A stretch of DNA of 64,000 bases from Fusibacter sp. 3D3 (GTDB taxonomy: Bacteria > Bacillota > Clostridia > Peptostreptococcales > Acidaminobacteraceae): NCBI RefSeq assembly GCF_001748365.1, contig NZ_BDHH01000004.1, positions 225,174-289,173 on the forward strand. Reading direction: 5' to 3'. The translations under genes were made by a program, and so were the position numbers. Below the pieces are notes generated by a model. That model was given only the letters and a program-made list of their open reading frames with translations. It made no database searches and was not told where the DNA came from. Shown in pieces: positions 1-64,000 of this stretch; position 1 is the stretch's first letter, and every line of letters begins with the position of its first letter.

Positions 1-1816
1 CCACTGGCGTCCATGCAAGCCCAGTCACAACACCGATCGCATTGTTTTTGCCAATTAAATCATGTCTTGCCTTTGGCCGTCCAAGAAATTCTTCTACTTT
101 TGCCTCATCAATCACCAGTGGCAAGTCCACCTCTCCTAAAACGATTTTTTCAGTGGATACCCTTGCAACACCTGCAAGTTCACGTTTAAGTCCTCTAACG
201 CCCGCTTCTCTTGTATAATCATCGATAATTTTTAAAATAGCGTCATCGCTGTATTGAAGTTGATAGGATGTAAGTCCATGATCTTCAAGAACATTGCTGA
301 CCAAGTGATCCACAGCAATATGAAACTTCTCTTGGTTGGTATAACTGGATAGCTGAATAATTTCCATTCGATCTAATAAAGGTCCTGGAATACCCCTTAA
401 ATTATTTGCAGTTGCTATAAAGAACACATCTGAAAGATCATACGGCACTTCCAAAAAGTGATCTGCAAAAGTATTGTTTTGTTCTGGATCGAGTACTTCA
501 AGCAATGCACTTGCTGGATCACCACTATTGCTCACCATGAGCTTATCCACTTCATCTAAAATGAATACAGGATTCGTTTGACCCGCTTTTTTCATGCCTT
601 GGATAATCCGCCCTGGTAAAGCAGCCACATAAGTCCGTCTGTGACCTCTTATTTCAGCCTCATCTCTTATCCCCCCGAGACTCATTCTCACATAAGGGCG
701 ATCAAGTGCTGTTGCAATACTCTTACCCAAACTTGTTTTACCTGTTCCAGGAGGTCCAACGAGCAATAAAATAGAACCTTGCTTTTCTTTTTTGAGTTTC
801 ATAACCGCAAGATGTTGAATAATGCGGTCTTTAACCTCTTTTAAACCATAGTGTTCACTATCAAGCACTTTTCTTGCGGCTTCTATATCAATTTCTTTCG
901 CCTTGTGTTTTCCCCACGGAAGCGTTAATAATAACTCCAAGTAGTTGACGACGACATTTCTCTCCGCACTTTGAGGTGACAAACCTTCAAATTTAGAGAG
1001 CTCATCATAAGCGACCTTTTTAATGTCCTCTGGCATCAGAGCAGTCTCTATACGTTCTCTAAAATCTTTTTTATTAGAAATCCCTTCTGTTTCATTAAGT
1101 TCTTCTTGAATGGCCCTTAATTGTTCTCTTAAAAAAGCTTTTCTATAATTTTGATTGGCCTCAGTCGAAAATTTCTCAGAAATTTCTTTCTGAAACGCGA
1201 AGAGTTCCTTTTGCTTAATCAAGAGATCAATCATCTTCATGCCTTTATCACTATAACTATAAGTCTCAAATACCGCTTGCTTATCCTCAACTTTAACTTG
1301 CATATATTGGAGCAACACCCCACACAATAAAGGCAAGTTATTGAGTTCTTCCACATACTGTACAAACGGTTCTGATCCCTTAAAATAAACGCTTATTTCT
1401 TTAACCAAAGTTTTAATCGTCTTTAGCATCTCATGAAGTGTTGCTTCATCTAAATCCACAACATCTTCTTCAAAAGCATAAGTGGCTCTAAGTTCCCCTT
1501 CGAGTTCAAAAAATTGAGAAACCTTTGCTTTTTCAATGGCCATAACATCTAAAATATAAAAACCTTGCTCCAACTTAACGCTTTTTACCGTTAACAAGAC
1601 CCCTGCTTTATAAAAATCGTCCATTTGGTATTGGTGACTTTGTGAGGCTTTTTTTACCGTGAGCCCCAGTGCATAATACGAATCCGCCATGAGGCTTTTC
1701 TCTAAATCTCTATTGGGCTCTTCTGCAATTCGAATCGTTATTTCAGTGCCCTTAAACAAAACCATATCGGTCACACCCAGTATGTTTAACCTCTTATTAA
1801 TTTCTTCTTTTCTCAT
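1..1816 (-). CDS. lon: ATP-dependent protease Lon (3' part cut by window edge)
   Basis: Lon is a cytosolic AAA+ serine protease that degrades misfolded and regulatory proteins. About 605 codons are visible. They cover the N-terminal substrate-binding region, a coiled middle, the AAA+ module with Walker A GPPGTGKTS and Walker B ILDEVDKL, and sensor motifs. The frame runs off the window at GVVTGLAWTPVG, the first strand of the Lon proteolytic domain, so the Ser-Lys dyad lies outside. The start is the ATG at 1816, preceded by GGAGAGGAGGC. A MarR gene lies upstream on the same strand, 38 bp away. The frame is open to the window edge and shows no disruption. The family assignment is secure. Confidence 0.95.
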   Translation of the reverse strand, partial: MRKEEINKRLNILGVTDMVLFKGTEITIRIAEEPNRDLEKSLMADSYYALGLTVKKASQSHQYQMDDFYKAGVLLTVKSVKLEQGFYILDVMAIEKAKVSQFFELEGELRATYAFEEDVVDLDEATLHEMLKTIKTLVKEISVYFKGSEPFVQYVEELNNLPLLCGVLLQYMQVKVEDKQAVFETYSYSDKGMKMIDLLIKQKELFAFQKEISEKFSTEANQNYRKAFLREQLRAIQEELNETEGISNKKDFRERIETALMPEDIKKVAYDELSKFEGLSPQSAERNVVVNYLELLLTLPWGKHKAKEIDIEAARKVLDSEHYGLKEVKDRIIQHLAVMKLKKEKQGSILLLVGPPGTGKTSLGKSIATALDRPYVRMSLGGIRDEAEIRGHRRTYVAALPGRIIQGMKKAGQTNPVFILDEVDKLMVSNSGDPASALLEVLDPEQNNTFADHFLEVPYDLSDVFFIATANNLRGIPGPLLDRMEIIQLSSYTNQEKFHIAVDHLVSNVLEDHGLTSYQLQYSDDAILKIIDDYTREAGVRGLKRELAGVARVSTEKIVLGEVDLPLVIDEAKVEEFLGRPKARHDLIGKNNAIGVVTGLAWTPV

Positions 1817-1854
1817 ATGAAAGCCTCCTCTCCTTATTTCTCTATGTGTTCAGC

Positions 1855-2295
1855 TCATATCGTCAACTTTTCAAGTAATAAAATTAACAGCTCAATTTCC
1901 TCTGTTTCTAACCTCTCCGCAATTTTTTCAACCAAGTAATTGTAACTCCTCTGATCCAATCGCGCTAGTTTTTCCCCTTTATCCGTCAGGGTAATATAAT
2001 AAATACGCCCATCCATAGAACACTGATGTTTCATGACACAATCTAGTTTTTGAAGTTTATGAACGGTCTCAGTCACCGTCGGCTTTTTTAAATCTAAAAT
2101 CTCTGCTAAGTTACTGATTGTGGTTGCTTCAAATTCATCGATGAGTTTCAAATACTCAAGTTGTTTAACGGTCAGTTGATCTGAATTTAGATCGTGAATC
2201 AATTGAACTGCACATTGACCTTTCAGCTCAGCTAGTGCTTCTAAAAGGGTCTCCAGTTTTAAGAGGCTATTCTCATGACGCATCTTTTCATCCAC
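1855..2295 (-). CDS. MarR-family transcriptional regulator
   Basis: This is a 146-aa winged-helix regulator of MarR type. The central part holds the helix-turn-helix and wing: TVKQLEYLKLI, then SNLAEILDLKKPTVTETVHKLQK, then DGRIYYITLTDKGEKL, the typical beta-hairpin wing. Such proteins act as dimers that bind palindromes and usually repress their own gene. An inverted repeat lies just upstream of its start. It sits 38 bp upstream of lon on the same strand and could be co-transcribed with it. The ligand and targets cannot be read from the sequence. Confidence 0.85.
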   Translation of the reverse strand: MDEKMRHENSLLKLETLLEALAELKGQCAVQLIHDLNSDQLTVKQLEYLKLIDEFEATTISNLAEILDLKKPTVTETVHKLQKLDCVMKHQCSMDGRIYYITLTDKGEKLARLDQRSYNYLVEKIAERLETEEIELLILLLEKLTI

Positions 2296-2310
2296 TTCCT
2301 CAATTGATTA

Positions 2311-2327
2311 GTTAGGTTCTTACTAAC
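2311..2327. promoter_or_regulatory. Inverted repeat upstream of the MarR gene, possible self-operator
   Basis: GTTAG-N7-CTAAC lies 16 bp upstream of the MarR start codon. The dyad and its position fit an autoregulatory MarR site. There is no direct evidence of binding. Confidence 0.4.
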
Positions 2328-2410
2328 AAAATACCACACTTTACCCTTCACTTCTTATCTATTTCATGTCTAAATTGTTACAATTCATTGAACAAACCCA
2401 TGATTTCACC

Positions 2411-2454
2411 AAAAAAAATCCCTTTAAATCAATTATTACATCGATTTTAAGGGA
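2411..2454 (-). terminator. Rho-independent terminator of the signal-peptide gene
   Basis: On the minus strand the arms TCCCTTAAAATC and GATTTAAAGGGA form a 12-bp stem followed by a run of eight T. It lies 80 bp after the stop of the 43-aa peptide gene, so that gene is probably a monocistronic transcript. Confidence 0.7.
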
Positions 2455-2533
2455 CTTCTTAAGGATAGCGACACTTAAAATAGTACTGGAAAGTTTAAAA
2501 TTGTAAGGTCTCCATATTTAACATTATTAAGCT

Positions 2534-2665
2534 CTATACGAGTCTTGGAACATCTGCGTTTTCACCAACTAAGATTTCATTATTGCTTTGAACGTAAAGC
2601 GTTGCAACACCTGCATTCGTTAAAATTGTAAGTGCTAATAGAGCCATAATCATTTTCTTTTTCAT
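2534..2665 (-). CDS. Short exported pro-peptide, candidate quorum-sensing pheromone
   Basis: This 43-aa ORF has a basic N-terminus (MKKKMIMALLALTILT), a hydrophobic export segment to about residue 24, and a polar tail ending GENADVPRLV. The start ATG has a strong GGGAGGA ribosome site. The gene lies 191 bp from, and divergent to, an HTH/TPR regulator, and has its own terminator. This is the architecture of PapR/NprX-type pro-peptides, where the C-terminal 5-7 residues are the mature signal. The end ADVPRLV has the same Ala-Asp-x-Pro spacing as the PapR heptapeptide ADLPFEF. A candidate -35 TTGACC (2754-2759) and -10 TATATC (2732-2737) lie upstream, the latter inside a palindrome. The pheromone role is inference. 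Confidence 0.7.
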   Translation of the reverse strand: MKKKMIMALLALTILTNAGVATLYVQSNNEILVGENADVPRLV

Positions 2666-2728
2666 ATCCGTCCTCCCAATAAAAAGTATTTTTCAATGCT
2701 ATTTTATAAGGAATTCAGAACCTATGAT

Positions 2729-2744
2729 CCCGATATAAGTCGGG
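2729..2744. promoter_or_regulatory. Palindromic operator copy 1 (peptide-gene promoter)
   Basis: CCCGATATAAGTCGGG is an inverted repeat CCCGA-N6-TCGGG. It covers the candidate -10 of the peptide gene on the minus strand. It differs at one base from the copy at 2822-2837, and no third copy was found in the window. It is probably the target of the adjacent RRNPP-type regulator. Confidence 0.65.
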
Positions 2745-2821
2745 AAACTACTTGGTCAAAAATGATCACAAATCTTGTATTCATCACAGGTTTATTATAA
2801 ACTAGAATCAGAAACGATACC

Positions 2822-2837
2822 CCCGATGTAAGTCGGG
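2822..2837. promoter_or_regulatory. Palindromic operator copy 2 (regulator promoter)
   Basis: CCCGATGTAAGTCGGG lies 20 bp before the regulator start codon. It is just downstream of a possible promoter (TTGTAT 2775-2780, TAAACT 2798-2803). Its centre is 93 bp from copy 1. The position suits autorepression. Confidence 0.65.
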
Positions 2838-2856
2838 ATTTTGACAGGAGGCTTAT

Positions 2857-3807
2857 ATGTTTGCTTCTTATAACCTGATTGATTTCGGCAACCGCTTAAA
2901 AGAAATTCGTAAAAATCAAGGTATATCACAAGCTCAAGTTAAAAATACCGTCGGTTTAAACGAGGACACGCTGCGTAAAATTGAACATGGCAGTGTATTG
3001 CCTAGATACGATACTCTAGAGCTCATGTCACTTGTCTATAAAGAAGATCTTCTTAAATTACTCCCCTCTTATAGGACGAATCAAACGCTGAATGATTTAT
3101 ATGAGCACACAGACCAAATCATCACCGCTTACACGCTTGAAGACTTAGATAAGGTCAAAGCACAGTTAGCACATTTCAAAATTCAAAATCAATTTGACAA
3201 CACACTATACAACATGCTTGAACTCGAACAATTTGAACTCTACTTGACCAGTCTCCAAATCTATTTTGATGGCAATATTGTTCAGCGCAATCAAGCCTAT
3301 TCTCATCTCAAAGATGCGCTTAATAAGACCTTAATTAACTTTTCACCCTTCAACTTTCAAAAATACAAATACAATTTTTTTGAAATTAGAATTCTTTTGT
3401 TTCTTGGCATCATTCTTTACGATGTCAAACATGAAACGCTGAGCAATCAAGTTCTTGAGTTTTGCTTAAAATATCTACTTCAAAACTTTGCGCTTGAGGA
3501 ACGGATACAAAAGCTGATCATCAAAATTTACAACAATCTGGCTTACAATTATCATCTTTCAAATCAACATAAAAAAGTCATCCAAGTTTCGGATGACTGC
3601 ATTGCATTTTCACGAACACATCAAAATTTGTATGGTCTTGCAAATATCTACTATCGAAAAGGCATCTCTGCTTATCGCCTAAAGAAAAACGATTATCTGG
3701 ATCTTCTTAAGAAAAGCGTTATGCTCTCTGAAATTTCTGGAAATGACGATTTAGCCACTCTTTACAGACGTATTACACTTGAAAACTATGGTATACTCAT
3801 CGAGTAA
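2857..3807 (+). CDS. HTH/TPR peptide-responsive regulator (PlcR/RRNPP type)
   Basis: This 316-aa protein has an XRE-type helix-turn-helix at residues 10-65 (NRLKEIRKNQGISQAQV, then RKIEHGSVLPRYDTLELM). The remainder is all-helical with repeated Tyr/Leu/Asn pairs typical of degenerate TPRs, for example the YNNLAYNYHLSNQHKKVIQ segment. This is the layout of RRNPP regulators, which bind small re-imported peptides in the TPR groove. Length is slightly above PlcR (285 aa). The start has GACAGGAGG upstream. A pro-peptide gene is divergent from it and matching palindromes lie in both promoters. It overlaps the 3' end of convergent hydA by 11 bp. Its targets beyond this pair are unknown; no copy of the operator was found near other genes here. 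Confidence 0.8.
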   Translation: MFASYNLIDFGNRLKEIRKNQGISQAQVKNTVGLNEDTLRKIEHGSVLPRYDTLELMSLVYKEDLLKLLPSYRTNQTLNDLYEHTDQIITAYTLEDLDKVKAQLAHFKIQNQFDNTLYNMLELEQFELYLTSLQIYFDGNIVQRNQAYSHLKDALNKTLINFSPFNFQKYKYNFFEIRILLFLGIILYDVKHETLSNQVLEFCLKYLLQNFALEERIQKLIIKIYNNLAYNYHLSNQHKKVIQVSDDCIAFSRTHQNLYGLANIYYRKGISAYRLKKNDYLDLLKKSVMLSEISGNDDLATLYRRITLENYGILIE

Positions 3808-5515
3808 ACAAACGTTGTGCTTTCTGACTATTTGGAGCCTCTAAATAGGATTCATAAAGCCTCATCACAGAAGGGTTTTGATGCGCTTTTCTATAGCGAA
3901 GGACATTTGCATCTTCTTGATAGAGTGCTTCAGCGCGTTTGGCACTAACCTCTATACCCATTTTTGCTCTTGCATCTACGATAGGTTGACCGCCTCCGTT
4001 CACGCAACCGCCAACACACGCCATGAATTCTATCATATGATATTCATTGAGTTCACCCCTAGCAAGTCGTTCCATAACACTTTTTATGTTTTTCCCCCCA
4101 TGCGCCACCACAACTTTAGCTGTAAATTCAGGTGTAATTTTGATTTCCGCTTCTTTCACACCTTGAATTCCTCTGACCTCTTTATAGTCAACCGCTTCGA
4201 TATTCGTACCGTTCATAACGTCTGCAACAGTTCTTATGGCAGCCTCCATAACGCCACCTGTGGTCCCGAAGATCACTGCCGCACCCGTTGAGTCACCATA
4301 GAAATCATCAAACTGTTCATCTGCAAGGTTTGCAAATTCGATTCCCGCTTGCTTAATCATGTACCCCAGTTCTCTTGTGGTCAAGCTGTAATCCACATCG
4401 CGAATGCCATCGACTTCAAGCGACTCTCTACCTGCTTCAAATTTCTTAGCTGTACAGGGCATGATTGAGACCACCATGAGTTGCTCAGGTTCAATCCCAT
4501 TTATTTCAGCATAATGACTTTTTAATAATGCACCCATAATATTTTGAGGCGATTTACAAGAAGATAAATGCGGCATGAATTCTGGATAAAAGGTCTCTGC
4601 CAATTGAATCCATCCTGATGAACAACTTGTAATGAGTGGTAAATGCATGCCTGTTTTAATCCGATTGAGCAGTTCCGCACTCTCTTCCATAATGCACACA
4701 TCCGCCGCGAAATCTGTATCAAAGACACGGTCAAAACCAAGTCTTCTTAACGCTGCAACCATCTTACCAGTGACTGAAGTGCCCATTGGAAAATCGAACA
4801 TTTCACCTATTGCTGCTCTAACCGCCGGTGCTGCTTGAACAAGCACTGTTATTGCCGGATTCTCAATAGCAGCTTGCACTTCCTCTATATAATCGCGTTC
4901 CTTCAGCGCCCCCACAGGACAATTTATAATACACTGACCACAATTAATACATATCGATTCCGCCAGCTTTTTTTCATAAGGTGGTCCAACATGCATGTTG
5001 ACACTTCTTCCGATAAATCCAAGTGCCCCAACAGCCTGCATATTCTGACAAACGGAAACACAGCGTCCACACAAAATACATTTGGACTGATCGCGCACGA
5101 TTGAATTGGATGACATGTCCAGCGGTTCACTGTTATACTGCTTCGTAAAATTATTTTCTGAAACGCCATAATTTTTAGCAATATTTTGCAATTCGCAAGT
5201 CTGTGATCTCACACAAATCATACATTCTGCATTGTGATTTGCAATAATCAGCTCTAAGATCGTCTTGCGTAGTGCTCTAATCTTAGCCGTATTCGTCTTT
5301 ATCATCAAGCCCTCTGATATAGGGTAAGTGCATGCCGTTTGTACACTGCCATTGACCTCTACAATGCATACTCTACAGGCGCCTATCCTATTAATATCCT
5401 TCAAATGACACAATGTCGGAATCAAGATGCCAGCTTGCCTAGCCGCTTCTAAAATAGACATATGCTCTGGTACTGTCACTTGCATCCCATCTATCGTAAC
5501 CTTACAGCATTTCAT
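3797..5515 (-). CDS. hydA: [FeFe]-hydrogenase catalytic subunit HydA
   Basis: This 572-aa group A [FeFe]-hydrogenase catalyses reversible H2 formation in the cytoplasm. Domains in order: a [2Fe-2S] domain (C36, C47, C50, C62); a His-Cys3 [4Fe-4S] site (H94, C98, C101, C107); two [4Fe-4S] ferredoxin motifs (C146-C156 and C189-C199); and the H-cluster domain with P1 TSCSSGW (C298), P2 MPCTAKKFE (C354) and P3 MACVGGC (C500, C504). P1 is unusual: the residue after the ligand Cys, which is the proton-relay Cys in CpI, is Ser, and the following Pro is also Ser. It is last in hydC-hydB-hydA, so it is probably the catalytic part of an NAD(P)-linked, possibly electron-bifurcating, trimer. Confidence 0.95.
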   Translation of the reverse strand: MKCCKVTIDGMQVTVPEHMSILEAARQAGILIPTLCHLKDINRIGACRVCIVEVNGSVQTACTYPISEGLMIKTNTAKIRALRKTILELIIANHNAECMICVRSQTCELQNIAKNYGVSENNFTKQYNSEPLDMSSNSIVRDQSKCILCGRCVSVCQNMQAVGALGFIGRSVNMHVGPPYEKKLAESICINCGQCIINCPVGALKERDYIEEVQAAIENPAITVLVQAAPAVRAAIGEMFDFPMGTSVTGKMVAALRRLGFDRVFDTDFAADVCIMEESAELLNRIKTGMHLPLITSCSSGWIQLAETFYPEFMPHLSSCKSPQNIMGALLKSHYAEINGIEPEQLMVVSIMPCTAKKFEAGRESLEVDGIRDVDYSLTTRELGYMIKQAGIEFANLADEQFDDFYGDSTGAAVIFGTTGGVMEAAIRTVADVMNGTNIEAVDYKEVRGIQGVKEAEIKITPEFTAKVVVAHGGKNIKSVMERLARGELNEYHMIEFMACVGGCVNGGGQPIVDARAKMGIEVSAKRAEALYQEDANVLRYRKAHQNPSVMRLYESYLEAPNSQKAQRLFTR

Positions 5516-5534
5516 GGTTGCCTCCCCTTGTCCA

Positions 5535-6767
5535 TTATTGGATCTGTTTCAAAAATGTCGCTTCAAAATACTGATAAGCCGTTTTAAAGGGTACTGGTTC
5601 CGTCCTGCCACTGCCACATAAAGAAGCTTCTGACATCACCTCTAGAATGTTTTGATACATTTTGAGATCCTCTGCTGTGGCAGTTTGAGCTTTTAACTTA
5701 CTGAGTATGATCCCAAGCTGGCGATTGCCTTCTCTGCAAGGCACACACTTTCCACAACTTTCATGAATAAAGAACTGACTTACATTTTCAAGATAATCCA
5801 TGACAGAATCCTCTTCATCCGCCACAACAATGGCTCCCGAACCCACACTGACTTGCTTTGACTTTAATGCGCTATAGGTAAATGGCGTCGATAACAACTC
5901 TGGTGGCAATATGCCTCCAGAGGCACCACCCACTTGGATAAAACCAATCTTTTTATCCCCTCTAATCCCCCCTGCAAGTGCTATCATTTCATTGAAAGAT
6001 ATACCAAAGGGCACTTCAAAAACGCCCGGTTTATTGACTTTTCCAGATATGCTGACCAACTTTGTCCCAGGACAATCCGGTGTACCCAGTGCTACGAACT
6101 GATCTACACCGTTTTTCAAGATCGCGGTCACTGCAGAGAGTGTCTCCACATTAACGACAAGCGTTGGATAGTTTAAATAGCCTTCTTGTTTCACATAAGG
6201 CGGTTTAGAGCGCGGTTTTCCACTTTTCCCCTCCATGCTCTCACACATGGCAAATCCTTCTCCACACACATAAGAGCCCGCACCAGAAAAAAGACAAATG
6301 TCAAAATCAAAACGACCATCCAAAATATTTTCACCCAAAAAACCAGCTTCCTTGCATTTTAAAACGGCAGCACAAATAGACTCATGCATCCAATCGTATT
6401 CTGCCCTGCAATAGATAACCCCTTCTTTCGCATTGGAGCAATAAGCAACGATGATCATGCCTTCAATCAATTGATAGATGTCGTTTTTCAAAAGTTCTCG
6501 GTCCTTAAAAGTACCCGGCTCCCCTTCATCAGCATTGCAGATTAAAAATTTTCGTTCTCCAGTCTCAAGGCGCGCCTGTTCAATTTTACGACCTGTGGGA
6601 TATTCAGCGCCACCTCTCCCTTGCAGCCCAGAGGCTTTTATTGCTTCTATTGTAACTCGTGGTCCCCTCCCAATTACCTGCTCAAGTGCCTGAAAACCAC
6701 CAAGCTTTAAATAGGCATCTAGTGATTTACCATCGTATTTTCCAAAATTTTTTGTGATAAAATTCAT
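5535..6767 (-). CDS. hydB: NuoF-like flavoprotein subunit of the hydrogenase (HydB, short form)
   Basis: This 410-aa NuoF/51-kDa-type subunit carries FMN and the NAD(P) site plus one [4Fe-4S] cluster. It shows the glycine-rich loop (GRGGAEYPTG, residues 50-59), CNADEGEPGTFKDR (77-90), the SLBB region, and a cluster motif CGKCVPC followed by a distal Cys in SLCGSG. It lacks the N-terminal [2Fe-2S] domain and the C-terminal two-cluster ferredoxin of long HydB proteins. Two oddities: Glu55 stands where the family usually has Gly (GAGFPTG), and the usual CGEET loop is CGEGF (168-172). Either could change dinucleotide binding. The start ATG overlaps the hydC stop by 4 bp (translational coupling), and hydA follows after 19 bp. 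Confidence 0.92.
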   Translation of the reverse strand: MNFITKNFGKYDGKSLDAYLKLGGFQALEQVIGRGPRVTIEAIKASGLQGRGGAEYPTGRKIEQARLETGERKFLICNADEGEPGTFKDRELLKNDIYQLIEGMIIVAYCSNAKEGVIYCRAEYDWMHESICAAVLKCKEAGFLGENILDGRFDFDICLFSGAGSYVCGEGFAMCESMEGKSGKPRSKPPYVKQEGYLNYPTLVVNVETLSAVTAILKNGVDQFVALGTPDCPGTKLVSISGKVNKPGVFEVPFGISFNEMIALAGGIRGDKKIGFIQVGGASGGILPPELLSTPFTYSALKSKQVSVGSGAIVVADEEDSVMDYLENVSQFFIHESCGKCVPCREGNRQLGIILSKLKAQTATAEDLKMYQNILEVMSEASLCGSGRTEPVPFKTAYQYFEATFLKQIQ

Positions 6768-7237
6768 TGCGCATACCCCCTTAACGCATCAATAATACGC
6801 TGAACTTTCGCCTCATCTATATGCCCATAAACCTTGTGACCTATCTTAACAGCAGGCGAAACATCACAAGCACCTATACAAGAAGTCAGCTTCAATGTAA
6901 ACAACCCATCTGACGTAGTTTCTCCAACGTCTACTTTAAGTGTCTCTTTAAACCATTCAAGGACTTCATTAAATCCATTGAGTTTACAAACCGTTGTATT
7001 GCAAATCTGAATGATGTACTTTCCCTGTGGTTTATGTGAAAGTACTGAATAATAAGTAACCACTTCATAAACTCTGCTCAGAGGGACATGAACTCGATGT
7101 GCTATATAGGTTGCTACTTCCTCTGAGATGTAATTTTCAGCTTCTACAGATTGAACATTGAGTAATATCTGTAATAAGTTTACCGCATCGTATTTATACG
7201 CACCTAATATACCCTCAATTACAATTTGATCAATCAT
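6764..7237 (-). CDS. hydC: NuoE-like [2Fe-2S] subunit of the hydrogenase (HydC)
   Basis: This 157-aa thioredoxin-fold [2Fe-2S] protein matches NuoE/24-kDa subunits. An N-terminal helical part is followed by the four cluster ligands C79, C84, C120 and C124 (CNTTVC and CIGAC). It passes electrons between the NuoF-like subunit and HydA. It is the first gene of the operon, with GGGGAGGCATCAAA before the ATG, and overlaps hydB by 4 bp. A Rex-like operator lies 35 bp upstream of the start, suggesting control by the NADH/NAD ratio. Confidence 0.93.
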   Translation of the reverse strand: MIDQIVIEGILGAYKYDAVNLLQILLNVQSVEAENYISEEVATYIAHRVHVPLSRVYEVVTYYSVLSHKPQGKYIIQICNTTVCKLNGFNEVLEWFKETLKVDVGETTSDGLFTLKLTSCIGACDVSPAVKIGHKVYGHIDEAKVQRIIDALRGYAQ

Positions 7238-7271
7238 TTTGATGCCTCCCCATAATTCTGATATTCAAATT

Positions 7272-7289
7272 TTGTTTATTTTTTAACAA
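7272..7289. promoter_or_regulatory. Rex-type redox operator of the hydrogenase operon
   Basis: TTGTTTATTTTTTAACAA fits the known Rex consensus TTGTTAA-N4-TTAACAA with one mismatch. It lies 35 bp upstream of the hydC start codon. Rex repressors of Firmicutes leave such sites when NADH is high, which would switch on H2 formation. Confidence 0.65.
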
Positions 7290-7403
7290 ATTATTTTGTG
7301 AAAACTTCAGTCCATCACTTCATTATAATATATGCCCTAAAAAATCTACATAAATCGTCAAAATTTTGGGACCTTTGTAATATGCTTTGCGAAATTACTT
7401 GGC

Positions 7404-7438
7404 AAAAAAAAAATAGACGCATTCATTTGCATCTATTT
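7404..7438 (-). terminator. Rho-independent terminator for leftward transcripts
   Basis: On the minus strand AAATAGATGC and GCGTCTATTT form a 10-bp stem (one G-T pair) followed by ten T. It lies 62 bp after the stop of the SorC-like remnant. Confidence 0.7.
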
Positions 7439-7499
7439 TCTGACTGGCCCAATTTTTCACTGTTAATAATTTGCTCAAGCAATTTTAAATTACCTGATT

Positions 7500-7772
7500 T
7501 CACTTTTTTTTATTTTTTTGATTCAATTCTAAAATAGTCTCCAAAGTTTCATGATCAGAGACAAGGGTATTGATATAACCGCCTTTTAAAGCCGCATATA
7601 TTGCCTTTGCCTTACTCGGACCGCCTGCCACTAATAAAATATTTTTATGATTTTCGATATCGTCCGTCTGGATACCAATTACATTATCATTGACATCTAA
7701 ATCTAAAAAACGGCAAACACTTATTTTTAAATGCTTGTCGACTTCCAATTCGCTTTTCACTTTATTTGCCAT
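7500..7772 (-). pseudogene. C-terminal remnant of a SorC-family sugar-responsive regulator
   Basis: About 90 codons match only the end of the SorC/DeoR sugar-binding domain. The visible features are LLVAGGPSKAKAIYAALKGG and then INTLVSDHETLETILEL, which form the conserved C-terminal phosphosugar-binding strand and helix. Full-length members have about 310 aa with an N-terminal HTH, which is missing. No usable ribosome site precedes the first ATG (7772), and the frame begins almost at the edge of the 120-bp foldback insertion. It is a gene fragment whose 5' part has been lost, keeping its terminator. Any residual function is doubtful. Confidence 0.75.
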
Positions 7773-7782
7773 ACTCAATTAT

Positions 7783-7902
7783 GGTTAGGGTGTAAAATCC
7801 AAAAGTTGAGCAACCCTCTACCATATGATGTCGTTTACGAGAAGTACGCGATACAGCATATGGTAGAGGGTTAATGCGAAACTGACTTTTGACACCCTAA
7901 CC
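7783..7902. mobile_element. 120-bp foldback / MITE-like insertion with target duplication
   Basis: The outer 11 bp GGTTAGGGTGT (7783-7793) and ACACCCTAACC (7892-7902) are a perfect inverted repeat. Inner arms also pair: AAAAGT with ACTTTT, and AACCCTCTACCATATG (7811-7826) with CATATGGTAGAGGGTT. AATTAT flanks the unit on both sides (7777-7782 and 7903-7908), as expected for a 6-bp target-site duplication. It has no ORF, so it would need a transposase in trans. It lies just after the GNAT stop codon. Only one copy was seen in the window. Confidence 0.75.
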
Positions 7903-7907
7903 AATTA

Positions 7908-8462
7908 TCAAAACGGGAAACACCAGTCTTCTTTAAGTAAACCCATATTGATCCGATCATGGTATTGATTTTGAACCATACAGCCTCTTCTTATTCTACC
8001 TTCTTCAAGAAATCCAAGTTTTTGTCCAATCTTGACCATCGCTATATTGCCACTCCAAGTTGAAAAACCGATTCTTTGTATAGGCATCGTCTCAAAGAGG
8101 TACTGAATCCAAAGCGCTAAAGCCTCTGCGCCGATTCCCTGTCCCCAATATGCATCTTCAGGTATATCAATTCCAACCTCGGTCATATGCGGATCAGCAT
8201 AGTCATGATATACCACAACCCAACCCACATGCTGTCCATCACTTGCTTCAATTTCTAAAAATTTATAAGGCAGCTTTGCCCCTTCATCAAGCCATTTCTT
8301 GCGCCAATTTATAAGTGCAATTAAATCATACTCAGACCACGGTGCATCCATTGACCATGCCTTCAACTTGGGATTATTCCATTTTCTATACTGCGCTATA
8401 TCAGACCTTTTTGTTTTTCTTAATGCTGCATTTGGACCTTTTATAATAAATGCATCTGACAT
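7908..8462 (-). CDS. GNAT-family N-acetyltransferase (RimJ/RimL-like)
   Basis: This 184-aa acetyl-CoA-dependent transferase is of the RimJ/RimL/SpeG-like GNAT type. N-terminal ALRKTKRSDIAQYRKWNNP is followed by the central strand TEVGIDIPEDAYWGQGIGAEAL, which contains the acetyl-CoA pyrophosphate loop (Q-x-x-G-x-G/A). The distal RIGFSTWSGNIAMVKIGQKLGF, with the conserved Asn, is followed by a GRIRRGCMVQNQYHDRINMG tail. The start ATG has a weak GGAGGGCGC site. The substrate is unknown; related enzymes acetylate ribosomal N-termini, polyamines or antibiotics. The target duplication of the foldback element touches the last base of its stop codon without changing it. Confidence 0.85.
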   Translation of the reverse strand: MSDAFIIKGPNAALRKTKRSDIAQYRKWNNPKLKAWSMDAPWSEYDLIALINWRKKWLDEGAKLPYKFLEIEASDGQHVGWVVVYHDYADPHMTEVGIDIPEDAYWGQGIGAEALALWIQYLFETMPIQRIGFSTWSGNIAMVKIGQKLGFLEEGRIRRGCMVQNQYHDRINMGLLKEDWCFPF

Positions 8463-8545
8463 CTGCGCCCTCCAAAAGAAAGAAGTATCTGATTGGAGAT
8501 ACTTCCAAATAAATGAATTCTAATACCATAGATCGTTTCAAATCA

Positions 8546-9535
8546 CTATAATTTTAAATCAATTTCGTGTATGGCCAAACTTTTGCCATCTTCTTTTAAA
8601 TATACACTTGAACGCTTAATATTTGCGATTGTCTCAAGGCCCTCTTTGATATGATATGGACTATTTACAGCCCCTAAGTATATCGCTCCAACACCCGATT
8701 CTTTTAACCCCAGTAGCTTTGAATTACCCCGTGCATCCACTTGCCAAATCTTTAGACTATTAAAGATTTCATCATCTTCATCAACCCATCCATTTCGATC
8801 CTGATCATAGGCTGAAAGTTCACCAAATCCAGAGCCCGTTTGTGGCCCAAAGAGTTCTGTCCCATCATCGATGATCCCGTTTCCATTTCGGTCAAGCGCT
8901 AAAAAACCACTCCCACTTGCAAGCCTTCTAAACGTATCCTCTTTGCCATCTAAATTGATGTCTAAGCGGATTGAATCATCACCAAAAGCAATGCCCTTTC
9001 CGTCAAGATTGAGCACAAGCGGATCTTGCATTGCACCACCAATCTGAATGAGTGTTTCGCTTTTTTCATAGTATTCTCTTGAATAGCTCAGATTCATTTG
9101 GAAGTTGATCTCTCTACCATCTGCCGTCTTAATGACACCATTTGATTCAAACGACATCTGTTCAGATTCATAGATTTCATGTGAACTCGAAAATTTAAAT
9201 CCAAAATTGGGTTGTTGTCCTGAAGATACTGAACCGCTCATACCTGAACTCTGATCCAATTTAGCAATACTTGAAAACTTAAATTCTTTACCCGTCAAAG
9301 CTGTAATAAACATCTCTAGCAAATTGATCTTTATTCGATCTTTGTCCGATAAGTAAAACATCTCGTCAACATTCTGCGTTTTATTAGAATGATTAAGTTC
9401 TAACGCATCCTCTTGCTTAAGCTGTCTGAGCATAACGGCCTTAGGACTAGATAATTCCAACTTTGTCTCTTTCTTTTCTAAATGAATTGATTGTGAAAAA
9501 GCACTTTGATTTAACGAATAATTTGAAATTCTCAT
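8546..9535 (-). CDS. EF-hand-like calcium-repeat protein of unknown function
   Basis: The protein is 329 aa. The ATG at 9535 is chosen because AAGGAGGTG lies 8 bp before it; the longer frame from 9556 would start upstream of that ribosome site. The N-terminal half is polar and serine-rich with no signal peptide. Residues around 185-265 carry Asp/Asn/Gly loops resembling dockerin/EF-hand calcium sites (DINLDGKEDTF, DRNGNGIIDDGTELFG, DQDRNGWVDEDDEIF). The motif pattern recurs in VCBS-type surface or RTX-like proteins. Its function is unknown; calcium binding is inferred. It stands alone. Confidence 0.65.
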   Translation of the reverse strand: MRISNYSLNQSAFSQSIHLEKKETKLELSSPKAVMLRQLKQEDALELNHSNKTQNVDEMFYLSDKDRIKINLLEMFITALTGKEFKFSSIAKLDQSSGMSGSVSSGQQPNFGFKFSSSHEIYESEQMSFESNGVIKTADGREINFQMNLSYSREYYEKSETLIQIGGAMQDPLVLNLDGKGIAFGDDSIRLDINLDGKEDTFRRLASGSGFLALDRNGNGIIDDGTELFGPQTGSGFGELSAYDQDRNGWVDEDDEIFNSLKIWQVDARGNSKLLGLKESGVGAIYLGAVNSPYHIKEGLETIANIKRSSVYLKEDGKSLAIHEIDLKL

Positions 9536-9847
9536 TAAACACACCTCCTTGTGCATCTATGACTTTAGAATCCATTCCTTATGCTTTATATCGGTCAAAG
9601 TGTGGCAAAAGATTATATTTTTAAAAAAATAAACGATAGGTATTCTCTATAGTTTATTTTATCATTGTTATTTAAAATCAATTTTTTTCAACTTTTTAAC
9701 AATCACTTGATATTCATACGAATGTTACGAAAAATTAACATTTATTTTCTTGCACAGCCTTTTACTGTATGTTACATTTTTACCGAGGCCTAAATTGTGA
9801 TTATTTTACTTTAAATGCTTAAATTAGATGACACAAAGGAGAAAACT
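9536..9847. other. Divergent intergenic region, AT-rich
   Basis: This gene-free stretch holds promoters for both flanking genes. On the minus strand ACCGATAT (about 50 bp upstream of the EF-hand-like gene) resembles a sigma-D/sigma-28 -10 element, but the matching -35 is poor. No structured RNA or repeat was recognised. Confidence 0.3.
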
Positions 9848-10474
9848 ATGCTAAAAAAATATCTCTCAATGATTATTTGTTTAGCACTAGTAGCAAGTAC
9901 TGCACTTATCACATTCGCGGATAATGAAACTTTAACTGCTGATGATATTGCTTACAACAATGCGGTTGAAAAAGTTGCTAAAGATAACTCTCTGTCGGGT
10001 GATATCAAACAATTAATTTTGACTGAACTTAATGCTAAACATCGAAAATCAAATATGAATACATTCAAAAACAATACAATATCTTCAAATTTAAAATCAT
10101 CTTTACTAGCAAGCGATGGATATGAGTATCGCTACACAAACACATATCAAGTTAAAGATTTTCAAAAATTTTCAAATAGATTAAATTTTTGGGCAGCAGG
10201 TACAGCACTTGCCAGTGCTAGAAAAGGGAACCTTACATTAGCTACGATCAGCGGTGTTCTATGGGTTTACTCTTCAGCGCTAACTATCAAATATGAAGAT
10301 TTTACTAGCGATACTATATTAAAAGAAGCGATCTACTGGAAATGGATTGATCAATCTACGTATGAGTACAGTATAAAGCTTCTTAGATCATATTGGTGCC
10401 AAGGCACTATACTTGATGCTTTTGATGGCAATTATTATGATACAGTTTATTTAGAAAGCGGGTTTATTGATTAA
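9848..10474 (+). CDS. Secreted protein of unknown function
   Basis: The 208-aa protein starts at the ATG at 9848, which has AAAGGAG 6 bp upstream; an in-frame upstream ATG lacks one. A clear signal peptide (MLKKYLSMIICLALVASTAL) ends near ITFA-DNE. The mature part is helical with an Ala/Gly-rich stretch (LNFWAAGTALASARKGNL) that could be a weak membrane segment, and a Tyr/Trp-rich C-terminus with one Cys. No family was recognised. The next gene, two bases downstream, encodes a small membrane protein. The pair is reminiscent of a secreted peptide or bacteriocin with an immunity protein, but this is speculation. Confidence 0.6.
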   Translation: MLKKYLSMIICLALVASTALITFADNETLTADDIAYNNAVEKVAKDNSLSGDIKQLILTELNAKHRKSNMNTFKNNTISSNLKSSLLASDGYEYRYTNTYQVKDFQKFSNRLNFWAAGTALASARKGNLTLATISGVLWVYSSALTIKYEDFTSDTILKEAIYWKWIDQSTYEYSIKLLRSYWCQGTILDAFDGNYYDTVYLESGFID

Positions 10475-10476
10475 TC

Positions 10477-10755
10477 ATGGAAAAAGATAAATTTATCAAC
10501 CTATTAAAGAATCTATTTTTCTTTGTTGGTTTAGCCTCAATTCTATATCAACAATTTTGGATAACAAACCCTATAGATATTACGCTTTATGGCCTTACTA
10601 ATATAATTACAGCTACATCCATTATACTTGGTTTACTTTTAAAGTTATATCTTGATAAATCAAAGGGAAAATCCATATCCTATCCACTTTACGTAACTCC
10701 TATACTATTAATTTTCATTGTAATTGTGATCAATCTAATGAAAATAATACGTTAA
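10477..10755 (+). CDS. Small three-helix membrane protein
   Basis: This 92-aa protein has three hydrophobic stretches (about residues 10-25, 36-57 and 70-88) separated by a Lys-rich loop (YLDKSKGKS). No soluble domain is present. Its ATG is 2 bp after the stop of the secreted-protein gene, with no independent ribosome site, so it is probably translationally coupled. Size and topology fit immunity-type proteins or small membrane adaptors. No family was recognised. Confidence 0.6.
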   Translation: MEKDKFINLLKNLFFFVGLASILYQQFWITNPIDITLYGLTNIITATSIILGLLLKLYLDKSKGKSISYPLYVTPILLIFIVIVINLMKIIR

Positions 10756-10775
10756 TCTCAGTACACATTATAAAG

Positions 10776-10789
10776 AAAAGGCTCGCTGA
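10776..10789. terminator. Left arm of a terminator split by the mobile element
   Basis: AAAAGGCTCGCTGA can pair with 21113-21126 (TCGGCAAGCCTTTT, the far side of the mobile element) over 13 of 14 positions (one C-A mismatch, one T-G pair). In the empty site this would be a bidirectional terminator between the small membrane protein gene and the convergent M15 peptidase gene. Confidence 0.6.
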
Positions 10790-10800
10790 TTTTTAGGGCA

Positions 10801-10816
10801 GTGTTCATAGGGATAC
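10801..10816 (+). repeat. Left terminal inverted repeat of the element
   Basis: GTGTTCATAGGGATAC matches the reverse complement of 21085-21101 (GTGGTCATAAGGACAAC) at 12 of 16 positions. It lies 11 bp inside the split terminator arm. Imperfect terminal repeats of this size are typical of TnpX-type elements. Confidence 0.55.
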
Positions 10817-10846
10817 TTTCTGAATCTACCTAATAATGGTGGCATT

Positions 10847-10877
10847 AAGCGGACAGCTAAGGCTGTCCGCTTTTGTT
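10847..10877 (+). terminator. Terminator inside the left end of the element
   Basis: AAGCGGACAGC and GCTGTCCGCTT form an 11-bp perfect stem with a 4-nt loop, followed by TTGTTTTG. On the plus strand it would stop transcription entering the element from the left. It lies 4 bp from the convergent recombinase stop. Confidence 0.7.
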
Positions 10878-10881
10878 TTGC

Positions 10882-12570
10882 CTAAATTACAAGTCTTAGC
10901 TCACCGTTATTCTCAGCGATAAATTCATAATCAGGTTCTGATATATCATTTTCCTTAGTAACATCATCCAGTATTCCAATGTCACGATAGTAGATCCAGA
11001 CACATTGTTCAGCAGTTCTTGAATATCTTTCAGCCTTTTCACCCACAATAATCTTGGTTATAAAGAGGTGTAACAATTCTGCGGTTAATTCTGTGATGTC
11101 TGTATATCGTTTTGCTTTCTCAATAAACAATTCGACATTGGTAAGGGAGTTTTTCAGCTTTTCCATCTTTTCTTCTGCTTTTGGTATGTTTGTTCTCAGG
11201 ATTTTTTGCTCGTCTGTATATTCTGTAGACAACATTCGGAAGTGTTCATCTGGGATTCTTCCAAGCACATTATCCTCATAAAGTCTTTTGAACAACATTG
11301 TAAGCTCCAAGTCCCTGCGTTTCATACTATCGAGTTCACGCTGCAATTTTGTGAGTTCTTTTCTTGTTTCAAAAGAATTTCGCTGATTGATATGCTCTGC
11401 AAACAGCTTTTCTTGTTGTCTTGCAAAATGAGTGACTCGTTTCAAATCATCCAAGATGATTGCAGTTAGCTGGCTTTCCCTAATATAGTGGGAAGTGCAT
11501 TCCTCTTTACCACGCTTTTTATAAGTGGAACACATGAAATTGTTTTTAGTGGATTCCATCGTATGCGCCCGATGTAGCACTAAAGTACCTTCACAATCTT
11601 CACAAAATACCAGTCCTGAGAACATATTTGGCGTATCCATTTTCTTTGGTGGACGCTTTTTATGCTTGCGAATACTTTGAACGATATCCCATAGTTCTTG
11701 GGTGATTAGTGGCTCATGGGTGTTCTTAAAGACTAGCCATTCTGATTCTGGTCTTACAATCTGCCTTTTGTTTTTGTAAGAAACTGTCGTGTGCTTCATA
11801 TTAACTGTATGACCAATGTAGGTGATATCTTCTAAAATATTGGCAATGGTGGTGTCACTCCAATTATAAGGTCTTGTGGTATCAAGGTTAGTAAGGGCAA
11901 CGCCATTTTGCTTGTAGTAATAATTAGCAGGTGTGTGAATTTGATCCTCTTTCAGTTTCCTTGAAATTTGTTTTGGACCTCTGCCCTCAGAACACAGCTT
12001 AAAAATGTAGCGAACAACTTCAGCACTTTCGAAATCTTGAACAATCAGTTTGGGGTTATCAGTACTTTTTACATAACCGTAAGGTGGCTTTGTTGCAACT
12101 CTTTCACCACGTTCTGCCTGTGCTTTTTTAACAGCTCTGATTTTCTTACTGCAATCTTTCGCATAAAAATCATTGAATAAATTTCGAAAGGGTGCAAAAT
12201 CATTGTCGCCATATAGGGTATCAACAGCATCGTTAATAGCGATAAATCTCACTTTATAGTTTGGAAACACAATCTCCATGAGCTGCCCTGTTTGAAGATA
12301 ATCACGCCCAAGTCTACTCATATCCTTTACAATAAGAGTTTCAACTTGTCCATTTTCAATGAGTGCCATAATTTCATTCCAAGCAGGTCTGTTAAAGTTT
12401 GTTCCTGAATAACCATCGTCATATAGAAATTTTAAATTCTCAAAGGCTTTATCTTCTGCATATGCGGTTAATATTAATCGTTGATTTTGAATGCTATTGG
12501 ATTCCCCCTCACGATCGTCCTCTTGACTTAGCCTTCCATAAAGTATGGTGTATTTTTCTTTGTCTGCCAT
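10882..12570 (-). CDS. Large serine recombinase (TnpX-like)
   Basis: This 562-aa site-specific recombinase integrates and excises the element. The N-terminal resolvase domain has the catalytic Ser15 (YGRLSQEDD) and the conserved VKDMSRLGRDYLQTGQ motif with active-site arginines. It is followed by the recombinase domain (KKIRAVKKAQAERG, PPYGY), a zinc ribbon (CEDC, then CSTYKKRGKEEC), a long coiled coil (about 390-470) and a C-terminal tail of the type found in Clostridia ICE recombinases. A GAGGA site precedes the ATG. The stop is about 80 bp from the inferred left end, the usual place for such genes. Confidence 0.93.
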   Translation of the reverse strand: MADKEKYTILYGRLSQEDDREGESNSIQNQRLILTAYAEDKAFENLKFLYDDGYSGTNFNRPAWNEIMALIENGQVETLIVKDMSRLGRDYLQTGQLMEIVFPNYKVRFIAINDAVDTLYGDNDFAPFRNLFNDFYAKDCSKKIRAVKKAQAERGERVATKPPYGYVKSTDNPKLIVQDFESAEVVRYIFKLCSEGRGPKQISRKLKEDQIHTPANYYYKQNGVALTNLDTTRPYNWSDTTIANILEDITYIGHTVNMKHTTVSYKNKRQIVRPESEWLVFKNTHEPLITQELWDIVQSIRKHKKRPPKKMDTPNMFSGLVFCEDCEGTLVLHRAHTMESTKNNFMCSTYKKRGKEECTSHYIRESQLTAIILDDLKRVTHFARQQEKLFAEHINQRNSFETRKELTKLQRELDSMKRRDLELTMLFKRLYEDNVLGRIPDEHFRMLSTEYTDEQKILRTNIPKAEEKMEKLKNSLTNVELFIEKAKRYTDITELTAELLHLFITKIIVGEKAERYSRTAEQCVWIYYRDIGILDDVTKENDISEPDYEFIAENNGELRLVI

Positions 12571-12653
12571 TTATAAATCCTCCTTTTCTGTTATGGCAAA
12601 CTGAGTACGGTACCACACATGATACCGTAAGCGTTGCCACAAGGCTATTGAAA

Positions 12654-12944
12654 TTAAGCCTTTTTCAAAGATTCTTCAAGTGAATTATCAATAAGGGTTA
12701 GCAATTTTTCTGTTGGTGTGGATCGCTTTACTGTAGGAAAAACAGAACAGACTCTAAATGTTCGACCCTCAATATCCATTTGGCGCTCAACGATATGGTG
12801 ACTTATATTACTCGAAATAGTAGTATCATCAAAGGTTCTATGGTAAGTTCCATAGGTGTCGTTTTTCCAAACAACTTCAGCTGTTTCATAGGCTCCAAGG
12901 ATTTTAGTAGCTAAATAGTGCTGTGCTTCTGTTTTTTTATTCAT
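12654..12944 (-). CDS. Small transposon-encoded protein (TnpW-like)
   Basis: This 96-aa protein starts at the ATG 12944, with GAGGAGGACG upstream. The C-terminal part GRTFRVCSVFPTVKRSTPTE followed by KLLTLIDNSLEE resembles the core of TnpW-type proteins of Tn4451-like elements (a beta hairpin then a helix ending in LI). The N-terminal 45 residues are specific to this protein. It overlaps the upstream ribbon-helix-helix gene by 8 bp and precedes the recombinase by 83 bp, so the three genes form one leftward unit. The function of TnpW is not established. The assignment rests on a short match. Confidence 0.55.
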   Translation of the reverse strand: MNKKTEAQHYLATKILGAYETAEVVWKNDTYGTYHRTFDDTTISSNISHHIVERQMDIEGRTFRVCSVFPTVKRSTPTEKLLTLIDNSLEESLKKA

Positions 12945-13377
12945 GAGCGTCCTCCTCAAAATCAAGCCCCATTTGGTATTTGACGGCATCTTCCATATTG
13001 ATTTTCCCACGGTTTTTTTTGACTTCTGAAACGCATCTGCCTCGAAGTTTTCGTAAATCGTCATCACTAATTTCAAGCCCTGCAGCAAGAATATTCATCA
13101 TCATACTCATTTCAATAGACAGACGAAAGAGGTTAGCAGATTGCCGATTCTCAGTCATTTTAAGCGTTCCATCAATGGCATCCAGTAGAATTTTAGAAAG
13201 ATAAGTGGTGCTATTTTGACTGGCTAAATAGCCAATATAGAAATCAACCGCTTTATAAATAAACTCAGATTTGTTTTTCATGTTGTTTGGTTCACAAAGT
13301 AGTTCCATGTTTTTAATCATAGATGGCGGTAGCCATGCGTTCACACGCTCTTTGTTTTCATATTTTTGTGTACTCAT
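12937..13377 (-). CDS. Ribbon-helix-helix DNA-binding protein of the element
   Basis: This 146-aa protein has an N-terminus of the MetJ/Arc/CopG ribbon-helix-helix form (ERVNAWLPPSMIKNMELLC followed by KNKSEFIYKAVDFYIGYL). The rest is helical with a Met-rich stretch (SIEMSMMMNILAAG). Such proteins on integrative elements are often relaxosome accessory factors or repressors. A good GGAGAGATT site precedes the ATG. Its position directly beside the 13.4-13.8-kb region of short repeats and hairpins suggests it binds there, but this is inference. It is the first gene of the leftward unit with the TnpW-like gene and recombinase. Confidence 0.65.
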   Translation of the reverse strand: MSTQKYENKERVNAWLPPSMIKNMELLCEPNNMKNKSEFIYKAVDFYIGYLASQNSTTYLSKILLDAIDGTLKMTENRQSANLFRLSIEMSMMMNILAAGLEISDDDLRKLRGRCVSEVKKNRGKINMEDAVKYQMGLDFEEDAHE

Positions 13378-13813
13378 ATAAATCTCTCCTTTTTATTAGC
13401 GTCACCTTGCACAGCACTTAGTAAATGGCGTGTTTAGGGGCTTTTGTCTAGTTACAGCACTGAAAACGTCCAAAATGCTTATTTACAGCACTATTTTGAT
13501 ATTACTGGTTTTTCTCTTAGAAGCTCCAATCGGTGGGGTTTTCCTCGGTCGGCATTGCCGTCCGATGTGATCGCTAGGGGCGTTTACAGCACCATGCTTT
13601 ATCCTGCTAATTTTTAGTATGGATTTTTAGTGGAGCCCTATCAGAAACTTCAAATTCCGCGATGAGTCCATTTTTTCTTTTCTGCAGTTTTGTGGCTCAC
13701 AATTGCCCCAAATTTTGATTATATTCGGCATCAGGCATTGTGATGCCAACGACTCTATGAATCTCCACACAGGGGCAAATAATCGCCATTTTGATTTTGC
13801 TATCAGAATTTGA
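13378..13813. other. Non-coding block with hairpin and TTACAGCAC repeats, possible oriT
   Basis: This stretch between the ATPase and ribbon-helix-helix genes has three TTACAGCAC copies (near 13452, 13483 and 13583) and a related CACAGCAC near 13411. It has one GC-rich hairpin, TCGGTCGGC-ATT-GCCGTCCGA (13545-13565), and another, GGCATCA/TGATGCC (13727-13747). Repeats plus hairpin beside an RHH gene resemble transfer or replication origins of mobilizable elements. No nic-site consensus was recognised. A 65-codon frame in 13627-13824 is not convincing. Confidence 0.4.
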
Positions 13814-14869
13814 TTAGTCAGCAATCACTTTGACAGGGTCGACAGGGTCATTAGTGGGAGCACCTACCGAAGTCCCCTGATTATCGACACTATCGTCCCT
13901 AAAGACAGAAAGTGAAATAGTGCGTTTGCCATTACTCTTTTTGAAATCCGCATAGATAAAGCGTTTGCGAAGCTCTTCAAGGTTTAGTCTGATATGTTTT
14001 GACAAAAGCCTTGATGAAATTTGATCGCCACTTTGAACAGATAGCAGGGTCGATAATTCTGTTGGCGTTCCAGTATAGCAATCTTTATCAGTCATAAAAT
14101 CAGAAATGAGAAGGACAATATCATGAAGAAGTAATTCTTTATTTTGAAAACTGTCAGATACCACTTCCCAAATATTTTCTTCATTTCGTTTCAAACTAAC
14201 TTCCCGGTACTCAATATCTCTGCCCACACAATATAGCTTCGCCTGACCACTGCCACGAACATCTTCAGAGAGAATAAAGTTAGAATCTGCTGCACCTTGA
14301 ATACCTGTTGTGCCAGAGATTCGATTGAAGGGATCATTATCATTTTCTTTTCTAAGGTGATGGATGAGCAGTATGGCAATTCCAAGTTCATCTGCAATAT
14401 TTTTTAGAACAGATAAATCACTGTAGTCACTGGCATAGCTATTATCAGTAGCAGATCCACGAATCATTTGAAGGGTATCAATGATAATCAAAACACAGTT
14501 TGGATGCTCTTCTACAAAAGTTCTGATCCGCTCTTCTAGTTCACCGCCAAGTGTTGCTTGCTCTGTACAGAAGTTAACTGCCGCAGATGCTTCATCTGTA
14601 ATTTCAAACAGTCGATTTTGAATTCGGATTTGACTGTCCTCAAAGCAAAGATACAAAGTATCACCTTGTTTTACTTTATTGCCCCAAATGTCTTCACCTT
14701 TAGAGACTGTAACAGCAAGCCAAAGAGCAAGCCAACTTTTCCCCACCTTTGGTGAGCCTGCAAGAATGTGAAGGCCATTAGATAAAAGATTTTCAATGAC
14801 AAATTCTAATGGCTGAAGTGGCATGGTCATTAATGTTTGACCATCGATGGTATTGAATCGTTTTTTCAT
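13814..14869 (-). CDS. RepA-like RecA-fold ATPase of the element
   Basis: This 351-aa hexameric-helicase-type ATPase is common on Clostridia integrative elements. Walker A is at residues 38-46 (GSPKVGKSW), Walker B at about 128-136 (VLIIIDTLQMI), and a following LLIHHLRKENDNDPFNRISGT contains the conserved His and sensor segment. The C-terminal 100 residues form a winged-helix-like region. RepA/DnaB-like proteins unwind the origin, so a role in element replication after excision is likely. Iteron-like repeats lie directly upstream of its start (14.98-15.31 kb). A GGAGGAATTACCAAA site precedes the ATG. Confidence 0.8.
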   Translation of the reverse strand: MKKRFNTIDGQTLMTMPLQPLEFVIENLLSNGLHILAGSPKVGKSWLALWLAVTVSKGEDIWGNKVKQGDTLYLCFEDSQIRIQNRLFEITDEASAAVNFCTEQATLGGELEERIRTFVEEHPNCVLIIIDTLQMIRGSATDNSYASDYSDLSVLKNIADELGIAILLIHHLRKENDNDPFNRISGTTGIQGAADSNFILSEDVRGSGQAKLYCVGRDIEYREVSLKRNEENIWEVVSDSFQNKELLLHDIVLLISDFMTDKDCYTGTPTELSTLLSVQSGDQISSRLLSKHIRLNLEELRKRFIYADFKKSNGKRTISLSVFRDDSVDNQGTSVGAPTNDPVDPVKVIAD

Positions 14870-14976
14870 TTTGGTAATTCCTCCTTAAATTTTGATTTGT
14901 TTTTTCTGAATTTGAGAGAAGCTCTTACTGTATAGGCAGTGAAAATGAATTTTTGACAACCAGTCTAGAAAAAAAT

Positions 14977-15309
14977 ATCTCTACTTATTTCCACGATGAA
15001 ACGGGTGGTTGGACGAAAAATAAATTTGCCCCTCACTACTAAGGTAAAAATTACGCTACCCTACAAAATTTTTCTTCTCGTATACTTCAACGATGGGAAG
15101 GTATGTTGTACGGAATGAATTTTTCCTCTCACTTACTTCCACGATGAAGTAGATGTCCTACAAAAAAATCTTCATCTTTTTCCATGACAAATCATAGTAT
15201 TGAGAACCAGAAAATTTATGCCCTCACTTATTTCAACGATGAGAAGCACTGCTGAGCGGAAAAAAATGCAAAAAAAAGATGCCCTCATATACTTCCACGT
15301 TGAGAAGGG
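14977..15309. repeat. Iteron-like repeats upstream of the RepA-like gene
   Basis: At least four, and up to six, copies of a degenerate 20-25-bp unit occur, with core TTCMACGWTGRGAAG. The ACGATG cores start at 14993, 15090, 15141, 15236 and (as ACGTTG) 15297. A weaker copy lies near 15170. Most are preceded by CTCAC or CTCGT. Each unit can fold weakly (CTTC/GAAG). Such repeats beside a RepA-type helicase suggest a replication origin. The remaining sequence from 14870 to 15347 shows no gene. Confidence 0.6.
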
Positions 15310-15347
15310 CATCTGCACACCTAGAAAATACTATTTTCAGCTAAAAA

Positions 15348-15893
15348 TTAATCGCCCATTTTACCGACCATCTTGTCGATGTCACCGTCACTGTCCATAA
15401 CTTTAGAGCCTTCCATATTTCCAACTTTATTACCGTTCTCGAACATATCATTGGCAGTAATTTCTTCATTTGGTTTATTGTCGTCTTCAATCCAACCGAA
15501 GCCTAAAAAATAAACTTGTTTTTGACCATTGACTATGCGTGTGTCACCCATATTAGGTGTTTTGTTCTGAGGTGATGCTGTTACATAGGATTTTGTAGTC
15601 TTAGGTATAGTAATGCTTGGGACATTGTTTGGTTTTGATTTTTCATTTGTTTTTGATACGACAGTTTTTTTCGATTCCTCAGCAATTCGTTCTTTTTTAA
15701 TTGACTGATCTAATGCTATTGTTGTGTTACTTTTTGATAAAGGCATGGAATTACTATCGGCGATAGTAATCATTGATTTAATCGAAGTGTTTGGATTAAT
15801 AACTTCGAAGGGTAGTTTATTTACCGTAGTTATCATCAGTGATGCGGCAATCAAGTTTGTCATAATTATTCTTGTTTTAATTTTTTTGTTCAT
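15348..15893 (-). CDS. DUF6550-like exported protein of integrative elements
   Basis: This 181-aa protein starts at ATG 15893, which follows AGGAGGTC. An N-terminal signal or anchor (MNKKIKTRIIMTNLIAASLM) is followed by a Ser/Thr/Lys-rich linker. The conserved C-terminus is YFLGFGWIEDDNKPNE, then MFENGNKVGNM and DGDIDKMVGKMG. As I recall, that tail is the signature of a family (DUF6550) found mostly on Clostridia ICE/IME elements. Function is unknown. Its presence supports this region belonging to the same mobile element as the recombinase. It is divergent from the HTH-Res-Mod genes. Confidence 0.65.
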   Translation of the reverse strand: MNKKIKTRIIMTNLIAASLMITTVNKLPFEVINPNTSIKSMITIADSNSMPLSKSNTTIALDQSIKKERIAEESKKTVVSKTNEKSKPNNVPSITIPKTTKSYVTASPQNKTPNMGDTRIVNGQKQVYFLGFGWIEDDNKPNEEITANDMFENGNKVGNMEGSKVMDSDGDIDKMVGKMGD

Positions 15894-16042
15894 TTTCAAG
15901 ACCTCCTTTTAATCATACACATTATCACTAGAAGGATTAGAAAGCTACGACAAATACATATCAAATCATACAAAATCACTTTAAACGCTATATTTTTATA
16001 TTCAAGTTTGCTATAATGACATTTAGATGAGGAGGTTTAAAT

Positions 16043-16234
16043 ATGGATAACAATATTAATGAGCCTTGGGTTTCAACAAATGAAATTGCAAAACATCTAG
16101 GCGTTACAAAAGATACCGTCCATAAATGGATTAAATCTGGAACCATTCCTTGCAATAGGGTTGGGAAGCTTTGGAAATTTAAAAAGTCGGAAGTTGATGC
16201 TTGGATAAAATCTGGCGGTGCAAAGGAGATATGA
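16043..16234 (+). CDS. Excisionase-type HTH DNA-binding protein upstream of Res
   Basis: This 63-aa protein is a single winged HTH of the MerR/excisionase fold: WVSTNEIAKHLGVTKDTVHKW, then IKSGTIPCNRVGKLWKFKKSEVDAWIK. The ATG has GAGGAGG 8 bp upstream. A TATAAT -10 lies at about 16013-16018. Its stop is 1 bp before the Res start, so it is co-transcribed and probably translationally coupled with the restriction genes. Such small HTH proteins often precede R-M or DEAD-helicase defence genes and may act as controllers (C-protein-like). It could equally be the excisionase of the mobile element. Confidence 0.75.
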   Translation: MDNNINEPWVSTNEIAKHLGVTKDTVHKWIKSGTIPCNRVGKLWKFKKSEVDAWIKSGGAKEI

Positions 16235-16235
16235 T

Positions 16236-19124
16236 ATGTTTTACAAAATGATTAAGCAGAAAAGGGATGCATGGTTTAACTCTCCCACGTGCACAGTGTA
16301 TAACCTCATAGATTATATCGTTCAAGCCGGTCAGATGCGTGATGCTCAGATTGAGGCAATCAAGACCTACCTGTTTCTTAAAATAGATTGTGGAAATGAG
16401 CCTCTACAAAGCTTATTTGCCAAAGGCAAATTCAATAATTTAAATTTGAATGACATTGAATTAAAAACTAGCGTGAAAGAATATTTGCAAAACAACACAG
16501 CAGCAGCGGCTTTATTTGAATATGCATCTTTAACTGATGATAAAGGCACAATTCTATCACCTAAGGTTATCGATAAAATAAAAAGTGCTCCGCAAAGCAT
16601 TGATTACTCAGAAGTTTTTAAAAAAACTTTTTACGATATCTCTTATACGGACTATCTTTTTAGCTTACCAATGGGCGCAGGCAAAACATATTTGATGGCT
16701 GCTTTTATATATCTTGATTTGTATTTTGCACAAAACGAACCTGATAATGATGCTTTTGCGCATAATTTCATAATCTTTGCACCGTCTGGTCTTAAAACAT
16801 CTGTAATTCCAAGCCTTCGCACAATTCAAAATTTCAATCCTTCGTGGGTTATTCCAGAGCCCGCTGCTTCTGATTTAAAGAAAATATTAGTTTTTGAAGT
16901 GCTTGATCAAAATAAGACTGCGAATAAATCTAATAAGACAAAGAATCCTAATGTACAAAAAATTGCAATTCATCAGCCGTTGAATGAACTTTTTGGTTTT
17001 GTAGCAGTTACTAATGCAGAGAAAGTGATTCTTGACAGAATCCAAGAAAAGAACGGCCAAATTAACTTGTTTGAAGATAGTGATGATGAGAAAGACCGAC
17101 AAGCTAATGAACTAAGAAATCTAATTGGAAAATTACCACAGCTTTCGATATTTATTGATGAAGTTCATCATGCTGCTACAGATGATAAAAAACTTCGTGC
17201 AGTTGTTAGTAAGTGGATGGAGAATCATACCGTTAATAGTGTAATCGGTTTTTCAGGCACCCCATACCTACAAAAATCAGAAAAAATCGAAATCATAGAC
17301 AAACTAACCATTTCAAGCTCAGAAATTTCTAACATAGTTGATTATTATCCTCTCATTAGCGGTATAGGAAATTTTCTAAAGAAACCTACTGTTAAAATAT
17401 CCACAAGTAATGACAGAACCGATATTGTGGAAAACGGGGTCAGAGAGTTTTTGGATAGATATAAGGATACTGTCTATATCGACGGGACTTGTGCCAAATT
17501 AGGTATTTATTGTGGAAGTATCGAAACATTAGAGGAACAAATCTATCCATTGGTACAACGTATTACAGAAGAATATGGACTTAATTCTTCCGAGGCAGTA
17601 CTGAAATTTCACGGCGGAAACAAACATTATGCTATGTCTGTTGATAGCGAATTGCAATTTGTCAGTCTTGATAAATCGTTTTCAAAAATTAGAGTAGTTT
17701 TATTAGTACAGATAGGTAAAGAAGGTTGGGACTGTAGGAGTTTAACTGGCATCATTTTGTCTCAAGAGGGAGATTGTCCTACGAATATGGTTTTACAAAC
17801 CGCCTGCCGTTGTTTGCGTCAAGTACAAAGGGGTGTGCTCGAAACTGCATTGATTTATATGAATGAAAGTAACGCTGATAAACTTAATTTGCAACTTGAA
17901 CAGCAACACCATATCTCTATTAAAGAATTTGAAAAAGGCAATGGAAATGGGTTGACCACTATAAAACGATATGATCGCACCTCTCAATTGAAACTGCCTA
18001 AAGTAGAATTTTATCAATTAAAAGTCAACTACCAGACCCTTGTAGTTGATGAAAGTTTAAATACTGAAGAAGGTATTATACAGGCAACCTCAAATACAGA
18101 AAGAACTACGGTAGTAAAAGAAGCAGAAATGGAAAAAGGTCTATCGGTAGTTGATATTAATACGACTTTTGAAGAAAAAGGAAAAGAAATAATCAGCTTT
18201 AATGCTTGGATTTATGAAATATCCAAACAAAGTTTTGGGTTTGTTCCCATGAACATACTGTTTGATCATGCCAAGCTACTAAAATCTGTCTTTGAGAAAA
18301 TCACATACCAAAAGGGTAACATCACTTACTATAGCTCAAAATACAATGTTTTTGAAATTAACTCAAATATACGTAAAGCATTTTATGAAAAGCGGTATTT
18401 TGAAACTGTTGAAGAACTGATACCAGAAGAAGCAAGTTTGTTAAAGATAGAAAACTTTAAATCGGAGATCCAAACTACTCATGAAAAAGATTTTTATCCG
18501 AACAAGGAAATGGTTGATAGAATAATGCTCGATGACAGAGGCAAATTAAAAATCGACTTCAAAATATTGGATTATATTAAAATGACAGAAGAAATGGGAG
18601 ACTTTGAAACGGCAGCTAAATGGAAAGCTAAAACAATTTCTCATCCTATGAAAAATCATTCTTTTCACTATCTGCCATATAAAACCGATAGTGACTTTGA
18701 GCAATTATTTTTAGAAGAGATATTAAAGCTTGATTTAACGAAAAGTAATGGACTAGAAGTTTATTACAACGGCGATAGAGCATTGACTGAATTTAAAATT
18801 AAGTGTTACAAAAATAGTGGAAAAACATGGAATTATATTGGAATGTACACCCCTGACTTTTTAATAATAAAAAGAAATGAAGGCAGAATCCATAAAGCAT
18901 TGATTACCGAAACTAAGGGTAAAATATATGCCAATGATCCTAAATTTATAGATAAACGATCGTTTATGGAAACTACCTTTACTTCAAAAAACAACGATAA
19001 ATTTGGATATGACCGTTTTGCTTATTTGTATTTAGAAGATAGCTTGTCTGAAAAAGACAGAATTTCAAAAACAGCGCAAGCAATAAAATCATTTTTTGAG
19101 GAGGAACAAAGTAATGGCAATTAA
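16236..19124 (+). CDS. res: Type III-like restriction endonuclease subunit (Res)
   Basis: This 962-aa SF2 helicase-nuclease starts at ATG 16236, with AAGGAG upstream. Visible motifs: Walker [19 protein letters not shown]-type box IDEVHHAA, motif [11 protein letters not shown], motif [14 protein letters not shown] and [10 protein letters not shown], and a C-terminal PD-(D/E)xK nuclease ([11 protein letters not shown], then ALITETKGK). Type III enzymes need ATP to communicate between sites before cutting. It overlaps mod by 11 bp. Gene order is HTH-res-mod, whereas classical type III loci have mod first. All motifs look intact, so it is probably active. Confidence 0.85.
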
Positions 19125-20982
19125 ATATGTACCTTTTTTTCCTGAACCCATTGAGGGACAAGCACTCCTAGATAACTTTAAACGCACGATTAAATATAAG
19201 GGTACAAATGAGGTAAATGGTAAATTACGCCGTGGTATGCCGCTGTATGATATGGAAAAGCAAGAAACTGTAGGAACTAACAAAGACGGGAATATGGTTA
19301 TTCGTGGTGAGTGTGTTTCTGCTTGCGCATATTTAAAAGAGCAGAACATCCAAGTTGACTTGGTATATATTGATCCACCATTTGCAAGTGGTGCAGATTA
19401 TGCCAAAAAGGTTTATATACGTAGAAATCCAAAGGTTGCCGAAGCAATAGAAAAAGCTGAACTGGAGCTTGAAACAAATGAAGAGTTTCGTGCTTTTGAA
19501 GAGACTATGTACGGCGATGTTTGGGATAAAGAGAAATACCTTAACTGGATGTATGAAAATTTAATGGCAATTAAGAGCGTTATGAGTGAAACTGCAAGTA
19601 TATATGTGCATTTAGATTGGCATATAGGCCATTATGTGAAAATTTTGCTTGATGAGATTTTTGGTGAAGATTACTTTTTAAATGAAATTGTTTGGAGTTA
19701 TTTCGCTTTCAAAAGAAAAACAACTAAAAAGTTTCCACAGAAGCATGATGTCATATATTCATACACTAAGTCAGAAAATTATATTTGGAACACACAGTTT
19801 AAGCCACATAGCGCTGAATATATTAAGAGATTTAAAACTGATGAAAATGGGCGGAAATACCGTGACGATGTAAATCCAACAGCAGGTGGTTCTAGGATTA
19901 TCTATCTAGATGAAATTGAAGGGGACATAGTTGATTCTGTTTGGAGTGATATACCACCAGTTAACCCTGTAGCTAGCGAAAGAGAAGATTATGCCACGCA
20001 AAAACCTGAAGCACTACTTGAACGAATTATCAACGCTTCTTCCAGCTCAAATATGCTGGTTGCAGACTTTTTTGGAGGTAGTGGTGTTACTGCTGCAGTT
20101 GCTAACAAACTTGGCAGACGATTTATTCACTGTGATATTGGTATAAATTCGATTCAAACCACTCGTGATCGGCTTGTTGCTGATAAAGCTGAATTTGAAC
20201 AATTAGAAATCAAAGATGGTGTATCACTATACCGTAACCCTGTTCAGACTATGCAACAAATAAAAAAACTAATCCCAGGACTTAAAAACGAGGACAGCCT
20301 TGATAGTTTTTGGGAGGGTGCCATTTCAGATAGTAAGCTTGGTACAATTCCTGTTTACGTTCCTAATTTAATGGATAGCACAACTAAGCTACTTGACGAG
20401 GTTTTAATGAACAGAATTCTTCACGATGCAGTCCCTGATCTTGATAGCAATGTAAAAAAAGTTATTGTTTATTATATTGACATAACCGACAAAACGGCTA
20501 TTGAGAAGTTCATCAATGATGATGACAGCACAACTGTAGAAATTGAGTTGAGAGATTTAAAAGAAGTTCTTGATGATGTTGCAGTTGAAGATTATGTAGA
20601 CCTTTGCTGCGAGAAGGTACAGGAAAGTCTGATACCAGAATATAAAATCAGCATAAATAAATTCATCAGCGATAGAGTCAATCAAAAAATTAATGCCTTT
20701 AATCAAAAATCATTTATAAATTCCAGTGAAAAGAAACCATACAATCCAATTGTTATTAGTGACGAGGGTTTGGAATTAATTGAGTTTTTGTCTGTAGACA
20801 GCACTTCATCTGATAGTGAGTGGCATTCTGACGGCGAAATCAAGATTGATAAAATCGGATATGTTGTAAAAAACGGAGTGAAGACTAAGGAGAACTGGGA
20901 TGGCAGTATCAGAAGTGAGAAAAAACCGTTACGCCTAAAAATTCGTAATATTTGTGGTGATGAAACTATTTTGATTCTCTAA
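19114..20982 (+). CDS. mod: Type III-like adenine-specific DNA methyltransferase (Mod)
   Basis: This 622-aa enzyme starts at ATG 19114, with GAGGAGGAAC upstream; the frame extends further with a TTG but no ribosome site. It is a beta-class N6-adenine methyltransferase: catalytic motif [12 protein letters not shown] comes first and SAM motif [21 protein letters not shown] later, with a target-recognition region between. An acidic C-terminal domain (about 380-620) presumably contacts Res. It overlaps res by 11 bp and is followed by a strong terminator. Recognition sequence unknown. No simple-sequence repeat suggesting phase variation was seen. Confidence 0.87.
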
Positions 20983-21010
20983 ATTATAGTAAACAAAAAT
21001 CGAACTTAAC

Positions 21011-21047
21011 AAAAACCGCCTTGAAACGATATTTCAAGGCGGTTTTT
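21011..21047. terminator. Strong terminator after the R-M operon
   Basis: AAAAACCGCCTTGAAA and TTTCAAGGCGGTTTTT form a perfect 16-bp stem with a 5-nt loop and T runs on both strands. Confidence 0.85.
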
Positions 21048-21084
21048 ATCCGTATTCAGTTTACCTTTACCCCTCAGTTCACAA

Positions 21085-21101
21085 GTTGTCCTTATGACCA
21101 C
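21085..21101 (-). repeat. Right terminal inverted repeat of the element
   Basis: The reverse complement GTGGTCATAAGGACAAC matches the left repeat at 10801-10816 in 12 of 16 positions. It ends 12 bp before the right arm of the split terminator. Confidence 0.55.
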
Positions 21102-21112
21102 TTGCATTTATT

Positions 21113-21126
21113 TCGGCAAGCCTTTT
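21113..21126. terminator. Right arm of the terminator split by the mobile element
   Basis: TCGGCAAGCCTTTT, followed by more T, pairs with 10776-10789 on the other side of the element. On its own it has no local partner, which supports the idea that it was half of a hairpin. Confidence 0.6.
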
Positions 21127-21132
21127 TTTTAT

Positions 21133-21978
21133 TTATTGCATTTCACCAAAGTCCTTCTGGAAATGTTGATAATCTTTTACTGTATTAAAGCGACCTCCCC
21201 AAGTCCAACCTTTTTCAGTAAAGAGACGATAGCATAAATCAGCTTCTAAAATCATGCCTTTCTCACTTTGATTTCGATCCACAAATGCCTTTCCTTCTGG
21301 TGGAAAAACACCTTCACGCGTCACATATGGATTTTGAACAGGATTAATGTCTATTGCCATACCATAGCTGTGTCTTGACAGATGATCACTACCACTTACT
21401 ACCCTAAAATTGAAACTAGAGGTATTATTATCTGCCATGGATAAGTCATCATCAGCGTTGTATTGATCCACTAGGTTTATCTTTTCAATGGGATACTTGG
21501 CATCATACAGTGTTTTAAAAATCGCCACAACTTCCTCAGCAACCTCTTGATTCACCACCATTTGTCCAATATGATCCATATCATCAAATCCGTAATAGGT
21601 TAGGGTTAACACGCTTAAGGCATCTCTTTGAATCACATCATTTTCTTTAAAGGATTTTCCGAGCATTTCATGGTAAAGCACATCATCAATCTTATTAATC
21701 TCAAATTGAACTTCAAAAGGTATCTCGACTGGCGACTCTATAGCGACTGCCTCTTCTGAAGGTTCTGGTACTAAAGGTGCTGCTACTGTGGTCTCTTCAC
21801 TCACAACAAGATTATCCATTGCCAGAGAAACCGCCATCATATCACGACTGGTTTCATCAACATCCTGAACAGTCGTGTCTTTGTTATCATTAAAAATGGT
21901 CCCAATTAACTTGCCGCCGATCCCTAAAATGGCAATCAGTAACAATATCATTAATAGTATTTTACTTTTTATCATCAT
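21133..21978 (-). CDS. M15-family D,D/L,D-peptidase, membrane-anchored
   Basis: The protein is about 281 aa. Start 21978 is preferred over 21987 because GAGG lies just upstream of it. A single N-terminal membrane anchor ([20 protein letters not shown]) is followed by a Glu/Pro-rich linker and then a VanY/CwlK-like M15 domain. Zinc ligands are visible in [12 protein letters not shown] (His and Asp) and DYQHF (His). GWTWGGRF is the typical family motif. It trims or cleaves peptidoglycan stem peptides outside the membrane. It overlaps the end of the sigma-54 activator gene upstream, so the two are co-transcribed. Confidence 0.85.
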
Positions 21979-23806
21979 ATGCCTCATTTAATTTGTACTC
22001 TGAAATTTTTCGATAAAGTGTCGCTCTGCTGATACCAAGTGCTTTTGCCACTTTCTCTGCGGATTTTTTATAGGGTTTATAGTACTCAAGTGCTGATAGA
22101 ATCGCTTTTTTCTCAAGTTCAGCCAGAGTTATAAATTCAAATTCATTCTTAGGGACTTGTTTAAGTGGTGTCTGCCCAAAATTCGAAAATTCAACCTCTG
22201 ATTCTAGATCGTTTTGTTTGGTATCAAAACGATCTTCAAAATATGATTTCTGCAATTTTTTAGGCAGACACTGTATCCTTAAAGTATGATCATCACACAT
22301 ATTGACAGCATATTCGATTGTGTTTTCAAGTTCTCTGACATTGCCTGGCCAATCATAGTGATTTAAAAGATCAAAACAAGTTTCTTCAATACTGCCGATC
22401 GCCTTATCCAGTTTTTTACTCGCGCGTCTAACCATGGTCCACACGAGCTCTGGGATATCTTCTTTACGGCTTCTAAGCGGGGGCACCGTAATGGGAATGA
22501 CATTGAGTCTATAATACAAATCCGTTCTAAATGCACCCTCATTCACTTTAAGTTCTAAATCTTGATTCGTCGCTGCAACGATACGCACATCTATTGGTAT
22601 TGGTGTCTTCCCCCCTAATCGTTCCACTTGATTCTCTTGAAGCACTCTGAGGAGCTTCGCCTGCAAATGTAATGGCATATCTCCTATTTCATCTAAAAAA
22701 AGGGTCCCTTTATTTGCTAATTGAAATTTTCCAGGCTTGCCGCCCTTTTTAGCCCCAGTAAAAGCCCCTTCTTCATAACCGAACAACTCACTTTCCAACA
22801 ATTGTTCTGGAATTGCGGCACAGTTAATGGCGACAAAGGGCTTATTTTGTCTCTGACTGGCTTGGTGAATCGCCCTTGCAAAGAGTTCCTTGCCAGTACC
22901 GCTCTCACCTAAAATCAAAACCGTTGAAGTACTCTTCGCCACCCGACTCGCCATTGACTTAGCTTGTGTCAACGCATCAGACTTTCCTATGATATGTTCA
23001 AACTTTGTGGTCACCACATCTAAAAGCACTTCATTCACAGTGTTGATGACATCTTCCATCGCTCTAAAAGTGATGACATAGCCTTTGATCTCTGTGCCTA
23101 TTTGTATTAAACTCACATCGTAAAGACCGCGCTCTTTGACATTAAAATTATAGGGTCTATTGGACAAAGCCTGCTTTGAAGTTAAAACGATTTCAACCTC
23201 TTTGGGCTCTAATAACGCTGTTAAACTTTCAATGGTTTTTCTATCTGACATTTTTAAAATTTTTTGGTTAGCTCTGATCACTTTCCCATCATTTCGAACC
23301 GCCACAAACCCTGTATCTATGGCATCTACCACAATTTCAAGCTCCTTTGCCAAAAGAGCCATCGCTTCAACAGCCTCTTGCTCATTGACCTTAGATGCAA
23401 TCAGCTCTGCCATTCGATTTAAAAACTGTAATAGATTCTTCTGATTCTCAATAATATGATCTCTTTGAGTTTTCTCAAACGCAATCAACCCAATGACCCC
23501 AATAGTCTCATTTTCCCACTTTATTGGACAACAGACCTCCGCATGTTCATTACACTTGTTTTTACAATCACACATTTTACAAGCGAGATGATCTCCAGGA
23601 TTTTCTATGATAAACTCCGAACCCGTCTTAATCGCATAGCTAAAAGCGGAGTGATCACTTACATTTTCTCCGATGCTCTCTTGATATCTCCCTGTACCCG
23701 CTATGCGCATCAGAGTTTCATCTACAATCGTTACATCTATATCAATAACACTCGCTATTGCATCACAAATCATCTGAGCATTTTGAATGACTTTATCAAG
23801 TTTCAT
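21962..23806 (-). CDS. Sigma-54 activator with Cys-rich sensor domain, PAS and Fis-type HTH
   Basis: This is a 614-aa bacterial enhancer-binding protein. Residues 1-150 form a GAF-like sensor with a cysteine cluster (C76, C79, C81, C85, C92, C93) that could bind a metal or iron-sulfur centre. Residues 160-265 look like a PAS domain. The AAA+ domain holds Walker A GESGTGKE and the GAFTGA loop ([12 protein letters not shown]) that touches sigma-54, plus DEIGD and RLNVIPI. The C-terminal HTH contains [15 protein letters not shown]. The M15 peptidase gene overlaps its 3' end, so cell-wall remodelling may be linked to its function. The signal sensed is unknown. Confidence 0.9.
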
Positions 23807-23823
23807 GACACCTCCATTAACCT

Positions 23824-25035
23824 TTATGACATCTTTTTCAAGGTTTCACCAGCCCACTTTACAGCTTCAATATAATCTTCTAGTAAAATGGCTTCATCCA
23901 ATTCAAAAGTATGACATATTTTATAGGCTGCAGCCCAATCCCCCATTTCATAAGCATTAATCAAACTACAGATCGGCAATAAAACACCTTCTTTTCGAAT
24001 CAACACATCCTTTATACTCTGTGGCAATGAAATATCCTTTAAAGCTTCTGCCATCGGTTCGTCTAACATCGCATCTAGTGTACTGAATAATCCCATCATT
24101 GAAGCTTCGTGCTTGTACTGCCTTAAATTCGTATGTTTGGCAATCTTTTCGGCAAATCTCGTTCTGACAAGGGATAAAGTCATCAATTCTTCTGGTTTTT
24201 CACCCCCTAAGTCCTGTATCATCAGAATACTGATCCAACGTTCAATTTCTTTGAGTCCCATATAAGTCAACGCTCTCTTAATCGAGTAAATCAAATCATC
24301 ACCTGATCTAGAACTGATTACCTTCATGAGTTTGTAAGCCAAGCTCACATCTTTTTCAATAATCTCTGCGAGAATTTGATATGAAGGTTCTTCTTTTTTG
24401 AGTTCGCTTAAAAGCCTTGCGTATTGAATCTTAGTTGCAGATTTATTTGTACTGGTCTTACCGATAATCATGGGTTTACTGAAAAAGAAGCCTTGAAAAA
24501 GATGAAATCCCATCTCTTTTGCCTTTAAAAAAATAGCTTCTGTCTCCACTTTTTCAGCAAGAAGAATTTTCTTGCTCATAAGGGCTTTATAAACAGCAGG
24601 GCCAATTGTCTCAAGCGGTGTCAGCATAAGATCGAATTTAATGATATCTGCATAAGGCACTAATGGATAAACATCATAGTTCTCAACAAAATCATCCAGT
24701 GCAATTTTATAACCCATTGCCTTTAACATTTTGATGCGTTCAATAAGCAACTCGTCCACAAGCACATCTTCAAGAACCTCTATAATCAACTTATTAGGTT
24801 CTATTAACTCAGAAATGTCTCGCATTAAAAAATCTGCATCGAAATTCACAAAGGCACGCTTGTTGTCGATAATTTGACTAAACCCTAATTCGTATAACCC
24901 ACCAACCACACCAGCAGTTGCAGCCAATGAGGATAGCCCATCAAATTTCAAAGATTTATCCGATTTTCTAAATAAAAGTTCATATCCATAAACATCAAGT
25001 TTATTGTTGAATATAGGTTGTCTTGCTATAAACAT
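23824..25035 (-). CDS. EAL-HDOD signalling protein (YuxH-like)
   Basis: This 403-aa protein has an N-terminal EAL-like domain ([23 protein letters not shown], with the EAL motif replaced by YELLFR), then a FDLM segment and KVET. The C-terminal HDOD domain starts near residue 205 ([34 protein letters not shown]). Catalytic EAL metal ligands are largely altered, so it is more likely a c-di-GMP or protein-interaction adaptor than a phosphodiesterase. YuxH/CdgJ-type proteins act in motility and signalling. A GAGGAGC site precedes the ATG. It is 17 bp upstream of the sigma-54 activator gene on the same strand, so the two may share a transcript. Confidence 0.85.
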
Positions 25036-25257
25036 ACTTTTGCTCCTCGAAATACTGATTTTTGACCTGTATTTACCTTAATATTTACCCTCATCAACTG
25101 CTGTCTATGCAATCATTTTAACGAAAACATCTCTATCCAAAGTATACCATGATTTTAAAGCGTAATAAACGTGAATAATACTACTAAAAATCACTTTCTC
25201 GGGTATAATAATATTACTAAGAGCGCTTTTATTATGCACAATCTTCGGAGGTTAAAG

Positions 25258-25719
25258 TTGAATAGAGACAGGGAGTTTCACGGCATCATCCACGAGATCA
25301 TCAAAAATAGCGAGTTTCAAAAGACAAAAAAAATACGTCATCATAGTGATAGCGTATTTCATCATTCCCTTCAAGTAGCCTATTTAAGCTATAAGCTCGC
25401 CAAAAAACTCAAATTAGATTATCATTCTGCTGCAAGAGCAGGTCTTTTACACGACTTTTTTTTATACGATTGGCGTGCACCTAAAAAAAATCGTTTCTTT
25501 GAAAAACACGGGTTTACACATGCTAAAGAAGCGCATCGTAATGCTAAAATGCACTTTAGTCTCAATCCAAAAGAGGAAGATGCTATTTTAAAGCATATGT
25601 TTCCGCTCACCATTTCACCGCCTAAAAACAGCATCAGTTGGATTGTGACACTTGCAGATAAATACATTTCAATAGCCGAATATGCTCATAAAATTCAAAA
25701 AATGCATCATAAAAAATAA
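25258..25719 (+). CDS. HD-domain phosphohydrolase
   Basis: This 153-aa protein starts at TTG 25258. GGAGG lies 6-7 bp before it, while the longer frame (GTG 25171) has no ribosome site and spans a TATAAT promoter (25204-25209). The HD motif pattern is H-x-HSLQVAYLSYKLAK, ARAGLLHDFFLYDW (the HD pair), EAHRNA and ILKHMFPLTISPPKNS. It is a metal-dependent phosphohydrolase of the small cytosolic HD type. Substrate unknown. It is convergent with the PHP gene, 16 bp apart. Confidence 0.8.
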   Translation: MNRDREFHGIIHEIIKNSEFQKTKKIRHHSDSVFHHSLQVAYLSYKLAKKLKLDYHSAARAGLLHDFFLYDWRAPKKNRFFEKHGFTHAKEAHRNAKMHFSLNPKEEDAILKHMFPLTISPPKNSISWIVTLADKYISIAEYAHKIQKMHHKK

Positions 25720-25734
25720 AAACAGCCTTGTCTC

Positions 25735-26571
25735 TCAGTATCTTGCGAGTTTCAAAAGTGCCTCAAATGAAATCTCTCGAGAGGTCACTTTAGGTGTTGC
25801 TAATTTTCGAGAGGGGATAAATTGCCCATGATAATCAGAGCCACAAGTGATTAATAAATTATTTTTTAAACAATAATCTTTATAGTATTCATAGTCCAAA
25901 GTCTCTCTGTAATAAGGACTATAGCACTCTATACCACTGAGTCCAAGGGCTTTAAGTTCATTTAAAATTTCTTTTGAAATAAAATCGCCTTTAAAATAAG
26001 CTGGAGGATGCGCCAACACCACAGTATACCCCATAGCCACTAATTCTGGTAATACTTCTTCAATGGGGTCAAATATGAGTTTTAATCCCATCTCCTCAAT
26101 AATCGCAAAAAAATCTGTCAAAGACTTGGTAACGCTCATCGTAAACAAATAATTTTCTGCCTGCCATCCGCCAAGACTTGGGTCTCTTACGAAATTTTCG
26201 TAGCCCTTGAGTGAAATTGCTTCATGTTTTTGACTGACGTACTCTATCACAGCTCTGTTATGGATTTCTCTAATGCTTCTATTTTTAGCGACACGCTCTA
26301 GGAAGCGCGTATCTAGAGGATCTATACCATAGGTGAGTAAATGCAGTTCTCTATCCATAAAAGTCGCTGAAAGTTCAATCCCCGGTATAAATGCAATACC
26401 TTCTCTTTTGGCAATGGTCATCATTTCAATCACGTTATCCATACAATCATGATCTGTCACGGAAAATAATTCAATATCATTTGCCTTGATTTCAATTATA
26501 AGTTCCTCAGGCGTTAAAGTGCCATCGGAAGCAGTCGTATGAATGTGTAAATCTACATATTTCTTTTTCAT
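25735..26571 (-). CDS. PHP-domain phosphoesterase
   Basis: This 278-aa PHP-family metal phosphoesterase is similar to RNase AM/YciV-type proteins that hydrolyse nucleoside 3',5'-bisphosphate or short RNA ends. Metal-binding motifs: YVDLHIHTTASDGTLTPEE (N-terminus), SVTDHDCMDN, PGIELSA, VLAHP and the distal CGSDYHG. An insertion in the middle (about 120-165) is longer than in minimal members. A TGAAGAT site precedes the ATG. Substrate cannot be decided from the sequence. Confidence 0.85.
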   Translation of the reverse strand: MKKKYVDLHIHTTASDGTLTPEELIIEIKANDIELFSVTDHDCMDNVIEMMTIAKREGIAFIPGIELSATFMDRELHLLTYGIDPLDTRFLERVAKNRSIREIHNRAVIEYVSQKHEAISLKGYENFVRDPSLGGWQAENYLFTMSVTKSLTDFFAIIEEMGLKLIFDPIEEVLPELVAMGYTVVLAHPPAYFKGDFISKEILNELKALGLSGIECYSPYYRETLDYEYYKDYCLKNNLLITCGSDYHGQFIPSRKLATPKVTSREISFEALLKLARY

Positions 26572-26585
26572 ATCTTCACATCCTA

Positions 26586-26617
26586 AAGCACTTGAATATT
26601 CTATTCAAGTGCTTTTC
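26586..26617. terminator. Hairpin terminator between PHP and DMT genes
   Basis: AAAGCACTTGAATA and TATTCAAGTGCTTT form a 14-bp perfect stem with a 3-nt loop. The better T run is on the plus strand. On the minus strand it would end the DMT-transporter transcript, with a weaker tract. Confidence 0.55.
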
Positions 26618-26639
26618 TTATTGTTTTTTGAATAGCAAT

Positions 26640-27539
26640 TTAATCTTCTGTCAATACTTTAGGTTTTGATTTAAAGGAGATGTTGAGCTCCACAATGAGA
26701 ATTGCAATAAAAATCAACCCGCACCCCAATAACATCATTTTAGACATGTGTTCCTTAAGGAGTAACACGCCAAAAATTGCTGCAAATACAGACTCAAGCG
26801 ATAGTATAATAGAAGCATGAGATGAAGTCGTATACTTTTGGGCCACTGTCTGAACTGTAAAACATAAAAACGTTGAAAAAATCGCAGAGTAGAGAATTGC
26901 AAACCAAGCTCTTGGAGAGAGTGAAATCGGTATGGGTTCTGTGACAAAAGCCGCAATTACAAATAAAACAGCTGCCACTGCAATTTGAACAAATGCAAGT
27001 TTTATAACGGACATATCCTTGGCAAAGTGTTCAATCGAGAGGATATGTGCTGCGAATAACAAAGCACATAGAAGCGTTAAACCATCTCCAAGGTTAAAGG
27101 AAAAGCCTTGATAACTGATAAGACCAATCCCTAATATTGTCATTAAACTTCCAACTAACGCTTTTATTCCGGGTATCTTTTTGTAAAAAACCCAAGAGAG
27201 AAAAGGTACCATCACCACATAAGTCGCCGTTAAAAACCCCTGTTTGGATGCCGTCGTGTACTGTAAACCTATGGTTTGCGCCGAAAATGCTAAAAACAGA
27301 ATAATCCCCACTACGGAGCCTTTCTTAATATCTGCTCTAGACAATTTTCCAATCCATTTAAAGAGAAATAGATAAAGGAACAGTGCCGCTAATACAAAGC
27401 GGATGGCCATTAAAAACATTGGCGTAACCGTATTGAGTGCATCTTTAACAGCCACAAAGCCGCCACCCCATACTGCTGCAACAAATAACAGACTCAAATC
27501 AGATAAATACTTTTGCTGATTTTTTGATAGTCGACTCAT
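26640..27539 (-). CDS. EamA/DMT-superfamily transporter
   Basis: This 299-aa transporter starts at ATG 27539, with GGGGGAT upstream. It has ten hydrophobic segments in two EamA repeats, with typical loops (VAAVWGGGFVAVKDAL, AQTIGLQYTTASKQGF, LLCALLFAAHILS, AQKYTTSSHASIILSLESVFAAIFG). Members export or import small metabolites such as amino acids or purines; the substrate here cannot be told. It is followed by a terminator hairpin and preceded, on the same strand, by a diguanylate cyclase gene. Confidence 0.88.
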   Translation of the reverse strand: MSRLSKNQQKYLSDLSLLFVAAVWGGGFVAVKDALNTVTPMFLMAIRFVLAALFLYLFLFKWIGKLSRADIKKGSVVGIILFLAFSAQTIGLQYTTASKQGFLTATYVVMVPFLSWVFYKKIPGIKALVGSLMTILGIGLISYQGFSFNLGDGLTLLCALLFAAHILSIEHFAKDMSVIKLAFVQIAVAAVLFVIAAFVTEPIPISLSPRAWFAILYSAIFSTFLCFTVQTVAQKYTTSSHASIILSLESVFAAIFGVLLLKEHMSKMMLLGCGLIFIAILIVELNISFKSKPKVLTED

Positions 27540-27651
27540 AATGATATCCCCCAAATTATAATCTGTAGACGCCCTAAATTTATATCTAAAAATATCATAC
27601 CAATTTTTTGATACTCTATAAAGCAAGTTATATTAAATTTTAATCATTTTT

Positions 27652-28755
27652 TTAGAGTCTGTTTTGGATTTCATCTGAGATGATCTGATCTTTCGATGTT
27701 TTTTTGGACTGATAAAGAATATCATCTGCTCTTGAAAGTGCATCATCTACATGATTTGACTTGGTAAGCCTACTGACGCCACCACTTAACGAAATTTTCA
27801 TGCCACCACCAACTTCAATTGATTTAATTTGTGTATTCATATCACTTAATGTTGCCATAACACTTTCTATTTCAGATCCGATAAAGACAAGCACAAACTC
27901 ATCGCCACCGTAGCGTCCTGCAAAGCCGTTATCCGTCATACCATTCGCCATTATACTTGCAATCTGCTTAAGTATTTTATCCCCGATCACATGTCCTTTC
28001 GTGTCATTTACTTGCTTAAAATTATCCACATCTACAAGCGCCAGTCTAATCGCTTCCTGAGACTCTAGAGACTGCCAAAGGGATTGCAATTGATCAAAAA
28101 TATACCTTCTATTATATAAACCCGTCAAATCATCTTTTATGGTCATCTCAAACAAGGCCTGATTTTTTTGTATGAGTATTTCACTGTATGCATCAAGCGT
28201 TTGTTTCTCTTTTCTATAGGCGTTTGAAAAGACAATTAGCAATATTGAAGAAGCAATAATCGTCATCGGAATTTGAAGCAAATTATCTAAAAAAAGGACC
28301 TTAGTCGGCGTGTTCAAAAATATTTCAGGATAGAATGCGTTTATACATAGAAGCAGTATTATCGTTATAATCTCAGCCGCAATAAAAAAGACTCTCTGAA
28401 ATCCTTTACAAACAAAACAAATAGAAATACAGATCAGAAAAGCGTATCCCATGGTTGAAGCAGTCGCACCACCCGCATAAAACCAGCCATCAGGTAAGAA
28501 CACAAAAATAATTTCTGAAAAGATAACACCCTTAACTAAAGAGATCACATGCTTTCTTACATGCCTCTCCTCAAGTGTCATATAAACACCAATTATGGAT
28601 GATACAATCAGCACAAGCCATTTATAATTGGCTTTAAAGGGAAAATCAATCAAAACATTATTGACGAGATTCAAGCAGCCTAGAACGATCCCGAATACAA
28701 GCATGTAAACAAACAAACGCTCTTCTATTGCCAAGGCTTTAATTTTCTTTGCCAT
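27652..28755 (-). CDS. Membrane-bound diguanylate cyclase
   Basis: This 367-aa protein starts at ATG 28755, with AAGAGGATG upstream; the frame extends further with a TTG but lacks a ribosome site. Six to seven N-terminal membrane segments (to about residue 190) are followed by a GGDEF domain with the canonical DDLTGLYNRRY and RYGGDEFVL motifs, so it should make c-di-GMP. No RxxD inhibitory site is seen five residues before GGDEF. The membrane part resembles a 5TM/MASE-like sensor and not a periplasmic one. Input signal unknown. Confidence 0.9.
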   Translation of the reverse strand: MAKKIKALAIEERLFVYMLVFGIVLGCLNLVNNVLIDFPFKANYKWLVLIVSSIIGVYMTLEERHVRKHVISLVKGVIFSEIIFVFLPDGWFYAGGATASTMGYAFLICISICFVCKGFQRVFFIAAEIITIILLLCINAFYPEIFLNTPTKVLFLDNLLQIPMTIIASSILLIVFSNAYRKEKQTLDAYSEILIQKNQALFEMTIKDDLTGLYNRRYIFDQLQSLWQSLESQEAIRLALVDVDNFKQVNDTKGHVIGDKILKQIASIMANGMTDNGFAGRYGGDEFVLVFIGSEIESVMATLSDMNTQIKSIEVGGGMKISLSGGVSRLTKSNHVDDALSRADDILYQSKKTSKDQIISDEIQNRL

Positions 28756-28999
28756 AAGCCATCCTCTTTTTATTAACCTTTTTTTGGTATTCAAATCTCT
28801 ATTTAAGATTCTAGACCTATTCTACCAAATTTATTGCGCTCATGCATTATAATATGTAAGGATTGACTTAAAGAGGGGTATTTTATTAAGGTCTTGTAAG
28901 CATTTCGATGATTTTCACTTTTTTTTACGAAAAACAGTTGATTTTTTGAACCAAAGGCATACAATAAATGCTGTGACTTTAAATAAAGGAGTGTTGTAT

Positions 29000-30172
29000 A
29001 TGAACCCTTTCATTAATCTTGGATTAGCATTAATTGTAGGCGTCATTTGTGGAAAACTCATGAACAAGATTAAAGTACCCGCTGTTGCTGGCTATATTAT
29101 CGGAGGATTAATCCTTGGCGCCTCCGGTCTTAGAATTCTAAACGGCGACACCATTAATCAACTGGCTTTTCTGAGTGATTTTGCGCTTTGTGTAATTGCT
29201 TTTAATATCGGAAGTGAACTCGAACTTTCCGTTATTAGGCAACTTGGAAAATCCATTTTTATCATTGCTTTCTTCGAAGCCTTTGGCGCGTTTATTTTAG
29301 TAACGGGTGTTTCTTATTTTCTCACTAAAGACTTCGCCATTTCGTTAATTCTCGGATCCGTGTCCGCTGCGACAGCGCCTGCTGCTACAGTAATGGTTTT
29401 AAGAGAACTCAATGCTAAAGGCCCACTTACAAGTACCTTACTTGGTGTTGTTGCAGTGGATGATGCAATCTGTCTCGTCATTTATGCCATGGCGGCATCC
29501 GTCGCAAAAGTATTTGTAAATCATGAAGTCATTACGCTGCAAAAAATACTCATATTGCCCATTCAAGAGATTGTTTTTTCAGTTCTTGTAGGTGCAATAC
29601 TAGGCTTATTGATGACTGCTTTGATCCAATATTCTAAGAGAGATTCTGAGCTTTTACCATTTGTAATTGGCACCTTACTTCTTCTTGTGGGCATCGCCAC
29701 TCATTTTGGGCTCTCACCACTATTGACTGCAATGGCGATGGGTGCAACTGTGGCCAATATTTCGCCACAAAAAATTAAGGCATTTACGATCTTAGAGCAC
29801 TTTTCACCACCTGTTGTAGCCGCTTTCTTCGTCCTTGCTGGCGCGAGATTAAATTTCGCCTATATCCCACAGATTGGTTTACTCGGTGTGGCATACCTCG
29901 TTTTTAGAATCCTTGGAAAACTGGCTGGCGCATCGCTGGGTGCAACGATTTCAAAAGCACCTGCCAATGTAAAAAAATACATCGGGCTTGGCTTGTTGTC
30001 TCAAGTCGGGGTTGCTGTTGGTCTTGCTATTACCGTTAGCAGAGAATTTCCAGACACAGACATCGGTTCCATTGTCGTGACCATATTACTTGCAACTACC
30101 ATCATCACCGAAATTATTGGCCCGATTGCCACAAAATATGCCGTTACCAAAGCCGATGAGACACATGTCTAA
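29000..30172 (+). CDS. CPA2-type cation:proton antiporter
   Basis: This 390-aa antiporter starts at ATG 29000, with AAAGGAGTG upstream. It has 11-13 membrane helices in a Kef/NapA-like fold. Key elements: GYIIGGLILGASG near the N-terminus, SVSAATAPAATVMVLRE and GVVAVDDAICLVIYAMA (the ion-binding Asp pair), and a C-terminal LGLLSQVGVAVGLAI. No TrkA domain is attached. The next gene encodes a PII-like protein that may be its regulator. It exchanges Na+ or K+ for protons across the cytoplasmic membrane. Confidence 0.9.
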   Translation: MNPFINLGLALIVGVICGKLMNKIKVPAVAGYIIGGLILGASGLRILNGDTINQLAFLSDFALCVIAFNIGSELELSVIRQLGKSIFIIAFFEAFGAFILVTGVSYFLTKDFAISLILGSVSAATAPAATVMVLRELNAKGPLTSTLLGVVAVDDAICLVIYAMAASVAKVFVNHEVITLQKILILPIQEIVFSVLVGAILGLLMTALIQYSKRDSELLPFVIGTLLLLVGIATHFGLSPLLTAMAMGATVANISPQKIKAFTILEHFSPPVVAAFFVLAGARLNFAYIPQIGLLGVAYLVFRILGKLAGASLGATISKAPANVKKYIGLGLLSQVGVAVGLAITVSREFPDTDIGSIVVTILLATTIITEIIGPIATKYAVTKADETHV

Positions 30173-30252
30173 TTATTTATAATTTTCATTCGGTAAAGGA
30201 TAGTTATCAGATACAAAATATGTTAAAATTTTATTTAAGGAGGATGAATCCT

Positions 30253-30609
30253 ATGAATTATGCACTATTCCTCATATTAAATGATGTCGACAGATTAAAG
30301 GATATTCACAAAATTTTATTTGCTTTAGGCTGTGGGGCAACCACTTTAGATAGTGAAGGTATGGGCAGGGTGTTATTAGAACACAATGTTGATGTGCCAA
30401 TTTTTGCAGGTCTTAGAAAACTAGTTGAAGGTGATAAGCCTTACAATAAGACTATCATTAGTATCATACACAGCGAGGAAAAACTTAGAAAAGTCATCGA
30501 TCGCATTAAAGAAGAACTCAAAATGGATACAATTAATAAAAATGGAATTGGTTATATTTTCGTATTGCCCGTTTTAGAATGTCACGGCTACCAAATACCA
30601 GACAAATAA
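30253..30609 (+). CDS. PII-like signalling protein next to the antiporter
   Basis: This 118-aa protein starts at ATG 30253, with AAGGAGGATG upstream. The fold pattern resembles PII-like proteins: strand-helix NYALFLILNDVDRLKDIHKIL, then SEGMGRVLLEHN in the place of the T-loop entry, then KTIISIIHSEEKLRKVIDRI, then a C-terminal GIGYIFVLPVLECHGY strand. The classic PII T-loop tyrosine and ATP-binding motif are not obvious. It is 80 bp after the antiporter gene and probably co-transcribed. PII-like proteins elsewhere bind adenine nucleotides to gate a neighbouring transporter. That role here is inference. Confidence 0.65.
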   Translation: MNYALFLILNDVDRLKDIHKILFALGCGATTLDSEGMGRVLLEHNVDVPIFAGLRKLVEGDKPYNKTIISIIHSEEKLRKVIDRIKEELKMDTINKNGIGYIFVLPVLECHGYQIPDK

Positions 30610-30661
30610 AAAAAAGATGCCTAGTGCCCTTTATCCTTAAAGGGTGTTGGACATCTTTTTT
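30610..30661. terminator. Terminator after the PII-like gene
   Basis: AAAAAAGATG and CATCTTTTTT, together with the inner CCCTTT/AAAGGG stem, form an interrupted hairpin with T runs on both strands. Confidence 0.7.
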
Positions 30662-30667
30662 ACTTTT

Positions 30668-30834
30668 CGAATTGACGCAGAGATGGGACATTTAATGCAC
30701 ACCCCGTTTTAACTTGCAGAAAATGTTCTAGATCAAGGAAAGAGAAAGACACGGACTCGTAGCGTATATAGACATACGTGAGAGGTCGTGTCTTTTGAAT
30801 TGACGCAGAGATAGGGCATTTAATGCAAGTTAAA
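30668..30834. repeat. Direct and inverted repeat cluster
   Basis: Two direct copies of a 31-bp unit (30669-30699 and 30797-30827, beginning GAATTGACGCAGAGAT, with 29 of 31 identical) are 128 bp apart. Between and around them are inverted pairs: TTTTAACTTGCA (30707-30718) with TGCAAGTTAAAA (30823-30834), and AAAGACACG with CGTGTCTTT. A third related sequence is at 59820-59846. A perfect hairpin GGGTACACC/GGTGTACCC follows at 30837-30858. There is no coding potential. It may be a degenerate repeat element. Confidence 0.5.
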
Positions 30835-30858
30835 AGGGTACACCTTTTGGTGTACCCT

Positions 30859-31289
30859 CCGATAGCAGCTGGTGATTTAAAACCTTAAAACAACTTTTAA
30901 AAACTTAACTCTGAAAATTTAAATATCTATCAAACGCATTAAACCTACAATTTTGTTACTAATTTCTCATTAATACATTAGTGACTTAACATACAGTTCT
31001 TGTTTGACATTAACTTTTTTCGAAAACTAATTTCTTAAAAACAACTTCAAAACGATCATGCGCTTACAAATCTATGTTCCAATTTGCAAGTATTGAAAAA
31101 AACTTTAATCCCAGCTCTATCTAAGAAGAGTTTCCTTCCTAGTTTATTCATACCCTTCACTTTTTAAGTTAAACATTTTTATGAAAAAATTGTTTTTCTT
31201 TTTGTAATAGCACTTGACATGACATTGCAAAAAAGATAACCTTTATGAGGTTAACCATATTGATTTTTATAAATAGAAGGAAGAAAACA
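30859..31289. promoter_or_regulatory. Leader region of prfC
   Basis: This AT-rich gene-free stretch has one clear promoter near its end: TTGACA at 31212-31217, 17 bp, then TAACCT. No attenuator or riboswitch fold was recognised in the rest. Confidence 0.4.
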
Positions 31290-32891
31290 ATGTCAAATAC
31301 AAACAATAGTTTTATTCACGAGGTTCAGCGTAGACGCACTTTTGCAATCATTTCCCATCCGGATGCTGGAAAAACTACTTTAACTGAAAAATTCTTACTC
31401 TACGGCGGCGCTATTCGAGAAGCAGGCTCTGTTAAATCCAGACGTGCACAAAAGCATGCTGTATCAGACTGGATGGAGATTGAGAAACAAAGAGGCATCT
31501 CCGTAACCTCAAGTGTACTCCAATTTGAATATAATAATTACTGCATCAATATATTAGATACACCTGGCCATCAAGATTTTAGTGAGGATACTTACCGTAC
31601 GCTCATGGCTGCCGATAGTGCTGTCATGGTCATTGACGGTGCAAAAGGGGTTGAAGCTCAAACAAAAAAACTCTTTCAAGTTTGTAAAATGAGAGGTATT
31701 CCAATCTTTACATTTATCAACAAAATGGATCGACAGGGTAAAGATCCCTTTGAACTCATGGAAGAGCTTGAAAAGGTTCTGGGCATTAGATCGTGTCCTA
31801 TCAACTGGCCTATAGGCTCTGGTAAAAACTTTAAAGGCGTTTATAATAGACAAAAACAATTAATTGAGCTCTTCTCTGAAGGGAACCATGGACAGGCCAT
31901 GGTCAAAACAATAAAAGGTGATGTCACCAATGCAGAATTCAAAACCCTTCTTGGTGAAACGTTGCATAAACAACTTTTAGATGATATAGAACTCCTAGAC
32001 ATTGCTGGTGACGATTTCAATTTAGAGCAAATTCTAAGTGGCAACTTAACCCCTGTCTTTTTTGGAAGTGCCCTCACCAATTTTGGTGTGGAACCCTTTC
32101 TCGAAGACTTCTTAGAAATCTCTACATCACCACAAGCTAGAGCGAGTAATCTTGGGCATATAAAACCTGAATCGGAAGATTTCTCAGGCTTTATATTTAA
32201 AATCCAAGCGAATATGAACCCAGCGCATCGTGATAGAATTGCATTTCTTCGAATCTGCTCTGGCAAATTTGAAAAAGGCATGTCTGTAAACCATGTCCAA
32301 AAAGGGAAAAAAGTTAAACTTGCGCAACCCCAACAATTTCTTGCCCAAGATCGCGTTATCGTTGAAACGGCTTATCCTGGAGATATCATTGGCATTCATG
32401 ATCCTGGCATATTTAACATTGGTGATACCCTTTCGGAGAACTCAACAGAACTCAAGTATGCTGACATCCCACAATTTGCGCCAGAACATTTTGCAAAGGT
32501 TTCCATTAAGAATTCACTTAAGCGCAAACAATTTATCAAGGGCATTTCACAACTTGCTGAAGAAGGTTCTATCCAAGTTTACAGAAGACCCAATATCGGT
32601 GTTGAAGAATTGATCGTCGGCGTCGTCGGTGCACTTCAATTTGAAGTGCTTGAATATAGACTTAAAAATGAATACGATGTCGAGATCCTCATGCAATCAC
32701 TGCCATACCGTTACATTAGATGGATTGAAATGGATCAATTTGATGCTAAAAAATTCTCAATGACTATGGATACCATGCTTGTTGAAAACGAAGAGGGTCA
32801 ACCTATTCTCTTATTCCAAAACGAATGGTCCATAAGACAAGTTGAAGAGCGTAATAAAAAAGCAAAATTGCATGAAACTTCAATTTTCTAA
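31290..32891 (+). CDS. prfC: Peptide chain release factor 3
   Basis: This 533-aa translational GTPase recycles RF1/RF2 from the ribosome after peptide release. Start ATG 31290 is preceded by AGAAGGAAG; the longer frame from 31245 has no site. G motifs: SHPDAGKTTLTEK (G1), RGISVTSS (G2), DTPGHQDFSEDTYRT (G3), NKMDR (G4). Domain II/III features include GVVGALQFEVLEYRL near the C-terminus. Length matches the family (about 530 aa). It is monocistronic, with a terminator shared with convergent topB. Confidence 0.95.
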   Translation: MSNTNNSFIHEVQRRRTFAIISHPDAGKTTLTEKFLLYGGAIREAGSVKSRRAQKHAVSDWMEIEKQRGISVTSSVLQFEYNNYCINILDTPGHQDFSEDTYRTLMAADSAVMVIDGAKGVEAQTKKLFQVCKMRGIPIFTFINKMDRQGKDPFELMEELEKVLGIRSCPINWPIGSGKNFKGVYNRQKQLIELFSEGNHGQAMVKTIKGDVTNAEFKTLLGETLHKQLLDDIELLDIAGDDFNLEQILSGNLTPVFFGSALTNFGVEPFLEDFLEISTSPQARASNLGHIKPESEDFSGFIFKIQANMNPAHRDRIAFLRICSGKFEKGMSVNHVQKGKKVKLAQPQQFLAQDRVIVETAYPGDIIGIHDPGIFNIGDTLSENSTELKYADIPQFAPEHFAKVSIKNSLKRKQFIKGISQLAEEGSIQVYRRPNIGVEELIVGVVGALQFEVLEYRLKNEYDVEILMQSLPYRYIRWIEMDQFDAKKFSMTMDTMLVENEEGQPILLFQNEWSIRQVEERNKKAKLHETSIF

Positions 32892-32918
32892 AGATTTTTA
32901 ATGTGTCAAAAAACAGAA

Positions 32919-32961
32919 AGCCCTATACCCTTAACTTACTTAAAGGAATAGGGCTTTTTAT
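32919..32961. terminator. Bidirectional terminator between prfC and topB
   Basis: AAAGCCCTAT...CCTT pairs with AAGG...TAGGGCTTTTT as an interrupted stem, with an A run and a T run on either side. It lies between two convergent genes. Confidence 0.7.
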
Positions 32962-32970
32962 AAGCTCATG

Positions 32971-35226
32971 CTAAAATCTCATTTTCCAACTAAAATAGTC
33001 ATTATCCTCATTTTTTTCATATCTTAAGAATGCTGAAAATTTAGTGCCTTTTTTATTGACAAAATTATTGCTAAAGACTTCTCCAGTCTCTAAAAGCTTC
33101 ATAATGGTGTTTTTATTGGGTGATACACCTAGTGCCTGTAAAAATTTATCCTCTTTCCAGACCACATACTTACAACCCGCCTTCCAGTTCGTGCAACCAA
33201 AACCTTTTTTGCCTTCAATCACATCAGATCCACAACTAGGACACTTCCCAAGCGACCCCGCGTGTGACACTTCTAAGTCTTGAATCACATGAAAATCGTC
33301 ACCCTTGATGTCAGCCACTGCGGCAGAAGTAAAGGCTACGATGTCTTCAAGAAAATCTGTTCTTAAAACTTCACCTTTGCCAATATCCGATAAGGTTTTT
33401 TCAAGCCGCCCTGTGTATTCAAGGTCGAATAACGGTTTTACGGGAAATAGTTCCACAAGCATTCGACCCATTTCCGTACAGTAAAGCGATTTTCCTTTAA
33501 CATCAATATAGCCAACACGTTTTAGTTTCGTAATGGTTTCAGCTCTCGTAGCTGGCGTTCCTATACTAAATCCGCTTAAGATTGACTGAATCATCTCTTG
33601 GTCATCACTCTGATTCACATCTATGCCTTCATCCACATCATCTGAGTCATCATCATCAGAATCCTGATCTTCATCAGACACCTGTTCTGAATCGTCTTTC
33701 TCCTTGACTTGATTTTTTTGATTTTTGAACTTTTTCCCACAAGTCTCCATGATTCTAAGAAGCGTTTTTTCGGTGTGTTTTTTGGGAGGTGAAGTGCCTT
33801 TAGTCTCCATTTTAAGTTTAGAAATGTCCACGATATCATTGACTTCTACTTGTGGCAATTCTTTTTCTTTTGATTTTATCTTTTCAATTTGACGCCAACC
33901 TTCAACGAGCTGTCTTCTGCCTTTAGAAATAAATTGACCCGAAAGTTCCGTATCAACACCGACGGTTATGAGGGTCATCTCCTCATGTTCTGCCACCGGC
34001 ATAAACTGCATTAAAAAACGATTGCGCACGGCATCATAAACCACTTTTTCATCGCCAGCAAGCCCTTTGGCCACCACATAGGTCGGCATAATCGCACTAT
34101 GACTTTCCACTTTTGAATTATCGAAAACACGCTTATGTGTGTGAAATTCTATTTCTTTTTCATAAGGCAATCCTTTTTTGTGAACGTTCAATACTTTTTG
34201 AGTCTTCTCAACCAAGGATTCCTCAAGCGCCATACTAGCAGTTCTTGGATATGTGATGAGTTTTTTTTCATAAAGTGCCTGAGCTACTTTTAAGACTTTA
34301 TCAGATGTCCATCCCTTTTGCTTACTGGTGACATAGCCTTGTAGTCCCGATAGGTTAAAAAGCGTTGGTGGGTATTCTCTCTTGACTTCAACCATTCGAT
34401 CTAGGACGATTCCTTGTTTTTTTGTAAGCGCCTCTTTGACAGATTCAAGCAATTTGACATCCTCAAATTTGTCATTTCCATCGACCGTGTAAATGCCTTC
34501 ATAACTTTCACCTTTAGGCGTCTTAAAAGTGCCAGTTAACTTGTGGTATTCTTCTCTTACAAAATTTTCAATTTCAATATCTCGATCATAGATAATTTTA
34601 AGCGTGGGCAACAAGACCCGACCAATATTGAGCGCTTTTCCTGATCCACGTTGGTATTTCAAAGTCGCAACAGAAGTGAGGTTGATCCCGATAATCCAAT
34701 CTGCCCATTGTCTGCTGATGCCAGCATCTTTAAGCGGAGCCATGGTTTCATTAGACACCATCTTTTGAAGTCCAGACGCCACTTCATCCGGCGTCCACTC
34801 ATTTAGAAGCAAGCGCTCAATGGGCTTTCCAACTTTTAAATAATCTAAAATAATATCGCCGATAATTTGCCCCTCACGATCATAGTCACAGGCAGAAATA
34901 ACGCCATCGACATCTGCACGTTCAATAAGTGTCTTTATCGTCATAAGCTGTTTTTGGGCGCCTTGATCAGGTTTATGCCGATCGACGGGATCCGATTTGA
35001 CTTTATATTGAAAGGCCTCAGGTACAAATGGAAAATTCTCCATGCGCCACCCTGCCATTTTTTCATCGTAATCTTTGGAATCAAATAGCTCTAGAAGATG
35101 ACCAAATGCCCATGTTACTAAGTACTCAGGGCCTTCATAGTAACCGTCTTTTCTCGTCTTTGCATTTATGGCATCAGCAATATTTTTTGCAACCGATGGT
35201 TTTTCTGCGATAATGACTTTCGACAT
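32971..35226 (-). CDS. topB: DNA topoisomerase III
   Basis: This 751-aa type IA topoisomerase starts at ATG 35226, with AAGGAGGAG upstream; the longer frame is not needed. The Toprim domain begins VIIAEKPSVAKNIADAI and includes SACDYDREGQ. The catalytic Tyr is in KLITYPRTASMAL. A C-terminal zinc-ribbon-like segment has CPSCGSDVIEGKKGFGCTN followed by WKAGC. Odd point: a long acidic insertion of Asp/Ser/Glu between about residues 515 and 550 within the central domain, probably a surface loop. It decatenates and relaxes negatively supercoiled DNA. Confidence 0.93.
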   Translation of the reverse strand: MSKVIIAEKPSVAKNIADAINAKTRKDGYYEGPEYLVTWAFGHLLELFDSKDYDEKMAGWRMENFPFVPEAFQYKVKSDPVDRHKPDQGAQKQLMTIKTLIERADVDGVISACDYDREGQIIGDIILDYLKVGKPIERLLLNEWTPDEVASGLQKMVSNETMAPLKDAGISRQWADWIIGINLTSVATLKYQRGSGKALNIGRVLLPTLKIIYDRDIEIENFVREEYHKLTGTFKTPKGESYEGIYTVDGNDKFEDVKLLESVKEALTKKQGIVLDRMVEVKREYPPTLFNLSGLQGYVTSKQKGWTSDKVLKVAQALYEKKLITYPRTASMALEESLVEKTQKVLNVHKKGLPYEKEIEFHTHKRVFDNSKVESHSAIMPTYVVAKGLAGDEKVVYDAVRNRFLMQFMPVAEHEEMTLITVGVDTELSGQFISKGRRQLVEGWRQIEKIKSKEKELPQVEVNDIVDISKLKMETKGTSPPKKHTEKTLLRIMETCGKKFKNQKNQVKEKDDSEQVSDEDQDSDDDDSDDVDEGIDVNQSDDQEMIQSILSGFSIGTPATRAETITKLKRVGYIDVKGKSLYCTEMGRMLVELFPVKPLFDLEYTGRLEKTLSDIGKGEVLRTDFLEDIVAFTSAAVADIKGDDFHVIQDLEVSHAGSLGKCPSCGSDVIEGKKGFGCTNWKAGCKYVVWKEDKFLQALGVSPNKNTIMKLLETGEVFSNNFVNKKGTKFSAFLRYEKNEDNDYFSWKMRF

Positions 35227-35397
35227 GATCTCCTCCTTAATATTATTGAATAGCATACACTCATAACAGCATCCTATAAAATTTTATCACAAATTACCAG
35301 ACTCTCAAAGGTAAGTCTAAAAAAAAAAGAGTTCCATTTATAACAAACTGGATCCTCCCCATAATTTCTTTATTCCATATGTTCATTTAAAGACACT

Positions 35398-36654
35398 TTA
35401 CTTAAGCTCTGAAAAAGGAATCGGTCTTTCTTCTGAATTCTCTGGCACTATTAAGTTCAGCTTGCGTGCGACAAAGCTCGCTGTAGTCGCTTGAAAAAGC
35501 AAAGTAAAAATAATGGTCATAAATACCACAGATGAAACCACGTTGGCATGCGGCAGTTTTAAACTTACAATAAGACCTGAAAGTGCCGCAGGAATAACGC
35601 CAGTCTCTCTAACCCACATCATAAATAGGATCTCATTTTTCTGCCATTTTGCCTTGCGATCAGGGAGCGTACAAATGAGGACCGATAAGGGTCTCACCAC
35701 AAAAACAAGTGCAAATACAATCAATAAAGACTCTTTCCAATACAGACTTAATGATTTGAAATCCACATGCATCCCTAGCAATATAAAAATAGCAATTTTC
35801 ATGATTGCAGTCACCGTATCACGCACATTTTTTTGAACTTCAAAATCCACCGTAGGCACCCATAATTTCAACATTTTTTTGTTGCCACAAATGAGACCTG
35901 TCACAAAAGTAGACATATACCCACTGCCTTGCAACGCTTCTGCCAAACTATAAGAGCTCATAACTGCCAAGATCGATATTATTGGCGCAAACTCTGTGAA
36001 CAAGCCAAATTTGCCATCCGAAACACTGAGTGAAAAGATAAAGCCCACTAAAGTACCACTGATAACACCAAATACGATCATTTTTATAAGCGATATTGCA
36101 TTTTCTTCAAGTGAAAACTTTCCCGACTGAATAATCGTAATAATTGTAAATACTAAAATGGCACCTACGGCATCATTAAAAGCAGACTCACTGATTACGG
36201 TCTGTTTGACCCGCTCTACAATCCTGATCTTTGAAAAAACGGGTACAAGTGCTGCTGGATCTGTAGATGCTATTACAGATCCAATCAAAAGCGCATAAAT
36301 AAAGTCGATCTTGAATACCTTCATGGCAATAAAACCAATAACAATTGCACTTATAAAGACACCCACTGATGCCAATAATGCAACGGTCCACTTTACTTCA
36401 TTCAACACTTTAAGCTTAATTTCTCTACCACCATCATACAGAATGAAAGCCGCTCCAAACGTGAGAATAAACTGGTTGGCACCGGAGTGCGTGTCCACAT
36501 TCACAAGATTAAAGACTGCAGGACCTATGAGGATACCTGCAAATAAATAAATTACGATATCTGGCATTTTGATGATGCCACTTATTTTGGATGCGATAAC
36601 ACCTACAAACAATATTAATGCAGGTACCATGAGCGAAGTTGCTGTTTCAGCCAC
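35398..36654 (-). CDS. CPA1/NhaP-type cation:proton antiporter
   Basis: The protein is about 418 aa. GTG 36654 is chosen because AGAAGG lies 7 bp upstream, whereas ATG 36672 has none. It has 12-13 membrane segments with the CPA1 signatures FGAAFILYDGGREIKLKVLN (N-terminal half) and SVIASTDPAALVPVFSKIRI followed by ESAFNDAVGAILVF, the ion-binding Asp-Pro and Asn-Asp residues. It exchanges Na+ or K+ for H+ for pH and salt homeostasis. It stands alone between topB and a GGDEF-EAL gene on the same strand. Confidence 0.9.
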   Translation of the reverse strand: MAETATSLMVPALILFVGVIASKISGIIKMPDIVIYLFAGILIGPAVFNLVNVDTHSGANQFILTFGAAFILYDGGREIKLKVLNEVKWTVALLASVGVFISAIVIGFIAMKVFKIDFIYALLIGSVIASTDPAALVPVFSKIRIVERVKQTVISESAFNDAVGAILVFTIITIIQSGKFSLEENAISLIKMIVFGVISGTLVGFIFSLSVSDGKFGLFTEFAPIISILAVMSSYSLAEALQGSGYMSTFVTGLICGNKKMLKLWVPTVDFEVQKNVRDTVTAIMKIAIFILLGMHVDFKSLSLYWKESLLIVFALVFVVRPLSVLICTLPDRKAKWQKNEILFMMWVRETGVIPAALSGLIVSLKLPHANVVSSVVFMTIIFTLLFQATTASFVARKLNLIVPENSEERPIPFSELK

Positions 36655-36722
36655 AATAAAACCTTCTTTCATTTAATAGTCCGATTAGTATCAATAGGAC
36701 ATTCACCAGTATACGCCTATAA

Positions 36723-36756
36723 AATAAAATTTCAACTTATTTTATGTTGAAAATAA
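36723..36756 (-). terminator. Terminator of the GGDEF-EAL gene
   Basis: On the minus strand TTTCAAC and GTTGAAA form a 7-bp stem extended by A-T pairs, followed by TTTTATTTT. It is 12 bp after the stop codon. Confidence 0.55.
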
Positions 36757-36767
36757 TAAAATCTATG

Positions 36768-39083
36768 TTAATTTTTTGTATCAATAAAATACGCAGCTTC
36801 AAATGCCTCTTTCGGTAACGGTTTGTTATAGTAATAACCTTGAATTTCATCACATCCAATCAATTTGAGATAACTCAATTGCTCAAAAGTTTCAACACCC
36901 TCTGCAATGGTTATAAGGCCCATGCCCTTCGCCATCATGGTGATTGCTTTAATAATCAAGCGGTCTACATGATCCGTCGCAATATTATCAACCAATTCTT
37001 TCGCAATTTTAAGACGATCAATATCAAAGCGTTTAATATAACTTAGCGATGAGTACCCTGTTCCAAAATCATCAATTGAAATGTGAATGCCCAGACCTGA
37101 AAGGGCCGTGAAAATTTCCTCCATCACAACATTAGAATTCATGGCACTATTCTCTGTAATTTCAAAATCGAGATTACTCGCATCTACTGAGGTGGCATTG
37201 ATCAGCATGATGATATGAGCAAAAAAGTCGATACTGTCAAATTGCACTGGTGAAATGTTGACACTCAACTTAAATTCTGAATCGTAATTGTTATTCCAGA
37301 GCGCAAGCTGCTGCATACTCTTTTTAAGAACCCACTTGCCTATGGCCAAAATCGTATTAGATTGCTCCGCAATGGGTATAAATTCTGCTGGTGATACGGC
37401 CCCTAAAATTGGATTTACCCATCTCAATAAGGCCTCTGCACCGACAAGTCTTTCTGAGCCAGTCTCAAGCTGAGGTTGAAAATACAGTTCAAATTCATTA
37501 TCATAATTTGCAGATTTCAGTAACAGCTCCACCTGATTGGCTCTTTCAACACTTTCAGATAAATAGGACTTGTAATGAACAATTTTTTCCCCTGAAGTCA
37601 TTTTTTTAGCTTGAAGCATCGCTATATCCACATATTTTAGCAGTTGTACACGATTGTCCGTATCCTCAGGAAATTTTGAGATCCCCATACTGGCTTCCAG
37701 CGAAAAAATAAATTGCTCGATTTCAATAGGTGTTTTAATGATACTAAGGATTTGCGAAGCAATGTTCTTTATGTCCACCTCTAAGTCAGCGCGTTGGAGA
37801 ATAATGCCGTATTCATCCCCCCCAATTCTATAAATCTTCAAATTATCGGGTTTCCACGCTTTTAAATTATTTGATAATGCGCAAATAACCTGATCGCCCA
37901 TTTCATGTCCATGGATATCGTTAATCAATTTAAACCGATCAATATCTACAAAAAATAGCGAAAATGGCGCCTTGTTTGTCACCAATTCTTCGACCTGTTT
38001 TAGGAAAGATCTCCTATTAGGCAAGTCACTTAGAGTATCCATATTGGCTAAATAATTTAAGGTTTCATTACTCTTTTGAAGTTCTGAAGTTCTTGCCCTA
38101 ACGTGTTCTTCTAAATAATCATTGTATTGCTTTTCCCTTTCTAACAACGTTTCAATTTCTCTAACTTTGCTAAAATACTGACTTACAAATCGATGCAATC
38201 CCAACATAAGAACTGCTTTTAAAACAACTATGATGTCCACATATCCCACAAGCAAAAACAAAATTGGAATAAGAATCACCCATTTAATGCGATGGCTGCG
38301 TACAGGACCAGCGACAAAAGGAAATAGCTTGTCTTTCTCATTTGTTCTAACCCTTATATTATACAAAACCGTACTGGCATAGCCCAAAAATGAAAATGAA
38401 ATCATAAAGAGTACATCTGAAATATTATTTGGAATATAAAAATCATAGTAAATCATATAAGTATACAGTAAATCCGATACGGGATATAAAAAAATACCAC
38501 CGATCAAAAACAATATACCTATATTGAAATTCCCTTTTTTCTTTGTCTGAGCCATTCCAATCATAACGCCAAAGATAAATATATCTGTTAAAATATACAA
38601 CATCGTAATACTGAATTCAGCATTTGACAATTGAGCCGCACTTACGACCTCTAGAAGACTCGCATTTATTGTAAAGAACAGGACCGCTATCACCAGAATC
38701 ATATCTGAAATGATTTGAATAAAATGCCATTTTTTAAAATTCTGATAAAAGTAAACACCGCAAGCTGTTGCTAGCAGCAAATTTGGGATTAGATATAAGG
38801 CTGAGTACAGCACATTTTCTTCAGGATTTCCGTTGAACAGATAGGCATCCAGTAGCCATATTGTATCCACAATTGCCCACGATAAAACCAGATACATTAT
38901 AATTTGCCAATATAACTTCGCATCACTTTTGTTTCTTGTTCCATTTAATATGATAACAGTCGTAAAGAGTAAAAGAGGTGATAAAACATTAGAGAATAGT
39001 TGCTCCCCCAATAAGGCTACAATACTGTAACCTAGGAGTAAGATCAATTGAATTAGATTGAGATAAATCCATCTTTGTTTCAT
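36768..39083 (-). CDS. Membrane GGDEF-EAL c-di-GMP enzyme
   Basis: This 771-aa protein starts at ATG 39083; the frame continues to a GTG 30 bp upstream, so the start is uncertain. Eight or nine N-terminal membrane helices (to about 315) are followed by a short coiled coil, a GGDEF domain with DTLSDLPNRRSF and RIGGDEYGI, and an EAL domain with GAEALLRWVNP, ENSAM, DDFGTGYSSLSYI and EGVET. EAL metal ligands look intact, so phosphodiesterase activity is likely. The GGDEY variant can still be active or act as a GTP sensor. A 5'-oriented input domain is not recognised. Confidence 0.9.
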   Translation of the reverse strand: MKQRWIYLNLIQLILLLGYSIVALLGEQLFSNVLSPLLLFTTVIILNGTRNKSDAKLYWQIIMYLVLSWAIVDTIWLLDAYLFNGNPEENVLYSALYLIPNLLLATACGVYFYQNFKKWHFIQIISDMILVIAVLFFTINASLLEVVSAAQLSNAEFSITMLYILTDIFIFGVMIGMAQTKKKGNFNIGILFLIGGIFLYPVSDLLYTYMIYYDFYIPNNISDVLFMISFSFLGYASTVLYNIRVRTNEKDKLFPFVAGPVRSHRIKWVILIPILFLLVGYVDIIVVLKAVLMLGLHRFVSQYFSKVREIETLLEREKQYNDYLEEHVRARTSELQKSNETLNYLANMDTLSDLPNRRSFLKQVEELVTNKAPFSLFFVDIDRFKLINDIHGHEMGDQVICALSNNLKAWKPDNLKIYRIGGDEYGIILQRADLEVDIKNIASQILSIIKTPIEIEQFIFSLEASMGISKFPEDTDNRVQLLKYVDIAMLQAKKMTSGEKIVHYKSYLSESVERANQVELLLKSANYDNEFELYFQPQLETGSERLVGAEALLRWVNPILGAVSPAEFIPIAEQSNTILAIGKWVLKKSMQQLALWNNNYDSEFKLSVNISPVQFDSIDFFAHIIMLINATSVDASNLDFEITENSAMNSNVVMEEIFTALSGLGIHISIDDFGTGYSSLSYIKRFDIDRLKIAKELVDNIATDHVDRLIIKAITMMAKGMGLITIAEGVETFEQLSYLKLIGCDEIQGYYYNKPLPKEAFEAAYFIDTKN

Positions 39084-39291
39084 AAAAGTAAACCTCATCT
39101 GTCTGACTTTCACTGCGCTTAAAATCTATTATACTATATGATACCCCATTTAAAACAAAATATATGTCCTCTTTGTAATGTTTGCATACATTCTATGTGC
39201 GCTTGTAACGCACAATAGTTCTAATCGTTTTTTGAATACTCATTTTTTTTGATTTTTTGTAACATTCACGCCTGTTTTTACCTTTTTACAC

Positions 39292-39320
39292 TTGACGATG
39301 AATTCCAGAATAGATATACT
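39292..39320 (+). promoter_or_regulatory. Strong promoter upstream of the IS element
   Basis: TTGACG (39292-39297), 17-bp spacer, TATACT (39315-39320). It points into the IS110 element. It probably served the gene whose 5' end is now missing beyond the element (the MFS remnant). Confidence 0.55.
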
Positions 39321-39461
39321 ACCATTTAAAAACCATTAGAAAGCTTCCTGTATAATTTAAATAGGTCAAGCGATTGACAAAGAAAAATACCTCAAGTAAA
39401 TTAAGATTATTACTGACCAGACCGTTAGTAAAAAATCAAAAAAATACGAGAGGTATCTAAG

Positions 39462-40889
39462 ATGAATTTTAAAGGCAAAAAGAAAAAAAATCAAGTTATA
39501 GCAGCAAATATTTTTGAACAACAAGAAATTTTAAAAAAAATGGAAGCCATAAAAAATAATCTTAAAGCATCTACATGGCATGAATTGGAAACAAAAGGCA
39601 AGTTTGATAAAAACGAAAAATTGACTTTTATCAGTGATGATATGCTTGTTTTAGGATGCGATATCGGCAGCGAAACACACTATATAAGAGCGATTGATAC
39701 CCGAGGCAGAGAACTCAGTAAATCCGCATTTCCATTTAGCAACACACAAGAGGGTTTTGAAAGTGCTAAAGACTGGGCAGTTGAGATAGCTGCGGCGAAT
39801 GACAAAAAACAGATTGTATTAGGTCTGGAGCCAACAGGACACTATTGGTTCTGCCTAGCGACATGGATGATATCCAATGGAATCAGCGTTGTTCAGGTTA
39901 ATCCATATGCGGTGAAGCAAACAAAAGAACTAGAGGATAATAGCCAGCTTAAGGATGACATAAAGGATCCGAAACTTATTGCAAATCTTGTAAAGGATGG
40001 CAACTTTGGAATGCCATATCTTCCAGAAAAACTGTATGCGGACCTTCGTCGTCTGTCAATGTTCAGGGAACAGTTGAACGAGGATAGAATCCGATTTCTC
40101 AATAGGCTTCATCGCGAAATGAAGATATATTTTCCAGAGTATAAGGACGCACTGGGAAAGTTTGACGGCACATTCAGCCTAGAACTTCTAAAAACAGCAC
40201 CATTTCCAGAGGACCTTGTTTCACTTGGCACTGATGGCATAAGACAGATTTGGCATGATGCTAAGCTTAGAGGACGCGGCTATAGCAGAGCTGAGGAGAT
40301 TATGAAATATGCCCTCAAAAGTGTTGGCATGAAGGATGGCACTGATGCCAGTAGAATGGCTGTAAAGTGGTTTGTCGAAAGAATTATAGAACTAGACGAA
40401 CAACTTTCAGAGGTAGAGGAACAACTGAATCAAAAATGCATGGAAATTCCACACGCTGAGAACATCCTTGAAATATCAGGGATAGGAAGTAATACACTTT
40501 CTGGAATATTGGCAGAGATGGGCGATATATCGCGGTTTGATGATGTAAAGGAAATACAAAAGCTGAGTGGCTTAGGACTTGTGGCGTGTAGCTCAGGTAA
40601 GCACAAAGGGAGAACCAAGATTAGTCATAGAGGACGCAAACGGCTGAGATATTGGTTATTCCAGGCTGCTAAGTGTGTAGTGGTCCATTCGGATGAGTTC
40701 AAAGAACTTCATGCGTACTATACGACGAGGCTTGAGAATCCACTTAAAAAGATGCAGTCGCTGATAGCCATTGCTTGCAAGGTACTTCGTGTGATATACA
40801 CAATGCTTACAAACGGCACGGTGTATGACCCTAAGAAGTTGAAAGCGGATATAAAGAGACCGACTAAACTGAAAGCAGTTGCTGCATAA
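39462..40889 (+). CDS. IS110-family DEDD transposase (bridge recombinase)
   Basis: This 475-aa enzyme has an N-terminal RuvC-like DEDD domain with D67 (LGCDIGS), E123 (LGLEPTG), and D166 and D169 (KDDIKDP). The C-terminal Tnp domain has a helix-hairpin-helix (ISGIGSNTLSGILAEMG) and the catalytic Ser in VACSSGKHKG (S378). Members are RNA-guided by a structured non-coding RNA from the element's own end. It is longer than most family members (about 330-430 aa) because of a Lys-rich N-terminus of about 60 residues. A GAGAGG site lies upstream. No frameshift was seen, so it is likely active. Confidence 0.92.
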   Translation: MNFKGKKKKNQVIAANIFEQQEILKKMEAIKNNLKASTWHELETKGKFDKNEKLTFISDDMLVLGCDIGSETHYIRAIDTRGRELSKSAFPFSNTQEGFESAKDWAVEIAAANDKKQIVLGLEPTGHYWFCLATWMISNGISVVQVNPYAVKQTKELEDNSQLKDDIKDPKLIANLVKDGNFGMPYLPEKLYADLRRLSMFREQLNEDRIRFLNRLHREMKIYFPEYKDALGKFDGTFSLELLKTAPFPEDLVSLGTDGIRQIWHDAKLRGRGYSRAEEIMKYALKSVGMKDGTDASRMAVKWFVERIIELDEQLSEVEEQLNQKCMEIPHAENILEISGIGSNTLSGILAEMGDISRFDDVKEIQKLSGLGLVACSSGKHKGRTKISHRGRKRLRYWLFQAAKCVVVHSDEFKELHAYYTTRLENPLKKMQSLIAIACKVLRVIYTMLTNGTVYDPKKLKADIKRPTKLKAVAA

Positions 40890-41426
40890 CAGAAACAAGA
40901 AAATAGTATTGTCAATCCAGACCCTTGCTGGGATTCAGAAAATCTGGATTCGAGCAGGGTTCTGGAAAGCAACCCGATTGAGATGAAGTCGCTATAAGTG
41001 CTTTATCAGCAATATGACTAACTGAGAGAATCAAGGTATAGCGTCCACTGAATATCAGATCCTTGAAGATCAAATTGGTCAGTAAAATCAAAATCTAAAA
41101 AACAAGAGCTGTAGCTGGCAGTAGTTATTTCCTTAGGGCAAGACCCTGTTAGAAAGCTTAGCCGGCACTCAGTGTATGAACAGGTGGGACGAAGGAAGTT
41201 GGGACATGATCCCATTAGACACGGAAGGTTCACCATCATAGCTAAACAGAGGAATCACGGCCTTTATAGAGTATTACAAGCGGATGCTTATTAAGCTGTA
41301 CCCATTTTAGCTATTCAGTACATGATATCATGACTGTTCTACACTTTTAGCTCTGGTTAGCGAGGTAACTATTTAAACCAAAGCCTTAAAAATCAATGAT
41401 TTTAGGCTTGACAATATAGGAAGGTA
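40890..41426 (+). ncRNA. Candidate bridge/seek RNA region of the IS element
   Basis: The 3' non-coding part of the element, about 535 bp, has no ORF but strong secondary structure near its start: AATCCAGA (40914-40921) pairs with TCTGGATT (40941-40948), with a further CCCTTGCT/AGCAGGG stem. TATTGTCAA (40907-40915) is the exact reverse complement of TTGACAATA at the right end (41408-41416), as expected if an RNA loop reads the donor end. RNA boundaries cannot be set by eye. Confidence 0.45.
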
Positions 41427-41966
41427 TTAAATGTAGTCTTATTTAGTACAGTGACATTTATATTTATGAGAATGGCATATCCTTTTTATCAACCACACAT
41501 GCAAGCTACTGGAATTGATGTAAAATATTTTGGCGTTATCTTTTTTGCATTTAATTTAGTGGCTGGATTCTCTGCAAAGCGTATTGATTTTTTTATTGAA
41601 AAAACGAAACCGTATTCAATGCTCTGTGTTGGGGGATTGGTAGCAATTTCATATTTATTGTTAGGGTTATTTCCTGTTTTAATTAGTTTTACCTTCATAT
41701 TCCTTCAGCAAATCACACGAGGACTCGGTAATCCTGTATTTAGTAAGTATATCAATAAAAATATTCCATCTGATTATCGAGCGACGATTATTTCTTTCAA
41801 TAGTTTAATTGGCAATGTGGGTGTGATAATCTTGCAGCCTGTATTTGGCTATTTGATCGACAAATACAGTGTATTTCCGGTTGAATTGGGTATAGGAGTG
41901 TTGATGATGATGTGTTTAGGGATGATTGAAATATTTGTAAAACGCAATCAGATGAAGGACCTCTAA
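41427..41966 (+). pseudogene. C-terminal half of an MFS transporter truncated by the IS element
   Basis: About 180 codons match the second half of a major facilitator superfamily permease. They encode six membrane helices (LFSTVTFIFMRMAYPF onward), the loop RGLGNPVFSKYINKNIPSDYRATIISF, and a Lys/Arg-rich tail. The first six helices are absent and the frame begins at the right end of the IS element. No ribosome site precedes the first Met codons. The missing N-terminal part was not found on the left of the IS, so insertion was followed by a deletion. It is probably non-functional. Confidence 0.8.
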
Positions 41967-42087
41967 TGGGTGAATTTTGAAGGATTTTTTGATTCATATT
42001 TCATTATAAATTGAGTATTTTAAATAATTTGACACTATCCAAAAATCTGTATAGAATGAAATAGAATAGATTAGCTTGGAGGATGAA

Positions 42088-42747
42088 ATGGATCTTTTTG
42101 ATCAGAAAAAAGAAAACAAATCGTTAACGTCATTGATCTTTGAAAGAATTAGAGAAGATATCTTAAATGGTAGATATATCCCTGGTGATAAGTTGGTTGA
42201 AATAAAGTTAGCGGATGAACTGGGGGTAAGTAGAACGCCAGTTAGAGAAGCACTTAAACAATTAGAGCTGGATGGGCTGGTAGATAACATACCCAATAGA
42301 GGTGTTGTCGTGAAGGGGATCACTCCAGAAGATATTGATGATATTTTAATGATTAGATTGTGCATTGAGGGATTAGTTGGACAATGGGCTGCCGAACGTA
42401 TTGATGATTCCGAAATCAAAGAATTACAGGAAATTTTCGACTTAATGGAGTTCTACACTTCTAAAGGCGATGTTGAAAAAATATTTGAACTCAATACCAG
42501 ATTCCATGAAACGCTTTATAAGGCAACAAAAAGCAGATACTTGGAAGGTGTACTAAAGGATTTTCAGTTATTTATTAGACAATCTAGAAATAATTCATTA
42601 AAAACTGAAGGTAGAATTGAATTTGCTTTGGAAGAACATAGGGCAATATTAAGTGCTTTGAAAAATCACGATCAAGAAAATACGAGAAAAGCTTTAACGA
42701 AACATATAAGTGCATCCAATATTAACATCAAGCATTTAATAAAGTAG
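42088..42747 (+). CDS. GntR-family (FadR/FCD) transcriptional regulator
   Basis: This 219-aa protein starts at ATG 42088, with TTGGAGGATG upstream. N-terminal winged HTH: IFERIREDILNGRYIPGDKL, then ADELGVSRTPVREALKQLELDGLV. The C-terminal FCD effector domain (about residues 90-215) has the metal/ligand His and Asp residues in RFHETLYKAT and EEHRAILSAL. FCD regulators respond to organic acids or sugar acids. The stop codon lies inside the first copy of a 15-bp tandem repeat. The downstream hairpin is its terminator. No operon partner is apparent, so its target may be the damaged MFS gene upstream or something distant. Confidence 0.87.
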   Translation: MDLFDQKKENKSLTSLIFERIREDILNGRYIPGDKLVEIKLADELGVSRTPVREALKQLELDGLVDNIPNRGVVVKGITPEDIDDILMIRLCIEGLVGQWAAERIDDSEIKELQEIFDLMEFYTSKGDVEKIFELNTRFHETLYKATKSRYLEGVLKDFQLFIRQSRNNSLKTEGRIEFALEEHRAILSALKNHDQENTRKALTKHISASNINIKHLIK

Positions 42748-42802
42748 CAGATAAGTAAGTAGCAGATAAGTAAGTAGCAGATAAGTAAGTAGCAGATAAG
42801 TA
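42743..42802 (+). repeat. 15-bp tandem repeat, four copies
   Basis: AGTAGCAGATAAGTA occurs four times head to tail (42743-42757, 42758-42772, 42773-42787, 42788-42802), followed by degenerate partial units (AGTAGCGGCTAAATA). The first copy contains the stop codon of the GntR gene. Perfect identity suggests recent slippage. Confidence 0.85.
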
Positions 42803-42838
42803 AAGTAGCGGCTAAATAAAGTAGTGCTAAATGTAAAG

Positions 42839-42873
42839 ACCAAGCCATTTCATATTGAGAGGGCTTGGTTTTA
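42839..42873 (+). terminator. Terminator of the GntR gene
   Basis: ACCAAGCC and GGCTTGGT form an 8-bp stem followed by TTTT. Confidence 0.6.
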
Positions 42874-42896
42874 ATAGATAAACAAGGGGGACATCG

Positions 42897-43415
42897 ATGT
42901 CGGATAATAGGCGTAAAATGATCATTGAAAAATTGAATTTGAGCACTGAACCCTTTACGGGGACAGAACTCGCAACCTATTTTGAAGTTTCTAGACAAGT
43001 GATTGTTCAAGATGTCGCGATACTTCGTGCAGAAGGCTATAGCATTCTAGCCACATCTAGTGGTTATATCATTCCAAAGGTTCATGGACAAAATCGCATG
43101 ATTAAAACATTTGTTTCTGAACACAGGGGATTTGATCGAATGGAAGAAGAACTTAAGATTATTGTTGAATATGGTGGTAAGGTAATCGATGTTATTGTTG
43201 AGCATCCCGTGTATGGTGAAATCGTGGGAACCCTGTTAATATCCAACATGGACGAGGTTAATAAATTCATTAAACGTGTTGATGAAACAAATGCGAAACC
43301 ACTTTCATTATTGACTGATGGTGCACATATTCACACCATTGAAGTGCCAAGTGAAAAAATATTTAAGTTAATTAAAGCAGAGTTATATGAAAAAGGATTT
43401 ATTAAAGAACTGTAA
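42897..43415 (+). CDS. niaR: NiaR-like niacin-responsive repressor (HTH + 3H domain)
   Basis: This 172-aa protein has an N-terminal HTH_11 (FTGTELATYFEVSRQVIVQDVAILRAEGY). The C-terminal 3H domain has the conserved His residues in EHPVYGEIVG and DGAHIHTIEVP and a central LLTDG. NiaR (YrxA) of Firmicutes binds nicotinic acid and represses niacin uptake and NAD synthesis genes. AAGGGGGAC precedes the ATG. The next gene is a membrane transporter 88 bp downstream, so a niacin-related role for that gene is plausible. Confidence 0.85.
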   Translation: MSDNRRKMIIEKLNLSTEPFTGTELATYFEVSRQVIVQDVAILRAEGYSILATSSGYIIPKVHGQNRMIKTFVSEHRGFDRMEEELKIIVEYGGKVIDVIVEHPVYGEIVGTLLISNMDEVNKFIKRVDETNAKPLSLLTDGAHIHTIEVPSEKIFKLIKAELYEKGFIKEL

Positions 43416-43503
43416 TTTTTTTTGAATACTACTGACAAGACAGGTGTTAATGTTTGTTGACTTTACAACGAAAAATAGTATTAATCAAGGGAGAATAAGT
43501 TAA

Positions 43504-44538
43504 ATGGTGCGCATTAAAAATTATTTGATTAAGACATTAAACGGCATGGCTTTAGGGCTATTCGCGTCATTGATCATAGGATTGATTTTAAAACAGATTG
43601 GCGACTTAACGGGAATCCAACAGCTTGCCACATTTGGAAAAGTAGCACAAGTGATGATGGGACCTGCCATAGGAGCGGCCGTTGCGTATAGCGTAGGGGC
43701 ATCTCCACTTGGAATTTTTGCTTCAGTTGTGGCTGGAACTATAGGCGCTGGTAGTATAAAAATGGATGAAGCTGGTCAGATGATCATTGGTATAGGTGAG
43801 CCTATGGGGGCATTTGTTTCAGGACTTGTTGCAGCCGAGTTTTCCAAATTGATCTCTGGAAAGACAAAAGTGGACATCGTCTTGGTGCCAGCACTGACGA
43901 TTATTGTTGGAGGTCTTGTTGGATTGACATTAAGCCCTGTTATCGCTTCTCTGATGAAGGCAATAGGTGCGGTTATAAACACAGCTACAGAACTTCAACC
44001 TATACCTATGGGGATCATTATAGCCGTTATCATGGGGATTGTATTGACACTGCCTATAAGCAGCGCAGCCTTAGCAATTTCTTTAGGATTATCAGGCATC
44101 GCTGCAGGCGCATCACTGGTGGGCTGTTGCTGTCAAATGATTGGATTTGCATGTATCAGTTATCGTGAAAACGGTATTGGAGGGTTTATCGCACAAGGAC
44201 TTGGTACATCAATGTTGCAAGTGCCCAATATCATACGAAATCCAAAGATTTGGATACCGTCAATTGTTGCAAGTGCAATTCTTGGCCCTGTTAGCACTGC
44301 CGTGCTTCATCTCGAAAGTAACAGTATTGGAGCAGGTATGGGAACGAGTGGCCTTGTGGGTCAATTTGGAACTTTTGCGGCGATGGGTGAAACGCATTCA
44401 GCATTGAGTCTGTTCATCTTAATAGGCATAATGCATTTTGTATTACCGGGCATTATTGCTCTAATAATAAGCGAATGGATGAGGAAGAAAGGCTGGATTA
44501 GTTTTGGAGATTTAAAACTCGAAGGGACCCATAAATAA
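43504..44538 (+). CDS. EIIC-like membrane transporter (PTS_EIIC_2 family)
   Basis: This 344-aa integral membrane protein has about 10 helices rich in Gly/Ala, of the type annotated as PTS sugar transporter subunit IIC (PTS_EIIC_2). Features include GPAIGAAVAYSVGASPLGIF, IGIGEPMGAFVSGL and GMGTSGLVGQFGTFAAMG. It has no EIIA or EIIB domain or neighbour. It lies directly behind the NiaR-like gene with a GGGAGAA ribosome site. An ACAGGTGT sequence in the gap (about 43439-43446) could be part of an operator. Substrate unknown; niacin or a related vitamin is an inference from the neighbour alone. Confidence 0.75.
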   Translation: MVRIKNYLIKTLNGMALGLFASLIIGLILKQIGDLTGIQQLATFGKVAQVMMGPAIGAAVAYSVGASPLGIFASVVAGTIGAGSIKMDEAGQMIIGIGEPMGAFVSGLVAAEFSKLISGKTKVDIVLVPALTIIVGGLVGLTLSPVIASLMKAIGAVINTATELQPIPMGIIIAVIMGIVLTLPISSAALAISLGLSGIAAGASLVGCCCQMIGFACISYRENGIGGFIAQGLGTSMLQVPNIIRNPKIWIPSIVASAILGPVSTAVLHLESNSIGAGMGTSGLVGQFGTFAAMGETHSALSLFILIGIMHFVLPGIIALIISEWMRKKGWISFGDLKLEGTHK

Positions 44539-44561
44539 TGAAGTAAGATGCTAATATAAAA

Positions 44562-44602
44562 AAAATGAGTTATTGCAATGGTAATTTGCGATAACTCATT
44601 TT
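44562..44602. terminator. Bidirectional terminator
   Basis: AATGAGTTATTGCAA and TTGCGATAACTCATT form a 15-bp stem (one G-T pair) with T runs on both sides. The stop codon of the small minus-strand gene lies in the right arm. Confidence 0.75.
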
Positions 44603-44775
44603 AAATTGATTTTAAGTTCAAATCCAATACATGGATTGCCAGAACTTTTGTAAACGATGAGTGAAGGCATCTGTTTAGACTTGAATCCAAACTGGTGACA
44701 ACCATGAGGGTTATTGGGGTCCCATGTAACGTAGTAGTGCTTACATTTTCGGCAGTCAATTCTGGGTAATGACAT
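44596..44775 (-). CDS. Conserved 59-aa Cys-containing protein
   Basis: This 59-aa ORF is in a different frame from a longer meaningless one over the same bases. It has two Cys pairs: RIDCRKCKHYYVTWDPNNPHGC and NPCIGFELK. FGFKSKQMPSLIVYKSSG sits in the middle. Similar small proteins of this pattern (CRKCKYYYVTWDK, then PSxxVxxSSGxxC) are common in Clostridia; function is unknown, with a zinc-binding or redox role possible. GGAGTAAAAA lies directly upstream of the ATG. It stands alone, convergent with the transporter gene. Confidence 0.75.
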   Translation of the reverse strand: MSLPRIDCRKCKHYYVTWDPNNPHGCHQFGFKSKQMPSLIVYKSSGNPCIGFELKINLK

Positions 44776-44858
44776 TTTTTACTCCTTGTACAGCAGATTA
44801 GATTGAGCAATATAATTCTATTGTAATGGAGGATTCATTTTTTTTCAAATTAAATTCA

Positions 44859-45563
44859 TTAACCTAGATGAAGATCAGCCATTAAAACCCCTTTGATTTT
44901 TCCAGATACAAATATGGGCACTGCAATTGCAATGCAATAATTATAGGTATCTGAAGAGATATAAGGCGTAGAAGTGTATGCTTCGCCTTTGATAGCTTCT
45001 ATAAAGTAAGGACGATGTGCAAAATTTGTGTAAAGGGCATCATCACATTTTGTGCGTGACAAAGACTGTATTTCGATTGATTTAGAAATAGATTCAAGCA
45101 GCGTTATACTATTGTTTACATAATTTTTTATTTCAGAATTAAAGCTAAAACCCTTTGAGAAATCAGAAGTTAATTTTTGAATACTAGAAGTCATATCGGT
45201 TAATTTTTGTAGATGAGTAAAGATTGAGTCAATGTATTCTACGGACTTCTTAGTCTGATCAACCGTTTTCAAAAATTCATTTTTGGCAGTTTGAGATGTT
45301 TTCTGTGTTTTTTCCATACTGTCGGTACTGACACTAACACTATTTGAAATTTGCTTAACTTCTGCTCGAATTGTATTGATTAGATTTTCAATTTCAGTTG
45401 CATGTATGGCAGATTCATCAGCAAGTTTTTTCACTTCCTGTGCGACAACTGCAAATCCAGCACCGGCATCACCGGCTCTAGCAGCTTCAACTGAAGCATT
45501 TAATGCAAGTATATTGCTTATTTCAGTGACCTTTTGATCTATTTTTTCACCATTTGCGTCCAT
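44859..45563 (-). pseudogene. 5'-truncated methyl-accepting chemotaxis protein
   Basis: The visible 234 codons start inside the MCP signalling domain ([37 protein letters not shown], the receptor hairpin tip). They continue through a coiled coil to a C-terminal cache-like sensor fragment ([21 protein letters not shown], then [24 protein letters not shown]). The coding frame remains open upstream to 45668 with no start codon or ribosome site, so the N-terminal part is lost. Placing the ligand-binding cache after the signalling domain is a known soluble-receptor architecture. It may be a remnant, since a minimal receptor would also need the N-terminal helix. Confidence 0.6.
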
Positions 45564-45760
45564 TTCAGAAATAAACTTTCTGACGTGATCAATCAGAACA
45601 TTAAAATTGGTAGTGATTTTTTGGTCTAATGCCGTATTGCCATTATAACATTTGAAATCATTAAAACTTTAATAAATTCAGAAAATTCAAAAAAATCTAA
45701 AATTGAGACCTCAAGATGATATTTTATAGAAGATATGATATAATTGGAGTGATTTAAAAC

Positions 45761-46567
45761 ATGGTGGTGTATAGAGTGAATAATAAAAGTAAAATTGGTG
45801 TATTTGATTCTGGGCTTGGTGGCATTTCTGTACTTTATGAAATTCACAAAGTAATGCCAAATGAATCCATTGTCTATTTTGGTGACTCTGGGAATGCCCC
45901 TTACGGGGTAAAAACGAAAGATGAGGTTGTTGAGCTTTCAAGGCGCATTTGTGACCATCTAATTGAAGCAGAAGATGTAAAAGCGATTGTCATTGCTTGT
46001 AATACGGCGACAAGTGCTGCAGTGGATATTTTAAGAAGTCAATATAGTATACCAATCATCGGAATGGAACCGGCAATTAAGCCAGCAATTGTAGGGACAG
46101 AAGGTGTTATTGTGGTTTTGGCCACAGAGATGACGCTTAAGGAAGAAAAGTTTAACAAGCTGCTTTATTCGTTCGAAGAAGCACATCGTATTATTAAGTT
46201 GCCTGCTCCTAATTTAGTGGATATTGTTGAAAATCATATGGATGATGTCGAGTATGTGAAACAATCTATTTCAAGTTATTTAGATCAAATAGAGGCGCAT
46301 GTCGAAGGCATTGTTTTGGGATGTACGCATTTTATCTTTTTAAAAGATTTTATCGATGAATATTATGATCATAAAGTTGAGATCTTCGATGGCAACTTTG
46401 GAACAGCGAGTCAGCTTAAAAATGTACTTCACACATTAGCTCTTTTGAATGATGAAACTTTTGAAGGGGCAATAAGCCTATTGAATTCAAAAGACAATCA
46501 CTTTGTTGAAAAATCAAAAGACATGTATCAATATTTAAGAAAGAGAGCGCAAGATGGCAGTAAGTGA
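45761..46567 (+). CDS. murI: Glutamate racemase
   Basis: This 268-aa enzyme makes D-glutamate for peptidoglycan. It has the catalytic Cys pair in IACNTATSAA (Cys near residue 77) and VLGCTHFIFL (Cys near residue 189), the N-terminal GVFDSGLGGISVLYEI, and YFGDSGNAPYG. A TATAAT promoter (about 45739) lies just upstream. Start ATG 45761 is used; GTG 45776 with GGTGGTG before it is an alternative. The downstream gene overlaps its end by 14 bp. Confidence 0.93.
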   Translation: MVVYRVNNKSKIGVFDSGLGGISVLYEIHKVMPNESIVYFGDSGNAPYGVKTKDEVVELSRRICDHLIEAEDVKAIVIACNTATSAAVDILRSQYSIPIIGMEPAIKPAIVGTEGVIVVLATEMTLKEEKFNKLLYSFEEAHRIIKLPAPNLVDIVENHMDDVEYVKQSISSYLDQIEAHVEGIVLGCTHFIFLKDFIDEYYDHKVEIFDGNFGTASQLKNVLHTLALLNDETFEGAISLLNSKDNHFVEKSKDMYQYLRKRAQDGSK

Positions 46568-46823
46568 ACCTTTATCTGTTGATGTTAAAATGATGACATT
46601 GGTGAATGAAAAATTACAATTGATTTTAGAGGAAGCTATTTTTGATGAAAAGGCAGAACAAATTTTTAGAATGCGCTATGGTGTTGATTGTCAAATTCAA
46701 GTGCCTAAACACATATCGAAGACGCTTAAAGTGCCTATGAAGAAATTACATTTAGAAATGCATCGAATCGATAATAAAATATTTAATATCTTAAAGAAAC
46801 ATGATTTGTTTGAGCAAATTTAA
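46554..46823 (+). CDS. Small protein resembling sigma-70 region 4
   Basis: This 89-aa protein overlaps the end of murI by 14 bp. The C-terminal 55 residues resemble the sigma-factor region-4 HTH (KAEQIFRMRYGVD, QIQVPKHISKTLKVPMKKLHLEMHRIDNKIF), but no region 2 is present. It could be a DNA-binding or RNA-polymerase-binding adaptor. No named family was recognised. It is co-transcribed with murI, and a terminator follows after about 20 bp. Confidence 0.5.
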   Translation: MAVSEPLSVDVKMMTLVNEKLQLILEEAIFDEKAEQIFRMRYGVDCQIQVPKHISKTLKVPMKKLHLEMHRIDNKIFNILKKHDLFEQI

Positions 46824-46844
46824 CCAATAAAAACACAAAATTAA

Positions 46845-46895
46845 AAAAAGCACGTTAATTCTAAGAGGATAAAGCTTAGAATCAGCGTGCTTTTT
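46845..46895. terminator. Bidirectional terminator
   Basis: AAAAAGCACGTTAATTCTAAG and CTTAGAATCAGCGTGCTTTTT form a long stem with one mismatch and a 9-nt loop, with A and T runs on both sides. Confidence 0.85.
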
Positions 46896-46909
46896 AACAC
46901 TCTAACACA

Positions 46910-48742
46910 TTATGCTTTTAAGCGCTTTGATAACTGAGATAAGTATAAGCGGCTTAATTTGATCAGGTCATGTAAAATCATTGGTGTCATGGCGTACATA
47001 ACCAGTTGGGTCAAAAGCACGAGCTCAAAGTTAGATCTCATTTTCCAAGAAGCACCGATCATAAAAATGAGAATTAAAATACCGGATGTTGCATTTAGTG
47101 CGGTATGCGTAAAAGCAATTTTCCTCAAAGAAAGCGCAGAGGGATATTGAAAGATAAAAGCCAGCCCCACAAAGAGGAGTCCCATAAAAATTAACGGCGT
47201 GGAATGGTAATGGCTATGTGAAATCATAAGACAATAAAGCCCGACACAGAGGCTTACCGGTATTATTTTTCGGATGAGACTCGCCTTTAGTACCCTTTGA
47301 AAAGACTTAGAAGAATCCATATTTTCCACAAAGAGCGCTAGACCGAGTAAACTTGTGCTCATCAGATTCAATATCAGTACCCCAAGTGGAGATGTGGTCA
47401 AAAGTGTTGTAAGTGCAATCAGTTCAACTAAATGTACAGACAAAACAAAGGCTTTTAATTTATCGAACCGTGCAACTAGCGTTTTACTTTCTTCAAAGGC
47501 ATTTGAAAATGCTTTTTTTTCATAGATTTGATCCACAAAGTAATCAAAAAGAGCGTGGTCTAATGACTTTAAAGCGTGTTCCGTACAGGCTGTTTTTAAA
47601 ATAACAGCGTTTCCTTTTCGATATAAAGACAAAATTCTATGAATTTGATCTTCATTAAAACGTGTCAAAAAGGCGTAACGATGTAGAATGGGGAATAGTG
47701 TTTTATTGGAAAAGGTCATAAGCTTGTTCTGATCTAGTATCCTACAGGTCTCATCTAATAAATTTAGAGATTTTGCAACAGCATTCACATAAACTGGTGA
47801 CTCTTGAGAAAACGTAATCACTTTGAAAAAAATTTCTGAGGGCGCCTTTTCTGAGGGCGCTTTTGTTAAAGGTTCATTTTGAATGTTTGGTGTGACCGCT
47901 ATAGGCGTTTCTACAAGAGGTGCGAAAACACTTATAGCACCTATATAAATAAAATCTGAGGGAATATCATTAGAGCGATTGTCCGCAGAATCTATCTTAA
48001 AGGCATATCCCCAAACGCGTTCAAGTGCATGGCCATGTTTATGCTCGGAAGCTATAATTTTGGCAACGTGTTCTTTTTTCAGAATGTCTATGCCGTTTTG
48101 CGTTAAAACATGAGTACATCTGGAAAGCAATCGATCTATATCGCCCATACACATGAGTTGCGTCATATTGGTTTTGATTTCTTGATGTTGAGTTATCCAA
48201 AGAGATTCGGTTTCCCATGCTCTCATTTTAGGCCATTGAGCGGATAAAACAGTCATATCAATTGGAAAATAAGATTGCAATTGGGCTTTAACAGGTATAA
48301 GGCGTTCGTCTTCATGATCACATAAAAGCGCTGTTTGTAGCAATTTCGTTATATTTTTACGGCTCTGAATACTCTTATCATTTTCAGCCTTGTTTTCTGA
48401 AAGCGCAATTTCTAAATCTAAGGTTTCAAAATGCGTTATTTTTGAATTTTTAGAGTCCATCAAATGATTCAAGTCAGTGATTATGAGATTGCTTTTATAA
48501 ATGGATTTTGCCGTTTCAAGACAATCTGTTTTATACGAAATAAGCTTAGGATATAATTTTAAAGCTTGATTTTGAATAAAATAGAGTTCAAAAGGCATCA
48601 ATATGACCATTAAAAGTTTAATCACAGTATTTTGGATGAACAATAGGCCTATTAAATAGATAAAAAGTGCAATAAAAAACTTAATGGGCGCCTTCTTTTT
48701 AGTAGAGGTTACAGGAGATTGCCTCGCAGTAAAGTACAACAT
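46910..48742 (-). CDS. Degenerate P-type ATPase-like membrane protein (pseudoenzyme)
   Basis: This 610-aa protein has two N-terminal helices (about 20-55) and six C-terminal helices (about 425-600) around a soluble core. The layout and spacing follow a P2-type cation ATPase starting at its TM3: MPFEL (49-53, cf. PEGL before TM4), NLIITDLNHL (D90 at the phosphorylated-Asp position of DKTGT, but KTGT lost), GDIDRLLSRCTHVL (200-213, nucleotide-domain segment), GAISVFAPLVE (268-278, cf. DPPR, Asp lost), then ILKTACTEHALKS (381-393, cf. TGDGxND, all lost), and Asn-rich ILNLMSTSLLGLAL (cf. TM6). TM1-2 and the A domain are missing. Reading frame intact. Assignment rests on motif alignment by eye. 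Confidence 0.65.
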   Translation of the reverse strand: MLYFTARQSPVTSTKKKAPIKFFIALFIYLIGLLFIQNTVIKLLMVILMPFELYFIQNQALKLYPKLISYKTDCLETAKSIYKSNLIITDLNHLMDSKNSKITHFETLDLEIALSENKAENDKSIQSRKNITKLLQTALLCDHEDERLIPVKAQLQSYFPIDMTVLSAQWPKMRAWETESLWITQHQEIKTNMTQLMCMGDIDRLLSRCTHVLTQNGIDILKKEHVAKIIASEHKHGHALERVWGYAFKIDSADNRSNDIPSDFIYIGAISVFAPLVETPIAVTPNIQNEPLTKAPSEKAPSEIFFKVITFSQESPVYVNAVAKSLNLLDETCRILDQNKLMTFSNKTLFPILHRYAFLTRFNEDQIHRILSLYRKGNAVILKTACTEHALKSLDHALFDYFVDQIYEKKAFSNAFEESKTLVARFDKLKAFVLSVHLVELIALTTLLTTSPLGVLILNLMSTSLLGLALFVENMDSSKSFQRVLKASLIRKIIPVSLCVGLYCLMISHSHYHSTPLIFMGLLFVGLAFIFQYPSALSLRKIAFTHTALNATSGILILIFMIGASWKMRSNFELVLLTQLVMYAMTPMILHDLIKLSRLYLSQLSKRLKA

Positions 48743-48758
48743 GGGAAGTCCTTTCTGA

Positions 48759-49940
48759 CTATAATTGGTTTAGATAGGTTTCAATTCTATTTAAACCTTC
48801 TTGAACTAGGCTGAGTTCAGTTGCATAGGAGAGACGAATACAATGATCGTTACCAAATGCGATTCCTGGTACAACAGCAAGATTGTATTGAAGCAAAAGA
48901 TCATCCCCTATTTTTAAAGAAACGCTACGCTCCGCTTCAAATTTATCTTTAAAGTAAGAAAGATCAATAAAGAGATAAAAAGCACCGTCTGGTTGAATAA
49001 AAGTGACATTTTTAATTTTTTGAAGGCGTTCAACGAGCAAGTCTCTTCTCAATTTATATTCAGAGACCATGGCGGACATATCGTCAAGACAATCTGTAAG
49101 CGCCACAGCGCCGGCCCATTGTGAGACAATGCTTGGGTGAGAAACCAAATGGCCTTGTATCGTAGAAATTGCTTTGGCAATTTCAGGTGAAGACGCTGTA
49201 TAGCCGATTCGCCATCCAGTCATTGCAACTGATTTTGAAAGGCCATTGACCAAGATTGTGATGGCTTTTGCTTCAGGAGAAAGGGTGGGAATTGAGGTAA
49301 ACGTATCGGTGTAGCAAATGCGTTCATAAATTTCATCCGCTAAAATAAAAAGCTCTTTTTCAATGCAAAGATTGACTAGCGGTTCAAGTTCCGCCATGGT
49401 GTATACGGCGCCTGTTGGGTTGGAAGGATTGTTAATGAGCAACATTTTGGTTTTGGGTGTGATTGCGCTTTTAAGTTCATCAATGGTGAGTTTAAACTGA
49501 TTTTCGATTTGTGTATCCACAAGTACGGGCACGCCGCCACAGAGTTTAATCATTTCTGGATAGCTCGTCCAATAAGGCTTTGGCACAATGACTTCATCGC
49601 CAGGATCTAAAGTCGCAAGAAGTGTGTTTGTGATCGCATGTTTTGCACCTGATGAAACGACAATATCAGCCACGTCGTATGAAACGTTATTTTCAGTTTT
49701 TAATTTTTGGACGATGGCTTTTCTGAGTGCCATTAATCCAGGCACCATATCATATTTGGATTCATTACGCGCTATTGCATCGATACCTTCAAGTTTTGCT
49801 TTTTCGGGTGTAAAAAAATCGGGTTCACCAATACTTAAATCAATGATGGATTTACCTTCAGATTTTAGTGCTTTTACTTTAGTACTTATGCCAATGGTAT
49901 AAGAGGGGGTAATGGTTTTGATTTTTTGAGATAAGTTCAT
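48759..49940 (-). CDS. PLP-dependent class I aminotransferase (aspartate type)
   Basis: This 393-aa fold-type I enzyme is of the AspB-like family. It has the N-terminal YTIGISTKVKALKSEGKSIIDLSIGEPDFFTP, NNPSNPTGAVYT, DEIYERICY, PLP-Lys in NGLSKSVAMTGWRIGY, and the distal Arg in HCIRLSYA. It transfers amino groups between aspartate (or related amino acids) and 2-oxo acids. AGGTGATC precedes the ATG. It is on the same strand as the degenerate ATPase (16 bp between them) and divergent from the decarboxylase operon across a region with an 18-bp palindrome. Confidence 0.92.
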   Translation of the reverse strand: MNLSQKIKTITPSYTIGISTKVKALKSEGKSIIDLSIGEPDFFTPEKAKLEGIDAIARNESKYDMVPGLMALRKAIVQKLKTENNVSYDVADIVVSSGAKHAITNTLLATLDPGDEVIVPKPYWTSYPEMIKLCGGVPVLVDTQIENQFKLTIDELKSAITPKTKMLLINNPSNPTGAVYTMAELEPLVNLCIEKELFILADEIYERICYTDTFTSIPTLSPEAKAITILVNGLSKSVAMTGWRIGYTASSPEIAKAISTIQGHLVSHPSIVSQWAGAVALTDCLDDMSAMVSEYKLRRDLLVERLQKIKNVTFIQPDGAFYLFIDLSYFKDKFEAERSVSLKIGDDLLLQYNLAVVPGIAFGNDHCIRLSYATELSLVQEGLNRIETYLNQL

Positions 49941-50020
49941 AATAAGATCACCTTCAGGTGATTATTCACCTGCCTTTCAGTGTAATTTTTAAAAATTTAC
50001 ATTTGTTTGATGAAACAAGC

Positions 50021-50038
50021 ATTCTAATGTGTTAGAAT
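50021..50038. promoter_or_regulatory. 18-bp palindrome in a divergent promoter
   Basis: ATTCTAATGTGTTAGAAT is a perfect inverted repeat (7 bp, 4-nt spacer). It lies between the aminotransferase (minus) and the small membrane protein/decarboxylase operon (plus), 45 bp from the latter. It looks like an operator of an unknown regulator. Confidence 0.5.
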
Positions 50039-50082
50039 TATTATAGCAATTTATTGCAAAAACACAAACACTGAGGTTAAAA

Positions 50083-50277
50083 ATGTCTGTTTTAGACTGG
50101 GTTTTAATTGGCGCAATCATTCTTTTTTTCACTGGAGTGGCTTTTTTTGCGCTAGGGGATCTCTTTAGAGACCGAAAATATTATAAGGACAAGCTTAAAA
50201 ATATTCAAAATATGTCTGATTATAAACAGAAGAAGTCAAGAAAGACGGATGTGACTTCTGGAAAGGCTAAACGATGA
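50083..50277 (+). CDS. Small single-helix membrane protein
   Basis: This 64-aa protein has one N-terminal membrane helix (VLDWVLIGAIILFFTGVAFF) followed by a Lys/Arg-rich cytosolic tail (RDRKYYKDKLKNIQNMSDYKQ). The stop overlaps the decarboxylase start by 4 bp (ATGA), so translation is coupled. Function unknown. The family was not recognised, although small proteins of this kind often flank this decarboxylase in Firmicutes. Confidence 0.6.
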   Translation: MSVLDWVLIGAIILFFTGVAFFALGDLFRDRKYYKDKLKNIQNMSDYKQKKSRKTDVTSGKAKR

Positions 50278-51743
50278 GATTATTGGAATCCTTGCGTTCT
50301 ATCGAAGAAGAGCAATTGCATTCGTTTTATATGCCTGGTCATAAAAGACATCCAAAGTTCATAGAGAAACTTGAAAATATAATTAAGTTAGATATCACTG
50401 AAATTCCCAAAGCGGATCATCTTCACGCGCCAAAGAGTTGTATACTCGAAACGCAGAAGCTAATAGCTTCAATGTATGAATCGGGCACTTCTAGACTTTT
50501 GATCAATGGCAGTACTGTGGGCATATTGAGTATGATTATCGGCAGTTTAGATGAAGGTGATCAAGTGCTTTTGAACCGAAATGCGCACAAATCTGTTTAT
50601 AATGCGGTTTCCATCGCCAAGTTAAAACCCCATTATTACTTGCCAGAATACGATGATTATATGGGAATTGTTATCGGTTATGACATGGACGATATTAAAG
50701 CTATTTTAAATGATAATAGGGCAATAAAAGCGGTTATATTAACGTATCCCACTTATGAAGGGATCTGTATGGATATCAAGTGTATCATAGAGTTCTGTCA
50801 TGAACGCCATATTTGGGTATTGGTAGATGAAGCACATGGCGCCCATCTAAAACTGAATTCAGATGGGCCGCTTTCAGCACTTGACTTAGGCGCAGACATT
50901 GTCGTTCAAAGTTTCCACAAAACCTTGCCTGCCTTGACACAAACAGCTTGTTTGCACTATGGAAGACACATGACAAAAACCATTGAGGGCAATCGCATTG
51001 TGCATCAAGTGGATGATTGCTTAAAGACGTTTCAAACCAGTAGCCCATCCTATGTGTTGATGGCATCCGTGGATGCTATGCTTGATTTAATACAAGAAGA
51101 GGGGAAACGATGGTGTGAGGTGCTTGCCTTACAAATAGAAAGGTTATACGAAGAGACAAAATCATTAAAGACAATCTCTTTTTATCATACAAAACGCACA
51201 AAGGATCCCAGTAAATTAATGCTTCAAATTCATCCAGATTTCTATGAGGAAGGCATTTGGGATGGAGAGACGATTTCAAAAAAAATGAGAGCAATATATC
51301 ATATTCAAGTGGAATATGAAACGCAGACAATGCTCTTGTTTATGACGAGTATTTGCAATGATCCATCTGATTTTGAAGTGCTGGCAGAGGCATTAAAGGC
51401 ATTAGATCAATTGAGAATGGATGAGGTTTCAAATGGCCACTTTAATTTTAAAGGGCAAGAAAAGCAACGTGCAAAGTTCAATTTTGCAAAACAATATAAA
51501 AGTCTAGTTCAATCTGAAAATCAAGTTTATCTACCTCATGAAGTAAAACGCAGAGCTTTTAGTGAGGTCACACCAGAAGCTGCAATTGGCGAGATTAGTG
51601 CTGATTTTATAACACCTTATCCACCCGGAATTCCAATTTGTGTTCCAGGTGAGCGCATTACTCATGAGGCAATTGATTTATTAAAAGCACTTTTAGGAAC
51701 AGAACTGACAAAAATTAAGATTCTCGAAAGGAGCCTTGAGTAA
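50274..51743 (+). CDS. Orn/Lys/Arg-type PLP decarboxylase
   Basis: This 489-aa protein of the prokaryotic Orn/Lys/Arg decarboxylase (YaaO/SpeA-like) group has N-terminal FYMPGHKRHPKF, the GSTVGILSMI loop, VLVDEAHGAH, PLP-Lys in QSFHKTLPALTQ, and a C-terminal domain with TPYPPGIPICVPGE. It forms a polyamine precursor from a basic amino acid; arginine, lysine or ornithine cannot be told from the sequence. It is 18 bp upstream of lepB on the same strand and coupled to the small membrane-protein gene before it. Confidence 0.88.
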   Translation: MRLLESLRSIEEEQLHSFYMPGHKRHPKFIEKLENIIKLDITEIPKADHLHAPKSCILETQKLIASMYESGTSRLLINGSTVGILSMIIGSLDEGDQVLLNRNAHKSVYNAVSIAKLKPHYYLPEYDDYMGIVIGYDMDDIKAILNDNRAIKAVILTYPTYEGICMDIKCIIEFCHERHIWVLVDEAHGAHLKLNSDGPLSALDLGADIVVQSFHKTLPALTQTACLHYGRHMTKTIEGNRIVHQVDDCLKTFQTSSPSYVLMASVDAMLDLIQEEGKRWCEVLALQIERLYEETKSLKTISFYHTKRTKDPSKLMLQIHPDFYEEGIWDGETISKKMRAIYHIQVEYETQTMLLFMTSICNDPSDFEVLAEALKALDQLRMDEVSNGHFNFKGQEKQRAKFNFAKQYKSLVQSENQVYLPHEVKRRAFSEVTPEAAIGEISADFITPYPPGIPICVPGERITHEAIDLLKALLGTELTKIKILERSLE

Positions 51744-51760
51744 CCCTCAAGATTGATATT

Positions 51761-52321
51761 ATGAATAAGATAAAAAAAGAACTACTAGAATGGGGACAAG
51801 CAATACTGGTTACACTGGTCATTTTTATGATTTATAATTTCTTTTTTGCTACGACAACAGTTTACAATACATCTATGTTTCCCACTTTAGTTGAAAAAGA
51901 TATGCTTTTTATGGTTAAACATTCAGAGCTTAAGACGGGGGATATCATCTCTTTTAAATCGGAGTTGACTTTAACAGCACGAGATATTGAGAGTCTTAAT
52001 TTTATTCAAAAATTACTACATCGTGAAGGCGAGCGCAAAAATCTCATAAAAAGAGTTATTGCAGTACCTGGCGATAGTATTGAAGTTAAAGATGGGATTG
52101 TTACAGTTAATGGCACTATTTTGGATGAACCTTATATCAATACAGTGACCAATAAAGCAGCTTATTATGAAAAAGTTCCGGAGGGCATGTACTTCTGTAT
52201 GGGTGATAATCGAAATGTGAGTTTGGATAGTAGAGAGCTGGGACTGATTTCGGGAGATGATATGATTGGTAAAGTTATTTTTAGATTTATGCCGTTAAGT
52301 AAAGTGGGTAAAGTGAATTAA
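51761..52321 (+). CDS. lepB: Signal peptidase I
   Basis: This 186-aa membrane serine protease removes signal peptides of exported proteins. A single N-terminal helix (ILVTLVIFMIYNFFFATTTV) is followed by catalytic Ser in NTSMFPTL and Lys in KRVIAVPGDSI, then GDNRNVSLDSRELG (box D/E). The size is that of Firmicute SipS-like enzymes. It has no strong ribosome site upstream, so it may depend on coupling with the decarboxylase gene. It has no internal frame problems. Confidence 0.92.
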   Translation: MNKIKKELLEWGQAILVTLVIFMIYNFFFATTTVYNTSMFPTLVEKDMLFMVKHSELKTGDIISFKSELTLTARDIESLNFIQKLLHREGERKNLIKRVIAVPGDSIEVKDGIVTVNGTILDEPYINTVTNKAAYYEKVPEGMYFCMGDNRNVSLDSRELGLISGDDMIGKVIFRFMPLSKVGKVN

Positions 52322-52378
52322 ATCTCAGAATTGTGGTATAATAAGGAATAGAAGTTGTTTTTGAGAGGAGGCATATTT

Positions 52379-52702
52379 ATGAAATTAATTATCGCAATCG
52401 TTCATGACGAGGATGCACATGCACTTGTCAAACAATTGACGCAAGCGGATTTTGGTGTGACAAAGCTGGCATCCACAGGCGGATTCTTAAAATCTGGTAA
52501 TACAACCTTGATTATAGGAACACCAAAAGAGCGTGTTGAAGCGGCACTTGCTATTATTGAAGAAACGAGTCAGACGAGAAAAGAAATCACAACGACAACA
52601 TCTCTTTTAGGAGATAACTCTGTTATGGGAATGCCACTGGAGATTACTGTTGGAGGTGCCACAGTCTTCGTAGTGGACGTGGAAAAATATATTAAAATGT
52701 AA
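52379..52702 (+). CDS. darA: PII-like c-di-AMP-binding protein (DarA/YaaQ)
   Basis: This 107-aa protein starts at ATG 52379, with GAGAGGAGG upstream. It is a trimeric PII-like protein with the DarA pattern MKLIIAIVHDEDAHALVKQL, then TKLASTGGFLKSGNTTLIIG, then a C-terminal VGGATVFVVDVEKY. In Bacillus and relatives it binds c-di-AMP and signals cell-wall or potassium status. It opens the conserved order darA-holB-ricT-trmN6-rsmI. A TATAAT lies about 40 bp upstream. Confidence 0.93.
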   Translation: MKLIIAIVHDEDAHALVKQLTQADFGVTKLASTGGFLKSGNTTLIIGTPKERVEAALAIIEETSQTRKEITTTTSLLGDNSVMGMPLEITVGGATVFVVDVEKYIKM

Positions 52703-52713
52703 AGGGTTAAGGC

Positions 52714-53574
52714 ATGTCATATCAAACACAGAGACTTTTTTTAGAAAAAGCCATTTCAAGTGGAAAGTTGTCACATAGCTACATTTTTTCAGGCATGGAT
52801 GATATTCATTTTTCAACAGAAATTGCAAAATTGGTTTTATGCAAACAGGAACACAGTGGTTGTGATTCCTGTTCGTCATGTTTAAAAATAAATTCGAGTA
52901 ATCATCCAGATCTTATGATTATCATGCCAGACGGCAGTTCGATAAAAAATGCACAAGTCGAAGCTTTTCAGGAATATATCTTCATTAAGCCTTTTGAAAG
53001 TCAGTTTAAAATTGTCATTTTTAAAGATTTGGATTTAATGACACCAAGGGCACAAAATAGAATTCTAAAGACACTTGAGGAACCTCCCGAGTATGCTTTT
53101 TTTATTTTCATGACAAATAATCTGGAGGCTGTTCTCGAAACGGTTGTTTCAAGATGCCAAGTGGTTCAATTTTATCCTGATCTCGAATCAAAAGGGGAAG
53201 CGATTGAACAAGAAATTTTAGAAAAGGCAATTGAGTTTGTTAAAAGTATAGAGTTTAAAGATGTAAATCGTGTTTTTGAATTTGCACTTTATGCAAAAGG
53301 AGATAAATTAAGGTTTCAGATTGTCATCAATAGAGTTGCCAAAATATTAAGAGATGTCATGATCTTCCGAGAAACTGAAAATCTTCAATTGATAAATTCT
53401 GAAAATTTCACTATACTGGACTATAGAGATCATCTTGAAAAATTGACCAGGAGTTTTACCACGGAGAAATTGGTTGAGCTGATCTTTGTTATAGATGATG
53501 TAGAATCAAAACTGAAGAATAATATGAACTTTGAACTTACAATTGATCAATTGTTGTTTAAATGTATAAAATAG
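52714..53574 (+). CDS. holB: DNA polymerase III delta' subunit
   Basis: This 286-aa AAA+ clamp-loader subunit has AISSGKLSHSYIFSG in the Walker A position, a four-Cys zinc segment (CKQEHSGCDSCSSC), the SRC-like motif (TVVSRCQVVQF), and LKTLEEPPEYAFFIF. The Walker A is degenerate, as in all delta' subunits. Together with gamma/tau and delta it loads the beta clamp. It lies 11 bp after darA. Confidence 0.92.
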   Translation: MSYQTQRLFLEKAISSGKLSHSYIFSGMDDIHFSTEIAKLVLCKQEHSGCDSCSSCLKINSSNHPDLMIIMPDGSSIKNAQVEAFQEYIFIKPFESQFKIVIFKDLDLMTPRAQNRILKTLEEPPEYAFFIFMTNNLEAVLETVVSRCQVVQFYPDLESKGEAIEQEILEKAIEFVKSIEFKDVNRVFEFALYAKGDKLRFQIVINRVAKILRDVMIFRETENLQLINSENFTILDYRDHLEKLTRSFTTEKLVELIFVIDDVESKLKNNMNFELTIDQLLFKCIK

Positions 53575-53583
53575 GAGGCCTAA

Positions 53584-54498
53584 ATGATCACTGTCGTAGG
53601 CGTGAGATTTAAAAAAGCTGGCAAAATTTATTATTTCGATCCAGGTGATGTAGACGTCAATAAAGACGATCACGTGATTGTTGAAACTGCCAGAGGCGTA
53701 GAATATGGAGAATGTGTCATTGGAAGAAGAGATATTACTGAAGATCAGATCATAAGCCCTTTAAAACCTGTTCTCAGAACCTCAACATCTGAAGATGATG
53801 AAATTCATATAAATAATAAGAAAAAAGCCAAAGAAGCATTAGAGGTTTGTCTTGAAAAAATCCATTTGCATCAATTGGATATGAAATTAATTGATGTTGA
53901 GTATACTTTTGATAACAATAAAGTCATTTTCTATTTTACAGCAGATGGTCGAATTGATTTTAGAGAACTGGTAAAAGATCTAGCCGCTATATTCAGAACA
54001 CGTATTGAACTGAGACAAATTGGTGTGCGCGATGAGTCCAAAATGGTGAAGGGACTTGGGCCTTGTGGTAGAGAGATCTGCTGTGGGAGCTGGCTAGGCG
54101 ATTTTGCACCTGTTTCGATAAAGATGGCAAAAGATCAAAATTTATCACTTAATCCGGTTAAGATTTCAGGGCTTTGTGGTCGATTGATGTGTTGTTTAAA
54201 ATATGAATATGACACTTATGTGCAAATTCGAGTTGGTATGCCCAATAGAGGCGACAAAGTGAAAACACCAGAGGGTAATGCCTATGTTGTAGATACCAAT
54301 ATCTTGCTTGAGCAAGTAAAAGTCAGACATATTGTGAAAACAAGTCCTCATGAAGAATTGAGTGAAGATATAGTCGCTTATGGCAAATCGGATATTAAAG
54401 TGATTGAAGTGAGCAGAAGTCATGCACATTCACATGTTGCACCCATACCGACTGCTGAACCTGTGGATTTTGTTGCACTAAAAAAATTAGAAGACTAG
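53584..54498 (+). CDS. ricT: PSP1-domain protein RicT (YaaT)
   Basis: This 304-aa protein has the PSP1 domain of YaaT/RicT: VVGVRFKKAGKIYYF and VIVETARGVEYGECV near the N-terminus. Conserved Cys residues are in GLGPCGREICCGSWL and SGLCGRLMCCLKYEYD. In B. subtilis it works with YmcA and YlbF (Y-complex, with [4Fe-4S] clusters) to control RNase Y processing and sporulation. TAGGAGG precedes the ATG. A terminator follows. Confidence 0.92.
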   Translation: MITVVGVRFKKAGKIYYFDPGDVDVNKDDHVIVETARGVEYGECVIGRRDITEDQIISPLKPVLRTSTSEDDEIHINNKKKAKEALEVCLEKIHLHQLDMKLIDVEYTFDNNKVIFYFTADGRIDFRELVKDLAAIFRTRIELRQIGVRDESKMVKGLGPCGREICCGSWLGDFAPVSIKMAKDQNLSLNPVKISGLCGRLMCCLKYEYDTYVQIRVGMPNRGDKVKTPEGNAYVVDTNILLEQVKVRHIVKTSPHEELSEDIVAYGKSDIKVIEVSRSHAHSHVAPIPTAEPVDFVALKKLED

Positions 54499-54507
54499 AA
54501 TTTTAAG

Positions 54508-54541
54508 AGAGCTTTGTGGCAATTTCCTCAAAGCTCTTTTG
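54508..54541 (+). terminator. Terminator after ricT
   Basis: AGAGCTTTG and CAAAGCTCT form a 9-bp stem followed by TTTTG. A second imperfect hairpin (GAAGAA...CACT with AGTG...TTCTTC) lies at 54561-54600. Confidence 0.7.
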
Positions 54542-54659
54542 TACATTTAACCCGAGGGAAGAAGAACCCCCCCACTTCTCTATAGTGGAGGGTTTTCTTC
54601 TGTCAGTCTGAACTTTCACTGATTGCAAGTCCTTTAGCGGGTTGAGAAGGTAGCACAGC

Positions 54660-54711
54660 GGACTTGGTATGTGGACCGAGTATGAGGACGGAATATGCGA
54701 ACAGAATATTC
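54660..54711 (+). repeat. 13-bp degenerate tandem repeat, four copies
   Basis: GGACTTGGTATGT, GGACCGAGTATGA, GGACGGAATATGC and GAACAGAATATTC follow each other (54660-54711). A fifth, isolated GGACTGAGTATGC is at 56431-56443. Both are preceded by the same 25-bp lead (near 54632 and 56402: TTAGYGGGTT, then GAAGGTAGC). Location: upstream of trmN6 and after rsmI. Confidence 0.55.
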
Positions 54712-54743
54712 GATTTGAAAATGAGATTAGGAGCGATAAAAAT

Positions 54744-55514
54744 ATGAATAATCTAGATCCAAAACTGGTTATGCCACATGAACGGGTGGATGATTTACAA
54801 TTGGAGGGCCTTAAAATTATTCAGGATCCAAAAGGATTTTGCTTTGGGATAGATGCGGTGTTGTTAAGTCACTTTGTAAAGGTGAAGCGGACACATCGAA
54901 TTGTTGAATTCGGAACAGGGACTGGAATTATTCCCATACTGCTGGCAGGCAAAACACAATTTGAACATCTCTATGCATTTGAAGTGCAGGAAGAGGTTGC
55001 TGATATGGCCAGTAGAAGTGTAAAATTAAACCATTTGGAAGATAAAATTGAAATCATTCGAGCGAACTTAAAAGCGGCGCTTTCCTATTTGGATAAGGGG
55101 ACTATCGACACCGTTGTAAGTAATCCACCCTATATGAGCACAGATGGCGGTATCAAAAATCCTTCTGACAAGAAAGCAATATCAAGACATGAAGTGCTTT
55201 GTACACTGGAGGATGTCATCGTCAATGCTAGCGTTCTTTTAAAACCGAGTGGTAATCTGTACATGATACACAGACCCAATCGGTTAGCTGATCTTATCTA
55301 TCTTTGCAAACAAAACAAATTGGAGCCTAAAGAAATTCGAATGATTCAACCGTATGCACATAAAAAACCCAACATATTTTTAATAAGGTGTACAAAAGGG
55401 GGAAGGCCAGATCTCAAATTTCATGATCCTTTAATTGTGAGGACAGATCAAGGGGATTATACAAAGGAAATTTACGATATTTATGGCATGGAAAACATCA
55501 CTGTTTTTGAATAG
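54744..55514 (+). CDS. trmN6: tRNA1(Val) A37 N6-methyltransferase (TrmN6/YabB)
   Basis: This 256-aa SAM-dependent N6-adenine methyltransferase starts at ATG 54744, with TTAGGAG upstream; an in-frame extension upstream runs through repeats and is not used. Motif I is VEFGTGTGIIPILLAG, and the catalytic NPPY box is VVSNPPYMS. DDLQLEGLKIIQDPKGFCFGIDAVLL is the family's N-terminal signature. It modifies A37 of tRNA-Val. Gene position (between ricT and rsmI) is the usual one. Confidence 0.9.
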   Translation: MNNLDPKLVMPHERVDDLQLEGLKIIQDPKGFCFGIDAVLLSHFVKVKRTHRIVEFGTGTGIIPILLAGKTQFEHLYAFEVQEEVADMASRSVKLNHLEDKIEIIRANLKAALSYLDKGTIDTVVSNPPYMSTDGGIKNPSDKKAISRHEVLCTLEDVIVNASVLLKPSGNLYMIHRPNRLADLIYLCKQNKLEPKEIRMIQPYAHKKPNIFLIRCTKGGRPDLKFHDPLIVRTDQGDYTKEIYDIYGMENITVFE

Positions 55515-55556
55515 ATTTTTAAATAGATTTAATGCGTTAAACTGAGGAGATGGATT

Positions 55557-56399
55557 ATGAGAGGTAAACTATATATATGTGGGACTCCAATCGGCAATTT
55601 AGAGGATATTACCTATAGAGCTCTAAGAATTTTGCAAACGTGTGATGTGGTTTTTGCAGAAGATACACGTCATAGTTTGAGATTGCTCAATCATTTTGAA
55701 ATCAAAAAGCCACTTTACAGTTATCACGAACATAACAAGCAGTTAAAGGGTCCTGAAATTTTAGGCAAATTGGATGCGGGAGATATGGTGGCACTTGTGA
55801 CTGATGCTGGTATGCCAGGCATTTCAGATCCAGGCCATGATGTGATAAAATTGTGTATTGAACAGGGATATGAATTTGAGATTATACCAGGTGTCACTGC
55901 ATTTACAACTGCGCTTGTAGGTTCGGGGCTTGATACTTCAAGGTTTATCTTCGAAGGCTTTTTGGACCGAGACAAGAAGACGCGAAAGACGTATCTTGAG
56001 GGCATCCAATATGAGAAAGGCACTTTAATCTTTTATGAGTCACCACATCGCATCAAAGCCACTCTTAGAGCGATCTATGATGTATTTGGCAATCGAAATG
56101 CAGTTATTGCAAGAGAATTGACGAAGAGATATGAGGAATATAAAAGAGGGCCTTTGCTAACCCTGATGGATCTTCTAGAAGAACAAGAAGTGAAAGGTGA
56201 AATTGTTTTATTGATTGAGGGCAGTATTGAAGAAGCACCCAAGGGTGAGAGCATGATAGCGCTTTTATCTGTTGAAGCATTACTAAATCACTATATGGAA
56301 CAAGGCATAGATAAAAAAGAAGCGATTAAGAAGGTTGCTAAAGAAAAGCAAATTAAAAAATCCGAGGTCTATGCAATTTCGATTAAGGATTCTATTTGA
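55557..56399 (+). CDS. rsmI: 16S rRNA (cytidine-1402 2'-O)-methyltransferase
   Basis: This 280-aa tetrapyrrole-methylase-fold SAM enzyme has LYICGTPIGNLEDITYRALR, FAEDTRHSLRLLNHFEIK, VALVTDAGMPGISDPG, PGVTAFTTALVGSG and a C-terminal KSEVYAISIKD tail. RsmI methylates C1402 of 16S rRNA together with RsmH. GAGGAGATGG precedes the ATG. It is 42 bp after trmN6 and ends the darA-rsmI block. Confidence 0.95.
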   Translation: MRGKLYICGTPIGNLEDITYRALRILQTCDVVFAEDTRHSLRLLNHFEIKKPLYSYHEHNKQLKGPEILGKLDAGDMVALVTDAGMPGISDPGHDVIKLCIEQGYEFEIIPGVTAFTTALVGSGLDTSRFIFEGFLDRDKKTRKTYLEGIQYEKGTLIFYESPHRIKATLRAIYDVFGNRNAVIARELTKRYEEYKRGPLLTLMDLLEEQEVKGEIVLLIEGSIEEAPKGESMIALLSVEALLNHYMEQGIDKKEAIKKVAKEKQIKKSEVYAISIKDSI

Positions 56400-56475
56400 T
56401 CCCTTAGTGGGTTATGAAGGTAGCGAAGCGGACTGAGTATGCATTTTGATTCATAATGAAAAAGGAGGGCAAACA

Positions 56476-58014
56476 TTGAAAAAAGAATTATTGATTGAAG
56501 ATGTTTTAATTGAAGCAATTCCCTCACTTGCAGGGACTGAAAGCATTGTACTTGAAGCACTTGCTGTTGACATTATTGAAGTTTATCAGAGACAAATGGT
56601 TGGATTTAAAAATAAAATTGAAGATTTACTGCGCTATAAAGACCGTGAAATTGATGCGTTTTCACTTGGAGATGCCATTTCAGATGGAATTTGTTTAGCG
56701 GATAGCAAAGGGATTGTAATGGCCATTAACAAGAGCTATTCTGAAATAACAGGCGTTCCAGAATCTTTTATTATTGGCAAGAGCATTGAGATTCTCAAAG
56801 AAAGGATACAGACGGAAAAAATAGCTGCCCTTATGGCAATAGAGCAGAAAAAGAAAATATCAACGTTTACGACGATCGGTTCTAACAATAAAAAAGCGCT
56901 TATCACAGGATATCCCTATTTTGATGAAAATGGGAATGTGACCAGTGTTTTAACGGTCATTAGAGATTTAACGGAGATCATTGAGGTAAAAGAAAGACTT
57001 GAAGCCGTAGAACGCGAGAGTGAAATCTATCGAACTGAATTGGATTATTTGCGGAAAGAACAAAATTATAAATCCAGTTTGATCGGTGAAAGTAATTCAA
57101 TTCAGAAAATTAGAGAGCTGATTCGTCATGTTGCAAAGACAGAGGCAACGGTTTTGATAACAGGAGAAACTGGTTCTGGAAAAGAAGTTATAGCGAGAGA
57201 AATTCATCAAAATAACGGTAAGAATGGCGCCCCTTATATTAAGGTAAACTGTGCTGCAATTCCGGATTCACTTTTAGAATCGGAGCTTTTTGGTTATGAA
57301 AAAGGTGCTTTTACCGGTGCACTCAATAAAAATAAACCCGGAATGTTTGAACTTGCAAATGGTGGCACAATTCTCTTGGATGAGATTGGTGAAATGCCCT
57401 TAAATCTTCAATCCAAGTTACTGCGTGTTTTACAGGAAAAAGAGTTGAGACGCATAGGTGGGACGACAAGTATAAAGCTAGACGCAAGAGTGATTGCCTC
57501 TACAAATCAGAATTTAATGGAACTGATTGCAGAGAAGCGCTTTAGAGGGGATCTTTATTACCGATTGAATGTTGTTCCCATTCATATTGCACCACTTCGT
57601 GAGAGAAAAGAAGATATCCCACTTCTTGCAATGCATCTTTTGGAGGCCTTAAATGAGAAGTATAAGCAGAAAAAAGTGATCGATCAAACAGGAATTGCTG
57701 CATTTGAGCAATATAGCTGGCCAGGCAATGTCAGAGAGCTTGCCAATGTGATTGAAAGATTGATTGTATCAGATACTGCAAACAGAATTACTTATGAAGG
57801 CATCATTAGTGTATTGGGCAAAAAGTCACATTTAGAAGAGGGCTTATTGGATTCAATGCCCCTAAAGGAAGCCGTTGAAAAAGTGGAAAAAAAGATGATT
57901 GAAAACGCTTTAAAAACTTATGGAAGTACCTATAAAGCTGCAAAAGCGTTGGGAACAAGTCAGCCAACGCTTTTTAGAAAAGCCAAGTATTATAATCTTA
58001 CCGAAGGACTCTGA
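56476..58014 (+). CDS. Sigma-54-dependent activator with PAS domain (first of two)
   Basis: This is a 512-aa activator. TTG 56476 is chosen because AAAGGAGGGC lies 6 bp upstream. A PAS domain (SDGICLADSKGIVMAINKSY, residues about 70-180) is followed by a short coiled coil and the AAA+ domain: Walker A GETGSGKE, the GAFTGA loop, LLDEIGEM, and RLNVVPI. The C-terminal Fis-type HTH is KAAKALGTSQPTLFRK. It is of the family that controls aromatic or amino-acid catabolism in anaerobes. It overlaps the start region of the next activator, so both are probably co-transcribed. Likely targets are the sigma-54 promoters at 59.9 and 63.0 kb. Confidence 0.92.
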   Translation: MKKELLIEDVLIEAIPSLAGTESIVLEALAVDIIEVYQRQMVGFKNKIEDLLRYKDREIDAFSLGDAISDGICLADSKGIVMAINKSYSEITGVPESFIIGKSIEILKERIQTEKIAALMAIEQKKKISTFTTIGSNNKKALITGYPYFDENGNVTSVLTVIRDLTEIIEVKERLEAVERESEIYRTELDYLRKEQNYKSSLIGESNSIQKIRELIRHVAKTEATVLITGETGSGKEVIAREIHQNNGKNGAPYIKVNCAAIPDSLLESELFGYEKGAFTGALNKNKPGMFELANGGTILLDEIGEMPLNLQSKLLRVLQEKELRRIGGTTSIKLDARVIASTNQNLMELIAEKRFRGDLYYRLNVVPIHIAPLRERKEDIPLLAMHLLEALNEKYKQKKVIDQTGIAAFEQYSWPGNVRELANVIERLIVSDTANRITYEGIISVLGKKSHLEEGLLDSMPLKEAVEKVEKKMIENALKTYGSTYKAAKALGTSQPTLFRKAKYYNLTEGL

Positions 58015-58052
58015 TGGAGAGTTGTAACAAGTTCGTAGAAGGAGTTGTTATC

Positions 58053-59528
58053 GTGAGTGAAATAAATTTAAAACAAGAAGCATACTGGTTTAATGAACTT
58101 ACAAGTGTCATGTCTGAGGGCATATATCTCACGGATAAGAATGGTCTTGTTTTATTTGTAAACAGAGCATTTACAGAGATTACAGGCATTAAAAAGAACG
58201 AAGTCGTTGGCAAAAACATTCAAGATTACCTTGATGAACAGTATGCTAAAGGCACTTATAAGCGATTAGATATTGATGTCAAGTCGCATTTGGAGCAAAA
58301 TAAGGCATCTGTTGGCGATAAACCGGAGTCGCTTTGGGCAATGGTAATGAAAAAAAAAACAGAAGTGTCCTATGCGTCTTTTCTCGTCAATGAAGGGTTA
58401 AAAAAAGTAGTGCTTTTTTTAGGACATCCTATTTTAGATGAACAGGGGACTATCCAGAATGTCATCGTTTTATTGCAAGATATGACTCAGAATAGCACTC
58501 TTAAGGATGAACTCACAAGAATTGAAGATAAGACAAATCAGTATTTGAGTGAGATTATATACCATAGAGAGGCTCAAATTGATCAAAAGGGTTTTATGGG
58601 TAACTCCGAGGCTATAAAGGCCATAAAAAAGGTCATTGCGAACATTTCAAATACGGATGTGAGTGTTTTAATTCAGGGTGAAACAGGTGTTGGTAAAGAG
58701 ATTGTGGCACATGAGATTTATAGGTTAAGTCAGCGCAAAGATAAACCTTACATCAAAATAAATTGTTCAGCAATTCCCGAGAATTTATTAGAGACAGAGT
58801 TATTTGGGTATGAGCCAGGAGCTTTTAGTGGTGCATCCAAAAAGATTAAAATAGGGTATTTTGAAATGGCGAACCAGGGGACGTTATTACTTGATGAAAT
58901 AGGAGATATGTCTTTTTCAATGCAGGCGAAATTATTGAGAGTGCTTCAAGATCAAGTGATTATTAGAGTTGGTGGTGTAAGACGTATTGCACTTGATGTG
59001 AGAATCATTGCCTCAACAAGTAAAGATTTAATTCAGGGGATTAAAGAAGGCCTTTTTAGGGAAGATTTGTATTATCGCTTAAATATAATGCCGATCATCG
59101 TTCCCCCTTTAAGAGAACGCAAAATGGATATTGCGGTGTTAACACAATATATGTTAGAACAGTTTGGTAAAAAATACAATCGATCGCCAGTGCTTAGTCA
59201 AGAAGCTATGGCGGTATTAGAAACTTATTTTTGGCCTGGGAATGTAAGAGAACTTAAGAATATATTAGAGCGAATGGTGATTGTGAATGGGGATGGCATC
59301 GTTGAATCTCAGCAAGTCTTAGCTCTACTTGGTGGGGAACAGAAATCTATTGAGATGCCTATGAATACGGCTACGGATTTAAATGTTGCAACAGCGCAAT
59401 TTCAAAAAAAGATGATTGAAAGTGCATTACAGACCTATAAGAGTACTTATAAAGCAGCAGAAGCATTAGGGGTGACTCAATCCACAATTTCAAGAAAAGC
59501 AAAAGCACTGGGAATAACGGACTGGTGA
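58053..59528 (+). CDS. Sigma-54-dependent activator with PAS domain (second of two)
   Basis: This is a 491-aa activator. GTG 58053 is chosen because AGAAGGAG lies 7 bp upstream; the longer frame starts at ATG 58014 on the previous stop. The PAS domain has YLTDKNGLVLFVNRAF. The AAA+ domain has Walker A GETGVGKE and a sigma-54-contact loop GAFSGA, in which the usual Thr is Ser. The C-terminal HTH is KAAEALGVTQSTISRK. GAFSGA proteins can be less active or inactive as activators, so this copy may act as a modulator or hetero-oligomer partner of the first one. Confidence 0.9.
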   Translation: MSEINLKQEAYWFNELTSVMSEGIYLTDKNGLVLFVNRAFTEITGIKKNEVVGKNIQDYLDEQYAKGTYKRLDIDVKSHLEQNKASVGDKPESLWAMVMKKKTEVSYASFLVNEGLKKVVLFLGHPILDEQGTIQNVIVLLQDMTQNSTLKDELTRIEDKTNQYLSEIIYHREAQIDQKGFMGNSEAIKAIKKVIANISNTDVSVLIQGETGVGKEIVAHEIYRLSQRKDKPYIKINCSAIPENLLETELFGYEPGAFSGASKKIKIGYFEMANQGTLLLDEIGDMSFSMQAKLLRVLQDQVIIRVGGVRRIALDVRIIASTSKDLIQGIKEGLFREDLYYRLNIMPIIVPPLRERKMDIAVLTQYMLEQFGKKYNRSPVLSQEAMAVLETYFWPGNVRELKNILERMVIVNGDGIVESQQVLALLGGEQKSIEMPMNTATDLNVATAQFQKKMIESALQTYKSTYKAAEALGVTQSTISRKAKALGITDW

Positions 59529-59548
59529 TGCAAGATTGCATCTTGAGT

Positions 59549-59564
59549 GATTCAATATCGAATC
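59549..59564 (+). promoter_or_regulatory. Possible activator-binding dyad, distal copy
   Basis: GATTCAATATCGAATC contains ATTC-N6-GAAT, as at 59784-59799 (13 of 16 identical). It lies 21 bp after the stop of the second activator and about 350 bp upstream of the -24/-12 promoter. Confidence 0.4.
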
Positions 59565-59589
59565 GTTGTTTTGATTATATATCATTAGT

Positions 59590-59660
59590 TTTCGTCCAGC
59601 TTAGAGGCAGGAATGTTCAGCCTGCTCTAATCGGTTAGACGAGAACGGGTCCGGCAAAAA
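59590..59660 (+). other. Structured RNA-like segment downstream of the activators
   Basis: TTCGTC (59591-59596) and GACGAG (59638-59643) could close a helix around a second hairpin, TTAGAG-g-CAGG with CCTG-CTCTAA (59611-59630). A-rich and G-rich short runs follow (ACGGGTCCGGC, then eight A). No known RNA family was recognised. It precedes a strong terminator and could be part of the activator mRNA's 3' region. Confidence 0.3.
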
Positions 59661-59765
59661 AAAGGGCAATGATTTGGAAACAAAACTTCATAAAGAGTAG
59701 GTACTCAAAGGTTTTAAAGTGTATGAAATTATGAATTTTATCAGATGAAGTAGACGCAATAAATC

Positions 59766-59821
59766 AAATGAGGCCATAAGAATGATTCAAATTTGAATCG
59801 TTCTTATGGCCTCATTTTTTT
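59766..59821. terminator. Long palindromic terminator, also contains an ATTC-N6-GAAT dyad
   Basis: AAATGAGGCCATAAGAA and TTCTTATGGCCTCATTT, extended by GATTC/GAATC, give a 26-bp stem with one mismatch, followed by seven T. It ends the activator transcript. Confidence 0.85.
59784..59799 (+). promoter_or_regulatory. Candidate upstream activator site for the first sigma-54 promoter
   Basis: GATTCAAATTTGAATC is centred 117 bp upstream of the GG of the -24 element. The ATTC-N6-GAAT dyad matches that at 62913-62926, which is 114 bp upstream of the second promoter. It lies in the apex of the terminator palindrome, so the match could be partly fortuitous. Confidence 0.5.
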
Positions 59822-59905
59822 CGAACTGTACGCTAAGATATAGGACATCATTGAAATTGAAGCCTTAGGGAGCACGTTCTATTGAATATAGGGGGTGTAT
59901 TTTTA

Positions 59906-59921
59906 TTGGCATAAAGATTGC
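59906..59921 (+). promoter_or_regulatory. Sigma-54 promoter of the C-C hydrolase operon
   Basis: TTGGCATAAAGATTGC has GG and GC spaced as in the consensus TTGGCAC-N5-TTGC. It is the only such site in the 59529-59969 gap. It should start a transcript about 36 bp before the 59970 start codon. Confidence 0.85.
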
Positions 59922-59969
59922 GTTAATTATAGATAGTCAATAATTTAACAATTAACTGGAGGCGTAAGT

Positions 59970-60791
59970 ATGGATAATTCGATGTCAAAGAGAGTTCCTG
60001 TTACAGAACTGGACAAAACAAAAAGTTATTTCAAGTATTATGATCAAGAAATGGTACCAGCACCAAAAGAAAAATATGAAAGTGTTTTGAGAGGCCCGTT
60101 AGATCCTAGAAAAGCAACACCGTTTAAAGATCGAAATAAATTGTTTGAGCCAGGATATCTTGAAGATGAAATTGGCTACACTGTTTTTGAAGATGGCACA
60201 GGATTTGTGGCTAATCTGACATTTATGCCAGGTGTGACGACGGATATGTTTGACTGGTGGTTTGCATGGCATGGCTTAGATCATTTAAGATATACAATTT
60301 GGGATCCAGAAGATCACTATAAAGCAGAAACGATGCAAAGAGCACAAGCAATGGATTCAAGCCTTTCTTATAAAGAACGTTATTGGAATACAACACATCA
60401 TGTCGTTGAAGATATAGGCATGGGTCCAGAAGGTTTATTCATCAATTTTAAATATCCAGGTGATTTGGGATTTGACGTGAGCAAAATTGGCACCGAAGCT
60501 TGCGGCACAATTGTTTGCGCAAGAGGTTATGGAGAAGGTCTACCGCCATTTGCGTCAGTGCCAACGATTATGACACACTTTGTCAGACCAGTAGAAGGTG
60601 GCATTGAACTCAGGTCAAGATTTTGGATGGGTTGGACAGTGCAAGATGGTAAAGATATTAAAGCAATTCCAGATTGTGTGAGCGTTCCGATTTTTGGACC
60701 CAAAGCGCTCTGTCTTCATAATATCAAAGAGTTTACAAATTTAGCGGCATTGTTACCCAAAATCTATAGTGAAGAAAAAGACAATTTCTAG
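59970..60791 (+). CDS. DAPG/phloretin hydrolase-like C-C hydrolase
   Basis: This 273-aa protein belongs to the PhlG/phloretin hydrolase family (retro-Friedel-Crafts C-acyl cleavage). The family signature with zinc-binding residues is visible in DMFDWWFAWHGLDHLRYTIW and DPEDHYKAETM, plus HHVVEDIGMGP and the final RSRFWMGWTVQDGK. Relatives hydrolyse 2,4-diacetylphloroglucinol or phloretin to phloroglucinol and an acid. The substrate here is unknown. CTGGAGG precedes the ATG. It is the first gene behind a sigma-54 promoter, followed by ferredoxin and flavoprotein genes. Confidence 0.8.
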   Translation: MDNSMSKRVPVTELDKTKSYFKYYDQEMVPAPKEKYESVLRGPLDPRKATPFKDRNKLFEPGYLEDEIGYTVFEDGTGFVANLTFMPGVTTDMFDWWFAWHGLDHLRYTIWDPEDHYKAETMQRAQAMDSSLSYKERYWNTTHHVVEDIGMGPEGLFINFKYPGDLGFDVSKIGTEACGTIVCARGYGEGLPPFASVPTIMTHFVRPVEGGIELRSRFWMGWTVQDGKDIKAIPDCVSVPIFGPKALCLHNIKEFTNLAALLPKIYSEEKDNF

Positions 60792-60808
60792 AAAAGGAGC
60801 TTTATACC

Positions 60809-61051
60809 ATGAATATGAATAATCAAGTGAAATTCAACGCGGATACTTGTATTGGCTGTAAACTATGCTACAAGTCGTGTTTTATTGATGTCATCAGATG
60901 GAATGAAAATGAGAAGAAACCAGAATTCAAATATCTCGAGGATTGCGTACATTGCAATTATTGCGAGATTGTATGTCCAAAGCATTGTATAGAAATTATA
61001 CCAGATTTTAAAGGGGAACTTTTCCATCAAAGTTTTGAGCAATATAAATAA
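60809..61051 (+). CDS. Two-[4Fe-4S] ferredoxin
   Basis: This 80-aa protein has two CxxCxxCxxxC-type motifs: CIGCKLCYKSC (residues 12-22) and CVHCNYCEIVCP (44-55). The second motif runs directly into KHCIEI. It resembles the beta subunit of fumarate/APS-reductase-like enzymes. Together with the next gene it probably forms a reductase or an electron-transfer pair. AAAAGGAGC precedes the ATG. It is 17 bp after the hydrolase gene and 33 bp before the flavoprotein gene. Confidence 0.9.
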   Translation: MNMNNQVKFNADTCIGCKLCYKSCFIDVIRWNENEKKPEFKYLEDCVHCNYCEIVCPKHCIEIIPDFKGELFHQSFEQYK

Positions 61052-61084
61052 TCAGTTTTCACAAAGAAAGAAGGGAGCATTTAG

Positions 61085-62770
61085 ATGAGTAATAACATTA
61101 ATCTTAAGACGGATATACTGATTGCTGGTGGCGGAATTGCTGGCCTAACAGCAGCTGTTATAGCGAAGGAAAAAAATCCAGAGTGTGAAGTTTTGATCAT
61201 AGAAAAACAGACATGTGGTTATAGTGGAAAAGCAAACCGCGGTGGTGGTGTCCTGCAATATTTCGATCTCAATCGCATAAAACCGATAGAATTTGTTGCC
61301 TATCATGCCAATTCAGTGGGCTGTTTCTTAGGAGATCAAGAGCAAATGCTCAAGTATGTGAGCCTTAACAATACAATGATCCATAAACTCGAAGAATGGG
61401 GCGTTAAAATACCAAGAAATGAAGAGGGTAGTTTAAAAATAGTACCAACGGGCCCAATGACGGGTATGGTCGGTGTGGATTTAGATATCACGATTCAAGT
61501 GAGAAGAACTGCTGAAAAAAAAGGCGTTAAAATCATAGATAAAGTGACCCTTTCGGATCTTTTGGTTAAAAACAATCAGGCTATTGGTGCAACCGCATAC
61601 AGTATTTTAGAGGGCACATTTTATACCATTCAAGCCAAATCCGTGATACTGGCAACGGGTAGCCAAAACTATAGGATCGTTAACATGTGGGCAAATGGTA
61701 GAGGTGATGGTATTGCAGCAGCTTATAGGGCAGGTGTTGAAATGCGAAATGCTGAGTTTGGAAACTTCGCTCAACTCTTCAAGGTGGCAAGTCATCATGA
61801 ACTCGTCTTTAATGAAAACTGTTTGTACAATGTACAGGATGAAAATATCACTAAAAATTTCAGATTGTTTCCAGAAGCAGATATCAATTCAGATGCGCTT
61901 GCAGAATGGTACAACCAAATGTCTGCAGGCAAAGGACCAATTTCAATGAAGCCTGAAACCTGCCCAATGACTAAAGATGATGAAGTTTTATTCACGACGA
62001 GCAATATTTGGGAAAGACCCTATGGTCTTAAATTCTGGCAAACGATTTACAGAAAGTGTCATGAAGTTGATGTGAACAATGAAGTTGCACCTGGATTTTT
62101 GGGAGAGCAATCACCTGTAAAAGTGGGTCGCAACATGGAAACAACCGTAAACCATTTGTATGCAATTGGTGATATGAGCTATGCCGGTTCGTGTATAGCC
62201 GGTGCGGTCCCAGCGCCTCCGGGAAGAAACAGGGGCTCTGGAATCTTAAATGCAGTCTTTGCAGGTATTGTGGCTGCTGAGAAAACGGTTGAAGCGCTTC
62301 CAACGTGCGTTTATCAAGAATTGGATGAAAATCAGGTGAAAGCACAGAGGGAACGCACTTTTGCACCGCTTGAAAGAAGTTCAGGCATCACTGCTAAAGA
62401 GCTGATTCAAGAGGTACAGCGCATTATTGCACCTGTTGAAAATAGCATTTACATGACAGATCAAAGGCTAGGTATATGCTTAAGAAAAATAGAAGCAATC
62501 AAAGCAAAAGTAGACCAGTTAAAAGCAGATGATTATCATGCGTTATTATCATGTCATGAAGCAGAAGCGATGGTTTTATCTGCGGAAATGTTCTTTAAAG
62601 CAGCTTTGATGCGTAAGGAGACAAGAGGTTGGTTTAGACGTGAAGATTATCCAGGTCGAGATCATAAAAACGGGTTGAAGTGGATTACGATTAAAAATCA
62701 AATGGGCGAGATGGTAATGGGTACGGAGGCTGTTCCAGTGGAAAAATATCCAATTAAACCCTACTGTTAA
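61085..62770 (+). CDS. FAD-dependent reductase of the fumarate reductase/AprA type
   Basis: This 561-aa flavoprotein starts TDILIAGGGIAGLTAAVIA (FAD-binding Rossmann motif). It has a second glycine-rich cluster SGKANRGGGVLQYF, ILATGSQNYRIV, and IGDMSYAGSCIAGAVPAPPGRNRGSG. The C-terminal helical domain is that of succinate dehydrogenase/fumarate reductase/adenylylsulfate reductase flavosubunits. The APS-binding residues cannot be judged. Together with the ferredoxin it may reduce a C=C bond or accept electrons from ferredoxin. AAGGGAGC precedes the ATG. Confidence 0.85.
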   Translation: MSNNINLKTDILIAGGGIAGLTAAVIAKEKNPECEVLIIEKQTCGYSGKANRGGGVLQYFDLNRIKPIEFVAYHANSVGCFLGDQEQMLKYVSLNNTMIHKLEEWGVKIPRNEEGSLKIVPTGPMTGMVGVDLDITIQVRRTAEKKGVKIIDKVTLSDLLVKNNQAIGATAYSILEGTFYTIQAKSVILATGSQNYRIVNMWANGRGDGIAAAYRAGVEMRNAEFGNFAQLFKVASHHELVFNENCLYNVQDENITKNFRLFPEADINSDALAEWYNQMSAGKGPISMKPETCPMTKDDEVLFTTSNIWERPYGLKFWQTIYRKCHEVDVNNEVAPGFLGEQSPVKVGRNMETTVNHLYAIGDMSYAGSCIAGAVPAPPGRNRGSGILNAVFAGIVAAEKTVEALPTCVYQELDENQVKAQRERTFAPLERSSGITAKELIQEVQRIIAPVENSIYMTDQRLGICLRKIEAIKAKVDQLKADDYHALLSCHEAEAMVLSAEMFFKAALMRKETRGWFRREDYPGRDHKNGLKWITIKNQMGEMVMGTEAVPVEKYPIKPYC

Positions 62771-62825
62771 AAGAACGTTTTTATCACAAAAGGCATCGCT
62801 TTGTATGCAAAATAAAACGCAAGCA

Positions 62826-62859
62826 ATTCATAAGTGAATTGGTTAATTCGTTTATGAAT
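62826..62859 (+). promoter_or_regulatory. Two ATTC-N6-GAAT dyads, 20 bp apart
   Basis: ATTCATAAGTGAAT (62826-62839) and ATTCGTTTATGAAT (62846-62859) form together an 18-bp-arm inverted repeat with one mismatch. Centres are 20 bp apart (about two helical turns). They lie about 170-205 bp upstream of the second -24/-12 promoter. No T run follows, so this is not a typical terminator. Confidence 0.5.
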
Positions 62860-62912
62860 TGCTACAAAATGTTGTCCTATGCTTCTTTTTTTTTAAAATT
62901 TATTCATTATTA

Positions 62913-62926
62913 ATTCAAAATTGAAT
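62913..62926 (+). promoter_or_regulatory. Candidate upstream activator site for the second sigma-54 promoter
   Basis: ATTCAAAATTGAAT is centred 114 bp upstream of the GG of the -24 element. The wider arms CATTAT-AATTCAA and TTGAATT-ATAATG also pair. Confidence 0.55.
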
Positions 62927-63030
62927 TGATAATGAAATGTTTTTATAAAAATTTTATAGAGATTTTGAAAAAAAAGAATAGATGCATTTAAAAACGTTGA
63001 AAATTAGCTAAATTTTTATTGTAATTCAAT

Positions 63031-63046
63031 TTGGCATGCATATTGC
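63031..63046 (+). promoter_or_regulatory. Sigma-54 promoter of the cupin-SDR operon
   Basis: TTGGCATGCATATTGC has the same GG/GC spacing as the promoter at 59906. The predicted start (about 12 bp after the GC, near 63057) coincides with the first base of a leader helix. Confidence 0.85.
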
Positions 63047-63056
63047 GATTATGATT

Positions 63057-63197
63057 AGTGCGCTATTAATTTTGAATCAGGGATAGAGATTACTTGTATT
63101 TGAGTAATTTTTAGAGGGAAACTGCATTCAAGGAAGACAATCCCATATCAATAATGGATGTACCAATCGCTACCAATGAAGTTTTAATAGCGCTACT
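63057..63197 (+). ncRNA. Structured 5' leader of the cupin-SDR operon
   Basis: GCGCTATTAA (63060-63069) and TTAATAGCGC (63184-63193) form a perfect 10-bp helix. It is extended by AGT/ACT to 13 pairs with one bulge, and closes a 115-nt domain. Inside is a hairpin ATTACT/AGTAAT (63089-63107). The 5' strand sits at the expected transcription start. The leader ends about 40 nt before the start codon. No known riboswitch was recognised. Confidence 0.5.
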
Positions 63198-63236
63198 TCA
63201 TTTTTCAGTTCATTTATAAACGAAGGGAGAATGTAC

Positions 63237-63578
63237 ATGATTAAAAGAATGTTAAAAGATGTAAAACCTTATAATGCACCATTGCACTTTGATATGAAGG
63301 CAATGAAGCTCCACGGGACAGAAGAAACAGGTGCCACAAAGTTTTGGATGGGCATGTCTCATTTTTTACCAGGTGGCGGTGCTGAATGGGCATATGATGA
63401 ATCCCCTACTGAAAAAATATATTTTGTGCTAGAGGGTGAAATTATTGTCAAATCAAAGGATGAAGAATTTGTGCTCAAGAAGGGAGATTCCATTTTTATT
63501 GGACCTAACGAAGGCCGATCCATGATAAATAGAACCAATGAAGTCGCGACTTGTTTAGTGACCATTAGTTATGAGTAG
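63237..63578 (+). CDS. Cupin-domain protein
   Basis: This 113-aa protein starts at ATG 63237; GAAGGGAGA lies 7 bp upstream, whereas ATG 63231 is too close to it. The single cupin barrel has PGGGAEWAYDESPTEKIYFVLEGEIIV (first motif) and GDSIFIGPNEGRSMINRTNEV (second motif). Metal-binding His residues of the classic cupin motif are largely missing. It may act on a small acidic substrate or be a structural partner. It is 8 bp upstream of the SDR gene in a sigma-54-driven operon. Confidence 0.8.
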   Translation: MIKRMLKDVKPYNAPLHFDMKAMKLHGTEETGATKFWMGMSHFLPGGGAEWAYDESPTEKIYFVLEGEIIVKSKDEEFVLKKGDSIFIGPNEGRSMINRTNEVATCLVTISYE

Positions 63579-63586
63579 GAGGAAAG

Positions 63587-64000
63587 ATGATTAAAGATTT
63601 TGTAAATGGGATGTTTGATATAACAGGCAAAACCGTTATTATAACAGGCGCTACAGGGGCTTTAGGCAAAGCGCTAAGCTATGGTTTTGGTCATGCGGGT
63701 GCAAATGTAATGCTCAATGGTAGAAAAGAGGCGACTTTAAAGCCGGTTTATGAAGATATGATTGCACAAGGGATTAAGTGTCGCTATTTTGTCGGTGATC
63801 CAGCAGATGAAGAAAGTGTTAAGGGCTTAGTGGCTAAAACGGTTGAGGAATTTGGAGAAGTTAATGTGCTTGTGACAGCTGCTGGTTTTAATGCACCAAA
63901 ATCAATTATTGATCATACGCTTGAAGATTGGCAAATGATTATGGACGCAAATGTCAAAGGCACATGGTTATGCTGTAAATATGCTGGCGAGCAAATGGTT
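63587..64000 (+). CDS. SDR-family oxidoreductase (cut by window edge)
   Basis: The first 138 codons of a short-chain dehydrogenase/reductase are visible. NAD(P)-binding motif TGATGALGKALSYG is near residue 20, VTAAGFNAP is the NAG-like strand, and LEDWQMIMDANVKGTW follows. The Ser-Tyr-Lys catalytic residues lie beyond the window. Arg in NGRKEATL after beta-2 suggests NADP(H). SDR enzymes include phloroglucinol reductase, which would fit the upstream PhlG-like hydrolase, but that is a guess. GGAGGAAAG precedes the ATG. Confidence 0.85.
   Translation, partial: MIKDFVNGMFDITGKTVIITGATGALGKALSYGFGHAGANVMLNGRKEATLKPVYEDMIAQGIKCRYFVGDPADEESVKGLVAKTVEEFGEVNVLVTAAGFNAPKSIIDHTLEDWQMIMDANVKGTWLCCKYAGEQMV

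Follow-up and report, generated by a model that had tools for sequence, protein, structure and literature searches.

The described signalling system that most resembles the locus analysed here is PlcR-PapR of the Bacillus cereus group, in which papR lies downstream of plcR and is read in the same direction. The operator of PlcR has been given the consensus wTATGnAwwwwTnCATAw and its regulon a size of 45 genes (PMC2464732); in the C-terminal FEF of PapR, the glutamate is described as contacting Lys89, Gln237 and Tyr275 of PlcR (PMC6568020). In solventogenic Clostridium, Qsp precursors are reported to be 39-50 aa long and to contain a conserved proline (PMC7376267, PMC7206700). They are encoded downstream of Qsr and share conserved Leu, Pro and Trp residues, the active QspB peptide being AEPTWGW (PMC7376267). 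In Paenibacillus, AloP is described as lying directly downstream of AloR in one operon, with SHGRGG as the active AloP13 peptide (PMC7425212). RRNPPA precursors that carry several pheromone copies are reported with up to six (PMC9765709) and up to eight of them (PMC11343458), and in complete genomes RRNPP_detector has identified 21 candidate subfamilies described as new (PMC10075063). In the open-access literature we found no paper joining Fusibacter and RRNPP, and the papers on Fusibacter and quorum sensing among the matches listed were, by title, community or environmental studies.

The stretch of DNA that we analysed, here called the window, is 64 kb long and comes from the 5.1-Mb genome of Fusibacter sp. 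3D3. It contains a regulator gene and, divergent from it with the two start codons 191 nt apart, a short ORF (Table 1). The sequence-only reading had described this ORF as an exported 43-aa pro-peptide with a ribosome site and terminator of its own, and that description is borne out for the gene, its ribosome site and its terminator, the N-terminus being export-like. The encoded precursor is MKKKMIMALLALTILTNAGVATLYVQSNNEILVGENADVPRLV. Its ATG is preceded, at a distance of 6 nt, by GGGAGG at 2672-2677, and by a simple hydropathy rule its N-terminus consists of a basic n-region and a hydrophobic core. Comparison with Fusibacter ferrireducens gives a dN/dS of 0.08 for the precursor, from 16 synonymous and 8 non-synonymous changes. 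All 8 changes in residues 1-26 are synonymous. Residues 27-36 vary more freely, and DVPRL (38-42) is preserved; the C-terminus reads EDVPRLL in this closest orthologue where the window has ADVPRLV, so that the C-terminal conservation looked for in the sequence-only reading is indeed present. Neither precursor contains Trp. Because of this dN/dS we conclude that, judged by its substitutions, the short ORF is a real gene under purifying selection.

Table 1. Features of the locus, with positions counted from the first nucleotide of the window.
Feature	Position	Strand	Remarks
Intrinsic terminator of peptide gene	2412..2460	-	-24.6 kcal/mol, z -7.25; U run on peptide strand
33-nt non-coding block	2474..2506	-	Same sequence in F. 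ferrireducens; follows the peptide stop codon and precedes the terminator
Putative pheromone precursor gene, 43 aa	2534..2665	-	Conserved ORF; export-like N-terminal signal, hydrophilic middle, ADVPRLV tail
Codons of putative mature signal ADVPRLV (residues 37-43)	2537..2557	-	Tail conservation
Putative -10 (TATAAAAT) of peptide promoter P1	2701..2708	-	20-22 nt from box 1
Putative operator box 1, CCCGATATAAGTCGGG	2729..2744	.	6-4-6 dyad; conserved in F. ferrireducens
Putative -10 (TATAAT) of second peptide-directed promoter P2	2794..2799	-	22 nt from box 2
Putative operator box 2, CCCGATGTAAGTCGGG	2822..2837	.	Between regulator -10 region and ribosome-binding site; conserved in F. ferrireducens
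HTH and helical-repeat regulator, putative cytoplasmic pheromone receptor, 316 aa	2857..3807	+	Ribosome-binding site AGGAGG 2846-2851
HTH_3 DNA-binding domain	2896..3051	+	E=1.6e-7; recognition helix ...NEDTLRK (residues 35-41)

The terminator hairpin recurs at the same position in F. ferrireducens, where the sequence of its stem is different (-22.7, z -5.5), and was absent from the output of a simple terminator scan. A 27-nt part of the neighbouring non-coding block occurs once each in the window genome and in F. ferrireducens when up to 3 mismatches are allowed; at the same tolerance it was not found in G016, a genome without the peptide. Across 2250-2900, known RNA families gave matches only far below their gathering scores.

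The regulators of the window genome and F. ferrireducens are 82% identical. Pfam TPR models do not match the window protein at E<=1, nor does RNPP_C. Among 41 members of its family, RNPP_C is matched by 7 (best 5.1e-9), the window regulator not being one of them, and TPR_8 by 6, both at E<=0.01. A profile of the family matched PlcR among PDB sequences at E 5.5e-7, over profile residues 6-296 and PlcR residues 2-273, and PlcR was its sole full-length match among the best 60 of 86 rows. The profile of the repeat region alone did not find PlcR in the PDB at E<=1, and PDB searches with single proteins gave mainly HTH matches, with PlcR not found. A structure model of the regulator is poor (pLDDT 56). 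Its top Foldseek match is PlcR:PapR7, at a TM score of 0.37-0.40 by query length for this low-confidence model, followed by Rgg and ComR. Residues 115-316 of the model align with TPR proteins, PlcR, Rap and NprR among them, but also with LGN, and for this half of the poor model generic TPR proteins score as PlcR does; the absence of a protein from a structural alignment list is no argument against any fold.

The locus resembles PlcR-PapR in having a putative receptor with an HTH and a possible TPR-type domain, a small precursor with an export-like N-terminus and its putative signal at the C-terminus, an Asp-aliphatic-Pro core (ADLPFEF in PapR, ADVPRLV in the window) and the 6-4-6 dyad geometry of the operator. 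As in RRNPP systems at large, the small precursor gene directly adjoins the receptor gene. RRNPP receptors have 250-500 aa and peptide-binding TPRs; the regulator has 316 aa, and its TPRs are putative. Other features differ from PlcR-PapR. The window box, CCCGAY-N4-RTCGGG, does not match the PlcR box TATGnAnnnnTnCATA; the peptide gene is divergent from the regulator rather than downstream of it; and, in contrast to the 45-gene PlcR regulon, no convincing site of the window type was found outside the locus. The parallel that the sequence-only reading had drawn between ADVPRLV and ADLPFEF holds for the Asp-aliphatic-Pro core, but Glu6 and Phe7 of the PapR peptide are absent. Its label of a PlcR-type regulator likewise holds as resemblance and fails as membership, because box, divergent layout and peptide end all differ. 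By these features, the pair is RRNPP-like, most like PlcR, and outside PlcR/PapR proper. Qsr-Qsp and QssR-QssP are similar in being clostridial RRNPP pairs with several paralogues per genome; AEPTWGW, however, lacks the D-aliphatic-P-R core, and the window precursor lacks Trp and is encoded divergently. The AloR-AloP systems resemble the present family in their large paralogous set, diverged TPRs, and peptide genes that are in some cases degenerate or missing, but the window peptide gene is divergent and not in an operon with its regulator.

Regulator homologues were found in 20 of 41 genomes of the bacterial family at E<=1e-3. Discarding proteins shorter than 285 aa or with E>1e-10 left 45 distinct regulators, among them that of the window, and 41 of these form the alignment used (A1). 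Upstream of each we searched the opposite strand, within 450 nt, for an ORF of 28-120 aa with a ribosome-binding site and a basic-then-hydrophobic N-terminus, a rule that was fixed once these loci had been inspected under looser criteria. Such an ORF accompanies 28 of the 45 regulators, versus 4 in 900 dinucleotide-shuffled upstream regions. Applied to 45 further ORFs of the window, each 120 aa or longer, the same rule found none (0/45), and downstream of the regulator it found one at 4 of 45 loci. When a [DE][ILVFMW]P core is also demanded, 20 of the 45 regulators retain their ORF and none of the 900 shuffles does. Conservation of the short ORF beside regulator homologues, on which the sequence-only reading had staked its proposal, is therefore what we observe. 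D[ILVFMY]P itself is present in 20 of the 28 post-signal parts, versus a mean of 1.76 and a maximum of 7 in 2000 shuffles. At 17 of the 45 regulators the scan detected no peptide, and three of these (L010, L020, L021) have one by eye.

The precursor cores include GEDIPRLY, GEDLPRLF, EDDVPRIF and GENDIPRVY within the family and SEDIPRIY, GADIPRIY and SADIPRIF outside it, and the ADVPRLV of the window fits into this D-aliphatic-P series. One precursor lies upstream of regulator L010 (G030:C2:292762-293688); it is 204 aa long and carries 18 tandem copies of NDIPRIL in 9-residue units, as against the six to eight copies reported for multi-pheromone RRNPPA precursors. The codons of the seven residues vary from copy to copy, always synonymously, which argues that the NDIPRIL segment is the active product. 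Precursors with two or three copies occur at L034, L044, L048, L052 and L105. The last of these belongs to a genome outside the order (G618:C241) and has three tandem GEDDLIRLH units, next to a receptor broken by an in-frame TAG. At L073, L074, L075, L109 and L114, of which L073 and L114 denote a single place, the precursors form a sub-branch with the core DDGLFEWN or DDGLIEWN, present twice in each, and adjoin regulators of the same family. One genome, G028, contains 11 regulator matches, some of them partial and many with a peptide ORF of their own.

Core sequence varies with receptor sequence. In Mantel tests on 23 hand-taken D-aliphatic/aromatic-P cores (other cores being left out), with no correction for relatedness, core distance correlated with distance in the TPR part (r 0.43, p 0.0002) and in the HTH (r 0.37, p 0.0002). 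Box distance, for 18 boxes, correlated with the HTH (r 0.25, p 0.003) and showed no such correlation with the TPR part (0.10, p 0.18).

Searched across the order, with seven candidates scored per genome, 82 of 297 genomes gave matches at E<=1e-10, and 59 of them lie outside the family. Fourteen of these 59 have matches at 1e-28 or better, and those of the other 45 are short and mostly confined to the HTH. In the family of G105, 4 of 20 genomes match at 1e-30, and a class-wide search, scoring five candidates per genome, gave 5 of 391 genomes at 1e-40. A mobile origin of the regulator was considered and rejected: no relatives were found at E<=1e-6 in 72,556 plasmid and 50,697 phage records, and no close one in viral contigs.

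Between the two genes lie two 16-bp dyads that the sequence-only reading had not mentioned, boxes 1 and 2 of Table 1. They sit in a 46-nt duplication (2700-2745 and 2793-2838) whose copies are 72% identical. A 6-4-6 dyad with CC-initial arms is found near the regulator start at 19 of the 45 loci, at 3 of 45 downstream, and in 44 of 2250 shuffles; arms within the family include CCCGAT, CCCAAT, CCCACT and CCCGTA. At 18 of 22 boxes, near-duplicates L006 and L038 having been left out, a hexamer that matches TATAAT at 5 or more of its 6 positions on the peptide strand starts 22-23 nt behind the box, versus a mean of 2.9 over all two-nt windows and 8 in the best non-overlapping window. Six of the 18 hexamers read TATCAT, and these may be the reverse of a TGATATAAT extended -10 promoter of the regulator. 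The usual site of a class II activator is near -42, and the fixed spacing places the box centre there. Box 1 has the spaced -10 as well; it lies 63 nt upstream of the peptide start with no regulator start beside it.

Box bases follow residues of the recognition helix. In all of 18 cases, the residue before TLR is Asp where box base 4 is G and Glu where it is A. Helices reading TLRK are paired with AT at bases 5-6 (14 of 14), those reading TLRR with other bases (4 of 4). Eight further loci, from which the pattern had not been derived (L016, L019, L069, L071, L076, L078, L106, L108), all agree for Asp/Glu and base 4, the box being weak at L071 and the outer bases different at L078 and L106. The resulting 26 of 26 refers to regulators with a recognisable box; the box scan left 33 of 53 regulators without one, including L027 and L035, whose variant boxes were used. 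The Lys/Arg rule initially referred only to base 5; because L076 did not obey it, it was extended to cover bases 5-6. In a tree of 24 rows, all agreeing and given one label for both traits (L106 and L108 are not among them), there are two supported and in all three independent Asp/Glu switches. Since so few switches are too few for significance, we regard a code linking helix residues to box bases as suggestive rather than proven.

We also searched for further operators. The exact pattern occurs twice in the window genome (G000) and twice in F. ferrireducens (G015), at this locus only, and not at all in G016. A reversed-pattern control matched G000 twice, so that the rarity of the box is by itself a weak argument and its position the actual one. 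The 64-kb window holds no box beyond the two with up to 2 mismatches, and, in the wider search, sites at one or two mismatches are about as numerous as in the controls. Thirteen mismatch contexts comprised 6 inside ORFs, 2 that are terminator-like, 1 long hairpin and 4 intergenic sites (L096, L097, L100, L103). L096 (G015:C3:74560) and L103 (G000:C25:5166) share the identical non-coding 16-mer CCATATTTAAATCGGG, two mismatches from the box and in each species embedded in a more extended stretch of conserved intergenic DNA; this leaves one candidate. With the spaced -10 added, the box was found at 0-1 mismatches at this locus only, other sites having 3 mismatches (one in G016, 2), like the control. 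A wider regulon was accordingly rejected, there being no convincing second operator in the genomes searched, whether mismatches or the spaced -10 were considered. Control of the neighbouring [FeFe] hydrogenase or of the MarR- and lon-like genes is not favoured either, because of the neighbour in F. ferrireducens, the peptide gene's own terminator and the lack of further boxes in the window: in that species, the regulator is followed first by an ORF that is GNAT-like by eye and not by the hydrogenase, a relative of this GNAT-like protein being encoded at 7908-8462 of the window.

Some receptors have lost the peptide. G016 (L089/L008) has a 60% identical regulator orthologue in a gene order that by eye is kept (lon-like, marR-like, regulator, hydrogenase), with neither peptide ORF nor exact box, and with SEGILRK in place of NEDTLRK in the helix. 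A paralogue in the window genome itself (L003, G000:C3:16990-17922) has an intact regulator and a peptide ORF cut by an in-frame TGA after the signal part. Both would fit listen-only or decaying receptors. At L027 (G028:C62), the regulator is intact and the peptide gene beside it apparently broken, its KDIPRTY core lying out of frame with the N-terminal part. RRNPPA receptors without a peptide of their own have been termed eavesdroppers in other families (PMC9765709).

From these comparisons we infer, with a probability of roughly 0.77, that the locus is an RRNPP-type pair, and it may be the complete quorum-sensing pair that the sequence-only reading had suspected. The precursor would be exported through its N-terminal signal and processed extracellularly into a peptide from its C-terminal region, approximately ADVPRLV as suggested by conservation, which an oligopeptide permease would re-import; the window genome encodes 19 oligopeptide-binding-type proteins (SBP_bac_5). 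Inside, the C-terminal helical repeat domain of the regulator would, to judge from its fold resemblance, bind the peptide, and the HTH would bind the CCCGAY-N4-RTCGGG dyads, as the comparative evidence indicates. Placed at about -42 of the peptide promoters by the fixed spacing, the regulator would activate the peptide gene in a positive loop, and box 2 probably limits expression of the regulator.

One alternative within this scheme concerns the direction of control. An RRNPP pair whose regulator is mainly a repressor relieved by peptide would suit the location of box 2, between the -10 region and the ribosome-binding site of the regulator, and there is a precedent in C. acetobutylicum, where the effects of QsrB overexpression were reversed by added peptide (PMC7376267). 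Yet the 22-23 nt spacing to a peptide-strand -10 is that of a class II activator and extends to box 1, which has no regulator start next to it. We therefore regard repression as the main mode as unlikely; the best reading is that the regulator needs the peptide in order to activate the peptide gene, as with PlcR and papR. Another suggestion, compatible with a signalling pair, is that the dyad before the regulator acts as an RNA hairpin controlling translation: its short stem, paired at 5 of 6 positions, encloses a loop of 4 nt and lies 8 nt ahead of the ribosome-binding site. But box 1 has the same design away from any ribosome-binding site of a regulator, and box bases vary with recognition-helix residues; we consider this very improbable.

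The short ORF might instead encode a small secreted effector, such as a bacteriocin-like peptide or membrane-active toxin, with the HTH protein as its dedicated regulator and no signalling at all. A small, exported-looking product with its own terminator would be expected in that case too, as would exact operators restricted to this locus in two genomes. Against it, the conserved part is an acidic D-aliphatic-P core and not a cationic or amphipathic body, this core is tandemly repeated in several relatives, up to 18 times in L010, and it varies with the C-terminal part of the receptor (relatedness being uncorrected). Nor do the neighbours, marR- and lon-like genes and the regulator, include any that is immunity-like by eye, and we judge an effector to be a distinctly poor prospect. 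As for a chance ORF, any sequence will contain many that are this short, but the low dN/dS, the conserved ribosome-binding site and terminator and the recurrence at homologous loci make this hardly credible.

More tentatively, and with the odds in our view somewhat against it, the locus may represent an undescribed clostridial RRNPP subfamily, centred on Fusibacteraceae and self-addressed, in the sense that the inter-promoter dyad is the sole address of the receptor and that address and pheromone are re-coded among paralogues. The address would be re-coded through Asp/Glu and Lys/Arg of the recognition helix together with box bases 4-6, and the pheromone through the residues around D-aliphatic-P. 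The family may also be among the 21 candidate subfamilies of RRNPP_detector. If no operator exists outside the locus, the receptor may exert its effect by contacting other proteins, as NprR and Rap do, or the peptide itself may carry the output.

For Clostridia other than Clostridium itself, little on peptide quorum sensing is found in the literature considered here. In a survey with seven RRNPPA profiles, the matching genera are reported to lie all within Bacilli but one (PMC9765709). Searches based on TPR models could miss the window receptor, because no Pfam TPR model matches it. With an apparently readable DNA code and signal code, cross-talk, specificity switches and eavesdropping receptors, in which the peptide is broken or lost and the receptor retained, would become testable in this family.
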